Source: Pseudomonadota bacterium (GTDB lineage: Bacteria > Pseudomonadota > Gammaproteobacteria > Burkholderiales > Rhodocyclaceae). From it: 64,000 nucleotides of DNA. The DNA is taken from assembly GCA_018241725.1 (NCBI GenBank), contig JAFEDI010000103.1:186001-250000 (forward strand). The letters run 5' to 3'. Positions 1 to 64,000 of the stretch are shown here, piece after piece (within the stretch, counting starts at the first letter, position 1; every line of letters begins with the position of its first letter). The translations under genes were made by a program, and so were the position numbers. Under the pieces are notes generated by a model. The model searched no databases and was not told the origin of the DNA. It saw nothing but the letters and a program-made list of their open reading frames with translations.

Positions 1-758
1 TTCGCAGCCCCTACCTCGGCAACAGCGCGGTTGTAGAACACGTAACCGAGAAAAGCCGGAAAGACTCCCGTGTAGACGATGCCGGCGAACGCCATCGGCA
101 CTGGATGCAGAACCGCTCCCGTAGCCAGTTCACGCCACGCAAACGGCAGCAGGATCACCAGGCCGATCGCCGTCAGCGCCGCCAGCAGGGCCATCGGATG
201 CACACCGGGGGGACGCCAGCGCAGGCCCAGGGTGTACAAAGCCCAGGACAGTACCGCCGCCAACATCCAGACATCCCCGACATTCAGGCTCAATCCGGCC
301 AGGATTGCCGGATCACCGTGGCTGACGATGGTCAGCACGCCACAGAAAGAGACACCGACACCAAAAAGCTCGAGTCCCTTTGCCCGATGACCGAAAAACC
401 AGGAAATCGCGATGATCGCGATCGGGATGAAGGAATTCAGCAGCGCCGCATTGGTAGCCGTGGTATGGGCAAGGGCGATGTAGGCCAGCGTGTTGTAGGC
501 ACCGACCCCCAGTATGCCCAGCACCAGCATCACGACCCATTGCCGAAGATCCAACCCCTTCAACGTCCACCGATGCGGCCAAGCAAAGGGGAGGGTCAGC
601 AGAAAAGCCAGAATCCAGCGCCCGACAGCCAGGGAAAATGGAGGGACCAGGTCCCGCATTCCCCGCCCAACCACCATGTTGCCTGACCAGAACAGGACGG
701 TGAGCGTCAACAGAAGGTAGGGATGGCCGAGAAAACGTGGGTTGCGGTGATCGAACAC
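1..758 (-). CDS. EamA/DMT-family permease (3' end outside window)
   Basis: Reading the minus strand from a GTG at 758 gives an uninterrupted frame of about 252 codons that runs off the left edge. The protein is very hydrophobic, with repeated helices typical of the ten-helix drug/metabolite transporter superfamily: a WSGNMVVGR start to helix 1, a YNTLAYIALAHTTATNAALL segment at the end of the first EamA repeat, and a second repeat that ends with GYVFYNRAVAEVGAA. No ATG lies upstream before an in-frame stop, so GTG is chosen; its ribosome-binding site is weak. Substrate cannot be predicted. An AT-rich 81-bp repeat lies about 125 bp upstream and probably holds its promoter. Confidence 0.85.
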   Translation of the reverse strand, partial: MFDHRNPRFLGHPYLLLTLTVLFWSGNMVVGRGMRDLVPPFSLAVGRWILAFLLTLPFAWPHRWTLKGLDLRQWVVMLVLGILGVGAYNTLAYIALAHTTATNAALLNSFIPIAIIAISWFFGHRAKGLELFGVGVSFCGVLTIVSHGDPAILAGLSLNVGDVWMLAAVLSWALYTLGLRWRPPGVHPMALLAALTAIGLVILLPFAWRELATGAVLHPVPMAFAGIVYTGVFPAFLGYVFYNRAVAEVGAA

Positions 759-1117
759 GAAAACGGTTTCTGGATGCGTTGACGCGGATTATCAGCGAGA
801 ACCGTCCTCTCGGACACGACGATTGCTGTGCTGCCAAACGGGGTTTGTGTGGGTGTGGCTCCTGCAGTTCAGCTTGGTGTTTTGTTCTTAGTTTTTCTTT
901 ATATATATAAGACTCTGTTAACGGTACACCGCTGTTTTCTGTGGATAACCCAATAAAACATTTATGATTCAAAGCCTTGAATAAGGTAAAAGGTTCTGGA
1001 GAACAGCACTAACAGCACGGGGACAGATTGGGGAGGAAAATTCCGTTTCCCGTAGATCCCTGGCTTGTCCACATTTCCTGCGCCTGTTTACCGTCTGCTT
1101 GTACACAGGAAGCGGCT
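759..1117. other. Intergenic region with repeat copy 1
   Basis: This 359-bp stretch has no credible gene. It holds the first copy of the 81-bp AT-rich repeat (883-963). Between 1065 and 1107 it also has two sequences one base away from a DnaA box (TTGTCCACA at 1065-1073, TTGTACACA at 1099-1107) and a third CTGTTTAC motif at 1084-1091. The rest shows nothing recognisable. Confidence 0.5.
883..963 (-). repeat. 81-bp AT-rich repeat, copy 1, with DnaA-box sequence
   Basis: Pairs with 1445-1525. On the minus strand both copies share AAATGTTTT, then GTTATCCACA, then GTTAACAG or GTAAACAG, then CTTATATATA followed by AAGAAAAAC. TTATCCACA (plus-strand 940-948) is a perfect DnaA-box consensus. Both copies have the same length and orientation, and each lies upstream of a minus-strand gene. 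A promoter region, a duplicated DnaA-responsive element, or part of a replication-related site are all possible. Confidence 0.75.
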
Positions 1118-1387
1118 TCAGAGGGTTTCCGTCAGCGGATACTTGCGGGAAAAGTAGCTGTAGGCTTTGTTCAGGTGGCGTCTACGCAGGAAGTCGAACT
1201 GTTTCTCGGTGATAGATAACTGGTCCCGGAACATCTGATGTACCAGATAAAGTCCTTGAGGGGTCTTCAACAATTCCTTGGCAAGTCCGTGAGCCTGATC
1301 ATCGGAGAGTCCGGTTGCGTCACGTACGATTTGTACGGTTTCCCAGTCCACTTCGATGAAGTCCAGCAAGTCGGTGATCGAAAGCAT
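1118..1387 (-). CDS. Conserved-looking small protein of unknown function (89 aa)
   Basis: An ATG at 1387 follows an AAAGGA ribosome-binding site about six bases upstream and opens an 89-codon frame. The product is soluble and probably mostly helical, with no signal peptide or membrane segment. It begins MLSITDLLDFIEVDWETVQI and has a basic stretch (LRRRHLNKAYSYFSRK) near the C-terminus. I do not recognise a family. Its promoter region is copy 2 of the 81-bp repeat, 58-138 bp upstream. It stands alone, with no co-directional neighbour closer than the permease. Confidence 0.65.
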   Translation of the reverse strand: MLSITDLLDFIEVDWETVQIVRDATGLSDDQAHGLAKELLKTPQGLYLVHQMFRDQLSITEKQFDFLRRRHLNKAYSYFSRKYPLTETL

Positions 1388-1444
1388 GGAGATTCCTTTG
1401 CGGTCGCCGTGGCTTGTTGGACACGGGCTCAGGTTGATAGAGAT

Positions 1445-1525
1445 TGTTGACTGTTTTTCTTTATATATAAGTACTGTTTACGTTTACGCTGCGAGCATTT
1501 TTGTGGATAACACAAAAAAACATTT
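1445..1525 (-). repeat. 81-bp AT-rich repeat, copy 2, with DnaA-box sequence
   Basis: Second copy of the element at 883-963, same orientation, with TTATCCACA at plus-strand 1502-1510, GTAAACAG at 1474-1481 and a CTTATATATAAAG core. It lies between the divergent starts of the 89-codon gene and earP, so it probably includes promoter sequence for one or both. The spacer between the two conserved blocks is the least conserved part. Confidence 0.75.
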
Positions 1526-1555
1526 TTTTATCAATGTCTTGATACGTTGATAAGG

Positions 1556-2839
1556 ATGTCGGAAAGCGACTGCATAGTGTGTGGGAGGATTGTTGAGGAA
1601 ATTTTGCCTCGCCGCCGAAAGAAGCTTTGTGCACAATCTGTCCGCCCGTCCATCCCCGATTTGTCCCCAGTTTTGTCGAAACGTTCTCCCTCTTCCGCTC
1701 CCCTTGCGCCTACCGAGGGCGTTTGGGATGTGTTTTGTCCAGTTGTAGATAATTTTGGCGATATCGGCGTGTGCTGGCGCTTATCCCGGCAACTGGCAAC
1801 GGAGTACCGGGTTGCTGTGCGCCTGTGGGTAGATGACCTGAAGGTCGCCCGCCGACTGATTCCCCAACTCGATGTGCTTGCCATCAGCCAACAGATTGAT
1901 GGTGTGGAAATTCGTCACTGGAGTGTTCCGTTGCCGGACATCGAACCTGGCGAGGTGGTGATTTCGGCTTTTGCAGGCAATCTTCCCGACGCTTTCCTCC
2001 AGGCGATGGCCGGTCGCGCTCCGAAACCGGTGTGGATAAATCTCGAGTACCTCAGTGCTGAGGATTGGGTTGGCGACTGCCATGGTCTGCCGTCACCGCA
2101 TCCGCAACTTCCCCTCACGCAGTTTTTTTTCTTTCCCGGCTTGGGGGCGAATTCGGGGGGATTCATACGCGAGGCTGACTATTTGGCGCGCCGGACGGCT
2201 TTTGTGCCGGCTACTTTCCTGGCCGCGTCTGATCTGCCGGAACGTCGCCCGAAGGAGCTTCGTATTTCCTTGTTCTCCTATGAAAACAAGGGCTTGGTGG
2301 AAATCATAAAAGCTTGGTCGGTTGGGGATGTGCCCGTTACGTGCCTGGTTCCGGAAGGGAGGATCCTGCCCGAACTGGCCGCTGAATTCGGTGTAAGTGG
2401 TTTGCGTGCCGGTGATCAGCTGCTGCGCGGCCAGCTTGTCGTGCGTGTCCTGCCCTTCGTCGAGCAGTGGAAATATGACGAATTGCTGTGGGCGTGCGAT
2501 CTCAATTTCGTGCGTGGCGAGGATTCATTCGTGCGCGCCCAGTGGGCCGAGATCCCTTTCGTATGGCAGATCTACGTGCAGGAGGAGGATGCGCACCTGG
2601 AAAAATTGCGGGCTTTCCTGGCGCGCTACCAGAAAGGACTCGGTCCGGAGCTTGCCAGTGCGTTGTCCGATTTCTGGCTGGCCTGGAATCGGGGGGAAGG
2701 CGTGGCGGCAGCCTGGCCCGCGTTTCTGGCGGCGTTACCAGCTCTCAAGACCCACGCAATCGCGTGGGCGGCACATCTGCAGGAGGGCGGGGATCTCGCC
2801 GCGCGGCTGGTGCAATTCTGTAAACTTAAGTTAGAATAA
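1556..2839 (+). CDS. earP: EF-P arginine rhamnosyltransferase EarP
   Basis: EarP transfers L-rhamnose from dTDP-rhamnose to Arg32 of elongation factor P, which lets EF-P rescue ribosomes stalled at polyproline. Family hallmarks are the N-terminal DNFGDIGVCWRLSRQLA block, which holds the catalytic Asp, the QFFFFPGLG segment, and the C-terminal block beginning RGEDSFVRAQWAEIPFVWQI. The gene for the substrate EF-P follows 54 bp downstream. The start is uncertain: family members normally begin a few residues before the W-D-x-F-C motif, but here the open frame extends about 57 residues further. That extension uses rare codons (ATA, AGG, CGA) and may be leader. Alternatives are TTG at 1604, preceded by GAGGAA, or TTG at 1661 or 1673. 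Confidence 0.95.
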   Translation: MSESDCIVCGRIVEEILPRRRKKLCAQSVRPSIPDLSPVLSKRSPSSAPLAPTEGVWDVFCPVVDNFGDIGVCWRLSRQLATEYRVAVRLWVDDLKVARRLIPQLDVLAISQQIDGVEIRHWSVPLPDIEPGEVVISAFAGNLPDAFLQAMAGRAPKPVWINLEYLSAEDWVGDCHGLPSPHPQLPLTQFFFFPGLGANSGGFIREADYLARRTAFVPATFLAASDLPERRPKELRISLFSYENKGLVEIIKAWSVGDVPVTCLVPEGRILPELAAEFGVSGLRAGDQLLRGQLVVRVLPFVEQWKYDELLWACDLNFVRGEDSFVRAQWAEIPFVWQIYVQEEDAHLEKLRAFLARYQKGLGPELASALSDFWLAWNRGEGVAAAWPAFLAALPALKTHAIAWAAHLQEGGDLAARLVQFCKLKLE

Positions 2840-2893
2840 TAAGTTACCGTTTATCCGTGGCACGTGCCGCGCAATTTGCAAGCAGGAAATAGC

Positions 2894-3454
2894 ATGAAAA
2901 CCGCAATGGAACTCCGCTCCGGCAACGTGATCATGGTGGGCAGCGACGCCCTCGTGGTGCAGAAGGCCGAGTACAACAAGTCCGGCCGTAACGCCGCTGT
3001 CGTCAAGATGAAGCTCAAGAACCTGCTCACCGGTGCGCCGTCCGAGTCGGTTTACAAGGCTGATGACAAGTTTGAAGTCGTCGTTCTCGATCGCAAGGAA
3101 GTCACCTACTCCTACTTCGCCGATCCGATGTACGTTTTCATGGACGCCGAGTACGAACAGTACGAAGTTGAAGCCGAAAACATGACCGACGCGCTGAAGT
3201 ACCTGATCGACGGCATGCCCTGTGAAGTGGTGTTCTTCAACGGCAAGGCCATCTCCGTGGAACTGCCGACCAGCGTCGTGCGCGAAGTGGAATACACCGA
3301 GCCCGCCGTCAAGGGCGATACCTCCGGCAAGGTCCTGAAGCCCGCCCGTATCGCTCCGAGCGGTTTCGAACTGTCCGTGCCCGCTTTCGTGGAAATCGGC
3401 GACAAGATCGAAATCGACACCCGTACCGACGAATACCGCAACCGCGTCAAGTAA
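2894..3454 (+). CDS. efp: Elongation factor P, Arg32 (rhamnosylated) type
   Basis: EF-P binds between the ribosomal P and E sites and stimulates peptide bond formation at consecutive prolines. The 186-residue product has the usual three beta-barrel domains. The tip of domain I reads [12 protein letters not shown], placing arginine at position 32, the residue rhamnosylated by EarP, where E. coli has a lysine modified by EpmA/B. ATG at 2894 is chosen because AGGAA lies seven bases upstream and the product then matches the family length. A strong hairpin terminator follows, so earP and efp appear to form one unit. The dTDP-rhamnose synthesis genes are not in the window. Confidence 0.98.
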
Positions 3455-3477
3455 GTCGCGGCTGGCCCGGTCCGGCA

Positions 3478-3510
3478 AAAGGCCACCGTCAGGTGGCCTT
3501 TCGTTTTTTT
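3478..3510 (+). terminator. Rho-independent terminator after efp
   Basis: A perfect 10-bp stem (AAAGGCCACC with GGTGGCCTTT) and a GTCA loop are followed by CG and seven T residues. Confidence 0.93.
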
Positions 3511-3523
3511 CCGAACAAGCTCC

Positions 3524-4069
3524 ATGGCCCTCAAATCCACCATTTTTCGCGCCACATTGAATGTTTCCGACCTGGATCGGGGGCATTTCGGCGAACATGT
3601 GCTGACCCTGGCCCGTCATCCGTCAGAGACTGATGAGAGGATGATGGTGCGCGTGCTGGCTTTTGCGCTGAATGCGGACGAGCGGCTTGAATTCGGACGG
3701 GGGATTTCCTCTGACGACGAGCCCGCCCTGTGGCGCAAGGACGACACGGGGCGCATCCTGGACTGGATCGAGGTTGGTCTGCCGGACGAACGCCTGTTGC
3801 GTCGCGCGGCCGGCCGGGCCGATCAGGTCACGGTTCTCGCCTATGGTGGCCGTACGGTGGATATTTGGTGGCAGAAGGACGCGGCAACGCTGTCCAAACT
3901 GGCAAATCTGAAGGTGCTGGCGCTGGCTCAGGAAGAATCGAAGGCGCTTGCCGCACTGGCGGCGCGCAGCATGGAATTGAGCTGCACGATCCAGGACGGG
4001 CAGCTGTGGTTCTCGGCCGGAGAGACCACTTTGACGCTCAACCCGCGCTGTATTTACCCAGCAGGATAG
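3524..4069 (+). CDS. yaeQ: YaeQ family protein
   Basis: The 181-residue product has the same length as E. coli YaeQ and shares its start (MALKSTIFRATLNVSDLDR), the LARHPSETDERMMVRVLAF block and the DDEPALW, GLPDERLLRRA, IWWQ and TIQDG motifs. The fold belongs to the PD-(D/E)XK nuclease-like superfamily; the biological role is unclear. It lies between the efp terminator and the superoxide dismutase gene and reads alone. The ATG at 3524 gives the canonical start, though no strong ribosome-binding site is visible. Confidence 0.92.
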   Translation: MALKSTIFRATLNVSDLDRGHFGEHVLTLARHPSETDERMMVRVLAFALNADERLEFGRGISSDDEPALWRKDDTGRILDWIEVGLPDERLLRRAAGRADQVTVLAYGGRTVDIWWQKDAATLSKLANLKVLALAQEESKALAALAARSMELSCTIQDGQLWFSAGETTLTLNPRCIYPAG

Positions 4070-4179
4070 GCCCCGGGTATTGCAACGAGGATGACAAAAG
4101 CGTGCCGGAATGCGAATAATGCGCACACCGGCCTTCAGCCTCGGGGGTCGGACAGATAAATCCCGACAGGAGAGTCCGC

Positions 4180-4896
<717 letters not shown>

Positions 4897-4905
4897 TTGC
4901 TTTGG

Positions 4906-4949
4906 AAAACGCCCTGTTGCGGTGCTTTGGACGCTGTAACAGGGGTTTT
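4906..4949. terminator. Possible bidirectional terminator between sodB and the lipid operon
   Basis: AAAACGCCCTGTT and AACAGGGGTTTT can pair with one bulge around a long loop of about 19 bases. The arms end in A and T runs, so it could act on both strands. The long loop makes it weaker than the efp hairpin. Confidence 0.45.
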
Positions 4950-4960
4950 GCCACCGTGGT

Positions 4961-6415
4961 TCAGTCGGGTGTTGTGTCTGGTTCGGCGTGCTGACGCCGC
5001 TGTTGTGTATCAGCAGCAATTTCAGTACGGATCTGCGCCAGATGCTGGGCCCGATCACCCCGATAGAACAGGTTGTAGGCTTCGAAGGGAATCATGCGTC
5101 CATCCGGCTGCACCATGTGTACGCAGGATTTCTTCAGTGCCCGCAGGTCCAGGTTGGCGGCATCCATGAACTGCACGATCAGCACGCGGAAGACGTTTTC
5201 GTAGCCCAGCTGGGGCGCATCGATCTTTGGCAGGCAGCACAGCAGATCGGACAGGCAGCGGGCGCCTGATTCCGGCGAGTGATTGGTGGAAAAGAGCCGG
5301 AACAGCTGCGCCTTGATGGCCGGATCGCGCTCGAAAACGATGGTGTTGGCGGAGCCCGCCAGCAGCGCTTCCGGACCGAGGAAGCGGGTCAGCGGGTGGA
5401 TTTCCTCGCCAAGCTTGAGGGCATAGCCCATGGCCAGGGTGTCCGGGTTACAGGGAACCGGCACGATGTCGTCCAGGCTGAACAAGCCGGACTGTTCGGC
5501 GATACGGCGGCGGATCTCGCTGAGGGTCAGACGGTGCATGCCGGCACTGAAGCCGTCGTTGCGGCCGGCATCTTGGATCGGCTGCAGCGTGACGCCGCGC
5601 ACGCTGGGGCGGGTCAGTGCGTAGCGGATGATGTCGCCGATCTCGTCGTCGTTGACGCCCTTTTTCAGCGTCATTACCAGGGTTGTGGATACGTTGTGGC
5701 GATCGAGGGCGTCCAGGGCCTGTTCGCGGATGCGCCGCAGGTCGGCGCCGCGCAAGTCCTGCAGCGCGTCGGCGCGCAGGGAGTCGAACTGCAGGTAGAT
5801 CTCGATCCCTGGCTTGTATTCGGCCAGCCGGGCGGCAAATTCCGGCTCCTGGGCTAGGCGGATACCGTTGGTGTTCACCATCAGGTGGCGGATTGGCCGG
5901 GCTTTGGCGGCATCGAGGATGGCGAAGAAATCCGGATGGAGTGTCGGTTCGCCGCCGGAAAGCTGCACCACATCCGGTTCGCCCTCGTTGCGGACCACAG
6001 CGTCCAGCATCGACTCGATGACGGCTAGCGGGCGGTGGTTCAGGCGCTCAGGGCCGGAACCGGCATAGCACACCGGGCAGCGCAGGTTGCAGTGATCGGT
6101 CACTTCCAGCACCGTCAGGCAGGAGTGCTGCATGTGGTCTGGGCACAGGCCACAGTCGTAGGGGCAACCGAATTCCATGCGTGTCGAGAAATTCTCGGGC
6201 ATTTCCGGCGTCTTCACGTAAACCTCGCGCCCAAGCCGGTAATAGTCGGCATCGTCGGCGATCAGTATGCGTTCCGTGCCATGGGCCGGGCACCATTTCT
6301 CCAGGAAGACCTGCTCCTTCTTGATCAGGATCTTGGCCTCGACGCGACGCAGGCACTGGGAGCACACCGAGCCAGTGGTGTCATGGAACAGGTAGGGACG
6401 GTTCTTGCGCGACAT
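4961..6415 (-). CDS. Radical SAM protein of the tetraether lipid synthase (Tes/MJ0619)-like family
   Basis: The 484-residue protein has a radical SAM site C109-X3-C113-X2-C116 (CNLRCPVC) and a GGE motif (SGGEPT, 153-158) that binds SAM. Before it lies a Cys-rich N-terminal region (C18, C21, C42, then C84, C88, C91, C99). Further cysteines follow in PVPCNPDT and ARCLSDLLCCLP, and the C-terminal block SCVHMVQPDGRMIPFEAYN ends the conserved part. This arrangement of extra clusters plus a terminal C-V-H...G-R-x-I-P-F motif resembles archaeal Tes, which joins lipid chains through sp3 carbon-carbon bonds. Bacterial homologues are mostly uncharacterised, so the reaction here is inferred. It is the last gene of a minus-strand lipid operon and overlaps the Lgt-like gene by 35 bases. 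Confidence 0.8.
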   Translation of the reverse strand: MSRKNRPYLFHDTTGSVCSQCLRRVEAKILIKKEQVFLEKWCPAHGTERILIADDADYYRLGREVYVKTPEMPENFSTRMEFGCPYDCGLCPDHMQHSCLTVLEVTDHCNLRCPVCYAGSGPERLNHRPLAVIESMLDAVVRNEGEPDVVQLSGGEPTLHPDFFAILDAAKARPIRHLMVNTNGIRLAQEPEFAARLAEYKPGIEIYLQFDSLRADALQDLRGADLRRIREQALDALDRHNVSTTLVMTLKKGVNDDEIGDIIRYALTRPSVRGVTLQPIQDAGRNDGFSAGMHRLTLSEIRRRIAEQSGLFSLDDIVPVPCNPDTLAMGYALKLGEEIHPLTRFLGPEALLAGSANTIVFERDPAIKAQLFRLFSTNHSPESGARCLSDLLCCLPKIDAPQLGYENVFRVLIVQFMDAANLDLRALKKSCVHMVQPDGRMIPFEAYNLFYRGDRAQHLAQIRTEIAADTQQRRQHAEPDTTPD

Positions 6416-7145
6416 GGAGGCGACGCCACTGGCGGAGAGTGAGGGGAAGATAGACGATGAGCGCTAGCGCACAGATCCACTGGATGCCGGATAGACCACT
6501 TGGCCACGGGAAGGGGACGGGCTTGAGTGCGTCGATTCCCAGCCGCCACGCCAGATAGGCGGACAGCATCAGCTTGAAGCGCAATCCGCTGGAGGCCGCC
6601 AAGGACGGAGTGGCCTGGTGCAGAAGCAGCGCGAGCACGCCGGCAAAGGCGATTTCGTAGAGCTGGGTAGGATGGCGTGGAATGCCGTCGCCGAAGTCGA
6701 TCGCCCACGGCAGGGAGGTCGGCACGCCATAGGTGCCGTCATTGAGGCTGGCGAGGAAGCAGCCGATCCGGCCGATCGCCAGTCCGAGGAGGATTGGCAT
6801 CACATAGGCGTCGCCGGTGGAGGTCCGGATTCCAGCCCATTTCTTGGCGATTTCGGTGCTGATCAGGCCACCGAGCAGCCCGCCGACCATCGATTGCCCG
6901 GCCAGCAGCAGGCGCCAGCCGTTGGTTTCATGGAGCAGATGGGGCATTTCGGCCCAGAAAACCAGCTTGTTGCCGATCGCAGCGCCGAGCAGGCAGGCGC
7001 ACAAGACCAGAAAGCGGGGGCCGCGCAGGGCGCTGTCGGTGGTCCGTTGCCGCCGGGAGCGGAAGAACAACTGGCTTCCGGCGGTCAGGCCCAGGGCCTC
7101 GAAGACCGCATGGACGGCATGTGCGGTCGTCGGGTCGGTGATCAC
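6381..7145 (-). CDS. Degenerate prolipoprotein diacylglyceryl transferase (Lgt) homologue
   Basis: A 254-residue polytopic membrane protein. It keeps the Lgt framework: GQSMVGGLLGG (83-93), GRIGCF (125-130) and RHPTQLYE (157-164). Canonical Lgt moves diacylglyceryl from phosphatidylglycerol to lipoprotein cysteines and needs a His in the HGG motif and an Asn in GRIGNF. Here these positions read V-G-G and Cys, so the normal reaction is doubtful. It overlaps the upstream small membrane gene by four bases (ATGA) and the radical SAM gene by 35 bases, implying coupled translation. A role in presenting or transferring diacylglyceryl lipid for the radical SAM enzyme is an inference. The housekeeping lgt should lie elsewhere. 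Confidence 0.8.
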   Translation of the reverse strand: MITDPTTAHAVHAVFEALGLTAGSQLFFRSRRQRTTDSALRGPRFLVLCACLLGAAIGNKLVFWAEMPHLLHETNGWRLLLAGQSMVGGLLGGLISTEIAKKWAGIRTSTGDAYVMPILLGLAIGRIGCFLASLNDGTYGVPTSLPWAIDFGDGIPRHPTQLYEIAFAGVLALLLHQATPSLAASSGLRFKLMLSAYLAWRLGIDALKPVPFPWPSGLSGIQWICALALIVYLPLTLRQWRRLHVAQEPSLPVP

Positions 7146-7378
7146 GAGGCGCGATCGGTTGGTGGGGATGTTCCGTCCTCGTCCTCAGTGTCGTTCCGAT
7201 TGAGGATGGATTTCCAGACAAGCCAGGCCGGCCAGCTGAAAAGGAGGATCGAAACCAGCCCGATACCGGCCATTACCGGTTCATTGGCGCCAAGGACGAC
7301 ACAAACGCCGCCGGCAAAGACAGCCAGCAGCAGGACGATCAGGACTGCGATCTTAATCAGCGCGATGACGATCTTCAC
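7142..7378 (-). CDS. Small two-helix membrane protein, function unknown
   Basis: GTG at 7378 follows AAAGGA about ten bases upstream. The 78-residue product has two hydrophobic segments (about 3-31 and 35-55) and a charged C-terminal tail rich in Asp, Glu and Thr. The stop overlaps the start of the Lgt-like gene (ATGA), so the two are probably coupled. No family is recognised; its position suggests an accessory of the neighbouring membrane enzymes. Confidence 0.7.
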   Translation of the reverse strand: MKIVIALIKIAVLIVLLLAVFAGGVCVVLGANEPVMAGIGLVSILLFSWPAWLVWKSILNRNDTEDEDGTSPPTDRAS

Positions 7379-7393
7379 CGGGCATTCATCCTT

Positions 7394-9319
7394 TCATCTC
7401 CCGTCGCCGCGGAGCTCCGCCACGACGGCCTGCAGGCTAGTGGTGCTTACTGCCGCGGCCGCGAGAGGCGCCCCGGCTATTAGTTCGATGCGGCTGAACA
7501 GGCCCCGCCGCAGCGGGCGCGGTAGCGCTGTTCCGTCCTTGCGGGAGAACATGCTACCCCATAGACCGCGCAGCGCCAGCGGGACCACCGGTACGGGATT
7601 GGCCTCAAGGATACGGGTGACGCCCGGGCGGAAGGGGGACAGTTCGCCGTCGGCAGTGATCTTTCCCTCAGGGAACAGACATACCAGCTCACCGGCGTCC
7701 AGCGCCCGTGAGACTTCCGAGTAGGCGGTGTCGAGCATGGCCGGGTCTTCCTTCGCCGGGGCGATGGGAATGGCGCGACCGTGGCGGAACACGAAGGACA
7801 GCAGCGGCCAGCGGAAGATGCGGTGATCCATCACGAAACGGATCGGGCGGCGGCAGGCGGCGGCGATGATCAATGCGTCCACGTAGCTGACGTGATTGCA
7901 GACGATCAACGCTGGACCCTCTTCGGGGATCCGCTCGATGCCGTCGGTGCGCAGGCGATAAACGGTGTGTACCAGCAGCCAGACGATGAAGCGCAGCAGG
8001 AATTCCGGCACCAGTTTGTAGATGTAGATTGCCACCGCAGCGTTCATCAACGCGGCCACGCCGAACAGGGTCGGGATGGACAGGCCCGCGCTGAGCATGC
8101 TGCCGGCGCCCAGCGCTCCAGCTACCATGAACAGGGCATTGACGATGTTGTTGGCGGCGATCACCCGCGCCCGCTGAGCGGGTGCGGAGCGGGTCTGCAT
8201 CATCGCGTAAAGGGGAACGATGAAGAAGCCACCGAAAACGCCGAGCATCATCAGGGCCAGCAGCACGTGGAGGGTTCCTGCCTGGCTCAGAACCGCGCTG
8301 ACCGGCAGCGGTGCGCCAGTGGGCAGCATGGAGGGAGAGGCCAGGGCCAGGTCGAGGCCGAAGAGCGTCAGGCCGATGGAGCCGAAAGGCACGAGGCCGA
8401 TTTCCACGTGGCCGCCGGAGAGCTTCTCGCACAGCAGGGAGCCCAGGCCGATTCCCACCGTGAAGGTGGCGAGCAGCAGCGTGACGGTGCCCTCGCCACC
8501 GCCGAGAATCGATTTAGCATAGGTAGGGAACTGGGCGAGAAACAGCGCGCCATAAAGCCAGAACCAGGAGATCCCCATGATTGCCAGGAAAACCGTGCGG
8601 TTCTGCCGCGCGAAGCCGATGTTGCGCCAGGTTTCGGTAAGCGGGTTGGGATTGACGCGCAGCTCCGGATCGGGGGCTGGCGCGGGAGGAACGCCGCGAC
8701 TGGTCAGGTAGCCGGCGATGGCAACCACCAGTCCGCCACCAGCGATCCACAATTCGCCGTGCTCGGCGGAGGCCAGCAGGCCGCCGACCAGGGTGCCGAC
8801 CAGGATCGCCACGAAGGTTCCGGCTTCGACCAGCGCATTGCCGCCGACCAGTTCATCCTCGTGCAGGTGCTGGGGCAGCAGCGCGTACTTGACCGGCCCG
8901 AACAGCGTCGAGTGGCAGCCGAGCAGGAACAGCGCGCCGAAGAGCACCGGCAGGCTGTGCAGCAGGAAACCCGTCAGTGCGACCAGCATGATCGCGATTT
9001 CCAGCACTTTGACCAGCCGGGTCAGGTAGGCCTTGTCGTATTTGTCAGCCAGTTGGCCGGCGCTGGCCGAGAACAGGAAGAATGGCAGGATGAAGATGCC
9101 GGCAGCGAGGTTGGCCAGCAGTGCCGGCGCGATGCTTGTCCAGTTGGCGGCCTGGAAAGTCAGCAGCACGACGAGGGCATTCTTGAACAGGTTGTCGTTG
9201 AAGGCGCCGAGGAACTGGGTCAGGAAGAAAGGCAGAAAGCGCTTTTCCTTCAGCAGGCCGAACTGGGAGTGCGGTTGGCTGGTGCTTTGGGACGAAGGAC
9301 GATCCGGCTGTGAGCTCAT
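7394..9319 (-). CDS. LplT-like lysophospholipid transporter fused to PlsC acyltransferase
   Basis: The 641-residue protein has an MFS domain (about 20-420, beginning FLPFFLTQFLGAFNDNLFKN, typical of LplT) followed by a PlsC domain with NHVSYVDAL (the HX4D acyltransferase motif) and FPEGK. LplT flips lysophospholipids across the inner membrane and PlsC-type domains re-acylate them, so the fusion would couple import with repair. The ATG at 9319 starts a short polar tail before the first helix; an open frame extends further upstream to 9514 but into the preceding lipoprotein gene. It follows that gene by 91 bp and precedes the small membrane gene by 15 bp. The Aas-like protein in the same operon is the usual partner of LplT. 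Confidence 0.9.
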   Translation of the reverse strand: MSSQPDRPSSQSTSQPHSQFGLLKEKRFLPFFLTQFLGAFNDNLFKNALVVLLTFQAANWTSIAPALLANLAAGIFILPFFLFSASAGQLADKYDKAYLTRLVKVLEIAIMLVALTGFLLHSLPVLFGALFLLGCHSTLFGPVKYALLPQHLHEDELVGGNALVEAGTFVAILVGTLVGGLLASAEHGELWIAGGGLVVAIAGYLTSRGVPPAPAPDPELRVNPNPLTETWRNIGFARQNRTVFLAIMGISWFWLYGALFLAQFPTYAKSILGGGEGTVTLLLATFTVGIGLGSLLCEKLSGGHVEIGLVPFGSIGLTLFGLDLALASPSMLPTGAPLPVSAVLSQAGTLHVLLALMMLGVFGGFFIVPLYAMMQTRSAPAQRARVIAANNIVNALFMVAGALGAGSMLSAGLSIPTLFGVAALMNAAVAIYIYKLVPEFLLRFIVWLLVHTVYRLRTDGIERIPEEGPALIVCNHVSYVDALIIAAACRRPIRFVMDHRIFRWPLLSFVFRHGRAIPIAPAKEDPAMLDTAYSEVSRALDAGELVCLFPEGKITADGELSPFRPGVTRILEANPVPVVPLALRGLWGSMFSRKDGTALPRPLRRGLFSRIELIAGAPLAAAAVSTTSLQAVVAELRGDGR

Positions 9320-9410
9320 GCGTGGGTCCGATCGGGGAATGGAGGGATTTCGACGCATCCGGCCCCGCGATGGCGGGTACTGGTGGGTAATGATGGAGAC
9401 TGTTGGCGGG

Positions 9411-10181
9411 TCATGGCCTGGATGTTTCGGCCGCTTCCGTTGAGCCTGCGCCGACAATGATTCGTGCTGCTTTTTCCATCCGGATGCGGGTGCGGAAGTT
9501 CTCGAGCTGGGCATCGAGGCGGGGCAGCAGATCGTCTACGGCCAGCCGGAAGCCCTCCGCCCGGGCCTGTCGTGCATTTTCGGACAGGATGGCCTGTGGT
9601 GCCGTGCCCTTGACCTGACTGGTACCAGGGGCCCGGAACAGCAGGCTGCGGCTGGAGACATCGATAACCGAGGCATCCACCAGCGTATTGACATCGTACT
9701 GGTTGCCGTTGATCAGGTAGGAGCCGACGATGGTCCAGTACAGCAGCGAGAGACGGTTGGTGTCGGTGAATTGGATCTGGTCATAGGACAGCAGGACGAC
9801 CACATCCACGTTGAACATCCGGGCGGCCTGTTCCAGATTGCCGAAGCCGCCGCGGGAGCGCAGGTAGTTGGATGGAATGGTCTCGATCTTGGCGATGTAG
9901 GGGCGGTTGGCGAAGGCTGCCTTGACCCGGTCGATGAGTTGGTTGCGGTCGCTTTCGCCCAGGTTGGAGTAATTGTCGCCCGGTACAAAGGCGATGCCGA
10001 CCCGCAGCGGGAGATGCAGTTCGGGCAGGCTGGGTTTGAGGGTCGGCTTGTCGCCCTGGGGATACAGGTACTCGACGATCGATCCGCGTTCCGTTGAACG
10101 GTGCTGGTTGTTGAACCAGGATGCACAGCCGGCAAGTGCGGTGGCCGAAAGCATTATCGCAATCCATCGGACGGGTTTCAT
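9411..10181 (-). CDS. Outer-membrane-type lipoprotein of the rhombotarget-lipoprotein-like family
   Basis: The 256-residue protein starts with a lipoprotein signal peptide ending in a lipobox (LAGC, Cys19). It then has SIVEYLYP, LRVGIAFVPG and a central VDVVVLLSYDQIQFTD segment. I recall this pattern in proteins annotated as rhombotarget lipoprotein, but no glycine-rich hydrophobic C-terminal sorting signal is visible here, so the name should be held loosely. Gaps to the genes on either side are 25 bp (Aas-like) and 91 bp (LplT-PlsC), consistent with one operon. A role as a periplasm-facing lipid-binding or assembly component is only inferred from the neighbours. Confidence 0.75.
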   Translation of the reverse strand: MKPVRWIAIMLSATALAGCASWFNNQHRSTERGSIVEYLYPQGDKPTLKPSLPELHLPLRVGIAFVPGDNYSNLGESDRNQLIDRVKAAFANRPYIAKIETIPSNYLRSRGGFGNLEQAARMFNVDVVVLLSYDQIQFTDTNRLSLLYWTIVGSYLINGNQYDVNTLVDASVIDVSSRSLLFRAPGTSQVKGTAPQAILSENARQARAEGFRLAVDDLLPRLDAQLENFRTRIRMEKAARIIVGAGSTEAAETSRP

Positions 10182-10206
10182 CGGCGGACTCCTTCAGGTG
10201 TTTCGA

Positions 10207-12345
10207 TCAGGCCTGTTCGGCCCATTGTTTCAGGGTGACGTAATCGATCTTTCCGGTACCCAGCAGCGGCAGTGCTTCTACGGCAAGGATCTGCCGTGGC
10301 ACGGTGATCTCCGGCCAGCCTCCATCCCGCGCTGCGGTCTGTAGGTGTTCGCGGGTCAGGTTCCTGTCCGTTGTGTACAGCAGGATGGTCTCGCCGCGAG
10401 CTGCGTCAGGCCGGGTCGAGGCAGCATGCTGGGCCGTGGGGGAGCTGCTATTGGCCAGTTTCTCGACGACTTCCAGGGACACCATTTCACCGGCAACCTT
10501 GGCAAAACGCTTGATGCGCCCGACGATCTTCACGAAGCCGTCGGTGTCGATATCCACCACGTCACCCGTCTCGTACCAGCCGTCACCGGCTGCCGACGCC
10601 GGTGCCTGCAGTACGCCGGGCGCTTCGACACGCAGATAGCCGGACATCAGGTTCGGGCATTTCACGTGCAACATGCCGCCGCCTGGAATGCCGGGAACCG
10701 CCACCAGCTTGTGCTGAACGCCGGGCAGAAATTGGCCGACGGTGCCGCTGCGGAAGGCCATCGGCGTATTGACCGCCAGCACCGGGGCCGTCTCGGTGGC
10801 GCCGTAGCCTTCGAAGATGCGAATGCCAAATTTCTCGAACCACAGGTCGCGGACCGGAGTTGCCAGCTTTTCAGCGCCGGCGATGACGTAGCGCAGGCGA
10901 TAGAAATCGTAGGGGTGAGCGAACTTGGCGTAGTTGCCGAGGAAGGTGCTGGTGCCGAGTAGCACGGTGCAGTTGCGGTCGTAGGCTAGTTCCGGAATCA
11001 CCCGGTAGTGCAGTGGCGACGGATAGAGGAAGACCTTGGCGCCGCTCAACACTGGCAGAAGGGCGCCAGCGGTAAGGCCAAAGGAATGGAACAGCGGCAG
11101 CGCATTGAGAATCTTGTCGTCGATCGATAGATCGACGACTGCGCGGATCTGCGCGACATTGGCCAGCAGGGCCCGGTGGGACAGCACGACGCCCTTCGGC
11201 TTGCCCTCCGAACCGGACGTGAACAGCACCACCGCGGGATCTTCCGGTGATCCTGCCGGCAGGGCCGCGCGCGGGAAGCGCAGCGCCCACAGCACCAGCC
11301 AGAGCTTGTCGCCAAGGCCGATCTTCTCGCGCAGGTCTTCGAGGTAGATCACCCTTACGTCGCGCAGTGCAGCCAGCTTGTCGCCCAGCTTGGCCTGCTC
11401 GATGAAGGCGCGGGAGGTCACGATGGTACGGATCTGCGCCGCCGTGCAGGCAGTCTGCATGCCCTCTGTGCCAGCCGTATAGTTGAGCATCGCAGCGACA
11501 CGGCGGTGGGCGGTCAGGCCGAAGATCAGTCCGAGGGTGGCGGTGAGATTGGGCAGCAGCAGGCCGACTGCTTCACTCTGCCGGCTTTCCCGTGCCACCA
11601 GGCGGCCGAGGGCGAGGGCCATCTTGATCAGGTCGCCGTAGCTGTATTCGATCTGCTTCAGGTCTTCGAGCAGACGGTGCTTGCGTCCCTGGATGTCGGC
11701 CGCATCGAGGAGCGTCTCGAAAAGGGTCTGGTCGGGGCGGGTTGCGAAGATCAGTTCCTGCATCAGCTGACGCATGGCTTCGCCAGCCTTGCGCCGACGC
11801 ACGCGGGCGGTGGCGCCGTCGGGCATCGGCAAGCGGGTCGTCGGCTGGATGCTCAGCATGATCCGTGGAAACAGCCGCCGCGGCACATGGGATGCGAGGC
11901 GCGAGAAGTAGGTGCGGGAGGCGCCGTCGATACGGACCGGCAGGATCGTCGCGCCGGTCTTGGCCGCCACGAAGGCCGGACCATCGTAGGTCTTCATCAG
12001 GCTGCCGGTCGTCGTGATGCGCCCTTCCGGGAAGATCACCACCGGTCGCCCGCTCTCGATGAGCCGGATGACCTTCTTCATCGCCATCGGGCTGGTTGGA
12101 TCGACCGCGAGGTAGTCCACCAGTGACAGCGCAATACGGAAGAACGGATTCTGCGCAATGCCGGTATGGACTACGAAGACCGGATCGAAGGGCAGGAACA
12201 GGCCCAACAGCAGGCCGTCGAGGAAGGACTCATGGTTGGCGATGATCAGCAGACGTTCATGTCGCTCTGCCGGAGTGCCGATGAGACGGACGCGGAACAG
12301 CAATGCGGCAAGACTGCGAAGGATGGCCTTGATGAACGATCGCAT
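10207..12345 (-). CDS. aas: Bifunctional acyltransferase / acyl-ACP synthetase (Aas-like)
   Basis: A 712-residue two-domain protein. The N-terminal PlsC domain has NHESFLD (HX4D) near residue 50 and FPEGR. The C-terminal adenylate-forming domain has the LFTSGSEGKPKG phosphate loop, GYGATET and YETGDVVDID. In E. coli, Aas activates a fatty acid to acyl-ACP and transfers it to the 1-position of lysophosphatidylethanolamine. It follows the ArsR gene by 15 bp and is the first enzyme gene of the operon. There is no extra N-terminal helix beyond a short amphipathic start, so it is probably a peripheral inner-membrane protein. The ATG at 12345 gives the full PlsC domain. Confidence 0.92.
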   Translation of the reverse strand: MRSFIKAILRSLAALLFRVRLIGTPAERHERLLIIANHESFLDGLLLGLFLPFDPVFVVHTGIAQNPFFRIALSLVDYLAVDPTSPMAMKKVIRLIESGRPVVIFPEGRITTTGSLMKTYDGPAFVAAKTGATILPVRIDGASRTYFSRLASHVPRRLFPRIMLSIQPTTRLPMPDGATARVRRRKAGEAMRQLMQELIFATRPDQTLFETLLDAADIQGRKHRLLEDLKQIEYSYGDLIKMALALGRLVARESRQSEAVGLLLPNLTATLGLIFGLTAHRRVAAMLNYTAGTEGMQTACTAAQIRTIVTSRAFIEQAKLGDKLAALRDVRVIYLEDLREKIGLGDKLWLVLWALRFPRAALPAGSPEDPAVVLFTSGSEGKPKGVVLSHRALLANVAQIRAVVDLSIDDKILNALPLFHSFGLTAGALLPVLSGAKVFLYPSPLHYRVIPELAYDRNCTVLLGTSTFLGNYAKFAHPYDFYRLRYVIAGAEKLATPVRDLWFEKFGIRIFEGYGATETAPVLAVNTPMAFRSGTVGQFLPGVQHKLVAVPGIPGGGMLHVKCPNLMSGYLRVEAPGVLQAPASAAGDGWYETGDVVDIDTDGFVKIVGRIKRFAKVAGEMVSLEVVEKLANSSSPTAQHAASTRPDAARGETILLYTTDRNLTREHLQTAARDGGWPEITVPRQILAVEALPLLGTGKIDYVTLKQWAEQA

Positions 12346-12360
12346 GGTGGTGGGAATGGC

Positions 12361-12672
12361 TCAGAGGTTGGTGGAGAGGTAGTCCAGCACGGTGCCGAGG
12401 GTGTCCTGCAGATAGGCCTTGTTCACATGGAAGTAGATTTCCTTGCCTTCCCGCTCGGCGATAAGTACCCGGGATTCCCGCAAGACCTTCAGGTGGTGGG
12501 ACACCGTCGAGCGCGCCAGTGTGGACACCTCGGCAATCTGGCCGACATTGAGGCGCTCGCCGGGCTCGAAGGTCAGCAAGATGCGTTGACGGTGTTCGTC
12601 GCCAAGTGCGGTGAATACGGCGGATATCTCATGCCATTCCTCGGGAATGGCGAGGGAGTAATTGTTTTTCAT
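12361..12672 (-). CDS. ArsR-family winged-helix regulator of the lipid operon
   Basis: The ArsR-type fold is clear: DEHRQRILLTFEPGERLNVG, then the recognition helix TLARSTVSHHLKVLRES, then the wing REGKEIYFHVN. The CxC metal site of classic ArsR is absent, so the signal is probably not arsenic; a lipid or redox cue is possible. I choose the ATG at 12672 (103 residues). An earlier TTG at 12708 coincides with a consensus -35 hexamer and is unlikely to be translated. The start lies at a 20-bp palindrome and has no ribosome-binding site, which suggests a leaderless, self-repressed transcript. It heads a seven-gene run of minus-strand genes. Confidence 0.88.
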   Translation of the reverse strand: MKNNYSLAIPEEWHEISAVFTALGDEHRQRILLTFEPGERLNVGQIAEVSTLARSTVSHHLKVLRESRVLIAEREGKEIYFHVNKAYLQDTLGTVLDYLSTNL

Positions 12673-12708
12673 GTCGATAATAATCGATATGTTTTTGGAA
12701 TTTGTCAA
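12671..12708 (-). promoter_or_regulatory. Promoter and palindromic operator of the arsR-led lipid operon
   Basis: On the minus strand, TTGACA (12708-12703), a 17-bp spacer and GATTAT (12685-12680) form a good sigma-70 promoter. The expected start of transcription falls on the ATG at 12672. A near-perfect palindrome, ATGTCGAT-AATA-ATCGATAT (plus strand 12671-12690), covers the -10 and start region, as expected for an ArsR operator. Confidence 0.7.
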
Positions 12709-12773
12709 TGGGCGAATTCATGAAAAAACATATTCTCCGGTCACTCCGAGTGCATGCGGCGGCGGCGCAGCGA

Positions 12774-12802
12774 TTGACTTGGCTGCGGTTAACCCCTATC
12801 AT
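12774..12802 (+). promoter_or_regulatory. Promoter of the atp operon
   Basis: TTGACT (12774-12779), a 17-bp spacer and TATCAT (12797-12802) match the sigma-70 consensus at 5 of 6 positions each. Transcription would start near 12809, about 50 bases before atpI. It is divergent from the arsR promoter, with about 65 bp between the two -35 boxes. Confidence 0.7.
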
Positions 12803-12858
12803 TTACATGTTTTTCGTACGGCGGACGGCGCAACACCCGACGTGCCACGCAGAGAACC

Positions 12859-13200
12859 ATGTTAAAAGCGGTATTCCTGCAGATAGGCGCGACGATTCTG
12901 GCGACATTGATCGCCGGAGCATTTTTAGGGGTGCGCGGTGCGTTGTCGGCGGCGTTGGGAGGCGCAGCCTGTGTTCTTCCCAATCTGTTTTTCGCCCTGC
13001 GTCTGCACGCAGTTTCCAAGCGTCAGGCAGCGTCGTACCCGCTTGCGTTTTTTGTTGGCGAGTTCTTTAAGATCGCGTCAACCGTAGGATTGTTGGCGAC
13101 CGTTCGACTCGTGTATCCAGACGTCCATTGGTTGGCGTTGTTTCTCGGGTTGGTCGTGGCGCTGAAGGCGAATTTATTTGCATTTTTGGTGAAGACCTGA
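12859..13200 (+). CDS. atpI: ATP synthase subunit I (AtpI)
   Basis: A 113-residue membrane protein with four hydrophobic segments and the family motif [20 protein letters not shown]. AtpI assists assembly of the c-ring and is encoded first in many atp operons. It ends two bases before atpB. The ATG at 12859 is the only sensible start, although the ribosome-binding site is weak. Confidence 0.92.
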
Positions 13201-13202
13201 CC

Positions 13203-14045
13203 ATGAGCACTGGCCACGAAGCACACGCCCCTACCGCGGGTGAATACATTGTCCACCACTTGACCCACTTCAATTCGACTGGTCACGCCCAGAGCGCGAT
13301 CATCGACTGGAGCGTGTGGAACGTCGATACGCTGTTTTTCTCCATCGGTCTCGGCATCGTCACGCTGCTGATCCTGATCAAGGCCGCCGGTGCCGCCACT
13401 TCCGGCGTGCCAGGCCGCTTCCAGGCTGCCATCGAGATCCTCGTCGAAATGGTTGCGGATCAGGCCAAGGGCATCGTGCATAGCGCCGAATCCCGTAAGT
13501 TCGTTGCTCCTGTCGCCCTGACCGTGTTCTTCTGGATCTTCCTGATGAACTCCATGGACTTCCTGCCGGTCGATCTGCTGCCCAAGATCTGGGCGCTGAT
13601 TTCCGGTGACGAGCACGCCTTCCTGCGCGTGGTGCCGACCGCCGACCTGAACGGCACCCTCGGCATGTCCGTTGGCGTGCTGCTGATCTGCCTGTACTAC
13701 AACATCAAGATCAAGGGTTTTGGCGGCTGGGTGCATGAACTCTTCACTGCCCCCTTCGGCTCCCATCCCCTGCTGTATCCGGTCAATTTCCTGATGCAGA
13801 TGATCGAATTCCTGGCCAAGACCGTTTCCCACGGCATGCGACTGTTCGGCAACATGTACGCAGGCGAGCTGGTGTTCATGCTGATCGCGCTGATGGGCGG
13901 TACCGCCACCGTTTTCGGTTTCCTCGGTCACATCGTTGCTGGTTCCATCTGGGCCGTCTTCCATATCCTGATCGTCGCGCTGCAGGCTTTCATCTTCATG
14001 ATGCTGACCCTGGTGTATATCGGTCAGGCCCACGAAAGCCACTAA
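13203..14045 (+). CDS. atpB: ATP synthase F0 subunit a
   Basis: Forms the stationary proton half-channels beside the c-ring. The 280-residue product has the expected helices and the essential arginine in [13 protein letters not shown], plus [17 protein letters not shown] in the last helix. A His-rich N-terminal segment of about 50 residues before the first helix is typical of betaproteobacterial subunit a. The ATG at 13203 is two bases after the atpI stop. Confidence 0.97.
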
Positions 14046-14092
14046 GCAGCCCCGGTTTCAAGTTTCAGTTTGCAGTTTTAGTTTCAATTTAA

Positions 14093-14362
<270 letters not shown>

Positions 14363-14397
14363 GTTTCGCGGTTCAACCTGACTAAAGGAAGATTACC

Positions 14398-14871
14398 GTG
14401 AATTTGAACGCAACCCTGGTAGCCCAGCTCGTTGTGTTCTTCATTCTGGCGTGGGTCACGATGAAGTTCGTGTGGCCCCCCATTGTGAAGGCACTTGACG
14501 AGCGCGCGAAGAAGATCGCCGACGGGCTGGCGGCTGCGGACAAGGCGAAGAGCGAACTCGCTCATGCCGAGAAGAAAGTCGTTGAAGAGCTGCGCAAGGC
14601 TCGCGAGTCCGCCACGGACGTGCGTGCCTCTGCTGAAAAGCAGGCTGCTACCTTCCTCGATGAAGCTCGCGCCGAAGCCGCCCGTATCATTGCCCAGGCC
14701 CGTGAAGCCGCCGAAGCCGAAGCCGGTGTCGCTGCTCAACGCGCCAAGGAAGCCCTGCGTGATCAGGTCGCCCAACTCGCCGTCGCTGGCGCCGAGAAGA
14801 TTCTCCGCAAGGAAATCAACGCTCAGGCCCATGCCGATCTGCTGGCCAACCTGAAACAGGAACTTCAATAA
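14398..14871 (+). CDS. atpF: ATP synthase F0 subunit b
   Basis: The peripheral stalk subunit, with one N-terminal membrane helix ([21 protein letters not shown]) and a long charged coiled coil rich in Ala, Glu and Lys. Only one b-type gene is present, so it should form a homodimer. The start is GTG at 14398, preceded by AAAGGAAG. Length of 157 residues is normal. Confidence 0.97.
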
Positions 14872-14874
14872 GCC

Positions 14875-15411
14875 ATGGCCGAGAACGTCACCATCGCACG
14901 CCCCTATGCTGAAGCGGCATTTCAGCTCGCTTCCGCGGGCAACGCGCTGGGGCCTTGGTCGGAAGCACTTGATCGTCTGGCTGCCGTAGCCAGCGATACG
15001 CAAATGCGGGATTGCATCGCCGATCCCAAGCTCCTGCCGGAACAACTGGCAGGGCTTTTTCTCGATATCGCCGGTGCCGGACTGTCTGCCGATCAGCAGA
15101 ACTATGTCCGCGTCCTGGTCGAGAACGAGCGTCTGCAAGTGCTTCCCGAGATCCGTGACCTGTTCGTTGAACTCAAGAACGAACACGAAGGTGTCAAGGA
15201 GGCGAACATCACCTCCGCCTTCCCGATGGACGATGCCACGCTGAACGCACTGGTTGCTGACCTTGAAGCCCGCTTCAAGGCCAAGCTCAATGTGACTGTC
15301 AGCGTGGACCCCGAATTGATTGGTGGGGTGAAGATCGCCGTTGGGGATGAAGTCATCGACGCCTCGGTCCGCGGCAAGCTCGCGAACATGGCCGCCGCGC
15401 TAAAGAACTAG
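14875..15411 (+). CDS. atpH: ATP synthase F1 subunit delta
   Basis: Connects the top of F1 to the peripheral stalk. The 178-residue product has the [12 protein letters not shown] start typical of OSCP/delta and a C-terminal [26 protein letters not shown] block. It starts three bases after the atpF stop and ends 11 bases before atpA. Confidence 0.97.
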
Positions 15412-15422
15412 GAGCATAAGCA

Positions 15423-16961
<1,539 letters not shown>

Positions 16962-16982
16962 CGCGGGCATACGGAGAGCAAT

Positions 16983-17852
16983 ATGGCTAGCGGCAAAGAG
17001 ATCCGTAACAAGATCAAGAGTGTCCAGAACACTAAAAAGATCACCAAGGCCATGGAGATGGTCGCAGCGTCCAAGATGCGTAAAGCTCAGGACCGCATGC
17101 GTGCAGCCCGTCCCTACGCCGAGAAGATCCGCCGTCTCGCCGCGAATCTGTCTGCAGCCAACATCACCGACTACAAGCATCCGTTCCTCGTCAAAAAGGA
17201 CAATGCCAAGCGTGTGGGGCTGATCGTCGTCACGACCGACAAGGGTCTGTGCGGCGGCCTCAACACCAACACTCTGCGTGTCGGGTTGAATGCGCTCAAG
17301 AATTGGGAAAGCACGGGTGTCTCCGACATCCGTGTGACCGCCATCGGCAACAAGGGGCTGGGTTTCATGCAGCGCCTTGGTGCCAAGGTGGTTTCGCACG
17401 TCACCCAGCTCGGGGATACCCCCCATCTGGAAAAGCTGATCGGGCCCGTCAAGGTCATGATCGATGCCTTCCAGAATGGTGAGCTGGATGAAGTGCACAT
17501 TGTTTACTCCCGCTTCATCAACACGATGAAGCAGGAACCCCAGCTTGAGCAGCTTCTCCCGCTGACCGGCGAGCGTCTCGGTACCCCGGAAGGGACTTGG
17601 GATTACCTCTACGAGCCGGACGCGCAGGTGGTGATCGACGAACTCCTGGTGCGCTACGTCGAAGCGCTGGTGTACCAGGCTGTCGCCGAGAACATGGCGT
17701 CCGAACAGAGTGCCCGGATGGTGGCGATGAAGGCAGCATCCGACAACGCAGGGAATGTGATCGGCGAACTGCAACTGGTCTACAACAAGACCCGTCAGGC
17801 AGCGATCACCAAGGAACTGTCGGAAATTGTCGGCGGCGCAGCCGCGGTGTAA
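16983..17852 (+). CDS. atpG: ATP synthase F1 subunit gamma
   Basis: The rotating central shaft. Conserved ends are visible: [20 protein letters not shown] at the start and the [18 protein letters not shown] and [13 protein letters not shown] blocks at the end. Its length of 289 residues is normal. It is 21 bases after atpA and has a GGAGAG ribosome-binding site. Confidence 0.98.
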
Positions 17853-19256
<1,404 letters not shown>

Positions 19257-19317
19257 TCAATGCGACCATCGCCCGGCGGCTCTCTAACGAGGTCGCCGGT
19301 TTGAGGAGGAAATAGCT

Positions 19318-19743
19318 ATGGCAATGACCATTCACGTCGATATCGTCAGCGCGGAAGAGCAGATCTTCTCCGGTCTGGCCGAATTCGTGGCTCTGCCCGG
19401 CGAAGCCGGCGAGCTCGGCATTCTGCCCGGTCACATGCCGCTGATGACCCGGATCAAGCCGGGCGCCGTGCGCGTCAAGGTCCAGAACCAGCCTGAAGAG
19501 GAACTGGTTTTCGTGGCCGGCGGCCTGCTGGAAGTCCAGCCCAACCTTGTGACGGTTCTGGCGGATACCGCCATCCGTGGCAAGGATCTGGACGAGGCGA
19601 AAGCGCTGGAAGCCAAGCGCTTGGCGGAGGAGGCTTTGCAGAACCAGGGTTCCGCCCTGGAGTATGCCAAGGCCCAGTCCGAACTTGCGTCGGCTCTGGC
19701 CCAGATCGCGGCAATCAGCAAGCTGAAGAAGCGCGGTCACTGA
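19318..19743 (+). CDS. atpC: ATP synthase F1 subunit epsilon
   Basis: A 141-residue subunit with an N-terminal beta-sandwich ([31 protein letters not shown]) and a C-terminal helical pair that inhibits ATP hydrolysis. AGGAGG lies before the start. MAMTIHVDI allows initiation at 19318 or 19324. It closes the operon and is followed by a strong terminator. Confidence 0.97.
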
Positions 19744-19764
19744 TCGAGACGATCGGTTGCAAAG

Positions 19765-19796
19765 AGAAAAGGCAGTCCGTAAGGGCTGCCTTTTCT
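19765..19796. terminator. Terminator after atpC
   Basis: A 14-bp stem (AGAAAAGGCAGTCC with GGGCTGCCTTTTCT, one wobble pair) and a GTAA loop, with A and T runs at the stem ends. It can stop the atp transcript and possibly also the converging ubiJ transcript. Confidence 0.9.
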
Positions 19797-19884
19797 GCTT
19801 CCTGCATTACCAACGGTGGTGGCGAACTTATACGTTCGTGCTGGCATCCGTCGCACCTAGCTCGCCGGCCTGGTGCGTGCCGTG

Positions 19885-20475
19885 TCAGCGTGCTGTTTGA
19901 GGACGAGTGGTTTCGAGTCTGCCCAGACGTTTGTCCAGCCGTGCCAGATCATCGCGTAGTTCGGCGCTGGCGCTGGCCAGCTCTTCAAGCGCGTTACGCT
20001 TGACCAGTATCGGGCGCTCCTCGCTGTAGTATTCGACCAGATTGTCGACGAAGTTGCGGCTCGCCTGGCGCTGCCAGCCGATGATATCCCGTGCCGTCGT
20101 CACAGCACGGTGGGCGGCGATGTCGCCAACCAGTTTTGCCAGGGCTTCCTCGCCGTCCCAGCGAAGTTGTCGGAAGACGAAACCGAGGGTATCGGCGAAG
20201 TCGGCATTGCCGCTGATGCGGATGTCGGCCATCAGTGCGTCCGTGCCACCGGTGATGGCTTTTGGCAGCGTGCCTAGCGGCAGCTCCAGCGTGACATCCG
20301 GCTCAATGGCGGTGGCTTCGTTGAAGTAGCCTTCACCGTCCACGCCGAGGGATAGTTCCAGCGGATTCAGGCGAAGCACAGCGACCCGGCTCGCAAATGG
20401 TACCAAGCGTTCCCGAGCCCAGGGGGCATCGGCAAGTAGGTGATTGAGGCCGGCAATGGCTGATGAGGCAAGCAT
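19885..20475 (-). CDS. ubiJ: Ubiquinone biosynthesis accessory factor UbiJ (SCP2 domain)
   Basis: An SCP2-like lipid-binding domain fills the first 110 residues (LNPLELSLGVDGEGYF, ISGNADFADTLGFVFRQLRWD). A C-terminal coiled coil (LEELASASAELRDDLARLDKRL) follows, as in UbiJ, which together with UbiK organises the soluble Ubi complex and binds lipid intermediates. The ATG at 20475 is preferred over the GTG at 20481, since GGAG then lies at good spacing. It follows ubiE by about 100 bp, with a GC-rich hairpin between. The ubiB gene often found next is absent here. Confidence 0.88.
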   Translation of the reverse strand: MLASSAIAGLNHLLADAPWARERLVPFASRVAVLRLNPLELSLGVDGEGYFNEATAIEPDVTLELPLGTLPKAITGGTDALMADIRISGNADFADTLGFVFRQLRWDGEEALAKLVGDIAAHRAVTTARDIIGWQRQASRNFVDNLVEYYSEERPILVKRNALEELASASAELRDDLARLDKRLGRLETTRPQTAR

Positions 20476-20493
20476 CTCCACTCCATCAAGAAT

Positions 20494-20516
20494 CGCGGGG
20501 ACCCGTGGCCCCCGCG
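20494..20516. other. GC-rich hairpin between ubiE and ubiJ
   Basis: CGCGGGG and CCCCGCG form a perfect 7-bp stem around a 9-base loop, without a T run on either side. On the minus strand it could be a processing or partial termination site between the two ubi genes. Confidence 0.4.
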
Positions 20517-20573
20517 TGATACTGGGTTGCTGCCCCGGCGCCAGGAGCCTGTGCCCGAAGCATCGCCAGCAGT

Positions 20574-21311
20574 TCAGATCTTGTAACCCCGGTGCAGTGC
20601 GACGACGCCAGCGGTCATGTTGAAATACTCCACACGGGCCAGACCTGCCTCTTCCATCAGGGTCTTGAGGGATTCCTGGTCCGGATGCATGCGGATGCTT
20701 TCGGCCAGATAGCGGTAGCTATCGGCGTCCTTGGCAACTTTTTCGCCCATCAGTGGCAGCAGCTTGAAGGAATAGAAGTCGTAGGCGGGTGCGAGGGGTT
20801 TCCAGACCTTGGAGAACTCCAGCACGAGCAGACGGCCACCGGGCTTCAGCACGCGGCGCATCTCTGCAATGGCCTGGTCCTTGTGGGTCATGTTGCGCAG
20901 GCCGAAGGCCACCGTCACCACGTCGAAGTGATCGTCGGGGAAGGGCAGCTTTTCCGCGTCGCACTGGGCGACCGGAAGCAGGAAGCCGCTATCCACGACA
21001 CGGTCGCGGCCACGGGACAGCATGGCGTGGTTGATGTCGGTGAGCCACACCTGGCCGGTCGGTCCGACCTTCTTGGCGAAAGCCAGGGACAGGTCGGCAG
21101 TGCCGCCTGCTACGTCGAGCACCCGGTCGCCCTTGCGGACACCGGCGATTTGCACGGTGAAGGTTTTCCACAGGCGGTGCAGGCCGAAGGACATCAGGTC
21201 GTTCATCACGTCGTAGCTGCTGGCGACGGAGGAGAAAACGCCGCGAACCTTGCTGGCCTTTTCGGATTCGGCCACTTTCTGGAAGCCGAAGTGGGTGGTC
21301 TTGTCGTTCAT
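20574..21311 (-). CDS. ubiE: Demethylmenaquinol/demethoxy-ubiquinol C-methyltransferase UbiE
   Basis: A 245-residue class I SAM-dependent methyltransferase that methylates the quinone ring in ubiquinone (and menaquinone) synthesis. Diagnostic features are TTHFGFQKV at the start, [17 protein letters not shown], the SAM motif [16 protein letters not shown] and [24 protein letters not shown]. The start at 21311 ([10 protein letters not shown]) matches the family; an open frame extends upstream but is not conserved. Its neighbours UbiJ and a DUF971 protein occur together in many betaproteobacteria. Confidence 0.97.
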
Positions 21312-21367
21312 GATCTGGAAATGGGAGCGAAGCATGGGATCACCGGCAACCTGCCGGCGATCGGGAT

Positions 21368-21793
21368 TCAGTGGTGATGGCCGCAGCCGCCGGTTTTCGG
21401 GGCCGGCGGCGGCAGATCGGCGGGATCCCGGCTGCCGCCCTCGGTGGCGAGGCGGAGCAGGTAGGACTCCCACAGTTCATCGTGCCTTTCGCCGAGGTCG
21501 TAGAGGTAGTCCCAGGAATACAGCCCGCTATCGTGGCCGTCGGAGAAAACCGGGCGGATCGCGTAGTTGCCGACGGGTTCGATGCGCGTGATGTCCACGT
21601 CGCGCTTGCCCAGTTGCAGGACTTCCTGGCCGACGCCATGGCCGCGCACCTCGGCAGAAGGGGAAAAGACGCGCAGGAACTCATAAGTGAATTCGAAACG
21701 CTTACCGTCATCGAAGGCAATTTCCATCCGGTGTGAGACCTGGTGCAGCTTGATCTCGGTGGGGATGGGGTCGTCCTTGTGCAGGCCTGCCAT
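21368..21793 (-). CDS. DUF971 (gamma-butyrobetaine hydroxylase-like N-terminal) protein
   Basis: A 141-residue protein with [42 protein letters not shown] and [19 protein letters not shown], typical of DUF971. This small domain is often encoded beside ubiE. The C-terminus ends GGCGHHH, a possible metal-binding tail. The start at 21793 (MAGLHKD) has GGAG seven bases upstream and matches relatives better than an ATG seven codons earlier. Function is unknown, perhaps iron-sulfur or quinone related. Confidence 0.85.
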
Positions 21794-21959
21794 GCGGGGC
21801 TCCGTCGGTTTCATGGGCAATGTGCGAATGATACTCGAAGGTGGGCCTCGCTCCCCTTGAAGGCGGTCATTGCACGGCTACCGACGGGTGTGACATGTCA
21901 TGAAAAGTTCAAGTTGCTGAAATACACTGCCTGCGTCCAGAGATTCCACCGAGGTATCC

Positions 21960-22670
21960 ATGCCTGCCACCATCCTGCTCGTCGAAGACGAACCCGCCAT
22001 CCAGGAACTGATCGCCGCCAATCTGATGCGCGCCGGGCACCATGTGGTGCGAGCGTCGGACGCGGAAACCGCCCAGCGCATCGTTCGTGATGCACTGCCC
22101 GACCTGATCCTGCTCGACTGGATGCTGCCCGGCATGTCGGGGGTTGAATTCGCTCGTCGTCTGCGCGGCGAGGAGCGTACCCGCGGTATTCCACTGATCA
22201 TGCTGACGGCCCGAGGCGAGGAGCAGGACAAGGTGCTTGGCCTCGAATCCGGTGCCGACGACTACATCACCAAGCCCTTTTCGCCACGAGAACTGGTGGC
22301 CCGCATCAAGGCGGTACTGCGCCGCAGGGCTCCGGAAACCACCGAGGATCCGGTCGAACTGGGCGGCTTGCGCCTCGATCCCGCCACCCATCGCTTGGCA
22401 GCGGGCAGCAACCCGATTACCCTTGGCCCGACTGAATTCCGTCTGCTGCATTTCCTGATGACCCACCCGGAACGAGTCCATTCCCGTGCCCAGTTGCTCG
22501 ACCAGGTGTGGGGCGACCACGTCTTCGTCGAGGAGCGCACCGTCGATGTGCACATCCGCCGCCTGCGCTGTGCGCTCGAACCCACCGGCCACGATGGCTT
22601 GGTGCAGACGGTGCGCGGCAGCGGCTACCGCTTCTCGACCCAGCAGGAGACGCCGGCGGCGGTGCGCTGA
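21960..22670 (+). CDS. phoB: Phosphate regulon response regulator PhoB
   Basis: A 236-residue OmpR/PhoB-type regulator. The receiver domain has the acidic pair at D10/E11, phospho-acceptor D53 ([11 protein letters not shown]) and the TARG and KPFSPRE motifs. The winged-helix domain contains [22 protein letters not shown] and [14 protein letters not shown] lies before the ATG. It is followed three bases later by phoR. I found no clear tandem Pho box in the 166-bp divergent region shared with the DUF971 gene. Confidence 0.96.
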
Positions 22671-22673
22671 TCT

Positions 22674-24017
22674 GTGGGAGCACCTCTGGAAGAAGTTACG
22701 GAAATCCGGCCGATCAGCTATGTCCGTGTCGCGGTTTTCACGGTTCTGACGGTCATCGCGCTGCTCGCGATCGCGGTTGGCGTTTTCTTCGGCCTGGTTC
22801 CGGCACTCGCCACCTTCTCGGTAGCGCTGCTGCTGGTCGGGCTGTATCACATCAACAATCTCTTCAAATTGGTCCGCTGGCTGCGCACACCGGTGGACGA
22901 GGCGGTCCCGCTGCCGCGGGCCTTCGGCCTGTGGGATTACGTGTTTGCCGACGTAAATCGGCGGGCGCGCACTGCCAGTCGTCAGAAAGAGCGCCTGTCC
23001 GCGGCGCTGGAGCGTTTCCGCGAGGCCAGCCAGGCGATGCCCAACGGCCTGCTGTTCCTGTCGACGAGCAACACCATCGAATGGGTGAATCGCTTGGGCG
23101 AGCAGCATTTCGGCCTGGATAGGGCACGCGACCAGGGGGCACCGGTGACCAACATCGTTCGCCAGCCGGATTTCGTGCGTTATCTGCAGGAAGGGCATTA
23201 CGAAGAGCCGCTGGTCGTCACCGCTGGCCGTCCCATCGGACGGACCCTGATGGTTCATGTGGTGCCCTTCAGCGACGACATGCGCCTGCTGATGTCGGAG
23301 GACATCACCCAGGGTGAGCGCCTGGAGGCAATGCGTCGTGATTTCGTGGCCAATGTGTCCCATGAAATGCGCACTCCGCTGACCGTCGTGAGCGGCTTCC
23401 TGGAGACCGTCGTCGATGGCCTCGATGACCTGGAAAAGGACGATATCCGTCATTACCTCGGTCTGGCGGCCGAGCAGGCCGGCCGCATGCAGCGCCTGAT
23501 CCAGGATCTGCTGACGCTGTCGGCACTGGAAACCGGTGCGCCCATCCTTCACGAAGAGCCGGTGGACGTGGCGACCCTGCTCAAGGAGATCCAGCAGGAG
23601 GCACAAGTGGTGTCCGGTGGCCGCCACACGATAAGCCTGGATTGTTCGACCCATGCCCGTCTACTGGGCAATAGTAAGGAGCTTTACAGTGCCCTGATGA
23701 ATCTCGCCATCAATGCGGTGCGCTACACGCCGGCTGGCGGCCACATCCGTCTCACCTGGCGACAGCGCGGCGCGGTCGTCGAATACATGGTGGAAGACGA
23801 TGGCATCGGGATCGCGCCTGAGCACATTCCCCGCCTCACGGAGCGTTTCTACCGGGTAGATCGGGGGCGTTCACGGGAAACCGGCGGTACCGGGCTGGGC
23901 CTGGCCATCGTCAAGCACGTGTTGAGTCGCCATCAGGGTGATCTGCTGATCGACAGCGAACCGGGCCGCGGCAGTCGCTTCACCGCCTGCTTCCCGGTCC
24001 GGCGCCTGGTGGCCTGA
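22674..24017 (+). CDS. phoR: Phosphate regulon sensor histidine kinase PhoR
   Basis: The 447-residue kinase has two N-terminal membrane helices (about 15-60), a PAS-like region (SQAMPNGLLFLSTSNTIEWVN), the phospho-His motif FVANVSHEMRTPLTVVSGFL and the ATP-binding N, G1 and G2 boxes (NLAINAVRYTP, DDGIGIAPEHIP, GGTGLGLAIVKH). PhoR autophosphorylates and phosphorylates PhoB when phosphate is low. The start is GTG at 22674, immediately after phoB. The pst transport genes are not in the window. Confidence 0.95.
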   Translation: MGAPLEEVTEIRPISYVRVAVFTVLTVIALLAIAVGVFFGLVPALATFSVALLLVGLYHINNLFKLVRWLRTPVDEAVPLPRAFGLWDYVFADVNRRARTASRQKERLSAALERFREASQAMPNGLLFLSTSNTIEWVNRLGEQHFGLDRARDQGAPVTNIVRQPDFVRYLQEGHYEEPLVVTAGRPIGRTLMVHVVPFSDDMRLLMSEDITQGERLEAMRRDFVANVSHEMRTPLTVVSGFLETVVDGLDDLEKDDIRHYLGLAAEQAGRMQRLIQDLLTLSALETGAPILHEEPVDVATLLKEIQQEAQVVSGGRHTISLDCSTHARLLGNSKELYSALMNLAINAVRYTPAGGHIRLTWRQRGAVVEYMVEDDGIGIAPEHIPRLTERFYRVDRGRSRETGGTGLGLAIVKHVLSRHQGDLLIDSEPGRGSRFTACFPVRRLVA

Positions 24018-24029
24018 CGCCCGGACAGT

Positions 24030-25649
24030 TCAGTTCTGCACGTATTCGTAGGTGGCCTGGTCGAAATTGGTGCCTCGGGCAACCAAGTTCGTCAGGCGGA
24101 TCTGCCTGGCCGAGCCTGTGTGCACCTCGAGTACCCGTTCGGCCTGGAACCAGCTGCCCGGCAGCACGATCGTTGCCGGTGCCCGCATGGCGGGGATCTC
24201 CGGCAACAGGAAGGCCTGTGCATAGGGGTCGCTGGGACTCACGTTGATACCGGTGCCGCGAACCGCGCAGCTGCTCGGCAGGCCCGCCAGCAGGTGAATA
24301 CCGGTCAATAGCGTGCTATCCGGTTCGTACATCAGCCAGCTGACCTGGCCCAGCAGGTAATGGGTGCCGTCGCTGGGCTTGATGCCGACCAGTTGGTGAT
24401 GCTCGATGCGCTGCACCGGATGTTTGCGCCGCAGCCGAAAGCCCGATACCGAGTGATCGACCGTTTCCCAGGCGTCGATGTTCGAACCGCGCCGTATGGC
24501 CTCGGTTTCGGCATCGAGCAGCGGCGGGGTTACGCTCTCTTCCGCCCGTGTGCCGAAGGTGATCACATTGATGTCGTAGCGGCTGCCCATCAGCTGACGG
24601 TGATTGGGGGGCTCGAAGTGTCGTCCCGATACGAGCAGTCCGATGCCGTCCCAATCGGTGCAGATCTTGTTTTCCCCTCTCTTGTTGCGACGGGGAAAGC
24701 GCCGCCCGGCGGCCGACATGCCCCACGGACGATAGAGGGAAACCAGTAACCGGGCGCATGCCGGCTGGGAGCAATCGTCGCCGAGGCCGAGGGATGCCGG
24801 GCTGGTGCCCTGCTTGAATTCCGCCAGCATGGCCTTGATCTGGGCGGCAAGGCGATGGCCGTCGAAACGGCGCATGCCTGGCCGTGAGCCGATCAGGGCG
24901 ACCGGACGCAGTCCGTGATCCTCGTTGGGATCCAGGCCGTAGGCGCGGACATCGTCCTGTTCCCAGGTGGTCTGGAGGACGCAATATGGTGCAAAGCGCT
25001 GGGCCCAGCGGCAGATCCAGTTGAGTTCGCGCTGATTGCGTCCGTAAGGATTGGTCAGATCGATCAGCAACAGCGTGATATAGGCTTCGTCCGGGCTCTG
25101 GGCTTTCCAGGTGCTGTTGAGGGGATCGATGACCCGACTGTGCGTCGCACCCGCCCGGTCTGCTTCGAGATAGGCATCATGGACCGCCTTCCATGCCCCC
25201 GGTGGTTCGGAGCGGTGGGCCCGGAAATGTTCGATGATGATCTGCCCCAGATACTGGATGCGGCGCTGGACGAGAAGGGGCAACTGGGCCCGGAATTCTT
25301 CCGAGCTGCTGACATGGCTTTCGGCCAGGCGGGCATAGGCGGTGCTCAGTGCGCTCCACAGGCGGACCACCTGGCGCAGCGTGGCGTCCTCGGCACTATC
25401 GGGAGGTAGCGGGTGGGCGGCGTAGCGGGACGACATCTCGTGCTGGACGAAAGTGATCGTCTGACGCGATGCTTCGAGGACCTCGAGTTGTTCCTCCGGT
25501 CCCAGCGGACTGGCCAGCAAGCCTTCAAGCATGCGTACCAGGGTGGCATGGCTCTCGCTGGCGTTGAGCGTGTGTAGATTTCTGAGCAGCTTGCGGTATT
25601 GCTCGACGCTGCGCAGGTCTGTGTAGGTCGTCTGCTGGCTATCGGACAT
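24030..25649 (-). CDS. Unknown 539-residue protein with a C-terminal PilZ-like region
   Basis: The start at 25649 has GGGAG eight bases upstream. The N-terminal 250 residues are largely helical, without membrane segments. The C-terminal part holds VDHSVSGFRLRR followed by LLGQVSWLM and LTGIHLL, which resembles the D-x-S-x-x-G and V-x-W elements of a PilZ barrel; a clean RxxxR c-di-GMP motif is not seen, so it would be atypical. A role as c-di-GMP effector is therefore only a suggestion. It lies 16 bases after the HIT gene, pointing to co-transcription, and converges with phoR. Confidence 0.75.
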   Translation of the reverse strand: MSDSQQTTYTDLRSVEQYRKLLRNLHTLNASESHATLVRMLEGLLASPLGPEEQLEVLEASRQTITFVQHEMSSRYAAHPLPPDSAEDATLRQVVRLWSALSTAYARLAESHVSSSEEFRAQLPLLVQRRIQYLGQIIIEHFRAHRSEPPGAWKAVHDAYLEADRAGATHSRVIDPLNSTWKAQSPDEAYITLLLIDLTNPYGRNQRELNWICRWAQRFAPYCVLQTTWEQDDVRAYGLDPNEDHGLRPVALIGSRPGMRRFDGHRLAAQIKAMLAEFKQGTSPASLGLGDDCSQPACARLLVSLYRPWGMSAAGRRFPRRNKRGENKICTDWDGIGLLVSGRHFEPPNHRQLMGSRYDINVITFGTRAEESVTPPLLDAETEAIRRGSNIDAWETVDHSVSGFRLRRKHPVQRIEHHQLVGIKPSDGTHYLLGQVSWLMYEPDSTLLTGIHLLAGLPSSCAVRGTGINVSPSDPYAQAFLLPEIPAMRAPATIVLPGSWFQAERVLEVHTGSARQIRLTNLVARGTNFDQATYEYVQN

Positions 25650-25665
25650 GGCTGGGCTCCCTGCT

Positions 25666-26106
25666 TCAGCCGGAAAGTTGTTCGGCAATCGCGTTGCGGA
25701 TGGCCAGGGCCAGCCGTGCATCGTCCACACTGCGTACCGTGCAGCAACTGCTGTGCTGCGCCTGGCCCCAGATCGGTTCGGGGAAGTGCCGGTCATTGAG
25801 TTCCCGCGGGATCAGGTGCCAATGAAGGTGGGGCACCACGTTGCCGAAACTTGCCAGATTGATCTTGGCCGGCTGGAAGCACTCGCGCAGCGCCACCTCG
25901 ACCGCCATCAGGATGTTGAAGCAATGGCGCTGATCAGCGGGAGACAGATCGCTCATCTCGGCGACATGTTCATTCCAGATCAGTCGGCAGTAGCCGGGAT
26001 AGTCCCGGTCGTTCACCCGGATGACCCGGCAGCTGGCGTCCTGCCAGAGCACGATTTCCGGAACCGGGAAACACAGGGGGCAGTCTTTCGGTGAACTTGT
26101 CGGCAT
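25666..26106 (-). CDS. HIT family protein
   Basis: A 146-residue histidine-triad nucleotide hydrolase/transferase. The triad is HLHWHLIPR and the N-terminal zinc-like pair is CPLC. HIT proteins cleave nucleotide phosphoanhydride or phosphoramidate bonds; the exact substrate cannot be read from sequence. It is 16 bases upstream of the PilZ-like gene in the same direction. Confidence 0.92.
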   Translation of the reverse strand: MPTSSPKDCPLCFPVPEIVLWQDASCRVIRVNDRDYPGYCRLIWNEHVAEMSDLSPADQRHCFNILMAVEVALRECFQPAKINLASFGNVVPHLHWHLIPRELNDRHFPEPIWGQAQHSSCCTVRSVDDARLALAIRNAIAEQLSG

Positions 26107-26231
26107 GGCGATGATGAACTGCGGTCAGGTTGTGATGAACGATGGTGATCCTGTCGGATTGCCGCTCTGCGGTTGGGTGCGGCCCGTCTTTCGCATGCAA
26201 ATGCAATGTACGCTCATTTTGACACTAATCT

Positions 26232-27050
26232 TCAGTGCGCTGCAGGCTCCTGCCGGATGAAGGCAAATGTGTTTGCAGGACCCGCATCCACCGGTGCGCC
26301 ATCGACGAACAGCAACAGGTTGCCCGGTTCGATCGGCATCCATTTTTCATTGTCGGTGAGTGGCGTGGTGGCGACCACCGCGACCCGGTCGCCGGGCGAG
26401 GTCAGTTCGCGGAAATCCACGGTGATGTCCTGGTCCTTCAGGTGAGCCTGGTCGAACGGGGCCTTGCGCACGATGTAGGTGAGGCGCGAGGCGCAGTGGG
26501 CGAACAGGCAAGTGCCGTTGGAAAGCAGGAAGTTGAATTCCCCGTGGCGGCCTACTTCGGCGGCCACACGGCGCACCACCGCGAACAGTGCTTCCCGTGA
26601 GGGCTCCCCTTCCGGAAACTGGCGGCGCAGCGCTTCCATCAGGTAGCAGAAAGCGCGTTCCGAATCGGTCTGCCCGACCGGCTGGAAATAGCCGTGTAGT
26701 TCGGGATCAAAGCCGTTGAGGTTGCCGTTGTGGGCGAACACCCAGTAGCGTCCCCACAGCTCACGCTGGAACGGGTGGGTGTTCTCCAGCGTCACCACCC
26801 CCTGGGTGGCCTTGCGGATGTGGGCGATGACGTTGAGGGAATGGATCGGGTAGTTGCGTACCAGCTCGGCCACTGGCGACTTGCTGCTGGCCTTGGGATC
26901 GAGGAAGACGCGCACGCCACGGCCCTCGAAGAAGGCGATGCCCCAGCCGTCGCCGTGCACATCGGTCAGCCCACCACGGGCCTGGAAACCGGCGAAGGAG
27001 AAGCAGATGTCGGTGGGCGTGTTGCAGTTCATTCCCAGTAGCTGGCACAT
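26232..27050 (-). CDS. Class II glutamine amidotransferase (YafJ/EgtC type)
   Basis: A 272-residue N-terminal-nucleophile amidohydrolase: Cys2 (MCQLLGMNC) is the nucleophile after Met removal. GDGWGIAFFEG, IAHIRKATQG, FAHNGNLNGF and TDSERAFCYLM match YafJ. There is no ergothioneine cluster nearby, so the physiological acceptor is unknown. It is divergent from the sirtuin gene. Confidence 0.93.
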   Translation of the reverse strand: MCQLLGMNCNTPTDICFSFAGFQARGGLTDVHGDGWGIAFFEGRGVRVFLDPKASSKSPVAELVRNYPIHSLNVIAHIRKATQGVVTLENTHPFQRELWGRYWVFAHNGNLNGFDPELHGYFQPVGQTDSERAFCYLMEALRRQFPEGEPSREALFAVVRRVAAEVGRHGEFNFLLSNGTCLFAHCASRLTYIVRKAPFDQAHLKDQDITVDFRELTSPGDRVAVVATTPLTDNEKWMPIEPGNLLLFVDGAPVDAGPANTFAFIRQEPAAH

Positions 27051-27191
27051 GGTTGTTCCGGTCCTCCTCGATGGCCCCCGATTCGCCGATCGTTCGGGGC
27101 CTTATGCTAAATGGCATTTGCCTTCCGTCGGCACGCGCTGCAACATGGCGGCCGGCGGGCTGTTCCCGTCGTCAAGCGTCAGGGATTCAGC

Positions 27192-28004
27192 ATGACAAAC
27201 CATACCCTAGCCGACTACGTTGCCCAAATCGAGGCCGCAGGTCGCCTTTTTGCTACCGCAGAGCGCATTCTGTTCATTACCGGCGCCGGTTTGTCGGCCG
27301 ATTCCGGCCTGCCGACTTATCGCGGCGTTGGTGGCCTCTACGAAGACACCCACACCGATATCGGCCTGCCGATCGAGCAGGCTCTGTCCGGTGAAATGTT
27401 TGCCCGGCGGCCCGACATCACCTGGCGCTTCCTGTCGCAGATCGAGGCCAGCTGCCGGGGAGCCCATCCCAATGCCGGCCACTACGCCATCGCCCGCCTG
27501 GAAGCGCTGCGCGATGGCGTGACGGTGCTGACCCAGAACGTGGACGGTTTCCACCTGGAGGCCGGTTCCCGTGACGTCATCGAAATGCACGGCACGCTGC
27601 GTCGCCTGCGCTGCGTCGATTGCGGGCGCGGTCGCCATGTGGACAACTACGCCGGTCTGACGATCCCGCCCGAATGCCCCTATTGCGGCGGTATCCTGCG
27701 CCCCGATGTCGTGCTGTTTGGCGAAGCCTTGCCCGACCAGGCCGTGCATCGCTTCGAGAGCGTGCTCGCCGCCGGGCCGGAGCTGGTCGTCTCGGTTGGC
27801 ACCGGTAGTGCCTTTCCGTACATTGCGGGGCCGGTGATGTGGGCGATCGAGAGCGGCATTCCGACCATCGAGATCAACCCGGGCCATACCCCGCTCAGCG
27901 AAAGGGTGGATTTCCGCCTGTGCCTGCGCGCCGCCGAAGTGTTGCCGGCACTGCTCGACGCGGCGGGCTTTTCCCTCGATACCGGCCGCGATGCCCGCGG
28001 CTGA
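27192..28004 (+). CDS. Sir2-family NAD-dependent deacylase
   Basis: A 270-residue sirtuin. The NAD site is GAGLSADSGLPTYRG and TQNVDG, the catalytic His lies in EMHGTLRRLRC, and the structural zinc site is CVDC...CPYC. Sirtuins remove acetyl or longer acyl groups from lysines using NAD. The ATG at 27192 follows AGGGA; the frame extends 27 codons upstream but without a good start. The substrate-selecting Tyr/Arg pair of CobB desuccinylases is not evident. Confidence 0.94.
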   Translation: MTNHTLADYVAQIEAAGRLFATAERILFITGAGLSADSGLPTYRGVGGLYEDTHTDIGLPIEQALSGEMFARRPDITWRFLSQIEASCRGAHPNAGHYAIARLEALRDGVTVLTQNVDGFHLEAGSRDVIEMHGTLRRLRCVDCGRGRHVDNYAGLTIPPECPYCGGILRPDVVLFGEALPDQAVHRFESVLAAGPELVVSVGTGSAFPYIAGPVMWAIESGIPTIEINPGHTPLSERVDFRLCLRAAEVLPALLDAAGFSLDTGRDARG

Positions 28005-28066
28005 GGCTTCGCGGAGGCGGCGAGTGCGCCTAGAATTCCGCCTTTCGCCCGCCAGAAACTGCCGGC

Positions 28067-31000
28067 ATGGATCTCGCCCGTCTTCTCTCCCAGCTCGACG
28101 ACACCCTCCTCAGTGAATTATTCACCGCCAATGCGTTGACCCGTGCCCGGGGTTACATCGGTCGCGTCCGCAACATCGAGGCGGCCGGCAACCAGCTACA
28201 GGCCCTGGTGCAGGGCACCGAGCCTGTGCCCTACCGGGTCAGCGTGCGCATCGAGCGGCGCGAGTTCTTCGGCGAAAGCTCCATCGAGCTGAACACCCGC
28301 TGCACCTGCCCGGTGGGTAGCCGCTGCAAGCACGCCGCCGCGCTTATCCTCGCCGCACGCCGGCCCGGCAAGCTGGTGGACAAACCGCGCGCCGAAGTGC
28401 TGGCTTGGGTGCGCACGTTGCGCGAGCGGGTGGACAAGGCTGCCAAGGTGCGCAAGGCCTCCACGCCGCGGGACAGCATCTTCTACCTGTGCCGCATCAT
28501 CCGCCAGCTCGGCAACGACAGCCTGGAGTTCAGCCTGGTCAAGGCACGCACCGGGGCCGATGGTGAGCTGACCGGCTCGGCCAGCGAATGGACCAATTAC
28601 GAGCAGGCCCTGCTGCGTCCGCCAGCCTTCGTGCGTGACGAGGATCTGCATATCTTTCGCCTGCTGCGCGAATCCAACCGGCTTGGTGGCGGCTACGGTT
28701 GGCCGCTGCTCGAAGGTGCGCCGGGCCTGGCCGTGCTGGAAGCGGCGGTGGCGACTGGGCGGGCTTACCTGGAAATGGATGGTCGCAGCCATGCTCGGCC
28801 GCTGCGGAACGGCGCCTTGCGGCCAGCTGTGCTGGAATGGGTGCCCAGCGAAAACGGCATCAAAGCCCGGGTGGCCGCCGAGCCAGCTGCTACGCTGGTG
28901 TTGCGCACCGAACCGCTGGCCTACATCGACAGCAGCCGCGGCGAGGCGGGCCGTATCCAGGTGGACGACGCTCCGGTGATCGCTGAACTGCTGGGCCTGC
29001 CGGCCCTGTCGGCGGTGGAGCTGCCGGTGGTGGCCAGCGCGCTGGCCGAGCTTGCACCGGCCCTGCCCTCGCCGCAGGGGAACAAGGGTGTCGAGCTGCC
29101 GGTGGTGGATGCTCCGTGCCGTCCGGTGCTGACGCTGACCAGCATCTACTGCTGGAGCTGGCGCCGCCATCGCGGCTACGAAGCGGATTTCGGTGGCAAT
29201 GAATACGACGTGGCGAGCCCCGCTTTCGCCTATGGCGAAGCCCGCCTGGAGCCGGGCTCCACCCACGACGTGGCAACCCTGCAGGACGGCCGCGCGGTGC
29301 GCGTGAAGCGCGATCCTGCAGCTGAGCAGGCCGCCTGGCAGGCCTTCCTGGCGGCCGGTTTCCTGCCCCTCAAGCGCGGCTGGCTGATCAGCCAGGGCAT
29401 CCCGACCGAAGGTCTGTACGGGCTGGAGAGCGAACTCCACTGGAGCCACTTCTTTTCCCTCGTCGCGCCGGTGCTGCGCCAGGTGGGCTGGCACATCGAG
29501 TGCCCGCGGGATTTCCGCCACCGCCTGCTGGTCGCCAGCGACTGGCACGTGGAGATCGAGGAGAGCGACGACGGCTGGTTCGACGTGTCCCTCGGCGTCG
29601 AGGTGGAAGGCCGCCGGGTGGACCTTGCGCCGCTGCTGCACGCGGTTTTCAAGCAGGATGCGCGCTGGCTCGACCCCAAGCTGATCGAACGCATCCCCGA
29701 CGACAGCCAGGTGATCGTCCAGCTCGACGACGGGGACCGGGTGGCGCTGGCCGCCGCGCGGGTCAAGCCGATCGCCCGCACGCTGGTGGACCTCTTCGAC
29801 AACCCGTCCGGCAGCATCCGCGTGTCGCGCTTCGATGCGCCGCGCCTGGCCGACGTGCTCGGCGACGGCTGGCGGGCCCAGGGACTGGAGAGCCTGGAGC
29901 GCTGGATCGAACGCATCCGCGGTGCCGGCGCCATCAAGCCGGTGGCCGCGCCGAAGGGTTTCGCCCTCGACCTGCGCCCCTACCAGCTGGAAGGCCTGGC
30001 CTGGCTGCAGCACCTGCGCCGCCACGGCCTCGGCGGCATCCTGGCCGATGACATGGGCCTCGGCAAGACTGCCCAGACCCTGGCCCATCTGCTCGTCGAG
30101 AAGCGCGGCCGGCGCCTCGCCAAGCCGGCGCTGGTGGTGCTGCCGACCTCCCTGGTCTTCAACTGGCAGCGGGAGGCGGAGCGCTACGCGCCGGACCTCA
30201 AGGTGCTGAGTCTGCGCGGCAGCGGTCGTGCCGAGGCTTTCGAAAAGATCCCCGACGCGGACGTGTGCCTGACCACCTATCCGCTGCTGTGGCGCGACCG
30301 GGAACAGCTCGCCGCCCACGAATACCACTCGCTGATCCTCGACGAAGCCCAGACGGTCAAGAACGCCGCCAGCCAGGCGGCCCAGGTGGTGCGTACGCTG
30401 CGCGCCGAACACCGTCTGTGCCTCACCGGCACGCCGCTGGAAAACCACCTCGGCGAGCTATGGAGCCAGTTCGACTTCCTGCTGCCGGGCTTCCTCGGCG
30501 ACGTGAAGGACTTCACCGCCCGCTGGCGCACGCCGGTCGAGAAGTTCGGCGATACGGTGCGCCGTGATCTGCTGGCGAAGCGCATCGCCCCGTTCATCCT
30601 GCGCCGCCGCAAGGAAGAGGTGGCCAAGGAGCTGCCGCCGAAGACCATCGTGGTGCGCAGCGTCGAGCTCGATGGCCGCCAGCGCGACCTCTACGAGACC
30701 GTGCGGGCGACGATGGACCAGCGGGTGCGTGACGAGATCGCGGCCCGCGGCTTCGCGCGCAGCCAGATCGTCATCCTCGACGCGCTGCTCAAGCTGCGCC
30801 AGGTGTGCTGCGACCCGCGCCTGCTGAAGACCGATGCCGCCGCCAAGGTGAAGGAACGGGCCAAGCTGGATCTGCTGATGGACATGTTGCCGGAGTTGGT
30901 GGACGAGGGCCGCAAGGTGCTGCTGTTCTCCCAGTTCACCGGCATGCTGGCGCTGATTGCTGCCGAACTGGACGCCCGCCGCATCCGCCACGTGCAACTG

Positions 31001-31423
31001 ACCGGCGACACCGTGGACCGGGAAACCCCGGTCCGCCAGTTCCAGGACGGCGACGTGCCGGTCTTCCTGATCAGCCTGAAGGCTGGCGGCGTCGGCCTCA
31101 ACCTGACCGCCGCCGACACGGTGATCCACTACGATCCGTGGTGGAACCCGGCGGTGGAAAACCAGGCTACCGACCGCGCCCACCGCCTTGGCCAGACCAA
31201 GTCGGTGTTCGTCTACAAGCTGGTGGTCGCCGGCTCCATCGAGGAGAAAATCCTCGGCCTGCAGGAAAAGAAGGCCGAACTGGCCGCCGGCATCCTCGCC
31301 GAGGATCACGAGGGCAGCGTCAAGTTCGGCGAGGACGACATCCGCGCGCTGCTGGCGCCGCTGCCTGAGGCGAAGGGCGACGCGGAGCCGAAGAAGCGCG
31401 GGCGGCCGAAGAAGGCGGTCTGA
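28067..31423 (+). CDS. SNF2-family helicase-like ATPase with SWIM zinc finger
   Basis: An 1118-residue protein. It starts with a SWIM finger (C79-T-C81...C87-K-H89), followed by about 550 residues without clear motifs, and then the SNF2 ATPase: DDMGLGKTAQTLAHLL near residue 660, a DEAQ box near 758, LTGTPLENHLGELWSQF, and ATDRAHRLGQTKSVFVYKLV as motif VI. The protein ends KKRGRPKKAV, which has the GRP core of an AT-hook. Bacterial members are thought to move along or remodel protein-DNA or RNA polymerase complexes. It stands alone, 62 bp after the sirtuin gene. Confidence 0.93.
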   Translation: MDLARLLSQLDDTLLSELFTANALTRARGYIGRVRNIEAAGNQLQALVQGTEPVPYRVSVRIERREFFGESSIELNTRCTCPVGSRCKHAAALILAARRPGKLVDKPRAEVLAWVRTLRERVDKAAKVRKASTPRDSIFYLCRIIRQLGNDSLEFSLVKARTGADGELTGSASEWTNYEQALLRPPAFVRDEDLHIFRLLRESNRLGGGYGWPLLEGAPGLAVLEAAVATGRAYLEMDGRSHARPLRNGALRPAVLEWVPSENGIKARVAAEPAATLVLRTEPLAYIDSSRGEAGRIQVDDAPVIAELLGLPALSAVELPVVASALAELAPALPSPQGNKGVELPVVDAPCRPVLTLTSIYCWSWRRHRGYEADFGGNEYDVASPAFAYGEARLEPGSTHDVATLQDGRAVRVKRDPAAEQAAWQAFLAAGFLPLKRGWLISQGIPTEGLYGLESELHWSHFFSLVAPVLRQVGWHIECPRDFRHRLLVASDWHVEIEESDDGWFDVSLGVEVEGRRVDLAPLLHAVFKQDARWLDPKLIERIPDDSQVIVQLDDGDRVALAAARVKPIARTLVDLFDNPSGSIRVSRFDAPRLADVLGDGWRAQGLESLERWIERIRGAGAIKPVAAPKGFALDLRPYQLEGLAWLQHLRRHGLGGILADDMGLGKTAQTLAHLLVEKRGRRLAKPALVVLPTSLVFNWQREAERYAPDLKVLSLRGSGRAEAFEKIPDADVCLTTYPLLWRDREQLAAHEYHSLILDEAQTVKNAASQAAQVVRTLRAEHRLCLTGTPLENHLGELWSQFDFLLPGFLGDVKDFTARWRTPVEKFGDTVRRDLLAKRIAPFILRRRKEEVAKELPPKTIVVRSVELDGRQRDLYETVRATMDQRVRDEIAARGFARSQIVILDALLKLRQVCCDPRLLKTDAAAKVKERAKLDLLMDMLPELVDEGRKVLLFSQFTGMLALIAAELDARRIRHVQLTGDTVDRETPVRQFQDGDVPVFLISLKAGGVGLNLTAADTVIHYDPWWNPAVENQATDRAHRLGQTKSVFVYKLVVAGSIEEKILGLQEKKAELAAGILAEDHEGSVKFGEDDIRALLAPLPEAKGDAEPKKRGRPKKAV

Positions 31424-31496
31424 GCCGCAGGCGCCGTCCGGCCCCGCGGGGGCGAATGAATTCGTTCCTGCCGCCGGGCTGCCCGGTGTTTGTGCG

Positions 31497-32450
31497 TCAG
31501 ACCAGCCGGTTGCGTGCCTCGCCAGCAGCGAAGGCCTCGATGTTGTCGGTCAGCTGGTCAGCCAGGGTCTGCATGGCCTCGCGGCTCGACCACGCCACGT
31601 GGGGTGTCAGGATGAAGTTGCCGGCGGCGAGCACGTCCGCAGCCAGCAGCGGGTTGTCGGTTGGCGGCTCCTCGGTCAGCACGTCGAAGCCGGCGCCGCC
31701 GATGCGGCGGGCGCGCAGCGTGTCGGCCAGCGCGGCCTCATCCACCAGGCCGCCACGGGCGGTGTTGATCAGCAGCGCGGTGGGTTTCATCGCGGCCAGT
31801 TCGGCGGCGCCGATCAGGTGGCGCGTGGCATCGTTGAGCGGGCAGTGCAGGCTGATCACGTCGGCGTCTCGGATCAGCTGTTCGAAGGCCACGTAGCCGT
31901 CGCGCACGGCCGCCGCGCCCTTGTGCTCGCCGCGGATCACCTTCATGCCGAAAGCCTCGGCGAGGCGCGCGACGCCCTGGCCGAGGGTGCCGCTGCCGAG
32001 GAGGCCGAGGGTCTGCCCGGACAGGTCGCGGATCGGATAGTCGAAATAGCAGAACTGCTCGCTCTTCTGCCAGCGCCCCGCGGCCACCGACTGGTGGTAG
32101 GGCGCCAGCTGGCGGGACAGGGCCAGCATCAACGCCAGCACGTGCTCGGGTACCGTCTCGCGGGCATAGCCGCGCACGTTGGCGACGGCGATGCCGCGGG
32201 CCCGGCAGGCTTCCAGGTCCACGTTGTTGTAGCCGGTGGCGGCAATCGCCACCATCTGCAGGTCGGGCAGGCCGGCGATGATCCCGGCGGTAAGCTGGCG
32301 CTTGTTGACGACCGCGATGGTGGCGCCGGCCAGGTGTTCCGCCACCTCATGCTGGGCGGTGGCCTCGTATTCGGTCCACTCGTGGGCGAAGGCGGGGCGA
32401 CGGATGTCGGCGATCAGCGCGCCGGATTCCAGGTAGACGATGCGGTGCAT
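31497..32450 (-). CDS. hprA: D-2-hydroxyacid dehydrogenase (glycerate/hydroxypyruvate reductase type)
   Basis: A 317-residue NAD(P)-dependent enzyme. The Rossmann motif is GLLGSGTLGQGVA, the substrate-binding Arg lies in INTARGGLVDE and the catalytic His in LTPHVAWSS. It most resembles HprA, which interconverts hydroxypyruvate and glycerate, but the related formate or lactate dehydrogenases cannot be excluded. It lies 88 bp downstream of cobO on the same strand, though no role in cobalamin metabolism is implied. Confidence 0.88.
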   Translation of the reverse strand: MHRIVYLESGALIADIRRPAFAHEWTEYEATAQHEVAEHLAGATIAVVNKRQLTAGIIAGLPDLQMVAIAATGYNNVDLEACRARGIAVANVRGYARETVPEHVLALMLALSRQLAPYHQSVAAGRWQKSEQFCYFDYPIRDLSGQTLGLLGSGTLGQGVARLAEAFGMKVIRGEHKGAAAVRDGYVAFEQLIRDADVISLHCPLNDATRHLIGAAELAAMKPTALLINTARGGLVDEAALADTLRARRIGGAGFDVLTEEPPTDNPLLAADVLAAGNFILTPHVAWSSREAMQTLADQLTDNIEAFAAGEARNRLV

Positions 32451-32538
32451 GGCGGTCGGGGCAGCAAACGGAAAGAAGGGATCAACTTTACCGTGCCCGG
32501 ACCGCCTGGCAGAACCGGGGTTTACCGCAGCCGCCTGC

Positions 32539-33162
32539 TCAGAACTCCAGGCCGGCCTGGGCTGCGATGCCGGCCTTGAAGGCGTGCTTGACGACGCCCA
32601 TGTCGGTGACCGTGTCGGCCGCTTCGATCAACGCTTCCGGCGCACCGCGGCCGGTGACGATGACGTGCTGCATCGGCGGGCGGGCCTGCAGGTCGGCGAT
32701 CACCTCGTTCACATCCAGGTAGGCATACTTGAGGACGATGTTGAGCTCGTCGAGTACCACCAGGCCGATCTCCGGGTCGCGCAGGAAGGCCCGCGCCTGT
32801 TCCCAGCCGGCCTTGGCGCTGGCGATGTCGGCGCTGCGGTCCTGGGTGTCCCAGGTGAAGCCGTCGCCCATCACGTGCCAGCTGACTTCCGGCTGGCGGC
32901 GGAAGAAGGCTTCCTCGCCGGTGTCGGAGCGGCCCTTGACGAATTGCACCACGCCGGCCTTGAGGCCGTGGCCGAGGGCCCGCGCCAGCACGCCGAAGGC
33001 AGCGCTGGACTTGCCCTTGCCGTTGCCTGTGTTCACCAGCAGCACGCCGCGTTGGTCGGTGGCAGCGGCGATGGCGGCGTCGACGACGGCCTTCTTGCGT
33101 TCCATGCGGGTCTTGTGACGGGCATCGCGTTCGGTGTCGGAGGAGGTGTCGTGGTTGGTCAT
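32539..33162 (-). CDS. cobO: Cob(I)yrinic acid a,c-diamide adenosyltransferase
   Basis: A 207-residue BtuR/CobO protein. The P-loop is GNGKGKSSAAFG (47-58), with VVQFVKG, LDELNIVLKY and VIVTGRGAP in order. It transfers adenosyl from ATP to the cobalt of corrinoids. The start at 33162 is chosen by family length; the frame upstream is not conserved. It follows the btuD-like gene by 132 bp, consistent with the riboswitch-controlled operon. Confidence 0.95.
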   Translation of the reverse strand: MTNHDTSSDTERDARHKTRMERKKAVVDAAIAAATDQRGVLLVNTGNGKGKSSAAFGVLARALGHGLKAGVVQFVKGRSDTGEEAFFRRQPEVSWHVMGDGFTWDTQDRSADIASAKAGWEQARAFLRDPEIGLVVLDELNIVLKYAYLDVNEVIADLQARPPMQHVIVTGRGAPEALIEAADTVTDMGVVKHAFKAGIAAQAGLEF

Positions 33163-33294
33163 GGTGGTGTTTGTGGGCTCGTTGGGGGACTTGTGGTTTT
33201 CTTGTGAGTTTCCTGTGGATTTCTTGTGGGGAAAACGAGTTCGCCCAACAGCTACAACAGGCACAGTAAAGGTCTGGACTGTGTCCAGCGGCTT

Positions 33295-34077
33295 TCAGGC
33301 TGGGACGAACAGCGTTGCCGTACCGTCGGCGACGGCCCGCAGCGGATGGCCGAAGGCCGCCGACAGGCGCTCGGCGGTGAGCACTTCGGCGGCCGTGCCA
33401 AAGATATGGCCGCCTGCGCCGTCGAGCAGCAGCACGTGGCTGGCGTAACGGGCGGTCAGGTTGATGTCGTGGAGGACCATCGCCACGCCGGCGCCGGCGC
33501 TGGCCAGCTCGCGGAAGTGGTCTAGCACCGCGACTTCATGGTGCAGGTCCAGGTGGGCCAGCGGTTCGTCGAGCAGATACAGGCGCGGCCGCTGGACCAG
33601 CAGGGTGGCGATGGCGAGGCGTTGGCGCTCACCGCCAGAGAGCGTCGGCACCTGGCGTTCGGCAAAGCCGCCCAGGCCCATGCTGGCCAGCGCGGCGAGC
33701 GCGATCGCTTCGTCTTCCGGCCCTTCCCAGTCCCACCGGCCGAGGTAGGGGTGGCGGCCGACGAGGGCGGTTTCGAGCACCGTCGCGCTGAAGAAATCCG
33801 GCTGGCTCTGGGCCAGCAGGCCGCGCAGGCAGGCTTCGTGGCCGCGTGGCCAGGCGGCGTAGGGCTGGCCGGACAGCAGCACGGTGCCGGCGGCGACATC
33901 GCGCAGGCCGGCCAGGGTGTGCAGCAGGGTGGTCTTGCCGGCGCCGTTGCGGCCAAGGATCACCAGGGTGTCGCCGGGCTGCAGAGTGAAATCCAGATCC
34001 TTTACCACGTCGCGGTGGCCCACCTGAACGGTGAGGCCGTCGGTGGCGAGGACTGGGGGGCGTACATCCATCTTCAT
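33295..34077 (-). CDS. btuD: ABC transporter ATP-binding protein, cobalamin (BtuD-like)
   Basis: A 260-residue ATPase with Walker A GRNGAGKTT, signature LSGGERQRLAIA, Walker B LYLLDEPLAHLD and the H-loop LHDINL. Its start overlaps the permease stop (ATGA). FecE and HmuV types are similar; the position between btuB and cobO supports cobalamin. A shadow frame extends upstream but belongs to the permease. Confidence 0.9.
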   Translation of the reverse strand: MKMDVRPPVLATDGLTVQVGHRDVVKDLDFTLQPGDTLVILGRNGAGKTTLLHTLAGLRDVAAGTVLLSGQPYAAWPRGHEACLRGLLAQSQPDFFSATVLETALVGRHPYLGRWDWEGPEDEAIALAALASMGLGGFAERQVPTLSGGERQRLAIATLLVQRPRLYLLDEPLAHLDLHHEVAVLDHFRELASAGAGVAMVLHDINLTARYASHVLLLDGAGGHIFGTAAEVLTAERLSAAFGHPLRAVADGTATLFVPA

Positions 34078-35099
34078 CGTGGATGTCTCGCCAGCAGGAA
34101 CAGGAAGACCGGCACGCCGATCAGCGCGGTCAGCACGCCGACAGGCAGCTGGATCGGTGCGACCACCGTGCGCGCGGCGGTGTCGGCAGCACACAGCAGC
34201 ACGCCGCCGGCCAGCGTGGCAGCGGGAAGCAGCAGACGCTGGTCGTTGCCGATGGCCAGGCGAACCAGATGCGGCACGATCAGGCCGACGAAGCCCACCG
34301 AGCCGACAGTGGTCACCGCCACTGCGGTGAGCAGTGCGCCGAGACCGTAGACCAGCATGCGCAGGCGGCCGACGCGCACGCCGAGGGCGCGGGCGGTGAT
34401 CTCGCCGCGGGCCAGCAGGTTGAGTTCGCGGGCGAAGGGCAGGGCGGCCAGCAGGCCGACGGCCAGCAGGGCCAGTGCCGGCCATGGCCGGCTGGCGCTG
34501 CTGGCATCGCCCATCAACCAGAAGAGCATGCCCTTGACCCGGCCTTCGGGGGCCAGGCTCAGCATCAGCGCCACCGCCGCGCCGCAGCCGGAAGCGACGA
34601 TGACGCCGGTGAGCAGCAGGCGGGTTTGCGTCCACGAACCGTCGCCGTGGGCGAGGCCGAAGACCAGCAGCGTGGCGCCGAGGGCGCCGATGAAGGCGCC
34701 GGTGTCGATCCACCCGGCCGTCGCTCCGGCCAGGATCGTGCCCAGGGCGCCAACCGCCGCCCCACCGGAAATGCCCAGCACGTAGGGGTCGGCCAACGGG
34801 TTGCGCAGCAGCACCTGCATCAGCGCACCGGCCAGCGCCAGTAGGCCGCCGCAGGCGAAGGCGGCGATGGCACGGGGCAGGCGCAGTTGGCGGACGATGT
34901 CCGCCTCCATGCTGCCTTCACCGCTGCCCAGCGCTGCCAGCAGATCGTGCCCGGACACCGGCATGGCGCCGGCCGACAGGGACCAGGCAAAGGCCGCCAG
35001 CGCCGCCGCCATCAGGCCGGCGATGACCAGCCGGGCGCGCAGGCGCATGTGGCGCATGTTCACCGGTTGATGTCGGGCGGCGGCGTGCCCGTCGGCCAT
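34074..35099 (-). CDS. btuC: ABC transporter permease, cobalamin (BtuC-like, FecCD family)
   Basis: A 341-residue FecCD-type permease with about nine or ten helices. Family motifs: LRLPRAIAAFACGGLLALAG, LRNPLADPYVLGISGGAAVG, and VGFVGLIVPHLVR near the C-terminus. The start at 35099 has GGAGG five or six bases upstream. It lies 20 bp after btuB. No periplasmic binding protein (BtuF) gene is present in the window. Confidence 0.92.
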   Translation of the reverse strand: MADGHAAARHQPVNMRHMRLRARLVIAGLMAAALAAFAWSLSAGAMPVSGHDLLAALGSGEGSMEADIVRQLRLPRAIAAFACGGLLALAGALMQVLLRNPLADPYVLGISGGAAVGALGTILAGATAGWIDTGAFIGALGATLLVFGLAHGDGSWTQTRLLLTGVIVASGCGAAVALMLSLAPEGRVKGMLFWLMGDASSASRPWPALALLAVGLLAALPFARELNLLARGEITARALGVRVGRLRMLVYGLGALLTAVAVTTVGSVGFVGLIVPHLVRLAIGNDQRLLLPAATLAGGVLLCAADTAARTVVAPIQLPVGVLTALIGVPVFLFLLARHPR

Positions 35100-35119
35100 G
35101 GTCCCTCCGTGCATGGGGC

Positions 35120-36934
35120 TTATTTCGGTGCGTAGCGTACGCCGAAGAAGACGTTGGCGCCGGCCGTCTTGAAGCCCCAGGCGGTTTCGTACTGCTTGTC
35201 GAGGATGTTGTTGGCCCGTGCCTCGAGGCCCAGCTCCTTGCTCAGCGCGTACTTGGCGAAGGCGTTCACCAGCCCGTAGCCGCCCATCGGGTTGACCTCG
35301 CTGGTGCGGTCGTAGCGGCCGCCGGAGCCTTGCCATTCCGCGCCCACGGTGAGGGCCGCGAAGCTGCGGCTGATCGCCAGGTTGCCGGTCTTGTTGGCGC
35401 GGCGCTGCAGGCGTTTGCCGGTGTCCAGGTCCTTCGGATCGAGGAAGTCGATGTTGGCGACGATGTCGAAGCCGGCGAGCTGGCCGCCGTAGCCCAGGCT
35501 GATGCCTTCGAGGCGGGCGCTGCCGACGTTCTGCGGGATGAAGTTCTGGTCGTTGATGATCAGGTTGGTGATGCGATTGCGGAAGTAGGTGGCGCTGACG
35601 CTCTGCCCGTGCTGTTCCCACTGCAGGCCGACTTCCTTGTTGTAGGCGCTTTCCGGTTTCAGATTCACGTTGCCGTAGCCGGGGTAGTACAGCTCGTTGA
35701 AGGTCGGCGCACGGAAGGCGTTGCCGATGCTGCCCTGCACACGCAGCGTCGGCAGGATCTGGTAGCCGTAGCCGGCGTAGCCGGTGGTCTTGCCGCCGAA
35801 CTGGCTGTTGTCGTCGTGGCGGGCGTTGAGCTGGACCTTGTGCGGGCCGAAGCCGGCGGTCCACCCGAGCAGGCCCGAGTTGATCGTGCGGCCGACGTCG
35901 AAGGTGTCCTGGTTGACGGCCTTCTGGTGCAGGTTCTCGTAGGCGGCGAGCAGGGTGCCGACTGGCAGGCGGATGTCGTTCTGCCACATGAATTGCTGTT
36001 GGGTGGTCTTGATCGACGCACCGTTGGGGGCGTAGGACGCGAAGTTCTTCGAATCGTCGACGGACTGGCCGAAGCGAACGGTGCTGGTCCAGACGTCGCT
36101 GAGGCGGTTGCGGCTGTACAGGTTCCAGACGTTCTGCACGTCGTCGTTGAAGTTGTCGAAGCCGAGGCCCGAGTCATAGTGGTTGCGGCTGGTGGCGTAG
36201 AGGATCGAGCCGCCGACTTCATGGCCATCTGCCACGCGGTAGCTCAGCTTGGCCGACAGGTTGCTGTTGCGGTACGGATCCCTGTCCGGGTTGTAGTAGT
36301 AGGGTTGTTTGGCCTTGCTGTAGATGGCGCTGTAGCCGTCGCTCTCGGCGTAGCCACCGCGCACCGAGTAGGACAGCTTGTCGGTGCCGCCGGAGACGCC
36401 GGCAGAGGTTTCGCGGGTGCCGTAGCTGCCGACGCCGACGAAGGCGTCCACCTTCGGCGCGCCTTCGCCCTTGCGCGTGAAGATCTGGATCACGCCGCCG
36501 ATCGCGTCGGCGCCGTACAGTGCGGAAGCCGGGCCGCGGACGATTTCGATGCGTTCGATCTGCGACAGCGGGATGTCCTGCCAGCTCGGCGAGCCGAGAG
36601 TGGCGGAGCCGAGGCGCATGCCGTCCACGACCAGCAGGGTCTGGCGCGGGCTGGCGCCGCGGATGAAGATGTCGGTGGCCTTGCCGGGGCCGCCGCTGGA
36701 AGCCATCTGGATGCCGGGCTGGCGGGCCAGCAGTTCCGGCAGCGAGAAGGTCGAGCCGGCGCGTTCGATCTGCTCGCGCTCGATGACGGTCACGTCGGCG
36801 AGGGACTCGTCGGCACGCTGGGCCTGACGGGTCGCGGTAACGACAACCGTGGGTTGTTCGGCGGGGGCAGCCAGAGCGATGGCGGGGAAGGCGGAGGCGA
36901 CCGCCAGGGCAGCTGTGGAAAGTCGGATGATCAT
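35120..36934 (-). CDS. btuB: TonB-dependent cobalamin receptor
   Basis: The 604-residue precursor has a signal peptide (cut near ALA-AP), a TonB-box-like TVVVTAT, a plug domain (PGIQMASSGGPGKATDIFIRG, IEIVRGPASALYGADAIGGV) and a beta-barrel that ends with an aromatic-containing strand (FFGVRYAPK). BtuB moves cobalamin across the outer membrane using TonB energy. The upstream riboswitch settles the substrate assignment. Confidence 0.94.
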   Translation of the reverse strand: MIIRLSTAALAVASAFPAIALAAPAEQPTVVVTATRQAQRADESLADVTVIEREQIERAGSTFSLPELLARQPGIQMASSGGPGKATDIFIRGASPRQTLLVVDGMRLGSATLGSPSWQDIPLSQIERIEIVRGPASALYGADAIGGVIQIFTRKGEGAPKVDAFVGVGSYGTRETSAGVSGGTDKLSYSVRGGYAESDGYSAIYSKAKQPYYYNPDRDPYRNSNLSAKLSYRVADGHEVGGSILYATSRNHYDSGLGFDNFNDDVQNVWNLYSRNRLSDVWTSTVRFGQSVDDSKNFASYAPNGASIKTTQQQFMWQNDIRLPVGTLLAAYENLHQKAVNQDTFDVGRTINSGLLGWTAGFGPHKVQLNARHDDNSQFGGKTTGYAGYGYQILPTLRVQGSIGNAFRAPTFNELYYPGYGNVNLKPESAYNKEVGLQWEQHGQSVSATYFRNRITNLIINDQNFIPQNVGSARLEGISLGYGGQLAGFDIVANIDFLDPKDLDTGKRLQRRANKTGNLAISRSFAALTVGAEWQGSGGRYDRTSEVNPMGGYGLVNAFAKYALSKELGLEARANNILDKQYETAWGFKTAGANVFFGVRYAPK

Positions 36935-37083
36935 CTGTCAGGTTCTCCCGGACCCGGTGGCGTCCCCGCCGACTCGGGTGGATTGCGTGTGGAAGCGCAG
37001 GGGAGGTACCGCAGAAGGCCGGACAGGATCACGGCCGCGCGCGTTGCCACCACCCCGTGGCACTTCCGCTGTTGTGTGATCGA

Positions 37084-37275
37084 GGCCGGTATCCGGGCTC
37101 GCAAGCCGAGCCGGTGCGGCACAATGCCGACCGGACAGGGCGCATCGCCTTCCCAGACCCGACGGGCCCAGTGGCTATGTGATGCGCCTTGCGCTTGCTT
37201 ACCGTTGCGGGGGCAGCACAGGCCTTGCGGCTTCCGTGGAAGCACGCGCACCTGTTTCCCGTTTAACTCCTGACC
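37084..37275 (-). ncRNA. Cobalamin riboswitch upstream of btuB
   Basis: The conserved elements occur in order on the minus strand: GGGAAACAGGTGCG (37260-37247), CTGCCCCCGCAACGGTAAGC (37216-37197), AGCCACTGG (37176-37168), GGGAAGGCG (37154-37146) and the B12 box AGCCCGGATACCGGCC (37099-37084). The remaining 150 bases to btuB can hold the expression platform; GTGCCAC-type arms that could pair are present, but the switch mechanism cannot be settled by eye. It should turn off btuB-btuC-btuD-cobO when adenosylcobalamin is abundant. Confidence 0.95.
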
Positions 37276-37347
37276 TGGACGGCCGCTGGAGCACCTGGAG
37301 CACGCGTATCGCCGGACCGATTCGGCCCTGTGGCGACAACGGCGGCG

Positions 37348-37356
37348 ATAATAGCA
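37348..37356 (-). promoter_or_regulatory. Possible extended -10 promoter of the btuB operon
   Basis: TGCTATTAT on the minus strand resembles an extended -10 element. No good -35 is seen. Transcription would start near 37341, placing the complete riboswitch in the leader. Confidence 0.4.
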
Positions 37357-37383
37357 CCAAAATCAGTCACTTCCCGAATTGGG

Positions 37384-37399
37384 TTGACGTGAGCGTCAA
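37384..37399. promoter_or_regulatory. Perfect inverted repeat before cobU
   Basis: TTGACG-TGAG-CGTCAA has perfect 6-bp arms and lies 17 bases before the cobU ATG. It could be an operator or an RNA hairpin near the ribosome-binding site; the regulator is unknown. Confidence 0.4.
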
Positions 37400-37415
37400 T
37401 CCGCTGGAGCCTCTT

Positions 37416-37964
37416 ATGTCATCCGAATTGATCCTGGGCGGTGCCCGTTCCGGCAAGAGCCGCCATGCCGAGCAGGCTGCCGCCGCCAGCGGCCTGGCCG
37501 TGCATGTGATCGTTACCGCCGAGGCGCTGGACGAGGAAATGTGTGTGCGCATCGCACGCCACCAGGCCGACCGGCCGGCCGGCTGGAATGTCGTCGAAGC
37601 GCCCCGCGCGTTGGCGGCGGCACTGCAGGCGACGACAGCGCCGGAGCGCTGTGTGGTTGTCGATTGCCTGACCCTGTGGCTGGCCAACCTGCTCGACGGG
37701 GCCGAGAACCTGCCGTCGGCCGCCGGTGCCGAGCTGTTGCCGGCCTTCGCCCGCGAGCGTGCGGCGTTGCTCGAGCTGATTCCGCAGTTGCCGGGGAAAG
37801 TGATCTTCGTCGCCAATGAGGTGGGTCTCGGCCTTGTGCCGGAGAGTCCGCTGGGCCGCCTGTTCCGCGACGAGGCCGGGCGTCTCAACCAGGCCGTGGC
37901 GGCCTTGTGCGGGCGGGTGACTTTCGTCGCCGCGGGCCTGCCGCTGGTCCTCAAGGGGATCTGA
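37416..37964 (+). CDS. cobU: Adenosylcobinamide kinase / guanylyltransferase
   Basis: A 182-residue CobU/CobP enzyme that phosphorylates adenosylcobinamide and then attaches GMP. It has the P-loop GGARSGKS (8-15), a His in ARHQADRP (His49) likely to carry GMP, and VDCLTLWLANLL. The ATG at 37416 has GGAG at good spacing. It is divergent from btuB and starts the plus-strand cob genes. Confidence 0.94.
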   Translation: MSSELILGGARSGKSRHAEQAAAASGLAVHVIVTAEALDEEMCVRIARHQADRPAGWNVVEAPRALAAALQATTAPERCVVVDCLTLWLANLLDGAENLPSAAGAELLPAFARERAALLELIPQLPGKVIFVANEVGLGLVPESPLGRLFRDEAGRLNQAVAALCGRVTFVAAGLPLVLKGI

Positions 37965-38039
37965 AGGGCGGGTGGTAATAGGTCACAGTTCGGCGATGTC
38001 CCGCCACATAGCGGCTGCTGCTTGCTGCACGGCACCATC

Positions 38040-38065
38040 GATCCCTCAAAAAAACAAAAGGGATC
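38040..38065 (+). promoter_or_regulatory. Hairpin that covers the ribosome-binding site of the next gene
   Basis: GATCCCT (38040-38046) and AGGGATC (38059-38065) form a 7-bp stem with an A-rich loop. The second arm includes the AGGGA that would serve as ribosome-binding site for the gene at 38072. Confidence 0.45.
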
Positions 38066-38071
38066 CACACC

Positions 38072-38380
38072 ATGAGCACTCAACGCCTTGCCAGCAACGT
38101 CGGGCAGATCTGCCGCATTGCGCTGCCGTCCTACCCGGGCAGCGGCGCCACCTGGTACGTGGATGGCGCCAACGGCGCGGTCCGCGTATGCCTCGAGGAA
38201 AGCCAGGCGACGCTCGCGCAGCGGCGCGACGGCAGTCAGGTTTTCTCGGTAATAGGCGAAGTCGCCGGCGACTACGAACTGCGTTTCGTGCTAAAGCGCG
38301 CGTGGGAGCGCGAGGTGCGCAACAGCCGCCGGGTCGTCCTGCAGGTCCGTTCGCTGGGCGGGCAAAGCCGCGCCAATTAA
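38072..38380 (+). CDS. Chagasin-like (inhibitor I42) small protein
   Basis: A 102-residue protein. The pattern VGQICRIALPSYPGSGATW (10-28), a GEVAGDYE turn (62-69) and RFVLKRAWER (71-80) matches the three inhibitory loops of chagasin-family cysteine protease inhibitors (N-P-T-T-G-Y-x-W, G-x-G-G and R-P-W), in the right order and spacing but with changed loop residues. There is no signal peptide, unlike most bacterial members, so it would act inside the cell or use another route. It interrupts the cob gene run between cobU and cobT; no functional link is apparent. Confidence 0.65.
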   Translation: MSTQRLASNVGQICRIALPSYPGSGATWYVDGANGAVRVCLEESQATLAQRRDGSQVFSVIGEVAGDYELRFVLKRAWEREVRNSRRVVLQVRSLGGQSRAN

Positions 38381-38488
38381 GGCTTTGCGGCCGTCCGGCG
38401 GATGTCGCGGGGCGGCCCTCCAGGGGCGCTGGCGCTTGAACAAATGATTTGGGCGTCCTAGCATCCGCGGCCTCGACACCGTCCGCAG

Positions 38489-39535
38489 ATGCGTCCCATG
38501 ACCTACGCCATCGTCCGTCCCGACCAGTCTCTCGCCCCCGCGCTCCAGCAGCGCATCGACACCAAGACCAAGCCCCTCGGTGCGCTCGGCCGCCTCGAGC
38601 CGCTGGCCCGCCAGATCGGCCTGATCCAGCAGACCCTCAGCCCCGAGCTGCGCCGGCCGCACATGCTGGTGTTTGCCGGCGACCACGGCGCAGCCAAGGC
38701 TGGCGTGTCCGCCTATCCCCAGGACGTGACCTGGCAGATGGTCGAGAATTTCCTCGCCGGGGGCGCCGCGATCAACGTCTTCGCGCGCCAGATGGGCATG
38801 GGCCTTACCGTGGTGGATGCTGGCGTGGCCCACGACTTCGGCAGCCGCCCCGGCCTGATCGACGCCAAGGTGGCACCGGGCACCGCCAACTATCTGGAAG
38901 AACCGGCGCTGACCGTCGCCCAGCGCGACGCTGCATTGGCCCGCGGCCGCGAGCTGGTTCGTGGCTTGGCCGCGGATGGCTGCAACGTGATCGGTTTCGG
39001 CGAGATGGGCATCGGCAACACCGCGTCCGCATCCCTGCTGACCCACTGCCTGACTGGCACCGAACTGGACGTGGTGATCGGCCGCGGAACCGGCCTCGAC
39101 GATGCCGGCCTGATGCGCAAGCGCTCGCTGCTGGCCAAGGCCGTGGCCCGTGGTGGGCGCCGCGGCGATCCACTGGAAGCGCTGGCCGAGTACGGCGGCC
39201 TGGAAATCGCGATGATGGCCGGCGCGATGCTCGGTGCCGCCGAAGCCGGCATGCTGCTGCTGATCGACGGTTTCATCGTCACCAGCGCATTGCTGGTGGC
39301 CTACGAGATTGCCCCGGAAATCATCGATTACTGCGTGTTTGCGCACCGCTCCGAAGAGCCCGGCCATGCCGTGCAGCTGGCTCACCTTGGCGCCGCGCCG
39401 CTGGTCCAGCTCGACCTGCGCCTCGGCGAGGGCACTGGCGCCGCGCTGGCCTTCCCGCTGGTGCAGGCGGCGGTCAATTTCCTCAACGAAATGGCCAGCT
39501 TCGAATCCGCCGGCGTCAGCGGCAAGGACGCGTGA
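38489..39535 (+). CDS. cobT: Nicotinate-nucleotide:dimethylbenzimidazole phosphoribosyltransferase
   Basis: A 348-residue CobT that makes alpha-ribazole phosphate for the lower ligand of cobalamin. It has [45 protein letters not shown] and a C-terminal [11 protein letters not shown] block whose Glu (about 314) is the catalytic base. The start may be at 38489 or at the second ATG, 38498. Confidence 0.96.
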
Positions 39536-39566
39536 GCCCCACCGGCTGCCAGTCCGCCGCATCCTC

Positions 39567-40340
39567 ATGATCCGCGCCCAGTTCGAGCTGCTCTTCATCG
39601 CCATCGCGTTCTTCAGCCGCCTGCCGGTGCCGGGCTGGGTGGACTTCGCGCCGGACAAGCTGGGCCGCGCGGCGCGCTACCTGCCACTGGTCGGCTGGTT
39701 GATCGGCCTGATCGGCGCGGGGACCTACTGGCTGGTGGCACAGCTGCTGCCGGTGGACCTGGCGGTGGTGCTGGCGATGGCGGCGACCATCCGCGCCACT
39801 GGCGCCTTTCACGAGGATGGCTGGGCGGATACCTGCGACGGCCTCGGTGGCGGCTGGACCAAGGACCAGGCGCTGGCGATCATGAAGGACTCGCGGATCG
39901 GCAGCTACGGGGCCATCGGCCTGGTGTTGCTGCTGCTCGCCAAATATCTGGCCCTCGCCGACCTGGGCGCCGATGACGACTACCCGGTGATCGCCGCACT
40001 GCTGGTGGCTCATCCCCTGTCGCGCCTCGCCGCCGTGAGCGTTATGGCGGTGCTCGACTACGCCCGCAGCGATGACAGCGCGAAGTCGGCGCCGGTGGCG
40101 CGCCGCCCGAGCGCTACCGAGCTGGGCATCGCGACGCTGGCAGGCGTCGTGCCCCTGTTGCTGCTGACGCCGCTGGAAGCCCTCGCGGCGCTGCTCGCCA
40201 CCGGCATCGTGGCGATCGCTGCTGCACGAAAGTTCGCCCGCCGCCTCGGCGGCTATACCGGCGACTGTCTTGGCGCCACCCAGCAGCTCGCCGAAGTCGC
40301 CATCTACCTGGGGATGCTCGCCGCGTGGAGCTTTACCTGA
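39567..40340 (+). CDS. cobS: Adenosylcobinamide-GDP ribazoletransferase (cobalamin synthase)
   Basis: A 257-residue integral membrane enzyme that joins adenosylcobinamide-GDP and alpha-ribazole. Motifs: [10 protein letters not shown] at the start, [18 protein letters not shown] (metal-binding acidic region), [11 protein letters not shown] and [13 protein letters not shown]. It begins 32 bases after cobT and overlaps cobC by 16 bases. Confidence 0.96.
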
Positions 40341-40876
40341 TCCGCCATCCCCGGCCCGCCGTGGCGTCGGGGATCTGCTATGGCCAGACCGACCTGGGGC
40401 TGGCCGAGTCCGCCGCCGACGTGGCGGCCCGCCTGCGTCCGCTCTTGCCCGCCGACTTTGCGTTGTACGCCAGCCCGCTGGCCCGCGCCCGCCTGCTCGC
40501 CGAAGCCCTCGGTACGCCGCGGCTGGAGCCGCGTTTGAAGGAAATCCACTTCGGCGAATGGGAAGGACGCAGCTATGACGACATCGGCCGCGCTGCCCTC
40601 GACGCGTGGGCTGATGCGCCGCTCGATTTCGCCCCGCCGGGCGGCGAGTCGCCGCGCCAGATGGCTGCCCGCGTCCACGATTTCCTTGCCGAACTGCAGG
40701 CCGCGCCGCCGCCCGCCGCAGTGGTGGTCGCCCATGGCGGCCCGCTACGCGCGCTGGCCGGTCATTTGCTCAAGCTGCCGGCGGAACACTGGCTCGGCCT
40801 CGACTTCGCCTGCGGCGAAGCGACCCGCCTGGATGTCCACGACTGGGGCACGCTGCTGCGCTGGTTCAACCGCTGA
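40325..40876 (+). CDS. cobC: Alpha-ribazole phosphatase (histidine phosphatase family)
   Basis: A 183-residue phosphoglycerate-mutase-like protein. The phospho-His is in LIRHPRP (His8), the second catalytic His in VVAHGGPLR, and the acceptor region has [15 protein letters not shown]. CobC removes the 5'-phosphate from ribazole or cobalamin phosphate. The start is GTG at 40325, inside the end of cobS. Confidence 0.92.
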
Positions 40877-40929
40877 GCGTGCGGTGGATTGCGGCACAAT
40901 GCCCTTGTGTCCTGCCCTCCGTCCCACCA

Positions 40930-41451
40930 ATGAACTTCATAGCCTGCACCCTCGCCGAACACGGCGACGCGATCCTGGCCATCTTCAACGAGGCCATCGC
41001 CACCACTACCGCTCTCTACGACTACCAACCGCGCACCCGCGACAGCATGACGGCCTGGTTCGCCGCCAAGACGGCCGGCAACTACCCGGTGATCGGCACG
41101 GTGGACGCAGCCGGCACGCTGCTGGGCTTCGCCAGCTACGGCCCGTTCCGCGCCTTTCCGGCCTACAAGTACACCGTCGAGCATTCCGTCTATGTGCACC
41201 GGGATCACCGTGGCCAAGGGCTCGGGCGGGCCTTGCTGGAGCGTCTGGTGGAGGCGGCCACGGCGCAGGACTATCACCTGCTGGTGGGCGTCATCGACAT
41301 GGCCAACGCTGGCAGCATCGCGCTGCACGAGCAGCTCGGCTTCTCGCATGCGGGTACGCTGCCGGAAGTCGGTTTCAAGTTCGGGCGCTGGCTCGACGTC
41401 GGCTTCTACCAGCGCCGTCTGGAAACCCCGCTCCAACCGGTGGACGGCTGA
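40930..41451 (+). CDS. GNAT N-acetyltransferase (phosphinothricin acetyltransferase-like)
   Basis: A 173-residue acetyltransferase. The acetyl-CoA motif is VHRDHRGQGLGRALLE, preceded by VEHSVYV, and IDMANAGSIALHEQLGF follows, as in the Pat/YncA group. Such enzymes acetylate amino acid analogues; a natural substrate cannot be read. The ATG at 40930 gives a standard start. No strong ribosome-binding site is seen. Confidence 0.9.
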   Translation: MNFIACTLAEHGDAILAIFNEAIATTTALYDYQPRTRDSMTAWFAAKTAGNYPVIGTVDAAGTLLGFASYGPFRAFPAYKYTVEHSVYVHRDHRGQGLGRALLERLVEAATAQDYHLLVGVIDMANAGSIALHEQLGFSHAGTLPEVGFKFGRWLDVGFYQRRLETPLQPVDG

Positions 41452-41506
41452 TCATTCGGCATATTTGTCCGCTACACTCAGGTATCCACCCATTTTGGTC
41501 AGGCCC

Positions 41507-42370
41507 ATGGACCACTTCCTTGCCGACGACGGCGAAAAGCTCCACCTGAAGATCTCCGGCGACGGCCCGCCGCTGGTGCTGCTGCACGGCTGGACGTCTT
41601 CCCACCGGGACTGGAATCCCTTCATCGAAGCCTTCGAGGCCCGCTTCCGCGTGTATCGCTGGGATGCCCGTGGCCATGGCGGGCATGGGCTGCGGACCGA
41701 CACCGTGCCGACCGTCGCGCGCATGGCCCGCGATCTGCAGAACCTGCTCGACCACTACCGCCTCGACCAGGTGGTGGTGGTCGGCCACTCGATGGGTGCG
41801 CTGACCCTGTGGCAATACCTGCGCGATTTCGGTGCCGGCCGCCTGTCGCGGCTGGTCTTCATCGACCAGTCGCCGCGCCTGCTCACCGACGACGACTGGA
41901 AGAGCGGCATCTACGGGGATTTCGACGCCGGCCGCAATGCGGCCTTCATCGGCGAGCTGCAACAGGACTTCGCCGAGGCAGTGCTGCGCCTGGCGGCCGA
42001 CGGCCACAACGAGCGGGCTCGTGCCAAGTACGCCGAAAACGGTAGTGGCATCCAGACCGCCCGCCAGCGTCTGCAGGCCCTCGAACCCGGGCCGCTGATC
42101 GAGTGCTGGCGCAGCCTGACGGCCGCCGACTACCGGGACGTGCTGCAGGCCATCCCGGTGCCGGCGCTGCTGGTCTACGGCGGAGCGAGCAACTTCTACT
42201 CCACGGGTACTGCGCATTTCGTGCAGCAGCGCATTCCGGACGCGCTGCTGCACATCTACGAGGGTGTCGATCATGCGCCCCATCTGTGGGAACGGGAGCG
42301 TTTCGTCGAAGACGTGCTGGGTTTTGTCGCCGGGCCATCGCAATCCGGGCCCGAGTCGGGGCGGCGTTAG
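41507..42370 (+). CDS. Alpha/beta hydrolase
   Basis: A 287-residue hydrolase. The oxyanion-hole loop is LLHGWTSSH, the nucleophile elbow VVGHSMGAL and the catalytic His lies in VDHAPHLWE. FVAG-like C-terminus and LVYGGASNFYS are typical of the haloperoxidase/esterase group. It lies 55 bp after the acetyltransferase gene; a shared transcript is possible. Substrate unknown. Confidence 0.9.
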   Translation: MDHFLADDGEKLHLKISGDGPPLVLLHGWTSSHRDWNPFIEAFEARFRVYRWDARGHGGHGLRTDTVPTVARMARDLQNLLDHYRLDQVVVVGHSMGALTLWQYLRDFGAGRLSRLVFIDQSPRLLTDDDWKSGIYGDFDAGRNAAFIGELQQDFAEAVLRLAADGHNERARAKYAENGSGIQTARQRLQALEPGPLIECWRSLTAADYRDVLQAIPVPALLVYGGASNFYSTGTAHFVQQRIPDALLHIYEGVDHAPHLWERERFVEDVLGFVAGPSQSGPESGRR

Positions 42371-42440
42371 ACTATTTGTGAATCACGTCTTCGTCCGCAT
42401 GGGATGGGGGACGGAGGGGCACGGAGCAAAGGGGGGTTAA

Positions 42441-42914
42441 ATGGGCGGACTGGACGGCGCCGGCACGCGGCGCATATTGCTGCGCATTGGGGTTGTGGTG
42501 GTGGCAGCCCTGTGGATTGCCGAGGACATGGGCTGGATTCATGTGGCTGAATCAGGCATCCCCCTGGATGCGGATTTACCGTCGCCAGTCCCCACCGCCA
42601 TGGGGCTGACGGTGCAGAGCGTGATGGTCGGTCATGGCACATCGGCAGGGATCGCCATGCTTTCCGACAATGGCCAACCGCCGGAAATGGTTTCGGAAGG
42701 TCAGGCCTACCACGATGATCTGCGCATCGAGCGGGTGCTTGCCGATCGGGTGATCCTGCGGCGGCGGGACAACAACACGCCCATCGTGCTGGCGGTGGTG
42801 CCGCCGCGGCCGATGGGCGATGCCGTGCCGTCTCCCGTCACTCCGATGGCCCCGATTGGTTCCACGCCGACGGTGGAGCCACCGACCGGGGCTGCCGCCG
42901 CGCCGGGACGCTGA
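42441..42914 (+). CDS. Membrane-anchored protein with GspC-like homology region
   Basis: A 157-residue protein with a strong AAAGGGGGG ribosome-binding site. It has one N-terminal membrane helix (about 11-27), a periplasmic domain (50-125) and a Pro-rich tail. The segment with GTSAGIAMLSDNGQPPEM, VSEGQAYHDDLRIERVLADRVILRRRD fits the pattern of the homology region of GspC/PulC (a variant, a parameter such as G-x-x-x, then a final hydrophobic strand). No other type II secretion genes are near. It may be an orphan or belong to a distant gsp locus. Confidence 0.65.
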   Translation: MGGLDGAGTRRILLRIGVVVVAALWIAEDMGWIHVAESGIPLDADLPSPVPTAMGLTVQSVMVGHGTSAGIAMLSDNGQPPEMVSEGQAYHDDLRIERVLADRVILRRRDNNTPIVLAVVPPRPMGDAVPSPVTPMAPIGSTPTVEPPTGAAAAPGR

Positions 42915-42997
42915 CGCGCTTCTGCCGGCTGCGGGGCTATCTTGCCGCCGGCAGGCCGTGCACCGCACAATGGACCGTCATTGTCCGTGACCCGCCC

Positions 42998-43627
42998 ATG
43001 CCCGCCGATTCACCGAACCCGCCCGCGCCGCTGGTCGCCTGCCATGAGTGCGACCTGCTGCAGCACGATGTCCCCATCGCCCCCGGCGAGACGGTCTGCT
43101 GCGTGCGCTGTGGCGCCGAGCTGGCGCGCAACCCGCCGGACAGCCTGGACCGCACGCTGGCCTACACGCTGACGGCGGCAATCCTGTATGTGCTGGCCAA
43201 TGCCTTCCCGCTGATCGGCCTCGAGCTGCAGGGGCGCTACGCCGAGGTGACGCTGTTCGCCGCGGTGCGCAACCTGTGGCACATCGGCATGCAGCCGGTG
43301 TCGGCGCTGGTCTTCGTCACCGCGCAGCTGTTCCCGCTGCTCGAGATGCTGATGATCCTGCTGGTTCTGGTGCCGCTGCGCCTCGGCCGCCGCTCGCCGC
43401 GCCTGATCCCCTTCTTTCGCTTGGTGCTGTCGGTGCGGCCGTGGGGCATGATGGAAGTCTTCCTGCTCGGCATGCTGGTGTCGCTGGTCAAGCTGGCCCA
43501 CTCGGGCTCGGTGATCCTCGGCACGGCCTTCTGGGCCACCGCAACGCTGATCCTGATCCTCACGCTGGCCGGGCGGGCGTTCGACCGCCGCGTGTTGTGG
43601 CGGATGAGCCATCCGGAGGGCGCATGA
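42998..43627 (+). CDS. pqiA: Paraquat-inducible protein A-like, first half (PqiA domain 1)
   Basis: A 209-residue inner-membrane protein. It begins with a zinc-ribbon-like CHECDLLQ...CVRCGAEL and contains four membrane helices with LYVLANAFPLIGLELQGR. E. coli PqiA has two such domains in one chain; here the second domain is a separate gene that overlaps by four bases (ATGA). PqiA works with the MCE protein PqiB in lipid movement between membranes. Confidence 0.9.
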   Translation: MPADSPNPPAPLVACHECDLLQHDVPIAPGETVCCVRCGAELARNPPDSLDRTLAYTLTAAILYVLANAFPLIGLELQGRYAEVTLFAAVRNLWHIGMQPVSALVFVTAQLFPLLEMLMILLVLVPLRLGRRSPRLIPFFRLVLSVRPWGMMEVFLLGMLVSLVKLAHSGSVILGTAFWATATLILILTLAGRAFDRRVLWRMSHPEGA

Positions 43628-44268
43628 AGCCTGCCCTCACCGCTCGCCAGGCCGGCCTGCTGAGCTGCCATGTGTGCGGTCAGCTGGCGCAGGCGCCGCT
43701 GGAGGCTGGCCAATCGATGCGCTGCCCACGCTGTGCGGCACCGCTGCACCAGCGCAAGCCGGCCAGCATCAACACGACCTGGGCGCTGCTCGTCGCCGCG
43801 GCGCTGCTCTATCTGCCCGCCAACCTGCTGCCGATCATGGTCACCTCGTCGCCAGTCAACCACCAGGTGGACACCATCATGAGCGGGGTGATCTTCTTGT
43901 GGCGGGACGGGCAGTGGCCGCTGGCGCTGGTGGTGTTCTTCGCCAGCGTGGTGGTGCCGCTGTTGAAGATCCTGGCGCTGGTGTACCTCACCGCATCCGT
44001 GCAAATGCGTTCCCGTCACCGGGTGATGCAGCGTGCCCGCCTGTACCGCGTGGTCGAATTCGTCGGGCGCTGGTCGATGCTGGATATCTACGTCATCACC
44101 CTGCTGGTGGCGCTGGTACAGTTCCGGGGTTTGGCCACCGTCGATGCCGGGCCGGCCGCGGTAGCCTTCGGCGCGGTGATCGTGCTGACGATGTTTGCCG
44201 CGCTGACCTTCGATCCGCGTCTGATCTGGGACCCCCTCACCGATTCCGAATCCGCCGACCATGACTGA
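43624..44268 (+). CDS. pqiA: Paraquat-inducible protein A-like, second half (PqiA domain 2)
   Basis: A 214-residue protein with CHVCGQL...CPRCAAPLH, LYLPANLLPIMVTSS and GRWSMLDIYVITLLVALVQF, matching the second PqiA domain of E. coli. Its start overlaps the previous gene, and its end overlaps the pqiB start by eight bases, so translation is likely coupled. Confidence 0.9.
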   Translation: MKPALTARQAGLLSCHVCGQLAQAPLEAGQSMRCPRCAAPLHQRKPASINTTWALLVAAALLYLPANLLPIMVTSSPVNHQVDTIMSGVIFLWRDGQWPLALVVFFASVVVPLLKILALVYLTASVQMRSRHRVMQRARLYRVVEFVGRWSMLDIYVITLLVALVQFRGLATVDAGPAAVAFGAVIVLTMFAALTFDPRLIWDPLTDSESADHD

Positions 44269-45898
44269 CCCGCTGCCGCCTTCCCTGCCGACCGCCGTCG
44301 TGGAGCGTCCGCGCCGTTTCCGCGTTCCGCTGGTGTGGATCATCCCGCTGGTGGCGGCGCTGATCGGCCTGTTCCTGGCAGTGCGCGGCTACTACGAGCA
44401 GGGGCCGGTGATCACCATCCAGTTCGACACCGGTGCCGGCCTCGAGCCCGGCAAGACGCGCATCAAGTACCGCGACGTGGATGTCGGCCAGATCACCGCG
44501 GTGGCCCTCGCCGAGGACGGCAGCCATGTGATCGCCACCGCCCAGCTGGCCCGCCAGGCGTCCCGCCTGCTGGTGGAGGACACGCGTTTCTGGGTGGTCA
44601 GTGCGCGGGTTTCGGGTGGCTCCATCTCGGGCCTCGACACGCTGCTGGCCGGTGCCCACGTGGGCATGGATGTGGGCAAGTCGGCCGAGCCGCGGCGCGA
44701 GTTCGTCGCGTTGCGGGAGGCGCCAGTGGTCAGTTTCGACGTGCCGGGCCGCAGCTTCAGCCTGGAGGCGGACAGCCTTGGTTCGATCGGCGTCGGCACG
44801 CCGGTGTTCTACCGGCGCATCCAGGCCGGCCAGGTCACCGGCTACAAGCTCGACGAGCAGGGCAAGCACCTGGACATCCAGGTCTTCGTTCAGGCGCCCT
44901 ACGACCGTTTCGTCACCACCAATTCCCGCTTCTGGAACGCCAGCGGCGTGGATGTGAAGCTCAGTGCCGAAGGAGTACAGGTCAATACCGAATCGGCCAC
45001 GTCGATCCTCACCGGCGGGCTGGCCTTTCAGACGCCGGAGGGTGACGCCGACGAGCCGGCGCCGAAGGGGCACGTGTTCCGCCTGTTCCGCAACCGGGAC
45101 GAGGCGCTCAAGCAGCCCAACGTCAATGCGCACACCTATCTGCTGCGTTTCCACGAGTCGGTGCGTGGCCTGTCGGTAGGCGCGGGGGTGGATTTCCGTG
45201 GCATCCAGGTCGGCGAGGTGACGGCGATCCATCCGGCTTTCCACGCCCGCGGCGCCGATCTCGAACTGCTCGTCGAAGTGGCGATCTTCCCCAACCGCCT
45301 GCAGGCGCGCACCGAGCAGGGCAACGCGCCATATGCCGGCAAGGATTTTCGGGACAAGGATTTCCGAGCCTTCATCGACCGCCTGATCGCCAGCGGCATG
45401 CGTGCCCAGCTGCGCAATGGAAACCTGGTGACCGGCCAGCTCTACGTGGCGCTGGATTTCTTCCCGGCCGCCGGGCCCGGCCGCGCCGACTGGAGTCAGA
45501 ACCCTCCCCAGCTGCCGACTCAGCGGGGCAGCCTGGAGGAACTGCAGACCACCTTGCTGCGCGTGGTCGAGCGCATCGACAAGCTGCCGCTGGACGCCAT
45601 CGGCAAGGACACCCAGAAGGCCATCGCCAGCCTCGGCCGCACCCTCGACGAGGTGGAGGCGCTGGTCAAGCGCCTCGATGGCCTGGCCAACGGCGATGTG
45701 CGCGACACCATTGTCGAGGCCCGCGGCGCCATCGCCGACACCCGCAAGCTGCTGGGCAGCGATGCGCCGCTGCAGCAGGATCTGCGCGCCAGCCTGCAGG
45801 AGCTGTCGCGTGCGGCTCAGGCCCTGCGCCACCTGGCCGACAGCCTGGATCGTCACCCCGAAGCGCTGTTGCGCGGTAAACCCGAGGACAAGCCATGA
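44261..45898 (+). CDS. pqiB: MCE-domain intermembrane transport protein PqiB
   Basis: A 545-residue protein: one N-terminal membrane helix (about 24-42), three MCE domains (about 45-135, 155-215 and 285-385, with ITIQFDTGAGLEPGKTRIKYRDVDVG opening the first split over two strands) and a C-terminal helical region (RTLDEVEALVKRLDGLANGD) that forms a coiled tunnel in relatives. It would bridge inner and outer membrane. It overlaps pqiC by four bases. Confidence 0.93.
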   Translation: MTDPLPPSLPTAVVERPRRFRVPLVWIIPLVAALIGLFLAVRGYYEQGPVITIQFDTGAGLEPGKTRIKYRDVDVGQITAVALAEDGSHVIATAQLARQASRLLVEDTRFWVVSARVSGGSISGLDTLLAGAHVGMDVGKSAEPRREFVALREAPVVSFDVPGRSFSLEADSLGSIGVGTPVFYRRIQAGQVTGYKLDEQGKHLDIQVFVQAPYDRFVTTNSRFWNASGVDVKLSAEGVQVNTESATSILTGGLAFQTPEGDADEPAPKGHVFRLFRNRDEALKQPNVNAHTYLLRFHESVRGLSVGAGVDFRGIQVGEVTAIHPAFHARGADLELLVEVAIFPNRLQARTEQGNAPYAGKDFRDKDFRAFIDRLIASGMRAQLRNGNLVTGQLYVALDFFPAAGPGRADWSQNPPQLPTQRGSLEELQTTLLRVVERIDKLPLDAIGKDTQKAIASLGRTLDEVEALVKRLDGLANGDVRDTIVEARGAIADTRKLLGSDAPLQQDLRASLQELSRAAQALRHLADSLDRHPEALLRGKPEDKP

Positions 45899-46452
45899 AA
45901 CCCGTGCTGGCCAGCCTGGCCCTTTTGCTGGCGGCCTGTGGCACCACGCCGCCGATCCAGTTCTTCAGCCTCGGCCCGCAGGCTGTGACGGACAGCGCTC
46001 CCGCCGTGGCGGGGCCGAGTCTGGTAGTCGGCCCGGTCGGTGTGCCGGCGGCCATCGACCGCCTGCACATGGTGCGCCTGGTGGACGGCGTGCGCGTCGA
46101 GGTGGCCGACGGGCACCGCTGGGCCGCTCCGCTGAAAACCGAGATGGCCCGCCGTATCGCCTCCGACATCGCCCGACTGCGCGGCTACGGGCGGGTCGTC
46201 GCGTGGCCGCAGGCGACGCTGGCCGAGCCGGACCTGAGCTTGCCGATCGACGTCCAGCGTTTCGATGCCGAAGGCTTCGAGCGGGTCACGCTGGAGGCGG
46301 TGTGGACGCTGCGCAAGGGCGGCAAGGATCTGGCCAGCCGGCGCTTCGTCGGCAGCGAGCCGGTGGCGGCGCCGACCTACGCGGCGCTTGCCGCCGCCCA
46401 CGGCCGGCTGATCGATGCGCTGGCCAGGGACATCGCCGCGGCGCTGCCCTGA
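45895..46452 (+). CDS. pqiC: Outer-membrane lipoprotein PqiC
   Basis: A 185-residue DUF330-type lipoprotein with signal peptide and lipobox LAAC (Cys15), then FFSLGP and VVGPVGVPAAIDRLHMV. PqiC partners with PqiB at the outer membrane. It ends the four-gene pqi set. Confidence 0.9.
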   Translation: MKPVLASLALLLAACGTTPPIQFFSLGPQAVTDSAPAVAGPSLVVGPVGVPAAIDRLHMVRLVDGVRVEVADGHRWAAPLKTEMARRIASDIARLRGYGRVVAWPQATLAEPDLSLPIDVQRFDAEGFERVTLEAVWTLRKGGKDLASRRFVGSEPVAAPTYAALAAAHGRLIDALARDIAAALP

Positions 46453-46521
46453 AGGCCAGCAACCGCCGGCGTTCGCCGATTCCTTTCGCTCCCCGTGTGA
46501 TCGGACGCGGCGTACCGTCGA

Positions 46522-47151
46522 TCAGGTCTCGGCCTTCTTGCGGCTGCTCTTGCGCGGCTCCGCTGGTGGGCGCTTGATGCGTCCGAGGCGGCGGCGGATC
46601 TCGTCGGAATCCATCCACAGGTCGCTGCCCTGCAGGATGTGGCTGATGTCCGCGGCGCTCAGGAAAGGCGTGCACAGTCGCGTGGTGACCTTCTCGAACC
46701 AGTTGCCGAGGGCATGCACCTCGGCCATCTGCTCGCTGCCCTTGCCGGCGAAACTGCTCGAATAGGTGTGGAACATCAGCTGGCAGTTGTCGTGGACGAT
46801 CAGCTCGTCGCCGGACAGGAAGATGAAGGCCGCCATCGAGTAGGCCCGCGCCTCCAGCACGGTGATCACGTGGGCTTCCGAGGCCAGCATGTTGTTGATG
46901 ATCTGCAGGCCGGTGTTGAAGTCTCCGCCCGGCGAGTTGATGTGCAGGTAGATCAGGTCGGTCTCGGCGGCGGTGCGCAGGGTGTAGAACAGCTCGGTAT
47001 AGAACTGGGGTTCCTGGATCTCGCCGCACAGGTAATAGGACACCTGGTGGATCGGTACGTGTCGCTCGTAGCGCACTAGTCCGCCGAAGGGCTCGAGTTC
47101 TTCTTCCGGTGGTGGTGCGGCATGGTTGCGGCTCGGTGTGGCGTGCAGCAT
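46522..47151 (-). CDS. ClpP-like serine protease
   Basis: A 209-residue protein with the ClpP/crotonase fold. NSPGGDFNTG (72-81) fits the oxyanion loop, Ser105 in ARAYSMAAFIFLSG is the nucleophile and His128 in LMFHTYS the catalytic His. It is clearly different from housekeeping ClpP, which has GQAASMGA and MIHQP. The ATG at 47151 follows GGAGG. Basic C-terminal tail (RKSSRKKAET). Stand-alone gene; whether it assembles with a Clp ATPase is unknown. Confidence 0.85.
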   Translation of the reverse strand: MLHATPSRNHAAPPPEEELEPFGGLVRYERHVPIHQVSYYLCGEIQEPQFYTELFYTLRTAAETDLIYLHINSPGGDFNTGLQIINNMLASEAHVITVLEARAYSMAAFIFLSGDELIVHDNCQLMFHTYSSSFAGKGSEQMAEVHALGNWFEKVTTRLCTPFLSAADISHILQGSDLWMDSDEIRRRLGRIKRPPAEPRKSSRKKAET

Positions 47152-47339
47152 GGCCTCGTCCTCCGTGTGGGAAGCATATGGGTGGAGTATGCGGTTGTGG
47201 CTCGTCGCCGACAACCGCCGGGATGTCGTGGTGTAGTCCCGTTGCCAAAATGGCCGGCGGCCGACCGGCATCCGGTCCTTGATGCGATAATTCCGCCTTT
47301 ACGTCTTTCCGGTGTCCGCCTGCGGACACCTGCCCGTGT

Positions 47340-48671
47340 ATGCATTTCTCCCTGCCGGATTTTTCTGCCTGTCGCGTGCTCGTTTGCGGCGACGTGATGC
47401 TCGACCGCTATTGGCATGGTGCAACCGCCCGTATTTCACCGGAAGCGCCGGTGCCGGTGGTGCAGGTGCGCAATGACGAGGCGCGGGCCGGCGGGGCTGG
47501 CAACGTGGCCCTCAACGCGGCGTCGTTGGGGGCGCAGGCGCGGGTCGTCGGCCTGATCGGCGACGACGAGGCCGGCCGGCTGCTGGAGTCCGGTCTGGTC
47601 GAGCGTGGTGTGCACTGCGCTTTCGAACGCCTGAGCGACGCGCCGACGATCACCAAGCTGCGCGTGATCTCCCGCCACCAGCAACTGATCCGGCTGGATT
47701 TCGAGGAGCGCTTCGACGACCGCCAGGCCGCACTGGTCGGTGTCGCCTTGGCCGCACAGCTCGAGCAGGCCGATGTGCTGGTGCTGTCCGACTACGCCAA
47801 GGGTACCCTGTCCGACGTGGCCGCGCTGATCGCCGCGGCCCGGGCGCGGGGCGTTCCGGTGGTGGTGGACCCGAAGGGCACCGACTTCTCGCGTTACCGC
47901 GGCGCCACCATCGTCAAGCCCAACCTGGCGGAATTCGAGGCGGTGGTCGGTCCCTGTCCGGACGACGCCACCTTGATCGCCCGGGGCGAAGCCCTGCGCG
48001 ACGAACTGGGCCTCGAAGCGCTGCTGGTGACCCGTGGCGAGCAGGGGGTGACGCTGCTGCAGAAGGGGCAGCCGGCCCATCACCAGCCCACGCGGGCACA
48101 GGAAGTGTTCGATGTGACTGGTGCCGGCGATACCGTGTCGGCGGTGCTGGGCTGTGGCATCGCCGCCGGCCTCGAGCTGCGCGATGCCACTGCGCTGGCC
48201 AATCTGGCCGCCGGTGTGGTGGTTGGCAAGCTGGGCACGGCCACCGCCAGCATCGACGAGCTTTACGAGGCGATGAACGCCCATGCACCGCTGGCCCGTG
48301 GCCTGCTGGCGGCCGACAAGGTGCTGGGCACTTGTCAGCGTGCCCAGGCTGCCGGCGAGCGGATTGCCGTGGTGCTGGGTCCCGTGGGGGTGCCCGGTGC
48401 GGACATGCTGGCCCAGCTGGAAATCGCCGGCAAGGGCGTGGATCGTCTGCTGGTCATCGAGCCGGCTACCGCCGTGGCCGGGGCGGCGGCAGTCCTGGCC
48501 GCCCTGCGGCCTGTAGACTGGGTCGTGCGCGCCGATGATGCAACCCGCAACAACCTGCTGGTCGCGCTGCGGCCTGACGTACTGTTCGGTCGCCCGGCAG
48601 CCCTCGCCATGCTGACCGACGAAACGCGTGCGGCAGCGGCCGATGTGCGCTCCCTGGCACTGCCGGACTGA
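47340..48671 (+). CDS. hldE: Heptose-7-phosphate kinase fused to a degenerate nucleotidyltransferase domain (HldE-like)
   Basis: Residues 1-320 are a ribokinase-type heptose kinase: GDVMLDRYWHGATARISPEAPVP, GGAGNVALN, and VTGAGDTVSAV (catalytic Asp264). It phosphorylates D-glycero-manno-heptose 7-phosphate for LPS core synthesis. Residues 325-443 line up with the second domain of HldE: GERIAVV for the first strand, GVDRLLVIEPATA for GDRLIVAVNSDAS, AAVLAALRPVDWVV and LLVALRPDVLF. The catalytic HxGH, however, reads V-P-G-A and a loop is deleted, so this domain should be inactive. A separate adenylyltransferase (HldE2/RfaE2) elsewhere is predicted. Confidence 0.92.
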   Translation: MHFSLPDFSACRVLVCGDVMLDRYWHGATARISPEAPVPVVQVRNDEARAGGAGNVALNAASLGAQARVVGLIGDDEAGRLLESGLVERGVHCAFERLSDAPTITKLRVISRHQQLIRLDFEERFDDRQAALVGVALAAQLEQADVLVLSDYAKGTLSDVAALIAAARARGVPVVVDPKGTDFSRYRGATIVKPNLAEFEAVVGPCPDDATLIARGEALRDELGLEALLVTRGEQGVTLLQKGQPAHHQPTRAQEVFDVTGAGDTVSAVLGCGIAAGLELRDATALANLAAGVVVGKLGTATASIDELYEAMNAHAPLARGLLAADKVLGTCQRAQAAGERIAVVLGPVGVPGADMLAQLEIAGKGVDRLLVIEPATAVAGAAAVLAALRPVDWVVRADDATRNNLLVALRPDVLFGRPAALAMLTDETRAAAADVRSLALPD

Positions 48672-48680
48672 GGCCCGGCC

Positions 48681-49343
48681 ATGGTGATGGACATTTCCAC
48701 GCGCTCGGGGCGCGTGCGCGCCTGGTTCGACATGCATCTTGTGGACCACGGGATGATCCGTGCCGTCTACAACAACTTTTACCACCTCGGTGGCGGCATG
48801 TACCGCTGCAGCCAGCCCAGCCCGGCGCAGCTCGCCAAGTACCAGCAGAAATACGGCATCCGCAGCGTGGTGAACCTGCGCGGCCCCCACGGCTACGGCT
48901 CCTACGCGCTGGAGAAGGAAGCCTGCGACCAGCTTGGCCTGGCGCTCCACGACGTCAAGCTGTACTCCCGCACCGCGCCTGAGGTGGAAGAGGTACATGC
49001 GATGGATGAGCTCTTCAAGAGCATGGAATTTCCGGCGCTGATGCACTGCAAGTCGGGTGCCGACCGGGCCGGGCTGGGGTCGGCGCTATACCGCATCCTG
49101 CATCTGGGGCATCGGGTCGAGGACGCGCTGGCCGAGCTCAACTGGCGCTATGGCCATTTCAAGGGTGCCAAGACCGGCATCCTGGATTTCTTCCTGGCCA
49201 GCTATGTGGCACGCAATGCGCGCAGCCCGATCGGCTTCCTGGAATGGGTGGATACCGAGTACGACCGCGATGTGCTGGAGGCCAGTTTCCACGAGGAGGG
49301 CTGGTCCAGCCTCATCGTGGACAAGGTATTGCACCGGGAATAG
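48681..49343 (+). CDS. Dual-specificity/tyrosine phosphatase-like protein
   Basis: A 220-residue protein with the cysteine phosphatase signature HCKSGADRAG (Cys123, Arg129) and a VVNLRG motif before it. An Asp acid is not obvious. It starts nine bases after hldE and so is probably co-expressed. Relatives act on lipids such as phosphatidylglycerophosphate, on sugars or on phosphotyrosine; the substrate is unknown. Soluble, with no signal peptide. Confidence 0.85.
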   Translation: MVMDISTRSGRVRAWFDMHLVDHGMIRAVYNNFYHLGGGMYRCSQPSPAQLAKYQQKYGIRSVVNLRGPHGYGSYALEKEACDQLGLALHDVKLYSRTAPEVEEVHAMDELFKSMEFPALMHCKSGADRAGLGSALYRILHLGHRVEDALAELNWRYGHFKGAKTGILDFFLASYVARNARSPIGFLEWVDTEYDRDVLEASFHEEGWSSLIVDKVLHRE

Positions 49344-49600
49344 ACTCGCCGCCGCGTCTGTGAGGGCGGAGATACCGAACATTTGATTACAGCTTGCTGG
49401 CCAATCCAGACGATTCCCCTACAGTGCTTTGCATCGCCCCATGGGATGCTGGTCAGGCTTCCGAAAGGACCGGTGGGTGAAACTGCTGCCGGCGTCGCCG
49501 TTTGGCCGGGTATCGGCAGTGACGGCATAACATAAACCTGCATCGCGATGGCTGGCCACGGACGCCGGCGCCGGTGCTGCAGCGGAAATCTCCTGAAGAC

Positions 49601-50623
49601 ATGGAATTACAGGTGCGTGGGGCGGATCCGAAGACCGCGGTGCTGATCCGCCACGTTGGCATTGGTGACCTGGTCTGGCATCTGCCCTATATCCGCGCGA
49701 TTGCGGCGGCAAGCCGCAACGGCAAGGTGTCGGTGATCGCGGCGCCCTCTACCCGGGCGAAGGATATCCTCGCCGCCGAGGACTGTATCGACGATGTGAT
49801 CCTCTACGATCGCAGGCCGCGTCGCACCGAGGGGCGCAAGGGGAGTCACCGGGGGTTTGCCGGCCTGCGCCGCTTTGCGCGGGAACTCGAGGCATACCGG
49901 TTCGAGCGGATCTTCCTGTTCTCCCGGCGCTACCACCACGCGATTCTCGCCTGGCTGGCCAAGATCCCGATGCGTATCGGTTTTGGCACCAATCTCCGTC
50001 AGCGTCTGTTCCTCAACCACCCGCCCTTCATTCCCAAATATCAGGGGCCCGGCGTCGGCATCTATGAAGAGGCCACCGCGTTGGTGATCGCCCATGGAAT
50101 CGTGTCGTCCGCCGTCGTGCCGCGCATGAAGGTGCCGGCGGCAGAACTGGCTTTCGGGCAGGATTTCGTCGCTGCCCTGCCGCGGCCGACCGTCTGTTTT
50201 GCCATCGGCACCTCGGAGAAGCACAAGCACTGGGGGGACGAGCGCTACGGTGCGCTGGCGGCGGAACTCATCGCACGGGGCTACGGGGTGGTCCTGCTGG
50301 GCGGGCCAAGCGAGGAGGACAGCGCCAGCCGCATCGTGGCAGGCGTTCCGGAGGCGCAGCGTGCAGCGATCCAGCCGTTCACCCGCGGCACCATCATGCA
50401 GACAGCCGGCATCCTGTGCGCGGCGGATGGCTGTATCGGCAACGATACCGGTGTGCTCAACATGGCGGCGGCCACCGGCAAGCCGGCCATCTGTCTGCTC
50501 GGCAAGCGCCCCCTGCTGCTGCACGATCCGGCGATCCTCTGCCTCAACCAGGCGCCGTTGGATCAGCTCGACGTGAAGGATGCGGTTGCGGCAGTGACGT
50601 CCGGCATATCGCCGGGCCGCTGA
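49601..50623 (+). CDS. Glycosyltransferase family 9 (heptosyltransferase-like)
   Basis: A 340-residue GT-B enzyme. RHVGIGDLVWHLPYIRAI is the family start, and AADGCIGNDTGVLNMAAATGKPAICL the nucleotide-sugar binding region. It differs from WaaC, which is encoded later in the cluster, so it may be a WaaF/WaaQ-type transferase adding a further heptose. The ATG at 49601 is preferred over a GTG nine codons earlier. 257 bp separate it from the phosphatase gene, with no recognisable element. Confidence 0.88.
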   Translation: MELQVRGADPKTAVLIRHVGIGDLVWHLPYIRAIAAASRNGKVSVIAAPSTRAKDILAAEDCIDDVILYDRRPRRTEGRKGSHRGFAGLRRFARELEAYRFERIFLFSRRYHHAILAWLAKIPMRIGFGTNLRQRLFLNHPPFIPKYQGPGVGIYEEATALVIAHGIVSSAVVPRMKVPAAELAFGQDFVAALPRPTVCFAIGTSEKHKHWGDERYGALAAELIARGYGVVLLGGPSEEDSASRIVAGVPEAQRAAIQPFTRGTIMQTAGILCAADGCIGNDTGVLNMAAATGKPAICLLGKRPLLLHDPAILCLNQAPLDQLDVKDAVAAVTSGISPGR

Positions 50624-50778
50624 TTGTGATGACATGTGGGACCGGCGAGCGCCGTCCGCACAATTGATGACAAAAACGAGTTTGACCCTGCGCGGTTCAA
50701 TGCGCAAGCTTCGGCCCACGCGCAGTTTACGCCCGCCCAGGGTGACGGACCTGCGCTGGACTCCGGGCCACTAGACGA

Positions 50779-52524
50779 ATGAACGATTCCTTCCAGCTCT
50801 ATCGCCGCCTGCTCGGTTCGATCCGGCCCTATTCGCGGGTGGTTGCCCTGTCCATCCTGGCAATGATCGCCGCCGCATCCCTGGAGCCAGTGCTGCCGGG
50901 CCTGCTCAAGCCGCTGGTGGACGAGAGCCTGATCAAGAAGAACCACGTTGCCCAGTGGCAGGTGCCGCTGTTCCTGATGCTGGCCTTCCTCGGCAAGGGC
51001 GTGGCCGAATACGTGGCCAGCGTGTCCAGCCAGTGGATCGCCAACCAGGCCATCACCGACTTGCGTCAGCAGGTCTTCCGCCACCAGATGCACCTGCCGA
51101 TCCCGGTGCACCAGGCCGAGACCGGTGGGCGCATGCTGTCGCGCATCCTCTACGACATCCCGCAGGTCGGCGCCGCGCTGTCCAACGCATGGATCATCGT
51201 TGTCCGTGACACCCTGATCATCATCGGCCTGACCGGTTACCTGATCTACACGGCCTGGGAGCTGACCCTGGTGATCGTTGCCATCGCACCGATCGTGGCC
51301 TGGCTGATCCGCGTCGCCAGCCGCAAGCTGCGCGGCTCCAACCAGGAGATGCAGGAGACCACCGGACGTATGACCGGGATGGTCGAGGAGACCCTCGGCG
51401 GCGTGCGCGAGATCAAGCTGTTCGGCACCCACGACCACGAGGACCGGCGCTTCGCCGAGGTGTCCGAGAAGCTGCGCAAGCAGACCATGCGCACCGTGCG
51501 GGTGTCGTCCGCCAACGTGCCGCTGGTGCAGGTGCTGGCCGCGGCGGCGGTGGCCACGGTGATCTGGACCGCATCGTCCCTGTCGGCCCAGGACAAGCTG
51601 AGCCCGGGCGAATTCGTGGCCTTTGTCACTGCGATGTCGATGCTCTTCGAGCCGATCCGCCGCCTGACCAACATCAACGCGACGATCCAGCGCGGCCTGG
51701 CCGGCGCCCAGAGCATTTTCGAGCTGCTCGACACGCCGCCGGAAGTGGACTGCGCTACCGGTACGCTGCCACGGGCCGTCGGTGAACTGCGCTTCGACGA
51801 CGTGAGCTTCGCTTATCCGGGCCAGACTGAGTCCGCCCTGCGGCACTTCAGTCTGGATGTGCATCCGGGCCAAACGGTGGCCATGGTCGGCGCTTCCGGC
51901 AGCGGCAAGACCACGTTGATCAATCTGATCGCTCGTTTTTACGAGCCCACTGCTGGCCGAGTCCTGCTCGACGGTGCGCCTCTCGACCGCCTGCCGCTGG
52001 CCCACCTGCGCGCCCAGCTCGGCTGGGTCGGCCAGCAGGTTGTGCTGTTCGACGACAGTATTGCCGCCAACATCGCCTACGGCCGTCCCGATGTGCCAGA
52101 GGCCGCCATCCTCGCCGCGGCTCGCGCCGCCCACGCGATGGAGTTCATCGACAAGCTGCCGGACGGCCTCGCCACCCGTGTCGGCGCCAACGGCAGCCAG
52201 CTGTCCGGCGGCCAGCGCCAGCGTATCGCGATCGCCCGTGCCTTCCTGCGCGATGCGCCGATCCTGCTGCTCGACGAAGCTACGTCGGCCCTGGACAACG
52301 AATCGGAACGGGCGGTGAAGGACGCTCTGGTCGAACTGCGCCGCAACCGTACGGTGATCGTCATCGCCCACCGCCTGTCCACCATCCGCGATGCCGACCG
52401 CATCGTCGTGATGGAGCGAGGGCGTATTGTCGAAGCCGGCACCCATGACGAACTGGTGACCCGCGGCGAGGCTTATGCCCGCCTGCTGGCCAGCGGCGAG
52501 CAGGTGACGGCGGACGCTGCCTGA
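50779..52524 (+). CDS. msbA: Lipid A export ABC transporter MsbA
   Basis: A 581-residue half-transporter. Six membrane helices fill about 1-320, followed by an ATPase with Walker A GASGSGKTT, signature LSGGQRQRIAIARAF, Walker B ILLLDEATSALD and the H-loop IAHRLST. MsbA flips lipid A-core across the inner membrane. It starts the next block of the LPS cluster, four bases before the following gene. Confidence 0.95.
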   Translation: MNDSFQLYRRLLGSIRPYSRVVALSILAMIAAASLEPVLPGLLKPLVDESLIKKNHVAQWQVPLFLMLAFLGKGVAEYVASVSSQWIANQAITDLRQQVFRHQMHLPIPVHQAETGGRMLSRILYDIPQVGAALSNAWIIVVRDTLIIIGLTGYLIYTAWELTLVIVAIAPIVAWLIRVASRKLRGSNQEMQETTGRMTGMVEETLGGVREIKLFGTHDHEDRRFAEVSEKLRKQTMRTVRVSSANVPLVQVLAAAAVATVIWTASSLSAQDKLSPGEFVAFVTAMSMLFEPIRRLTNINATIQRGLAGAQSIFELLDTPPEVDCATGTLPRAVGELRFDDVSFAYPGQTESALRHFSLDVHPGQTVAMVGASGSGKTTLINLIARFYEPTAGRVLLDGAPLDRLPLAHLRAQLGWVGQQVVLFDDSIAANIAYGRPDVPEAAILAAARAAHAMEFIDKLPDGLATRVGANGSQLSGGQRQRIAIARAFLRDAPILLLDEATSALDNESERAVKDALVELRRNRTVIVIAHRLSTIRDADRIVVMERGRIVEAGTHDELVTRGEAYARLLASGEQVTADAA

Positions 52525-52528
52525 TACG

Positions 52529-53560
52529 ATGAAGAGCCGGGTTGCCCTCTACTTCGTCGCGTCGCCGCTGCAATATCTGGCTGCGCGGCGCATCGCCGAG
52601 GCCCACGAGGCCGGGGCGCGTCAGGTGCTGGTCTGGTACAAGCCGGGCATGACGCCGGTGGTGCGGATCGACGACTGGGATGCGGCGAGCTACATGCCGT
52701 GGCCGCGCCGCGAACCCTTACCCGGCCCCTTTGGCCGCCTGCGCAGGTTGCGCGCCAATATCCGGCTGGTGGCCGGGCTGGTTGGCCGCTGCGACAGCCT
52801 GCACATCCACAGCGCGGTGTTCGACACCGAGGCGATCAACTACTTCCTGCGCGCGCTGCCCAGGCTGTGTGGCTGCACGGAGATGAAGGCGCGCATCCTG
52901 CCAGACGGCATCATCAGCATCCGCCGCTACCCGCTCGCCGGGCTCCGGCGCCTGTTTCAGCATGTCCGCAAGCTGCGCCGTCTGGTGGCTCCCGAGCTGG
53001 ATTACTGGTGCTTTGCGGGGGACCGTATCGGTTCCGATGCCGGATTCTGCGACCGTATCTACGTGCTTCCAGGCTTGCCCCACGAATATCCGGCAGACAA
53101 GACCGTCGTGTTGCCGCCGCTCGTCACGCCGGCCATCCATGGGGCTCCGGCAGGAGAAGGGCCGCGTCGCGCACTGGTGATCGGTCAGCCTCTGGTCGGG
53201 GCAGGCTTGATGAAGCCCGCCGACCGGGATGCGGTGAGCGCCGAGATCCATGCCTGGCTGGCCGCAGAAGGTATCCGGCAGATCTTCTACAAAGGCCATC
53301 CGAAGGATCCATCGCTGGAGCTCAACGACCCGGACTATGCTGTGGTGACCCTTGATGAGCCCCTCGAAATGCATCTGGCCTGTAATACCTACGATGCTGT
53401 GCTCGGTGTGCGTTCTACGGCGTTGCTGTTTGCGCGCCAGACCAGCCCCGCCGAAACCCGCGTGATCGCCTTCGGCTGGGACCGGGTCCGGTTCAAGTCC
53501 GACGCCGAACGGCGCGACATGCAGGCCGCCTTCGCGGTCTGTGGGGTCGAGCTACGATGA
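52529..53560 (+). CDS. Putative sialyltransferase-like glycosyltransferase (GT52/polysialyltransferase superfamily)
   Basis: A 343-residue soluble protein. YFVASPLQYLAARRIAEAH opens a Rossmann-like fold, and FYKGHPKDPS near residue 250 resembles the K-x-H-P motif of LPS and capsule sialyltransferases; TYDAVLGVRSTALLF follows. I infer membership of this superfamily from these motifs, without certainty about donor sugar. No sialic acid synthesis genes are in the window. Its stop overlaps the ligase start by four bases. Confidence 0.55.
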   Translation: MKSRVALYFVASPLQYLAARRIAEAHEAGARQVLVWYKPGMTPVVRIDDWDAASYMPWPRREPLPGPFGRLRRLRANIRLVAGLVGRCDSLHIHSAVFDTEAINYFLRALPRLCGCTEMKARILPDGIISIRRYPLAGLRRLFQHVRKLRRLVAPELDYWCFAGDRIGSDAGFCDRIYVLPGLPHEYPADKTVVLPPLVTPAIHGAPAGEGPRRALVIGQPLVGAGLMKPADRDAVSAEIHAWLAAEGIRQIFYKGHPKDPSLELNDPDYAVVTLDEPLEMHLACNTYDAVLGVRSTALLFARQTSPAETRVIAFGWDRVRFKSDAERRDMQAAFAVCGVELR

Positions 53561-54798
53561 CGGTAGCGCCGCTGGCCGCACTGCGTTCCCGCATCCCGCG
53601 CATCAACGAAGCGTTGTTTGCCGCCAGCTTCTTCTTCCTGCCCGGCCACGTGGCGCCGGTCTATACCCTGAGCGCGATAATGCTGGTGCTGTCCGTGCTG
53701 GAAGGGCGTTTCCGCGAGAAATGGGCCCTGTTGCGCAGCGACAGCCTGTTCTGGATCTTCCAGGCCTTCTTCTGGCTGTTTCCGCTGGCCCTGCTGTGGA
53801 CCGAGGATATGGCCGAAGGGCGGCGCATGGTCGGGCGCTACACCTTCTTCCTGCTGTCCCCGCTGTACCTGACCATCGCCCGCCGGGAGCTGCTGGCGCG
53901 CTGCATCGCCGCCTTTCTGGCCGGCTGTCTGCTGGCCGAGGGCCTGGCCTACTACAACTGGCTGCAGATGCACGTCTTCCCGGCCTGGCCGGCCGGTTTG
54001 CGGGTCGCCAAGGATCCCGCGGACACGGCGCCCTTCGTCGACCACATCTTGTATGCGCCTATTCTGGCCTGGGCCGCCTACCTCGCCGCACGGGCCAGCC
54101 TGTCGGGTCCACTGGTGCGGCGCCTGGGGTATGCGCTGCTGACCGCGTTGAGCGCCGGCAACCTGCTGTTTTCCGGTGGCCGCGCGGGGCAACTGGTGTT
54201 CCTGGTGCTGCTGGCGGTGCTGGTCTTCCAGCGCTTCGCGCGGCGGCCGCTGCTCGCCGGCCTGCTGTCAGCCGCGCTGGTGTCAGCACTGCTGGCCGGC
54301 GCCTATGCCGGCAATGACTATTTCCGTAGCCGGGTGGACATGGCCGTCGATGAGATCACCCATTACGAGGACTCGGTGAATACCTCGGCCGCCCTGCGTC
54401 TGACCTTCCTGATGAACTCGGCGCGCCTGTTCGCCGAGCATCCGTTGGTTGGTGTCGGCAGTGGCGACTACACGCGGGAATACGCCAAGCTCCACGAACG
54501 CTATTCCGCAGGCTGGCTGACCACCGACAATCCTCACAATCAGTACCTTTTCGTGCTCACCACTACTGGCCTGCTCGGTGGTGCCGTCCTCTTTGCTGTG
54601 TACTTCCCGCCGCTGCTGTGGCGTGGTCGGTGTGACGACGTGGCGCCGTTGCGTACTGCGCTGGTGGTCTTCATCTGCACCAGCAGCCTGTTCGAAGATT
54701 ACCTGTGGCGCTCCAACACCTCGCTGCTGTTCGTGCTCTTCGCGGTGCTGCTGCTCGGTGCACGCAGCCGGGATATGCAGTCGTCGGTGCTGCGATGA
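53557..54798 (+). CDS. waaL: O-antigen ligase (WaaL/Wzy_C family)
   Basis: A 413-residue polytopic protein with about twelve helices. The signature region PHNQYLFVLTTTGLLGG lies near residue 330, after a large periplasmic loop, and FSGGRAGQLVFLVLLAVLVF holds a conserved Arg. WaaL attaches O-antigen to lipid A-core in the periplasm. O-antigen polymerases share the fold, so either is possible; the core-synthesis context favours a ligase. Confidence 0.85.
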   Translation: MTVAPLAALRSRIPRINEALFAASFFFLPGHVAPVYTLSAIMLVLSVLEGRFREKWALLRSDSLFWIFQAFFWLFPLALLWTEDMAEGRRMVGRYTFFLLSPLYLTIARRELLARCIAAFLAGCLLAEGLAYYNWLQMHVFPAWPAGLRVAKDPADTAPFVDHILYAPILAWAAYLAARASLSGPLVRRLGYALLTALSAGNLLFSGGRAGQLVFLVLLAVLVFQRFARRPLLAGLLSAALVSALLAGAYAGNDYFRSRVDMAVDEITHYEDSVNTSAALRLTFLMNSARLFAEHPLVGVGSGDYTREYAKLHERYSAGWLTTDNPHNQYLFVLTTTGLLGGAVLFAVYFPPLLWRGRCDDVAPLRTALVVFICTSSLFEDYLWRSNTSLLFVLFAVLLLGARSRDMQSSVLR

Positions 54799-55511
54799 AG
54801 ATCTTCGTCCTCAACCTGGAGCGTGCGGTCGAGCGCCGTGCGCTGATGCAGCAGCGCCTGGCCGAGCTGGGGTTGGAGGCCGAGTTTCTACCGGCGATCG
54901 ATGGCGCCCGCGTCGACCGTGGCAGCCTGCCGGCCGGTGCGGAGCAGCGCCTCAGCAATGGCGAGCTGGGTTGCTATCTGTCCCACAGGCGCAGCTGGGA
55001 GATCGTCGTCGAACGGGGGCTGGCCCTTGCGGTGGTGCTCGAGGACGACGTGGTGCTGAGCCCCGAGCTGCCGCGGGTGATCGCCGGGATTGCCGGCCTC
55101 GACCTGCCCTACGACCTGGTTCGTCTGTCCTCCCTCGGCCCGGTGCGCGGCATCCCGGTGGCCGGTCTGGAGGATGGTCGGCGGCTGATCCTGCCCAACA
55201 AGAATCCCAGCGGAGCCCAGGGTTACCTCGTCAGCCAGGCCGGTGCCCGGCGCCTGCTGGCGCGGCTGGCGGTGCCGCAGCGGCCGGTGGACGACGAGTT
55301 CGATCTCTACTGGAAGCACGACCTGTGCATTCCGGTGGTGTTTCCCTGCGTGGTCGAGGAAGATGGGGGCCTTGCCAGCACCATCGGCGCACGCATGGAC
55401 GGCCACCCGCGCAAGACCATCGGCCGCCACCTGGCGCGGGTGATCGAGGCGAAGCGCCGCAAGCTCGCGGTGTTCCTGCTGGCCCGCCGGTTCCGCCAGG
55501 CCGCCCACTGA
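54795..55511 (+). CDS. Glycosyltransferase family 25 (LPS)
   Basis: A 238-residue GT-A enzyme. IFVLNLERAVERRALMQQRL, SNGELGCYLSHRRSWEIVVE and VVLEDDVVLSPEL (with the acidic E-D-D metal site) are diagnostic of family 25, whose members add galactose or other sugars to LPS. It overlaps waaL by four bases. Confidence 0.92.
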   Translation: MKIFVLNLERAVERRALMQQRLAELGLEAEFLPAIDGARVDRGSLPAGAEQRLSNGELGCYLSHRRSWEIVVERGLALAVVLEDDVVLSPELPRVIAGIAGLDLPYDLVRLSSLGPVRGIPVAGLEDGRRLILPNKNPSGAQGYLVSQAGARRLLARLAVPQRPVDDEFDLYWKHDLCIPVVFPCVVEEDGGLASTIGARMDGHPRKTIGRHLARVIEAKRRKLAVFLLARRFRQAAH

Positions 55512-55516
55512 CGACG

Positions 55517-56194
55517 ATGACCACCACCACCGACGAAATCCTGCAGGACCGCCCGGATACGCCCTTCCTGGTGTGTGCCTTCTACACCGATACCTATGCG
55601 GCGGAAGCCGCCCAGCTGCGCGCATCCCTGGAGCGGACCGGCACCCCGTATTTCCTCAAGCGCTGTCCGAGCCGCGGCTACTGGGAGGCCAACACGCGCA
55701 TCAAGCCGGAGTTCCTGCGCGACTGCCTGCAGCGCTTCGCCGGGCGGGACGTCGTCTATCTGGATGCAGACTCGGTGGTGCGCTCCCCGCTGCGCCTGTT
55801 TTTCGATTTCGATGCAGATCTGGGCGTCTTCGTGGCGCCCGGCGACGGCGGCTTTTCCCACCGCTATCTGACCGGCACGCTCTACCTGCGCAATGGGCCG
55901 CCGACGCGGGCCTTTGTGGACGACTGGATCGCCGCCCAGGACGGCATGCTGCTCGGCGTGGACCAGGACAGCTTCACCGCCGCCATCGAGCGCCACCCGG
56001 CGTTGAGCATCGGACCGCTGCCGGAAAGCTATGTGAAGATCTTCGACCGCGGCACGGAGACGCCGGTGGTCGAGCATTTCCAGGCCAGCCGGCGGCACGT
56101 CAAGCTGCAGCGCGCCATCAAGAAAGTCCGTAACGTCGTGATCGGGGCCGGGCTGCTCGGCGGCCTGGCCTGGCTGGCGGCGCGCTGGTTCTAG
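55517..56194 (+). CDS. GT-A-like nucleotide-diphospho-sugar transferase with C-terminal membrane helix
   Basis: A 225-residue protein. FLVCAFYTDTYAAEAAQLRASL, VVYLDADSVVRSP (DxD-type metal site) and a terminal hydrophobic helix (NVVIGAGLLGGLAWLAARWF). The DxD motif and the neighbours point to a sugar transferase at the inner membrane. It starts five bases after the GT25 gene. Donor and acceptor unknown. Confidence 0.75.
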   Translation: MTTTTDEILQDRPDTPFLVCAFYTDTYAAEAAQLRASLERTGTPYFLKRCPSRGYWEANTRIKPEFLRDCLQRFAGRDVVYLDADSVVRSPLRLFFDFDADLGVFVAPGDGGFSHRYLTGTLYLRNGPPTRAFVDDWIAAQDGMLLGVDQDSFTAAIERHPALSIGPLPESYVKIFDRGTETPVVEHFQASRRHVKLQRAIKKVRNVVIGAGLLGGLAWLAARWF

Positions 56195-56274
56195 CGCGGT
56201 ACTGCAGTAGGGCTTCACGCCGCAGCGCGATCCTCTGGCATCATGCGCTCCCATCTGCGACACCGGACAAGCCG

Positions 56275-57021
56275 ATGAGCCGTATTCAGATCCTGATGTA
56301 TCACCGGGTGGGGCATTTCCCGCAGCGCATGCCCAGTCATCGCGCGCAGATCTGCCACCTGCCGCGTTTCAAGGCGCAGATGGCCATGCTGCGCCACTGC
56401 GGCTACTCGGTGGTGAGCCTGGATGCGGTGGCGGCTGGCCTGCGTGGCGAGCAAGCCTTGCCGCCGAAGCCGGTGGTGCTGACCTTCGATGATGCCTATG
56501 TGGATTTCCTCGAACAGGCTGCTCCGGTGCTGCAGGCCCATGGCTACCCGGCAACGGTTTACGCGGTGGCTGGCCTGCTCGGCAAGACGTCTGAATGGGT
56601 CGAGCCGGAAGGCCTGGTTCCGGCGCCGTTGATGAGCGCCGCCCAGCTGCGCGAGGTCCAGTCCATGGGCTTCACGGTGGGCTCCCATACGGTCAGCCAC
56701 CCGCGCCTGGCCCAGCTCGACACGCCGCGCATCGTCGAGGAAGTGACAGCCAGCAAACGCATGCTTGAGGACGTCCTCGGTGCGCCGGTGAGGCATTTCT
56801 GCTACCCCTACGGCAGCCATGACATCCGTGCCGTGGAGGCCGCCGCCGAAGCGGGCTACATGACCGGCACGACTTGCCAGCGCGGCCCGGCCACCGAGGC
56901 CGACGATCTGTTGAGCCTGCCCCGCAAGGCGGTGTCCCAGGGGCGCACGGCTCTCGGACTGTTCTGGATGATGTTTGCGAAAAACCGTACGCGCGGGCAG
57001 GCGATCCGCCGTCCCGTTTAG
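56275..57021 (+). CDS. Polysaccharide deacetylase (NodB domain), copy A
   Basis: A 248-residue soluble carbohydrate esterase 4 protein. Motifs: LMYHRVG, LTFDDAYVDF (metal-binding Asp) and GSHTVSHPRL (metal His pair), then FCYPYGSHD. A paralogue with the same arrangement lies at 60677-61417. It could deacetylate a sugar of the LPS or a carrier-linked intermediate. No signal peptide. Confidence 0.92.
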   Translation: MSRIQILMYHRVGHFPQRMPSHRAQICHLPRFKAQMAMLRHCGYSVVSLDAVAAGLRGEQALPPKPVVLTFDDAYVDFLEQAAPVLQAHGYPATVYAVAGLLGKTSEWVEPEGLVPAPLMSAAQLREVQSMGFTVGSHTVSHPRLAQLDTPRIVEEVTASKRMLEDVLGAPVRHFCYPYGSHDIRAVEAAAEAGYMTGTTCQRGPATEADDLLSLPRKAVSQGRTALGLFWMMFAKNRTRGQAIRRPV

Positions 57022-57194
57022 CGTCGGCCGGCGTGGATGGTGATACGGGGATCGTCGCAGCGGAAATCCGCCTGCGTCAGTAGCACGGCCTCATGGAAAC
57101 GGGTGCTCGTCATGCAGAGCTGCATTACCTTGACGGCCAGTTCCGGATTGCGGGTGTCGAGGCACAGCAGGCTGATCGAAGATAGGTCCAGCAT
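57018..57194 (-). pseudogene. Truncated 5' fragment of a DUF5672-like gene
   Basis: Read on the minus strand from 57194, the frame gives 58 residues: SSISLLCLDTRNPELAVKVM followed by LCMTSTRFHEAVLLTQ, which matches how I remember the start of DUF5672 family proteins (normally over 200 residues). It then ends at a stop that overlaps the deacetylase 3' end by four bases. The remainder of the gene is missing, so it looks like a remnant left by a rearrangement. Confidence 0.5.
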
Positions 57195-57481
57195 GGTTCG
57201 GGCCGGTACGACGCGGCCGTGTCGATGTATCAGCCCGATTTTTATACTGCGGCGCACAATGCCATCCACGGAACGCAGGCGCCGCTTACCGGCGTAGGGT
57301 GTTTTGCGGCAGAATGCGCGACGTCGACTTGGCCCGATGTCAGGCTGTTGGGTGCCTTTTCGCAGCCGTTTCCCCATCCTGTCCATCGCATCGTCACGCA
57401 CTTGTCGCATCTGATTTGTTCCGCACGGGGTCCTAACCACAGCCTTGCTCCGTTGGTGGCGGGAAAGGAATAAGGTCGCCC
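57195..57481. other. Intergenic region before waaC, no clear gene
   Basis: Together with the remnant, 460 bp separate the deacetylase from waaC. On the plus strand an 84-codon frame (57219-57473) starting MSMYQPDFYTAAHNAIHG is open but has no recognisable domain. No promoter or terminator is evident. Confidence 0.4.
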
Positions 57482-58537
57482 GTGAAACGCATCCTCATCA
57501 TCCGCAGCTCCGCCATCGGCGACGTGGTGTTCGCGTCCGCGCTGCCGGCGGCGATCCGCCGCACCCATCCGGACGCCCACATCGCCTGGCTGGTCGAGCC
57601 GGGCATCCACGAACTGCTGCTCGCCGACCCCAATATCGATGAGGTCATCACCTGGTCGAAGGGCGAGTGGGTCAAGCTGTGGAAGGATGGCCGCCGCCTC
57701 GAACTGTGGCGGCGCGTACGTCAGCTGCGGCGCGAGTTGCACGCCCGTCGCTTCGACACCGCGCTGGATCTGCAGGGCCTGCTGAAGAGCGGCTTCATCA
57801 CCTGGCTGTCGGGGGCGCCGCGACGCGTCGGGCTCGGCTCCAAGGAAGGCAGCCAGCTGCTGATGAGCGAGGTGATTCCACGCGGTGGCGAGCAGGCGCG
57901 CATCGGTTCCGAATACCAGTATCTGGCCCAGCAGCTGGGCCTCGACGCCGGCGCCTTCCTGCCAACGCTCCACGTCGATCCGGCCGCCGAAGCCGGCGTG
58001 CTCGGCAAGCTCGCCGGATATGGCCTGGAGTCCGGCCGTTACGCGGTGTTCGCGCCGTTCACGACGCGCCCGCAGAAGCACTGGTTCGAGGACGCCTGGC
58101 AGGCGCTGGCGCCGCAGCTGATCGCCGCCACCGGGCTGACCCCGGTGATCCTCGGCGGTCCGGCTGACGTCGAGGCGGCGGCGCGCATCGCGGCGGCCGA
58201 TCCGCGCATCGTCAATCTGGCCGGCCGCACCCGCCTGCCCGAGGCGGTCGCCGCCATTGCCCACGCGGCGCTGCTGATCGGCGTGGATACCGGCCTGACC
58301 CACATGGGCACCGCGCTGGCCCGCCCGACGGTGGCGATCTTCGGCTCCACCTGCCCCTATCAGGATACCGGCCGCCCCACCGGCAGCGTGATCTGGCTCG
58401 GTCTCGAATGCTCGCCGTGCCGGCGCCGTCCGACCTGTGGCGGCAAATTCACCTGCCTGCGCGACATTACGCCGGCAATGGTCCTCGACCGGGCCCAGGC
58501 CATGCTGGCCGCCCAGACTCAAGAAGCACGACCATGA
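57482..58537 (+). CDS. waaC: Lipopolysaccharide heptosyltransferase I
   Basis: A 351-residue GT9 enzyme that adds the first heptose to Kdo2-lipid A. MKRILIIRSSAIGDVVFASA is the family start, DTALDLQGLLKSGFITWLSG and LIGVDTGLTHMGTALARPTVAIFG follow. The extra CSPCRRRPTCGGKFTC Cys-rich segment near the C-terminus is common in waaC-like proteins of this group. The start is GTG at 57482 with AAGG upstream. Confidence 0.9.
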   Translation: MKRILIIRSSAIGDVVFASALPAAIRRTHPDAHIAWLVEPGIHELLLADPNIDEVITWSKGEWVKLWKDGRRLELWRRVRQLRRELHARRFDTALDLQGLLKSGFITWLSGAPRRVGLGSKEGSQLLMSEVIPRGGEQARIGSEYQYLAQQLGLDAGAFLPTLHVDPAAEAGVLGKLAGYGLESGRYAVFAPFTTRPQKHWFEDAWQALAPQLIAATGLTPVILGGPADVEAAARIAAADPRIVNLAGRTRLPEAVAAIAHAALLIGVDTGLTHMGTALARPTVAIFGSTCPYQDTGRPTGSVIWLGLECSPCRRRPTCGGKFTCLRDITPAMVLDRAQAMLAAQTQEARP

Positions 58538-59616
58538 AGATTCTGCACGTGGAAGCGGGCAAGCACATGTACGGTGGCGCCCGCCAGGTTCAGTACATCG
58601 CCGAGGGCCTTGCCGCCCGTGGTATCGAGACCCTGCTGGCTTGTCCGGCCGGCAGCGACATCGCTCACCGTCATCCGACCGGCGTGCGCCTGCTGGAGAT
58701 GAAGATGGGCGGCGACGGCGATGTCGGCCTGGCCTTCCGCCTGGCCAGGGTGATCCGCGCCGAGAAACCCGACCTGGTACATCTGCACAGCCGCCGCGGC
58801 GCCGACACCTGGGGTGCGCTGGCGGCGAAGATGGCTGGCGTGCCCTGCGTGCTGTCGCGCCGCGTGGACAACCCGGAATCCCGCTTGGCGGTGGCCCTCA
58901 AGTACCGGCTTTACGACCACGTGATCACCATCTCGGAAGGCATCCGCGAGGTGCTGCTGTCCGAAGGCCTGGCGCCCCACAAGGTCAGCTGCGTGCGCAG
59001 CGCGGTGGATGCGGCGCCCTTCCTGGTGCCGGTCGATCCGGAAGCCTTCCGCGCCGAGTTCCGCCTGCCGCAGGACGCGCTGGTGATCGGCGTGGTGGCC
59101 CAGATGATTTCGCGCAAGGGCCACCGCTACCTGTTCGCGGCATTGCCGGAGCTGGTCGAGCACTACCCCGAGCTGCAGGTGCTGGTCTTCGGCCAGGGGC
59201 CGCTGGAGGCCGAGCTGCGCGCCGACGTGGCGGCCCGCGGCCTTGGCGGCGCGGTGCACTTCGCCGGCTTCCGCCACGACCTGGCCCATTGGATCGGCGG
59301 GCTCGACCTGTTGGTCCACCCGGCTGAAATGGAAGGCCTCGGGGTATCCCTGCTGCAGGCCGCGGCGGCCGGCGTGCCGGTCATCACCAGCCGCGCCGGC
59401 GGCCTGCCGGAAGCCGTGCAGGACGGGGTGACCGGCATCCTGTGTCCGCCGGGCGACGTGCCGGCGCTGGCCGCGGCCATCGAGCGCCTGGTCGCCGATC
59501 CGGTCTTGCGCACCCAGTACGGCGAAGCCGGTCGGGAACGCATCCTCGCCGAGTTTTCCATCGACGGCATGGTCGAGGGCAACCTGGCCATCTATCGCAA
59601 GGTGCTCGGCCAGTGA
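58534..59616 (+). CDS. Glycosyltransferase family 4
   Basis: A 360-residue GT-B enzyme. KHMYGGARQVQYIAEGLAARG at the start, LVHLHSRRGADTWG and the E-x7-E retaining motif in HPAEMEGLGVSLLQAAAAGVPV. Probably transfers a hexose to the LPS core. It overlaps waaC by four bases. Confidence 0.92.
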   Translation: MKILHVEAGKHMYGGARQVQYIAEGLAARGIETLLACPAGSDIAHRHPTGVRLLEMKMGGDGDVGLAFRLARVIRAEKPDLVHLHSRRGADTWGALAAKMAGVPCVLSRRVDNPESRLAVALKYRLYDHVITISEGIREVLLSEGLAPHKVSCVRSAVDAAPFLVPVDPEAFRAEFRLPQDALVIGVVAQMISRKGHRYLFAALPELVEHYPELQVLVFGQGPLEAELRADVAARGLGGAVHFAGFRHDLAHWIGGLDLLVHPAEMEGLGVSLLQAAAAGVPVITSRAGGLPEAVQDGVTGILCPPGDVPALAAAIERLVADPVLRTQYGEAGRERILAEFSIDGMVEGNLAIYRKVLGQ

Positions 59617-60680
59617 AGATCGTCACCGTCCTGCGCAGCCTCAAGAGCGGCGGTGCCGAGCGCCACGCGCTGCAACTCATGCGCGGCCTGCGCGAGCGCG
59701 GCCATGAGGCGTTCTACGCCGGGCCGATGGCCGGCTGGCTCGGCCAGCAACTGCGCGCCGACGGTTTCGACGGCATCGACCTGCCGCTGGTCGGCATCTA
59801 CGACCTGCCGTCCACCGTGCGCCTGGCGCTGTACGCCCGCCGCATCGGCGCCGACCTGATCCACGGCCACTTGACCCGCGGCGCCTGGTACGCCGGCCTG
59901 GCCGCCAGGCTGGCCCGTCTACCCAACGTGGCGACCGCCCATTCGGACAACGCCGGCAAGCACTTCGGCCGTGCCGATCGCATCATTGCGGTGTCCCAGG
60001 CGGTGGCGAATTTCCTGCAACGCACCGGCTACGATCCGGCGCGCATCCGCATGGTCCACCACGGCATCGCCGACCTGGCCGCTGGCCTGCCGGCCGACGT
60101 GCGGGCGGCGACGCGGCGCGAACTCGGCGTTGCCGACGACGCCCCCTGCCTGCTGATGGCGGCCCGAATCGTCTCCGCCAAGGGGCACGACACCGCTTTG
60201 GCCGCGCTGGCGCGCCTCCGCGAGCGGCGCTGGACGCTGCTGCTGGCCGGCGACCACCACGGCGACCTCGGCCCGCAGGTCCAGGTCCAGGTGCGGGAGC
60301 TCGGCCTGGAGGGGCGGGTCCGTTTCCTCGGCCTGCGCGAAGACGTGCCGGCCCTGCTGGCGGCGTCCGACCTGTTGCTGGCGCCGTCGCGCCGGGAAGC
60401 CCTGTCGCTGACCCTGCTGGAGGCTTCCGCCTGCAGCCTGCCGATCGTCGCCAGCCAGGTGGGCGGCATCGGCGAGGTGGTGGAGGAGGGTGGCAGCGGC
60501 CATCTGGTGCCGCCCGACGATCCCGTCGCGCTGGCCGCCGCCATCGACGACCTACTCGGTGATCCGGCCCGGCGCGCCGCTTTCGGAGCCCGCGCGCGGC
60601 AGATCTTCGAGGGTGGCTTTACGGAGGACGCGATGTTCGAGCGCACGATTGCCGTCTATCGTGAGGCCTGCGGCCAATGA
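59613..60680 (+). CDS. Glycosyltransferase family 4
   Basis: A 355-residue GT-B enzyme related to its neighbour. LKSGGAERHALQLMRGLRERG, LIHGHLTRGAW and APSRREALSLTLLEASACSLPI carry the family pattern. GTG start at 59613 overlaps the previous stop (GTGA). Confidence 0.92.
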   Translation: MKIVTVLRSLKSGGAERHALQLMRGLRERGHEAFYAGPMAGWLGQQLRADGFDGIDLPLVGIYDLPSTVRLALYARRIGADLIHGHLTRGAWYAGLAARLARLPNVATAHSDNAGKHFGRADRIIAVSQAVANFLQRTGYDPARIRMVHHGIADLAAGLPADVRAATRRELGVADDAPCLLMAARIVSAKGHDTALAALARLRERRWTLLLAGDHHGDLGPQVQVQVRELGLEGRVRFLGLREDVPALLAASDLLLAPSRREALSLTLLEASACSLPIVASQVGGIGEVVEEGGSGHLVPPDDPVALAAAIDDLLGDPARRAAFGARARQIFEGGFTEDAMFERTIAVYREACGQ

Positions 60681-61417
60681 CGCGGGTGCAGATCCTGATG
60701 TACCACCGGGTCGGCGACTTCCCCGGCCGGGTCAAGGCCCATGGCGCGCTGTACTGCCATCTGCCGCGTTTCCGCGCGCAGATGCGGCTGTTCAAGCTGC
60801 TGGGCTATTCGGTGATCGGCCTCGACGACGCGGTGGCCGGCCTGCGCGGTGAAGGACCACTGCCGCCGCGGCCGCTGGTGCTGACCTTCGACGATGCCTA
60901 CGTGGATTTCCTGACCCATGCCGCGCCGGTGCTCAAGGAGCACGGCTACCCGGCGACGGTATATGCGGTGAGCGGGCTGATCGGCCAGACTTCCAGCTGG
61001 GATGCCGGCAAGGGGCCGGAGCCGGCGCCGTTGATGAACGCTGCCCAGTTGCGCGAGGCGCAGGATCTCGGCTTCACCATCGGCTCCCATTCCCGCAGCC
61101 ACCTGCGCCTCGCGGAACTGGGCACGGAGCGCATCGTCGACGAGCTGAATTCCAGCAAGACCGCGCTGGAAGACCTGCTCGGTCGGCGTGTGGACCATTT
61201 CTGCTACCCCTATGGCAGCCACGATCTGCGCTGCGTGGAGGCGGCCGCCGCGGCCGGTTACCTTAGCGGCACTACCTGCGAACGGGCCGCCGCGACGCCG
61301 AAGGATGACCTGCTGAGCCTGCCGCGCAAGGCCGTGTCGCGCGGCGACGACGTTTTCGGCGTGGCCTGGAAGCTGCTCGCAAAGAACACCCCCAAGCACC
61401 CGCCGATCCGCCGCTAG
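60677..61417 (+). CDS. Polysaccharide deacetylase (NodB domain), copy B
   Basis: A 246-residue paralogue of the protein at 56275. It shares LMYHRVGDFP, LTFDDAYVDFL, the GSHSRSHLRL metal site and SLPRKAVSRG. Overlaps the previous gene (ATGA) and closes the cluster. The two copies differ enough to have different acceptors. Confidence 0.92.
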   Translation: MTRVQILMYHRVGDFPGRVKAHGALYCHLPRFRAQMRLFKLLGYSVIGLDDAVAGLRGEGPLPPRPLVLTFDDAYVDFLTHAAPVLKEHGYPATVYAVSGLIGQTSSWDAGKGPEPAPLMNAAQLREAQDLGFTIGSHSRSHLRLAELGTERIVDELNSSKTALEDLLGRRVDHFCYPYGSHDLRCVEAAAAAGYLSGTTCERAAATPKDDLLSLPRKAVSRGDDVFGVAWKLLAKNTPKHPPIRR

Positions 61418-61427
61418 AACCGTCAGG

Positions 61428-62444
61428 CTATTCGTCGGTCCGCCGGAAGGCCCACCAGGCGGCGCCGACGGTGAAGCTGGCGATGATCGCCACGACGATC
61501 CAGAAGCCTTCCGGATGGTCGGCCAGCGGAATGCCGCCGACGTTCATGCCGAGCAGGCCGGCGATCATGTTGATCGGCAGCGCCAGCACGGTGACCATCG
61601 TCAGCACGAACACGCTGCGGTTGGTTTCCTCGGTAACCCGTGCAGCGACCTCTTCCTGCAGCAGCTTGATGCGTTCCTGCAGCGCACTCATGTCGGCCAG
61701 CACCGCCGAGAATTCTTCGGTCGAATGGCGCAGGTCCTGCAGATCGTCATCGGCGATCCAGAGTGGTGGCTGGTTGAGCAGGCGGAACAGGGCGCCCGGC
61801 TCCGGCGCCAGCAGGCGGCGCAGGCGCACCAGCACGCGGCGCAGGGAACCCAGCCGGGACCGGCTGCGCTGTCCACGTTCGGCGAGCATGGTGTCTTCCA
61901 CGTCGTCCACCTGGTCAGTTGCGGTGCGCACGATCTGCACCAGCACGTCGGCCTGGTCGCGCAACAGGTGGGTCAGCATGGCCACCGTGGAGTCGAAGGT
62001 CTCGCCCTGGCGCACTGCTTCGCGCAAGCGGTCGATGGTGCGCAGCGGCTGCAGGCGGGCGCTGATCACCGTGCGCTCGTCCAGGTACAGCCACAGCGTG
62101 GCGAGCTGCGACGGTTCGAAGTCGAATTCGTAGAGCACGTCGTTCACCACCGCGATCAGCGCGTCGTGGGCGTACTCGATACGCGTTGAGCGGGAACCCT
62201 CATGGAGTGCGTCGAAGAAGGCGTCCACCTCACCCAGGTGCTCGCGCAGCCAGCGCTCCGTGGCGGCATTGGCGAGGTTGAAATGCAGCCACGCGAAGGC
62301 GCCGTCAGGAGCGACCTCCGCGCCGCTCAGCCAGCGGGAGGCCCGCATCGTGTCGAGGGCTTCCCCGGCTGAGCCGGGGCGGAACAGGAAACCGGAGATC
62401 AGCCCCGAGCGGTCGGAGCCATAGGAGGCGTCGTTGGGCAGCAC
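61428..62444 (-). CDS. zntB: CorA-like magnesium/zinc transporter (ZntB type)
   Basis: A 338-residue protein with a soluble N-terminal domain and two C-terminal membrane helices. GMNVGGIP follows the first helix, as in ZntB rather than CorA (GMNFxxMP). It is convergent with the deacetylase gene, ten bases apart. Direction of zinc transport in ZntB is by uptake in recent work; CorA-type magnesium transport cannot be excluded. Confidence 0.9.
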   Translation of the reverse strand: MLPNDASYGSDRSGLISGFLFRPGSAGEALDTMRASRWLSGAEVAPDGAFAWLHFNLANAATERWLREHLGEVDAFFDALHEGSRSTRIEYAHDALIAVVNDVLYEFDFEPSQLATLWLYLDERTVISARLQPLRTIDRLREAVRQGETFDSTVAMLTHLLRDQADVLVQIVRTATDQVDDVEDTMLAERGQRSRSRLGSLRRVLVRLRRLLAPEPGALFRLLNQPPLWIADDDLQDLRHSTEEFSAVLADMSALQERIKLLQEEVAARVTEETNRSVFVLTMVTVLALPINMIAGLLGMNVGGIPLADHPEGFWIVVAIIASFTVGAAWWAFRRTDE

Positions 62445-62516
62445 GGTGGGTAGGCAGAAAGACCAGCCGGCGAGCCTAGCCGCCGAATGTCACGCCGCTG
62501 TGACAGTTGGCTGTCG

Positions 62517-63413
62517 TCAGCCTTTCGCGTGGGCGGCCAGTTCGGCCATCGCCTGATGGGCGATGTCGCGGCCGTCGAAGAAACCGGCCCGGCGTAGCAG
62601 GGGTTGCCAGCCGCGCCAGATCAGGGTCCGGCGGCGCTTCATCTCGATGACCCGCAGCGTGGGGCGCTTGGGCAGGCTGTTCCACGGCAGGGCGAGCCCC
62701 AGGCTGGCCTGCTCCGCGGCGAAGTTCTGCTGGTCGCGCAGCATCGACGGATAGACGGCGACCTGCGGCCGGTCGGCGCACAACAGTGCGAACACGTGGC
62801 TGGGGCCGGTATCGCCGCCGATGAAGAGGTCGGCGGCCAGCATTTCGGCCAGCATGCGCTCGAAGCTGCCGATGAACTGGGCCGAGGCCGGATTGAGCAC
62901 GACGACTTCGGCGCCGAGCCGGCGCAGTTCGTTGCACAGGGCGTCGGCATCCTTGCGGCGCCAGCGCCGGGCCAGGTTGTAGGGGGCGTCGTCGAGTACG
63001 TGGATGAGGATCCGCGGCCGGCCGGCCGGCGTCGCGGCGGCCAGCTCCCGTGCCTGGGCCGCGATGGCGGGGGGCAGCGTTTCGAAACGGCCGGCCTGGG
63101 GATGCGCGGCGAAGGCATTGGTGACGGTCAGCCACAGGTTGCCCATGTTCCATTCAGGCAGCGCGGCGGCGGCGATCTGCGCTTCGCTCCAGTCCACGAA
63201 GGTTTCGCCGAAATAGCGCGGCAGCGGGAAGTCCCGGGACAGGGCCGGGTGGTGGTCGATCAGCGCGAAGCGCTCACCGCTTTGCCGGTGGCGCTGCTGG
63301 GCCATCCAGGCACAGGCCATGCGGTCGCCGAGGCGCATGGTGCTGCAATCGACGAAGGCGGTGACCTGCCGCTTGTCGTCCGGTTCGTCCTGGCTTGGGT
63401 TAGGCGTCTGCAT
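62517..63413 (-). CDS. Glycosyltransferase family 9-like protein
   Basis: A 298-residue protein. ADLFIGGDTGPSHVFALLCAD near residue 195 is the GT9 sugar-nucleotide region. The N-terminal half is weakly conserved and lacks the R-x-S-x-x-G-D start of heptosyltransferases. It may add a sugar to LPS outside the main cluster. 72 bp before zntB on the same strand. Confidence 0.75.
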   Translation of the reverse strand: MQTPNPSQDEPDDKRQVTAFVDCSTMRLGDRMACAWMAQQRHRQSGERFALIDHHPALSRDFPLPRYFGETFVDWSEAQIAAAALPEWNMGNLWLTVTNAFAAHPQAGRFETLPPAIAAQARELAAATPAGRPRILIHVLDDAPYNLARRWRRKDADALCNELRRLGAEVVVLNPASAQFIGSFERMLAEMLAADLFIGGDTGPSHVFALLCADRPQVAVYPSMLRDQQNFAAEQASLGLALPWNSLPKRPTLRVIEMKRRRTLIWRGWQPLLRRAGFFDGRDIAHQAMAELAAHAKG

Positions 63414-63557
63414 GCCGCTGCGGTTCTCCTCGTCGACGCTGGGCCCGGCTCGGGCATCAGCGGAAAATGGCGCGAAAGTGTAACAGCCCAGGCAAATCCG
63501 GCCTTGCCCAATATGGCCGGCGAGCGGTGAACCCGTCCGCTCCGGGGCTGGACGGTG

Positions 63558-64000
63558 TCACCAGTACTGCGGATAGTGCTTGGCCCCGCGCAGGTTGTTG
63601 TACACCAGCGCAACGGCCACCAGCAGCAGGGCGCCGGCGAGGGTCGGGGTGAGCAGGAAGGACCAGCCGGGCGCGGTGAGGAAGACGATCACCGGGTTGG
63701 AGCCGGCCGGCGGATGTACGCAGCGTAGCGCCATCATGCCCATGATCGCCAGTGCCACCGCCAGTGCGGCGGCCCACCAGTGGGGGCCGAAGGCGGCCAG
63801 GCAGGCCAGGCCGACGAAGCTGCTCAGCGTATGGCCGACGACGACGTTGCGCGGCTGGGAGAATGGCACTTCGGGAAAGCCGAAGACCAGCACGCAGGAG
63901 GCGCCGAAGGAGCCCAGCAGCAGCGCCAGCGAGGCCTGTTCGGCGAGGCCGGCCACCACCGCGATGGCGAGGAAGCCGCCCAAGCCGGCCAGGGCGATGG
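63558..64000 (-). CDS. HPP family membrane protein (5' end outside window)
   Basis: The visible 147 residues contain VFGFPEVPFSQPRNVVVGH and CVHPPAGSNPVIVF, diagnostic of HPP family proteins, with four hydrophobic segments. The frame continues to the right edge. Members have been linked to nitrite transport in plants and cyanobacteria; here the role is unknown. Confidence 0.85.
   Translation of the reverse strand, partial: IALAGLGGFLAIAVVAGLAEQASLALLLGSFGASCVLVFGFPEVPFSQPRNVVVGHTLSSFVGLACLAAFGPHWWAAALAVALAIMGMMALRCVHPPAGSNPVIVFLTAPGWSFLLTPTLAGALLLVAVALVYNNLRGAKHYPQYW

Follow-up and report, generated by a model that had tools for sequence, protein, structure and literature searches.

What does a radical SAM enzyme resembling tetraether synthase do in the company of genes for acyl lipids? 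In the 64,000-nucleotide stretch of DNA analysed here (the window), the first-pass annotation had described a seven-gene lipid operon built around such an enzyme, and its account of the layout is borne out: all seven genes lie on the minus strand, and their coordinates (Table 1) return the same gaps of 15, 25, 91 and 15 bp and overlaps of 4 and 35 bp. There is no start codon at 12690, where the operon had been said to end, and the ArsR gene begins with the ATG at 12672. Scans with Pfam and NCBIfam confirmed the gene families in the window, the small membrane protein matching no Pfam family over cut-off and no NCBIfam family; the ATG of the LplT-PlsC gene is at 9319, and its longest open frame reaches 9514.

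Table 1. Genes and control elements of the locus, in positions of the window
Feature	Position	Strand	Remarks
Radical SAM protein, tetraether-synthase fold (predicted), 484 aa	4961..6415	-	core member 1
Lgt-like membrane protein, 254 aa	6381..7145	-	core member 2
Tiny membrane protein, 78 aa	7142..7378	-	core member 3, proposed substrate; helix cysteine Cys26 (AGGVCVVLG)
LplT-PlsC fusion (lysophospholipid transporter + acyltransferase)	7394..9319	-	accessory; Pfam MFS_1, Acyltransferase
Rhombotarget lipoprotein TIGR04179	9411..10181	-	accessory; 266.5 bits, cut-off 150
Aas (acyltransferase + acyl-ACP ligase)	10207..12345	-	accessory; NF005959 982.9 bits, cut-off 886
ArsR-family regulator without any cysteine	12361..12672	-	HTH_5; NF033788 65 bits, cut-off 55
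Inverted repeat CATATCGATTATTATCGACATG, over -10 region and start codon	12670..12691		stem; similar repeats in relatives
Promoter-like site TTGACA-17-GATTAT	12680..12708	-	match to consensus only

The unit that recurs across genomes is smaller than this operon. At 82 of 90 loci from Pseudomonadota, Acidobacteriota, Bacillota, Bacteroidota and Verrucomicrobiota, the radical SAM gene has an Lgt-like gene upstream on its own strand, with -334 to +69 bp between the two genes at 63 of these 82 loci and other small genes intervening in most of the remaining 19. The pairing that the first-pass annotation had singled out is therefore conserved, and the contrary outcome, neighbours not kept together, was not obtained. 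All three core genes are also present, and overlap, at a Persicobacter locus (L106) from another collection. Comparison of gene neighbourhoods thus shows the conserved unit to be the Lgt-like and radical SAM genes, often with tiny membrane proteins. Counted within the sequence around each locus (some stretches ending at contig ends, and without the weak matches to ArsR in L089 (31%) and to Aas in seven loci (20-30%)), ArsR (at least 50% identity), Aas (at least 60% identity), LplT-PlsC and the rhombotarget lipoprotein were found near 5, 7, 14 and 1 of the 90 loci, respectively, all of them in Pseudomonadota. Because these four genes are so rare, we reject the seven-gene operon as the unit and regard it as a local arrangement. 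The same counts, set against the 82 of 90 for the pair, contradict a reading of the locus as an ordinary lysophospholipid recycling operon with the radical SAM and Lgt-like genes as passengers; although Aas and LplT-PlsC do match standard recycling enzymes, we consider that reading very improbable. A link to rhombosortase, suggested by TIGR04179, was dropped, since no rhombosortase (TIGR03902) scored over cut-off in the genome (best 33.3 bits, cut-off 84).

The fold predicted for the radical SAM protein is closest to that of GDGT-MAS (Tes), a lipid enzyme, and neither a SPASM nor a BchE type, the families that had been set against a Tes-like assignment, was found as its closest fold or family. 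Apart from an N-terminal zinc ribbon, Pfam detected only the radical SAM domain; the rubredoxin motif (Cx2Cx20Cx2H) is spaced as in MJ0619, and the rubredoxin site, the N-terminal cluster and the SAM cluster residues of the Tes fold are kept. The Tes-like assignment consequently stands as to predicted fold and rubredoxin spacing, but not as to family, as the protein scores 255.4 bits with the curated NCBIfam model of Tes, below the cut-off of 450. Its best-scoring named family is the radical SAM (seleno)protein TrsS (NF045646; 330.9 bits, also below its cut-off of 490), a ranking above Tes that is established for the window protein only; all 31 radical SAM members scanned match both TrsS and Tes with E values of 1e-30 or lower. 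In the accessible portions of the one paper found, TrsS is a table entry without a function.

Compared with archaeal Tes/GDGT-MAS (MJ0619, PDB 7TOL/7TOM), the protein shows about 30% identity, is of a type that has the Lgt-like gene upstream at the 82 loci, and is changed at Tyr459 and at two C-terminal cysteine positions. When Tes residue positions were mapped onto 90 radical SAM rows through alignments, the position of Tyr459 held I, F, M or L in 90/90 and Tyr in 0/90, those of Cys455 and Cys470 held S/T and E/D, and that of Met439 held V in 44, M in 44 and I in 2. According to the available part of PMC9433317, Tyr459 is completely conserved among 1000 archaeal homologues, Met439 is conserved in archaeal homologues as well, and the M439A variant of MJ0619 remains active, and because of this activity only Tyr459, not Met439, carries weight. 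The C-terminal residues marking archaeal Tes are altered, which counts against calling the protein a Tes. A Cys-Cys pair (393/394), a further difference from archaeal Tes, occurs in 88/90 rows, and the stretch holding it (354-400) has a pLDDT below 50 in the AlphaFold model. In a tree made by a quick method, a clade of 91 rows separated at 99 SH-aLRT; with very long branches to the outgroup and with rows other than archaeal Tes and TrsS, it gives the clade no position between those two families. Two further leads were abandoned: (i) an apparent in-frame TGA in L003, which might have indicated a selenoprotein, proved to be the normal stop codon of that gene, close to where the aligned stretch ends; and (ii) for an anti-phage role, the five proteins scanned gave no more than weak viperin matches of the radical SAM protein (best E 7e-13).

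The Lgt-like protein matches Pfam LGT, has a predicted Lgt fold and departs from Lgt (prolipoprotein diacylglyceryl transferase, PDB 5AZB/5AZC) at His103 and Asn146. With equivalences taken from the 5AZB alignment and motif positions, Arg143 and Arg239 of Lgt are kept as Arg126 and Arg201 in 83/83 rows, whereas the position of His103 holds V (67), L (9) or M (7), the HGGL motif reads SMVGG in the window protein vs SFHGG in 5AZB, and Asn146 is replaced by a cysteine, Cys129, invariant in 83/83 rows. Both His103 and Asn146 are required in E. coli Lgt, according to the accessible text of PMC4728403 and PMC8689077, and with both replaced Lgt chemistry may therefore be absent. The window protein falls short of the NCBIfam Lgt cut-offs (39.1 of 334 and 35.4 of 118.9 bits), and its own genome encodes a better-scoring Lgt at another place, as do 12/12 other genomes tested. 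Among 369 genomes of the class, the Lgt-like profile scored at least 231 bits in eight (next best 118), and 8/8 of these also encode the radical SAM gene.

The small membrane protein, a gene present as first listed and given no role at that time, emerges here as the third recurrent member. Tiny membrane proteins were found near 76/90 loci, and a curated list holds 101 tiny genes from 78/92 loci, 19 of the 78 carrying two to four unlike copies. Their helix cysteine lies a median of 19 residues past the N-side charge (quartiles 16-20), and the N flank is the more positive in 88/101. As in lipobox signal peptides, a positive N-side is followed by a hydrophobic stretch and then by a cysteine close to the predicted outer face; unlike in those peptides, A, G or S directly precedes the cysteine (position -1) in only 33/101, the classical lipobox ([LVI][ASTVI][GAS]C) occurs in 1/101, and in 42/101 the chain ends within 14 residues of the cysteine. 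In an alignment of 36 tiny proteins, rows chosen for a helix cysteine, Cys26 is the single invariant column against a mean column identity of 21%. The curated lists were selected for the motif, and positions -2 and +1 are therefore partly set by construction.

When small hydrophobic ORFs on the strand of the pair were picked without regard to cysteine, 95 were found near it (75/90 loci, about 183 kb) and 37 far from it (984 kb); a helix cysteine was present in 79/95 near vs 8/37 far ORFs. The corresponding figures were 3/6 near and 16/27 far on the opposite strand and, at middle distance, 15/21 on the same strand and 1/6 on the opposite one; helix cysteines are no rarity among other hydrophobic ORFs. 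With doubtful rows removed, 14/90 loci retained no tiny-protein candidate, among them L072, L087 and L094, which have helix cysteines with other neighbours. The cysteine helix is C-terminal in Bacteroidota and Bacillota and N-terminal in Pseudomonadota, and two Paenibacillus tiny proteins scanned begin with a B-box zinc finger (over cut-off); the same helix in differing settings is as expected for substrates. Pfam and NCBIfam scans of the 16-row and 36-row tiny-protein sets gave scattered weak matches only. A search of its own genome with the tiny protein returned the window copy (E 3.8e-16), the next matches being at E 0.0036 and weaker. In the 369-genome survey, the tiny-protein profile matched five genomes, 5/5 already profile rows, and missed three that bear the pair (G015, G074 and G206); all that this establishes is the lack of a match at E 1e-6 in genomes without the pair.

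Sequence comparison and prediction establish the genes, the conserved pairing, the recurrence of tiny proteins with a cysteine, and the predicted folds. Taken together, these point to an undescribed route that would attach lipid to small membrane proteins. We propose a three-part lipidation cassette of tiny protein, Lgt-like enzyme and radical SAM enzyme, and give the proposal as a whole just short of an even chance. Its parts differ in strength: the tiny protein is probably the substrate; we favour, slightly less firmly, a radical SAM enzyme that acts on the lipid and not on the protein; and whether the lipid is placed on the tiny-protein cysteine is evenly balanced. The tiny protein would insert so that its positive end stays cytoplasmic, an orientation taken from the positive-inside rule only, and the helix cysteine, some 19 residues on, would therefore come to lie near the outer face of the inner membrane. 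The Lgt-like enzyme, which has the predicted fold of Lgt and two of its arginines for lipid phosphate but lacks the classical thiol-activating histidine, would transfer a (di)acylglyceryl-type lipid to this cysteine. A cytoplasmic radical SAM enzyme would abstract hydrogen from the lipid chain and form a C-C or C-S bond; the lipid would then be handed over altered, perhaps cross-linked. In Rhodocyclales and relatives, Aas and LplT-PlsC of the operon may re-acylate lysophospholipid freed by the acyl traffic, and an ArsR-type repressor may control the operon. A bolder version, which we consider improbable, is a new class of lipid-anchored proteins in which the Lgt paralogue would join the helix cysteine to a lipid previously cross-linked tail to tail by the tetraether-synthase-type radical SAM enzyme, stapling the helix to a membrane-spanning lipid.

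Other readings of the same observations were weighed. The radical SAM protein could be a bacterial membrane-spanning lipid synthase coupling the tails of two phospholipids, with the Lgt-like and tiny proteins binding or moving lipids. The predicted Tes fold and the conservation of its rubredoxin, N-terminal cluster and SAM cluster motifs are consistent with this, bacterial Tes homologues have been suggested for brGDGT synthesis (Zeng et al. 2022, PMC8941075, in the part available), and Acidobacteria, tied to iso-diabolic acid in the titles of cited works, include the pair loci L074, L077 and L079. The substitutions at Tyr459, Cys455 and Cys470 nevertheless argue against it, scans of eight window proteins placed none in a named ether-lipid family, and the recurrent tiny-protein cysteine is left unexplained. 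To our knowledge, moreover, Paenibacillus, Flavobacterium and Massilia are not known for membrane-spanning lipids, and we hold this reading to be unlikely. Mss, a bacterial membrane-spanning lipid synthase that couples two fatty acids (accessible part of PMC11868695), was set beside the radical SAM protein by description only.

Two other explanations give the cysteine a different part. If the radical SAM enzyme were a maturase of RiPP-like peptides, it would act directly on the tiny protein, forming a bond such as a thioether at the helix cysteine, with the Lgt-like protein as carrier or receptor; small, variable and sometimes multiple genes beside a radical SAM gene do resemble RiPP precursors, and the barrel is common to thioether-forming maturases (lower-Z fold matches). 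Pfam, however, finds no SPASM or peptide-recognition domain in the enzyme, its nearest predicted fold is that of a lipid enzyme, and the cysteine is predicted to be outside while a cytoplasmic location is expected for the enzyme; we rate this as a long shot, marginally below the stapled helix. A shade less probable again is that the tiny protein serves as a structural subunit or redox partner, not a substrate, its cysteine pairing with Cys129 of the Lgt-like protein: both cysteines are in predicted membrane helices and invariant, one in all 83 rows and the other as the sole such column of 36, but unlike copies at 19/78 loci and strong drift around the cysteine would be unusual for a subunit.

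Returning to the lipidation cassette, its interest extends to bacterial Tes homologues, which in the portions available of PMC8941075 and PMC11868695 are possible makers of branched GDGTs, lipids that serve in climate reconstruction, with activity unconfirmed. In one widespread group of these homologues, an Lgt paralogue and tiny cysteine proteins accompany the radical SAM gene, suggesting a different function, and gene context offers a test for sorting bacterial Tes homologues. If the stapled-helix version were true, many of them would be protein-lipidation enzymes and not makers of free tetraether lipids. Lipidation of the tiny proteins would amount to a second Lgt-type route of protein lipidation, in several phyla and with a radical step; we know of no protein lipidation pathway that has one. 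The cassette occurs in named strains, e.g., of Collimonas, Massilia, Flavobacterium and Paenibacillus, and is thereby open to direct testing.

As to the control of the operon in the window, three promoter-consensus sites were found in the region vs 1.2 expected, and the TTG at 12708 fits a -35 box (TTGACA) better than a start codon; TTGAC is also found upstream of ArsR in 5/5 relatives examined. The inverted repeat is likely an ArsR operator, and repeats like it lie upstream of ArsR in relatives as well.

The gene content of relatives lends good support to a conserved unit of three parts, namely the radical SAM gene, the Lgt-like gene and a gene for a tiny membrane protein. The window proteins were scanned against 90 loci, comprising 80 named loci (the best 80 of at least 513 confirmed stretches) and ten from the class survey, and an Lgt-like match was found in 84; in 82 the Lgt-like gene lies upstream of the radical SAM gene on the same strand, bearing out the pairing claimed in the first-pass annotation. 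The eight exceptions are as follows: (i) in L026 and L084, a contig end cuts the region upstream of the radical SAM gene; (ii) in L048 and L050, a distant Lgt homologue sits on the other strand; and (iii) in L018, L019, L023 and L100, the scan with the window proteins gave no Lgt-like match near the radical SAM gene. Across the 369 genomes of the class, the radical SAM gene was detected at E 1e-20 in 11 (ten of these at 51% identity or more) and an Lgt-like gene scoring at least 231 bits in eight, all eight of which carry the radical SAM gene; the next Lgt-like scores were 118 and 99 bits (genomes G001 and G126).

The seven-gene extent first proposed for the unit did not hold: LplT-PlsC was found near 14 of the 90 loci, Aas near seven and ArsR near five, all in Pseudomonadota, and the rhombotarget lipoprotein near one, in Zoogloea (L024, Pseudomonadota), its sole other copy near the pair. 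Within the window, all seven genes are encoded on the minus strand, the claimed gaps and overlaps were reproduced from the coordinates, the family names are backed by Pfam and NCBIfam scans, and the predicted fold of the radical SAM protein is indeed Tes-like. The window lipoprotein is a TIGR04179 rhombotarget, and the same genome gave no rhombosortase over the cut-off.

The tiny protein had been named earlier but given no role. Small membrane proteins were found among the genes adjoining the pair in several phyla. When ORFs of 35 to 200 aa whose hydrophobic stretch contains a cysteine were counted in the 90 loci, 89 (in 71 loci) lay near the pair on its strand and five on the other strand, compared with 17 and five at middle distance and 25 and 22 further away (984 kb). 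A curated list covering 92 loci holds 101 tiny genes, spread over 78 of them (76 from the 90, plus the window and L106, a Persicobacter locus from another collection), with five doubtful rows left out; 19 of the 78 loci have two to four tiny genes. Since this list and an alignment of 36 proteobacterial tiny proteins (mean column identity 21%, the cysteine being the sole invariant column) were preselected for the helix cysteine and the residues at -2 and +1, a fairer test is the density of hydrophobic ORFs of 40 to 150 aa, selected in the 90 loci with cysteine ignored. Near the pair, these numbered 95 on the same strand (in 75 loci; helix cysteine in 79) and six on the other (three); at middle distance, 21 (15) and six (one); and far away, 37 (eight) and 27 (16). 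In several of the 16 near, same-strand ORFs lacking a scored cysteine, the printed sequences place one just beyond the scored stretch. Sixteen aligned Bacilli tiny proteins share invariant P, L, A, C and G columns, and in L106 the genes for the Lgt-like protein, the radical SAM protein and a 59-residue protein ending in IGTGICGSLLS overlap.

Among the 101 curated proteins, the N flank is the more positive in 88, the median distance from the N-side charge to the cysteine is 19 residues, and a classical lipobox occurs in one. The cysteine is placed like the target cysteine of Lgt, one membrane span on from the positive end. We infer every step of the following lipidation mechanism: (i) the Lgt-like protein would transfer lipid to the tiny-protein cysteine, the simplest proposal since an Lgt paralogue adjoins; (ii) the radical SAM enzyme, being expected in the cytoplasm, would have the lipid and not this cysteine as its target, in agreement with its lipid-enzyme fold; and (iii) Aas and LplT-PlsC, which the operon also contains in Rhodocyclales and relatives and whose families recycle lysophospholipids, would suit acyl consumption at the outer face. 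Titles and abstracts on bacterial tetraether synthase, TrsS, rhombotarget/rhombosortase, Lgt combined with radical SAM and small membrane proteins, Lgt paralogues and Tes neighbourhoods, with few subscription journals covered, held no description of the pair or the tiny proteins. In two papers, bacterial Tes homologues are possible brGDGT enzymes of unconfirmed activity (PMC8941075, PMC11868695).

The start of ArsR is most likely the ATG in the table below, since a TTG ahead of it falls in a -35-like box and an inverted repeat covers the -10 region. In all five relatives compared upstream of ArsR (L025, L027, L029, L030 and L038), TTGAC precedes an ATG set directly behind the -10 region. A CATATCGAT-like repeat ending in the ArsR ATG was seen by eye in L025, L027, L029 and L030, and a different palindrome in L038; a scripted palindrome test recovered the CATATCGAT-like repeat in the window, L025 and L027 only. 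With such a promoter-like site and repeat recurring upstream of ArsR in relatives, ArsR-type autorepression of the operon is probable. The window ArsR contains no cysteine and is therefore not a cysteine-based metal sensor. Convergent with the operon, on the opposite strand, lies a gene for an iron/manganese superoxide dismutase, for which Pfam also gives a weak match to a Tat signal.

Coordinates of features in the window and in two related loci
Feature	Sequence	Coordinates	Strand
ArsR start codon, ATG (most likely)	window	12672	minus
TTG within -35-like box (TTGACA, 17 bp, GATTAT)	window	12708	minus
22-bp inverted repeat	window	12670-12691	
Rhombotarget lipoprotein	window	9411-10181	minus
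Superoxide dismutase	window	4180-4896	opposite to operon
Region of the five small membrane ORFs and the 317-aa protein	L053 (Psychrobacter)	6429-9891	
Ketosynthase-like gene	L106 (Persicobacter)	7072-8379	

In Psychrobacter L053, the five small ORFs stand in series upstream of the Lgt-like gene, three of them following the motif rule. Between the Lgt-like and radical SAM genes of L053 lies a gene for a 317-aa protein that has the same type of helix and matches no Pfam family. The same position is occupied in L040, L041, L046 and L047 by a protein of about 260 to 272 aa (one family), a candidate larger substrate; the N-terminal helix ends in GGTGC in the three copies shown, and Pfam assigns a Sel1 repeat to the copy in L040.

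L018 and L019 belong to the same radical SAM clade, yield no Lgt-like match and, alone among the rows, lack the Cys-Cys pair; downstream of their radical SAM genes come a DUF547 gene and a methyltransferase gene (Pfam on the L019 copies). As a gene annotated as a methyltransferase also follows the radical SAM gene in relatives from Halorarius (L108) and Mycolicibacterium (L107), gene order suggests that other branches may serve a different pathway. L023 (genome G239) carries a cluster in which two distant Tes-like radical SAM genes stand together with genes that resemble, by eye, short-chain dehydrogenases and an aminotransferase. About 2 kb downstream of the L106 cassette lies a ketosynthase-like gene, which we take to resemble polyunsaturated fatty acid synthase.
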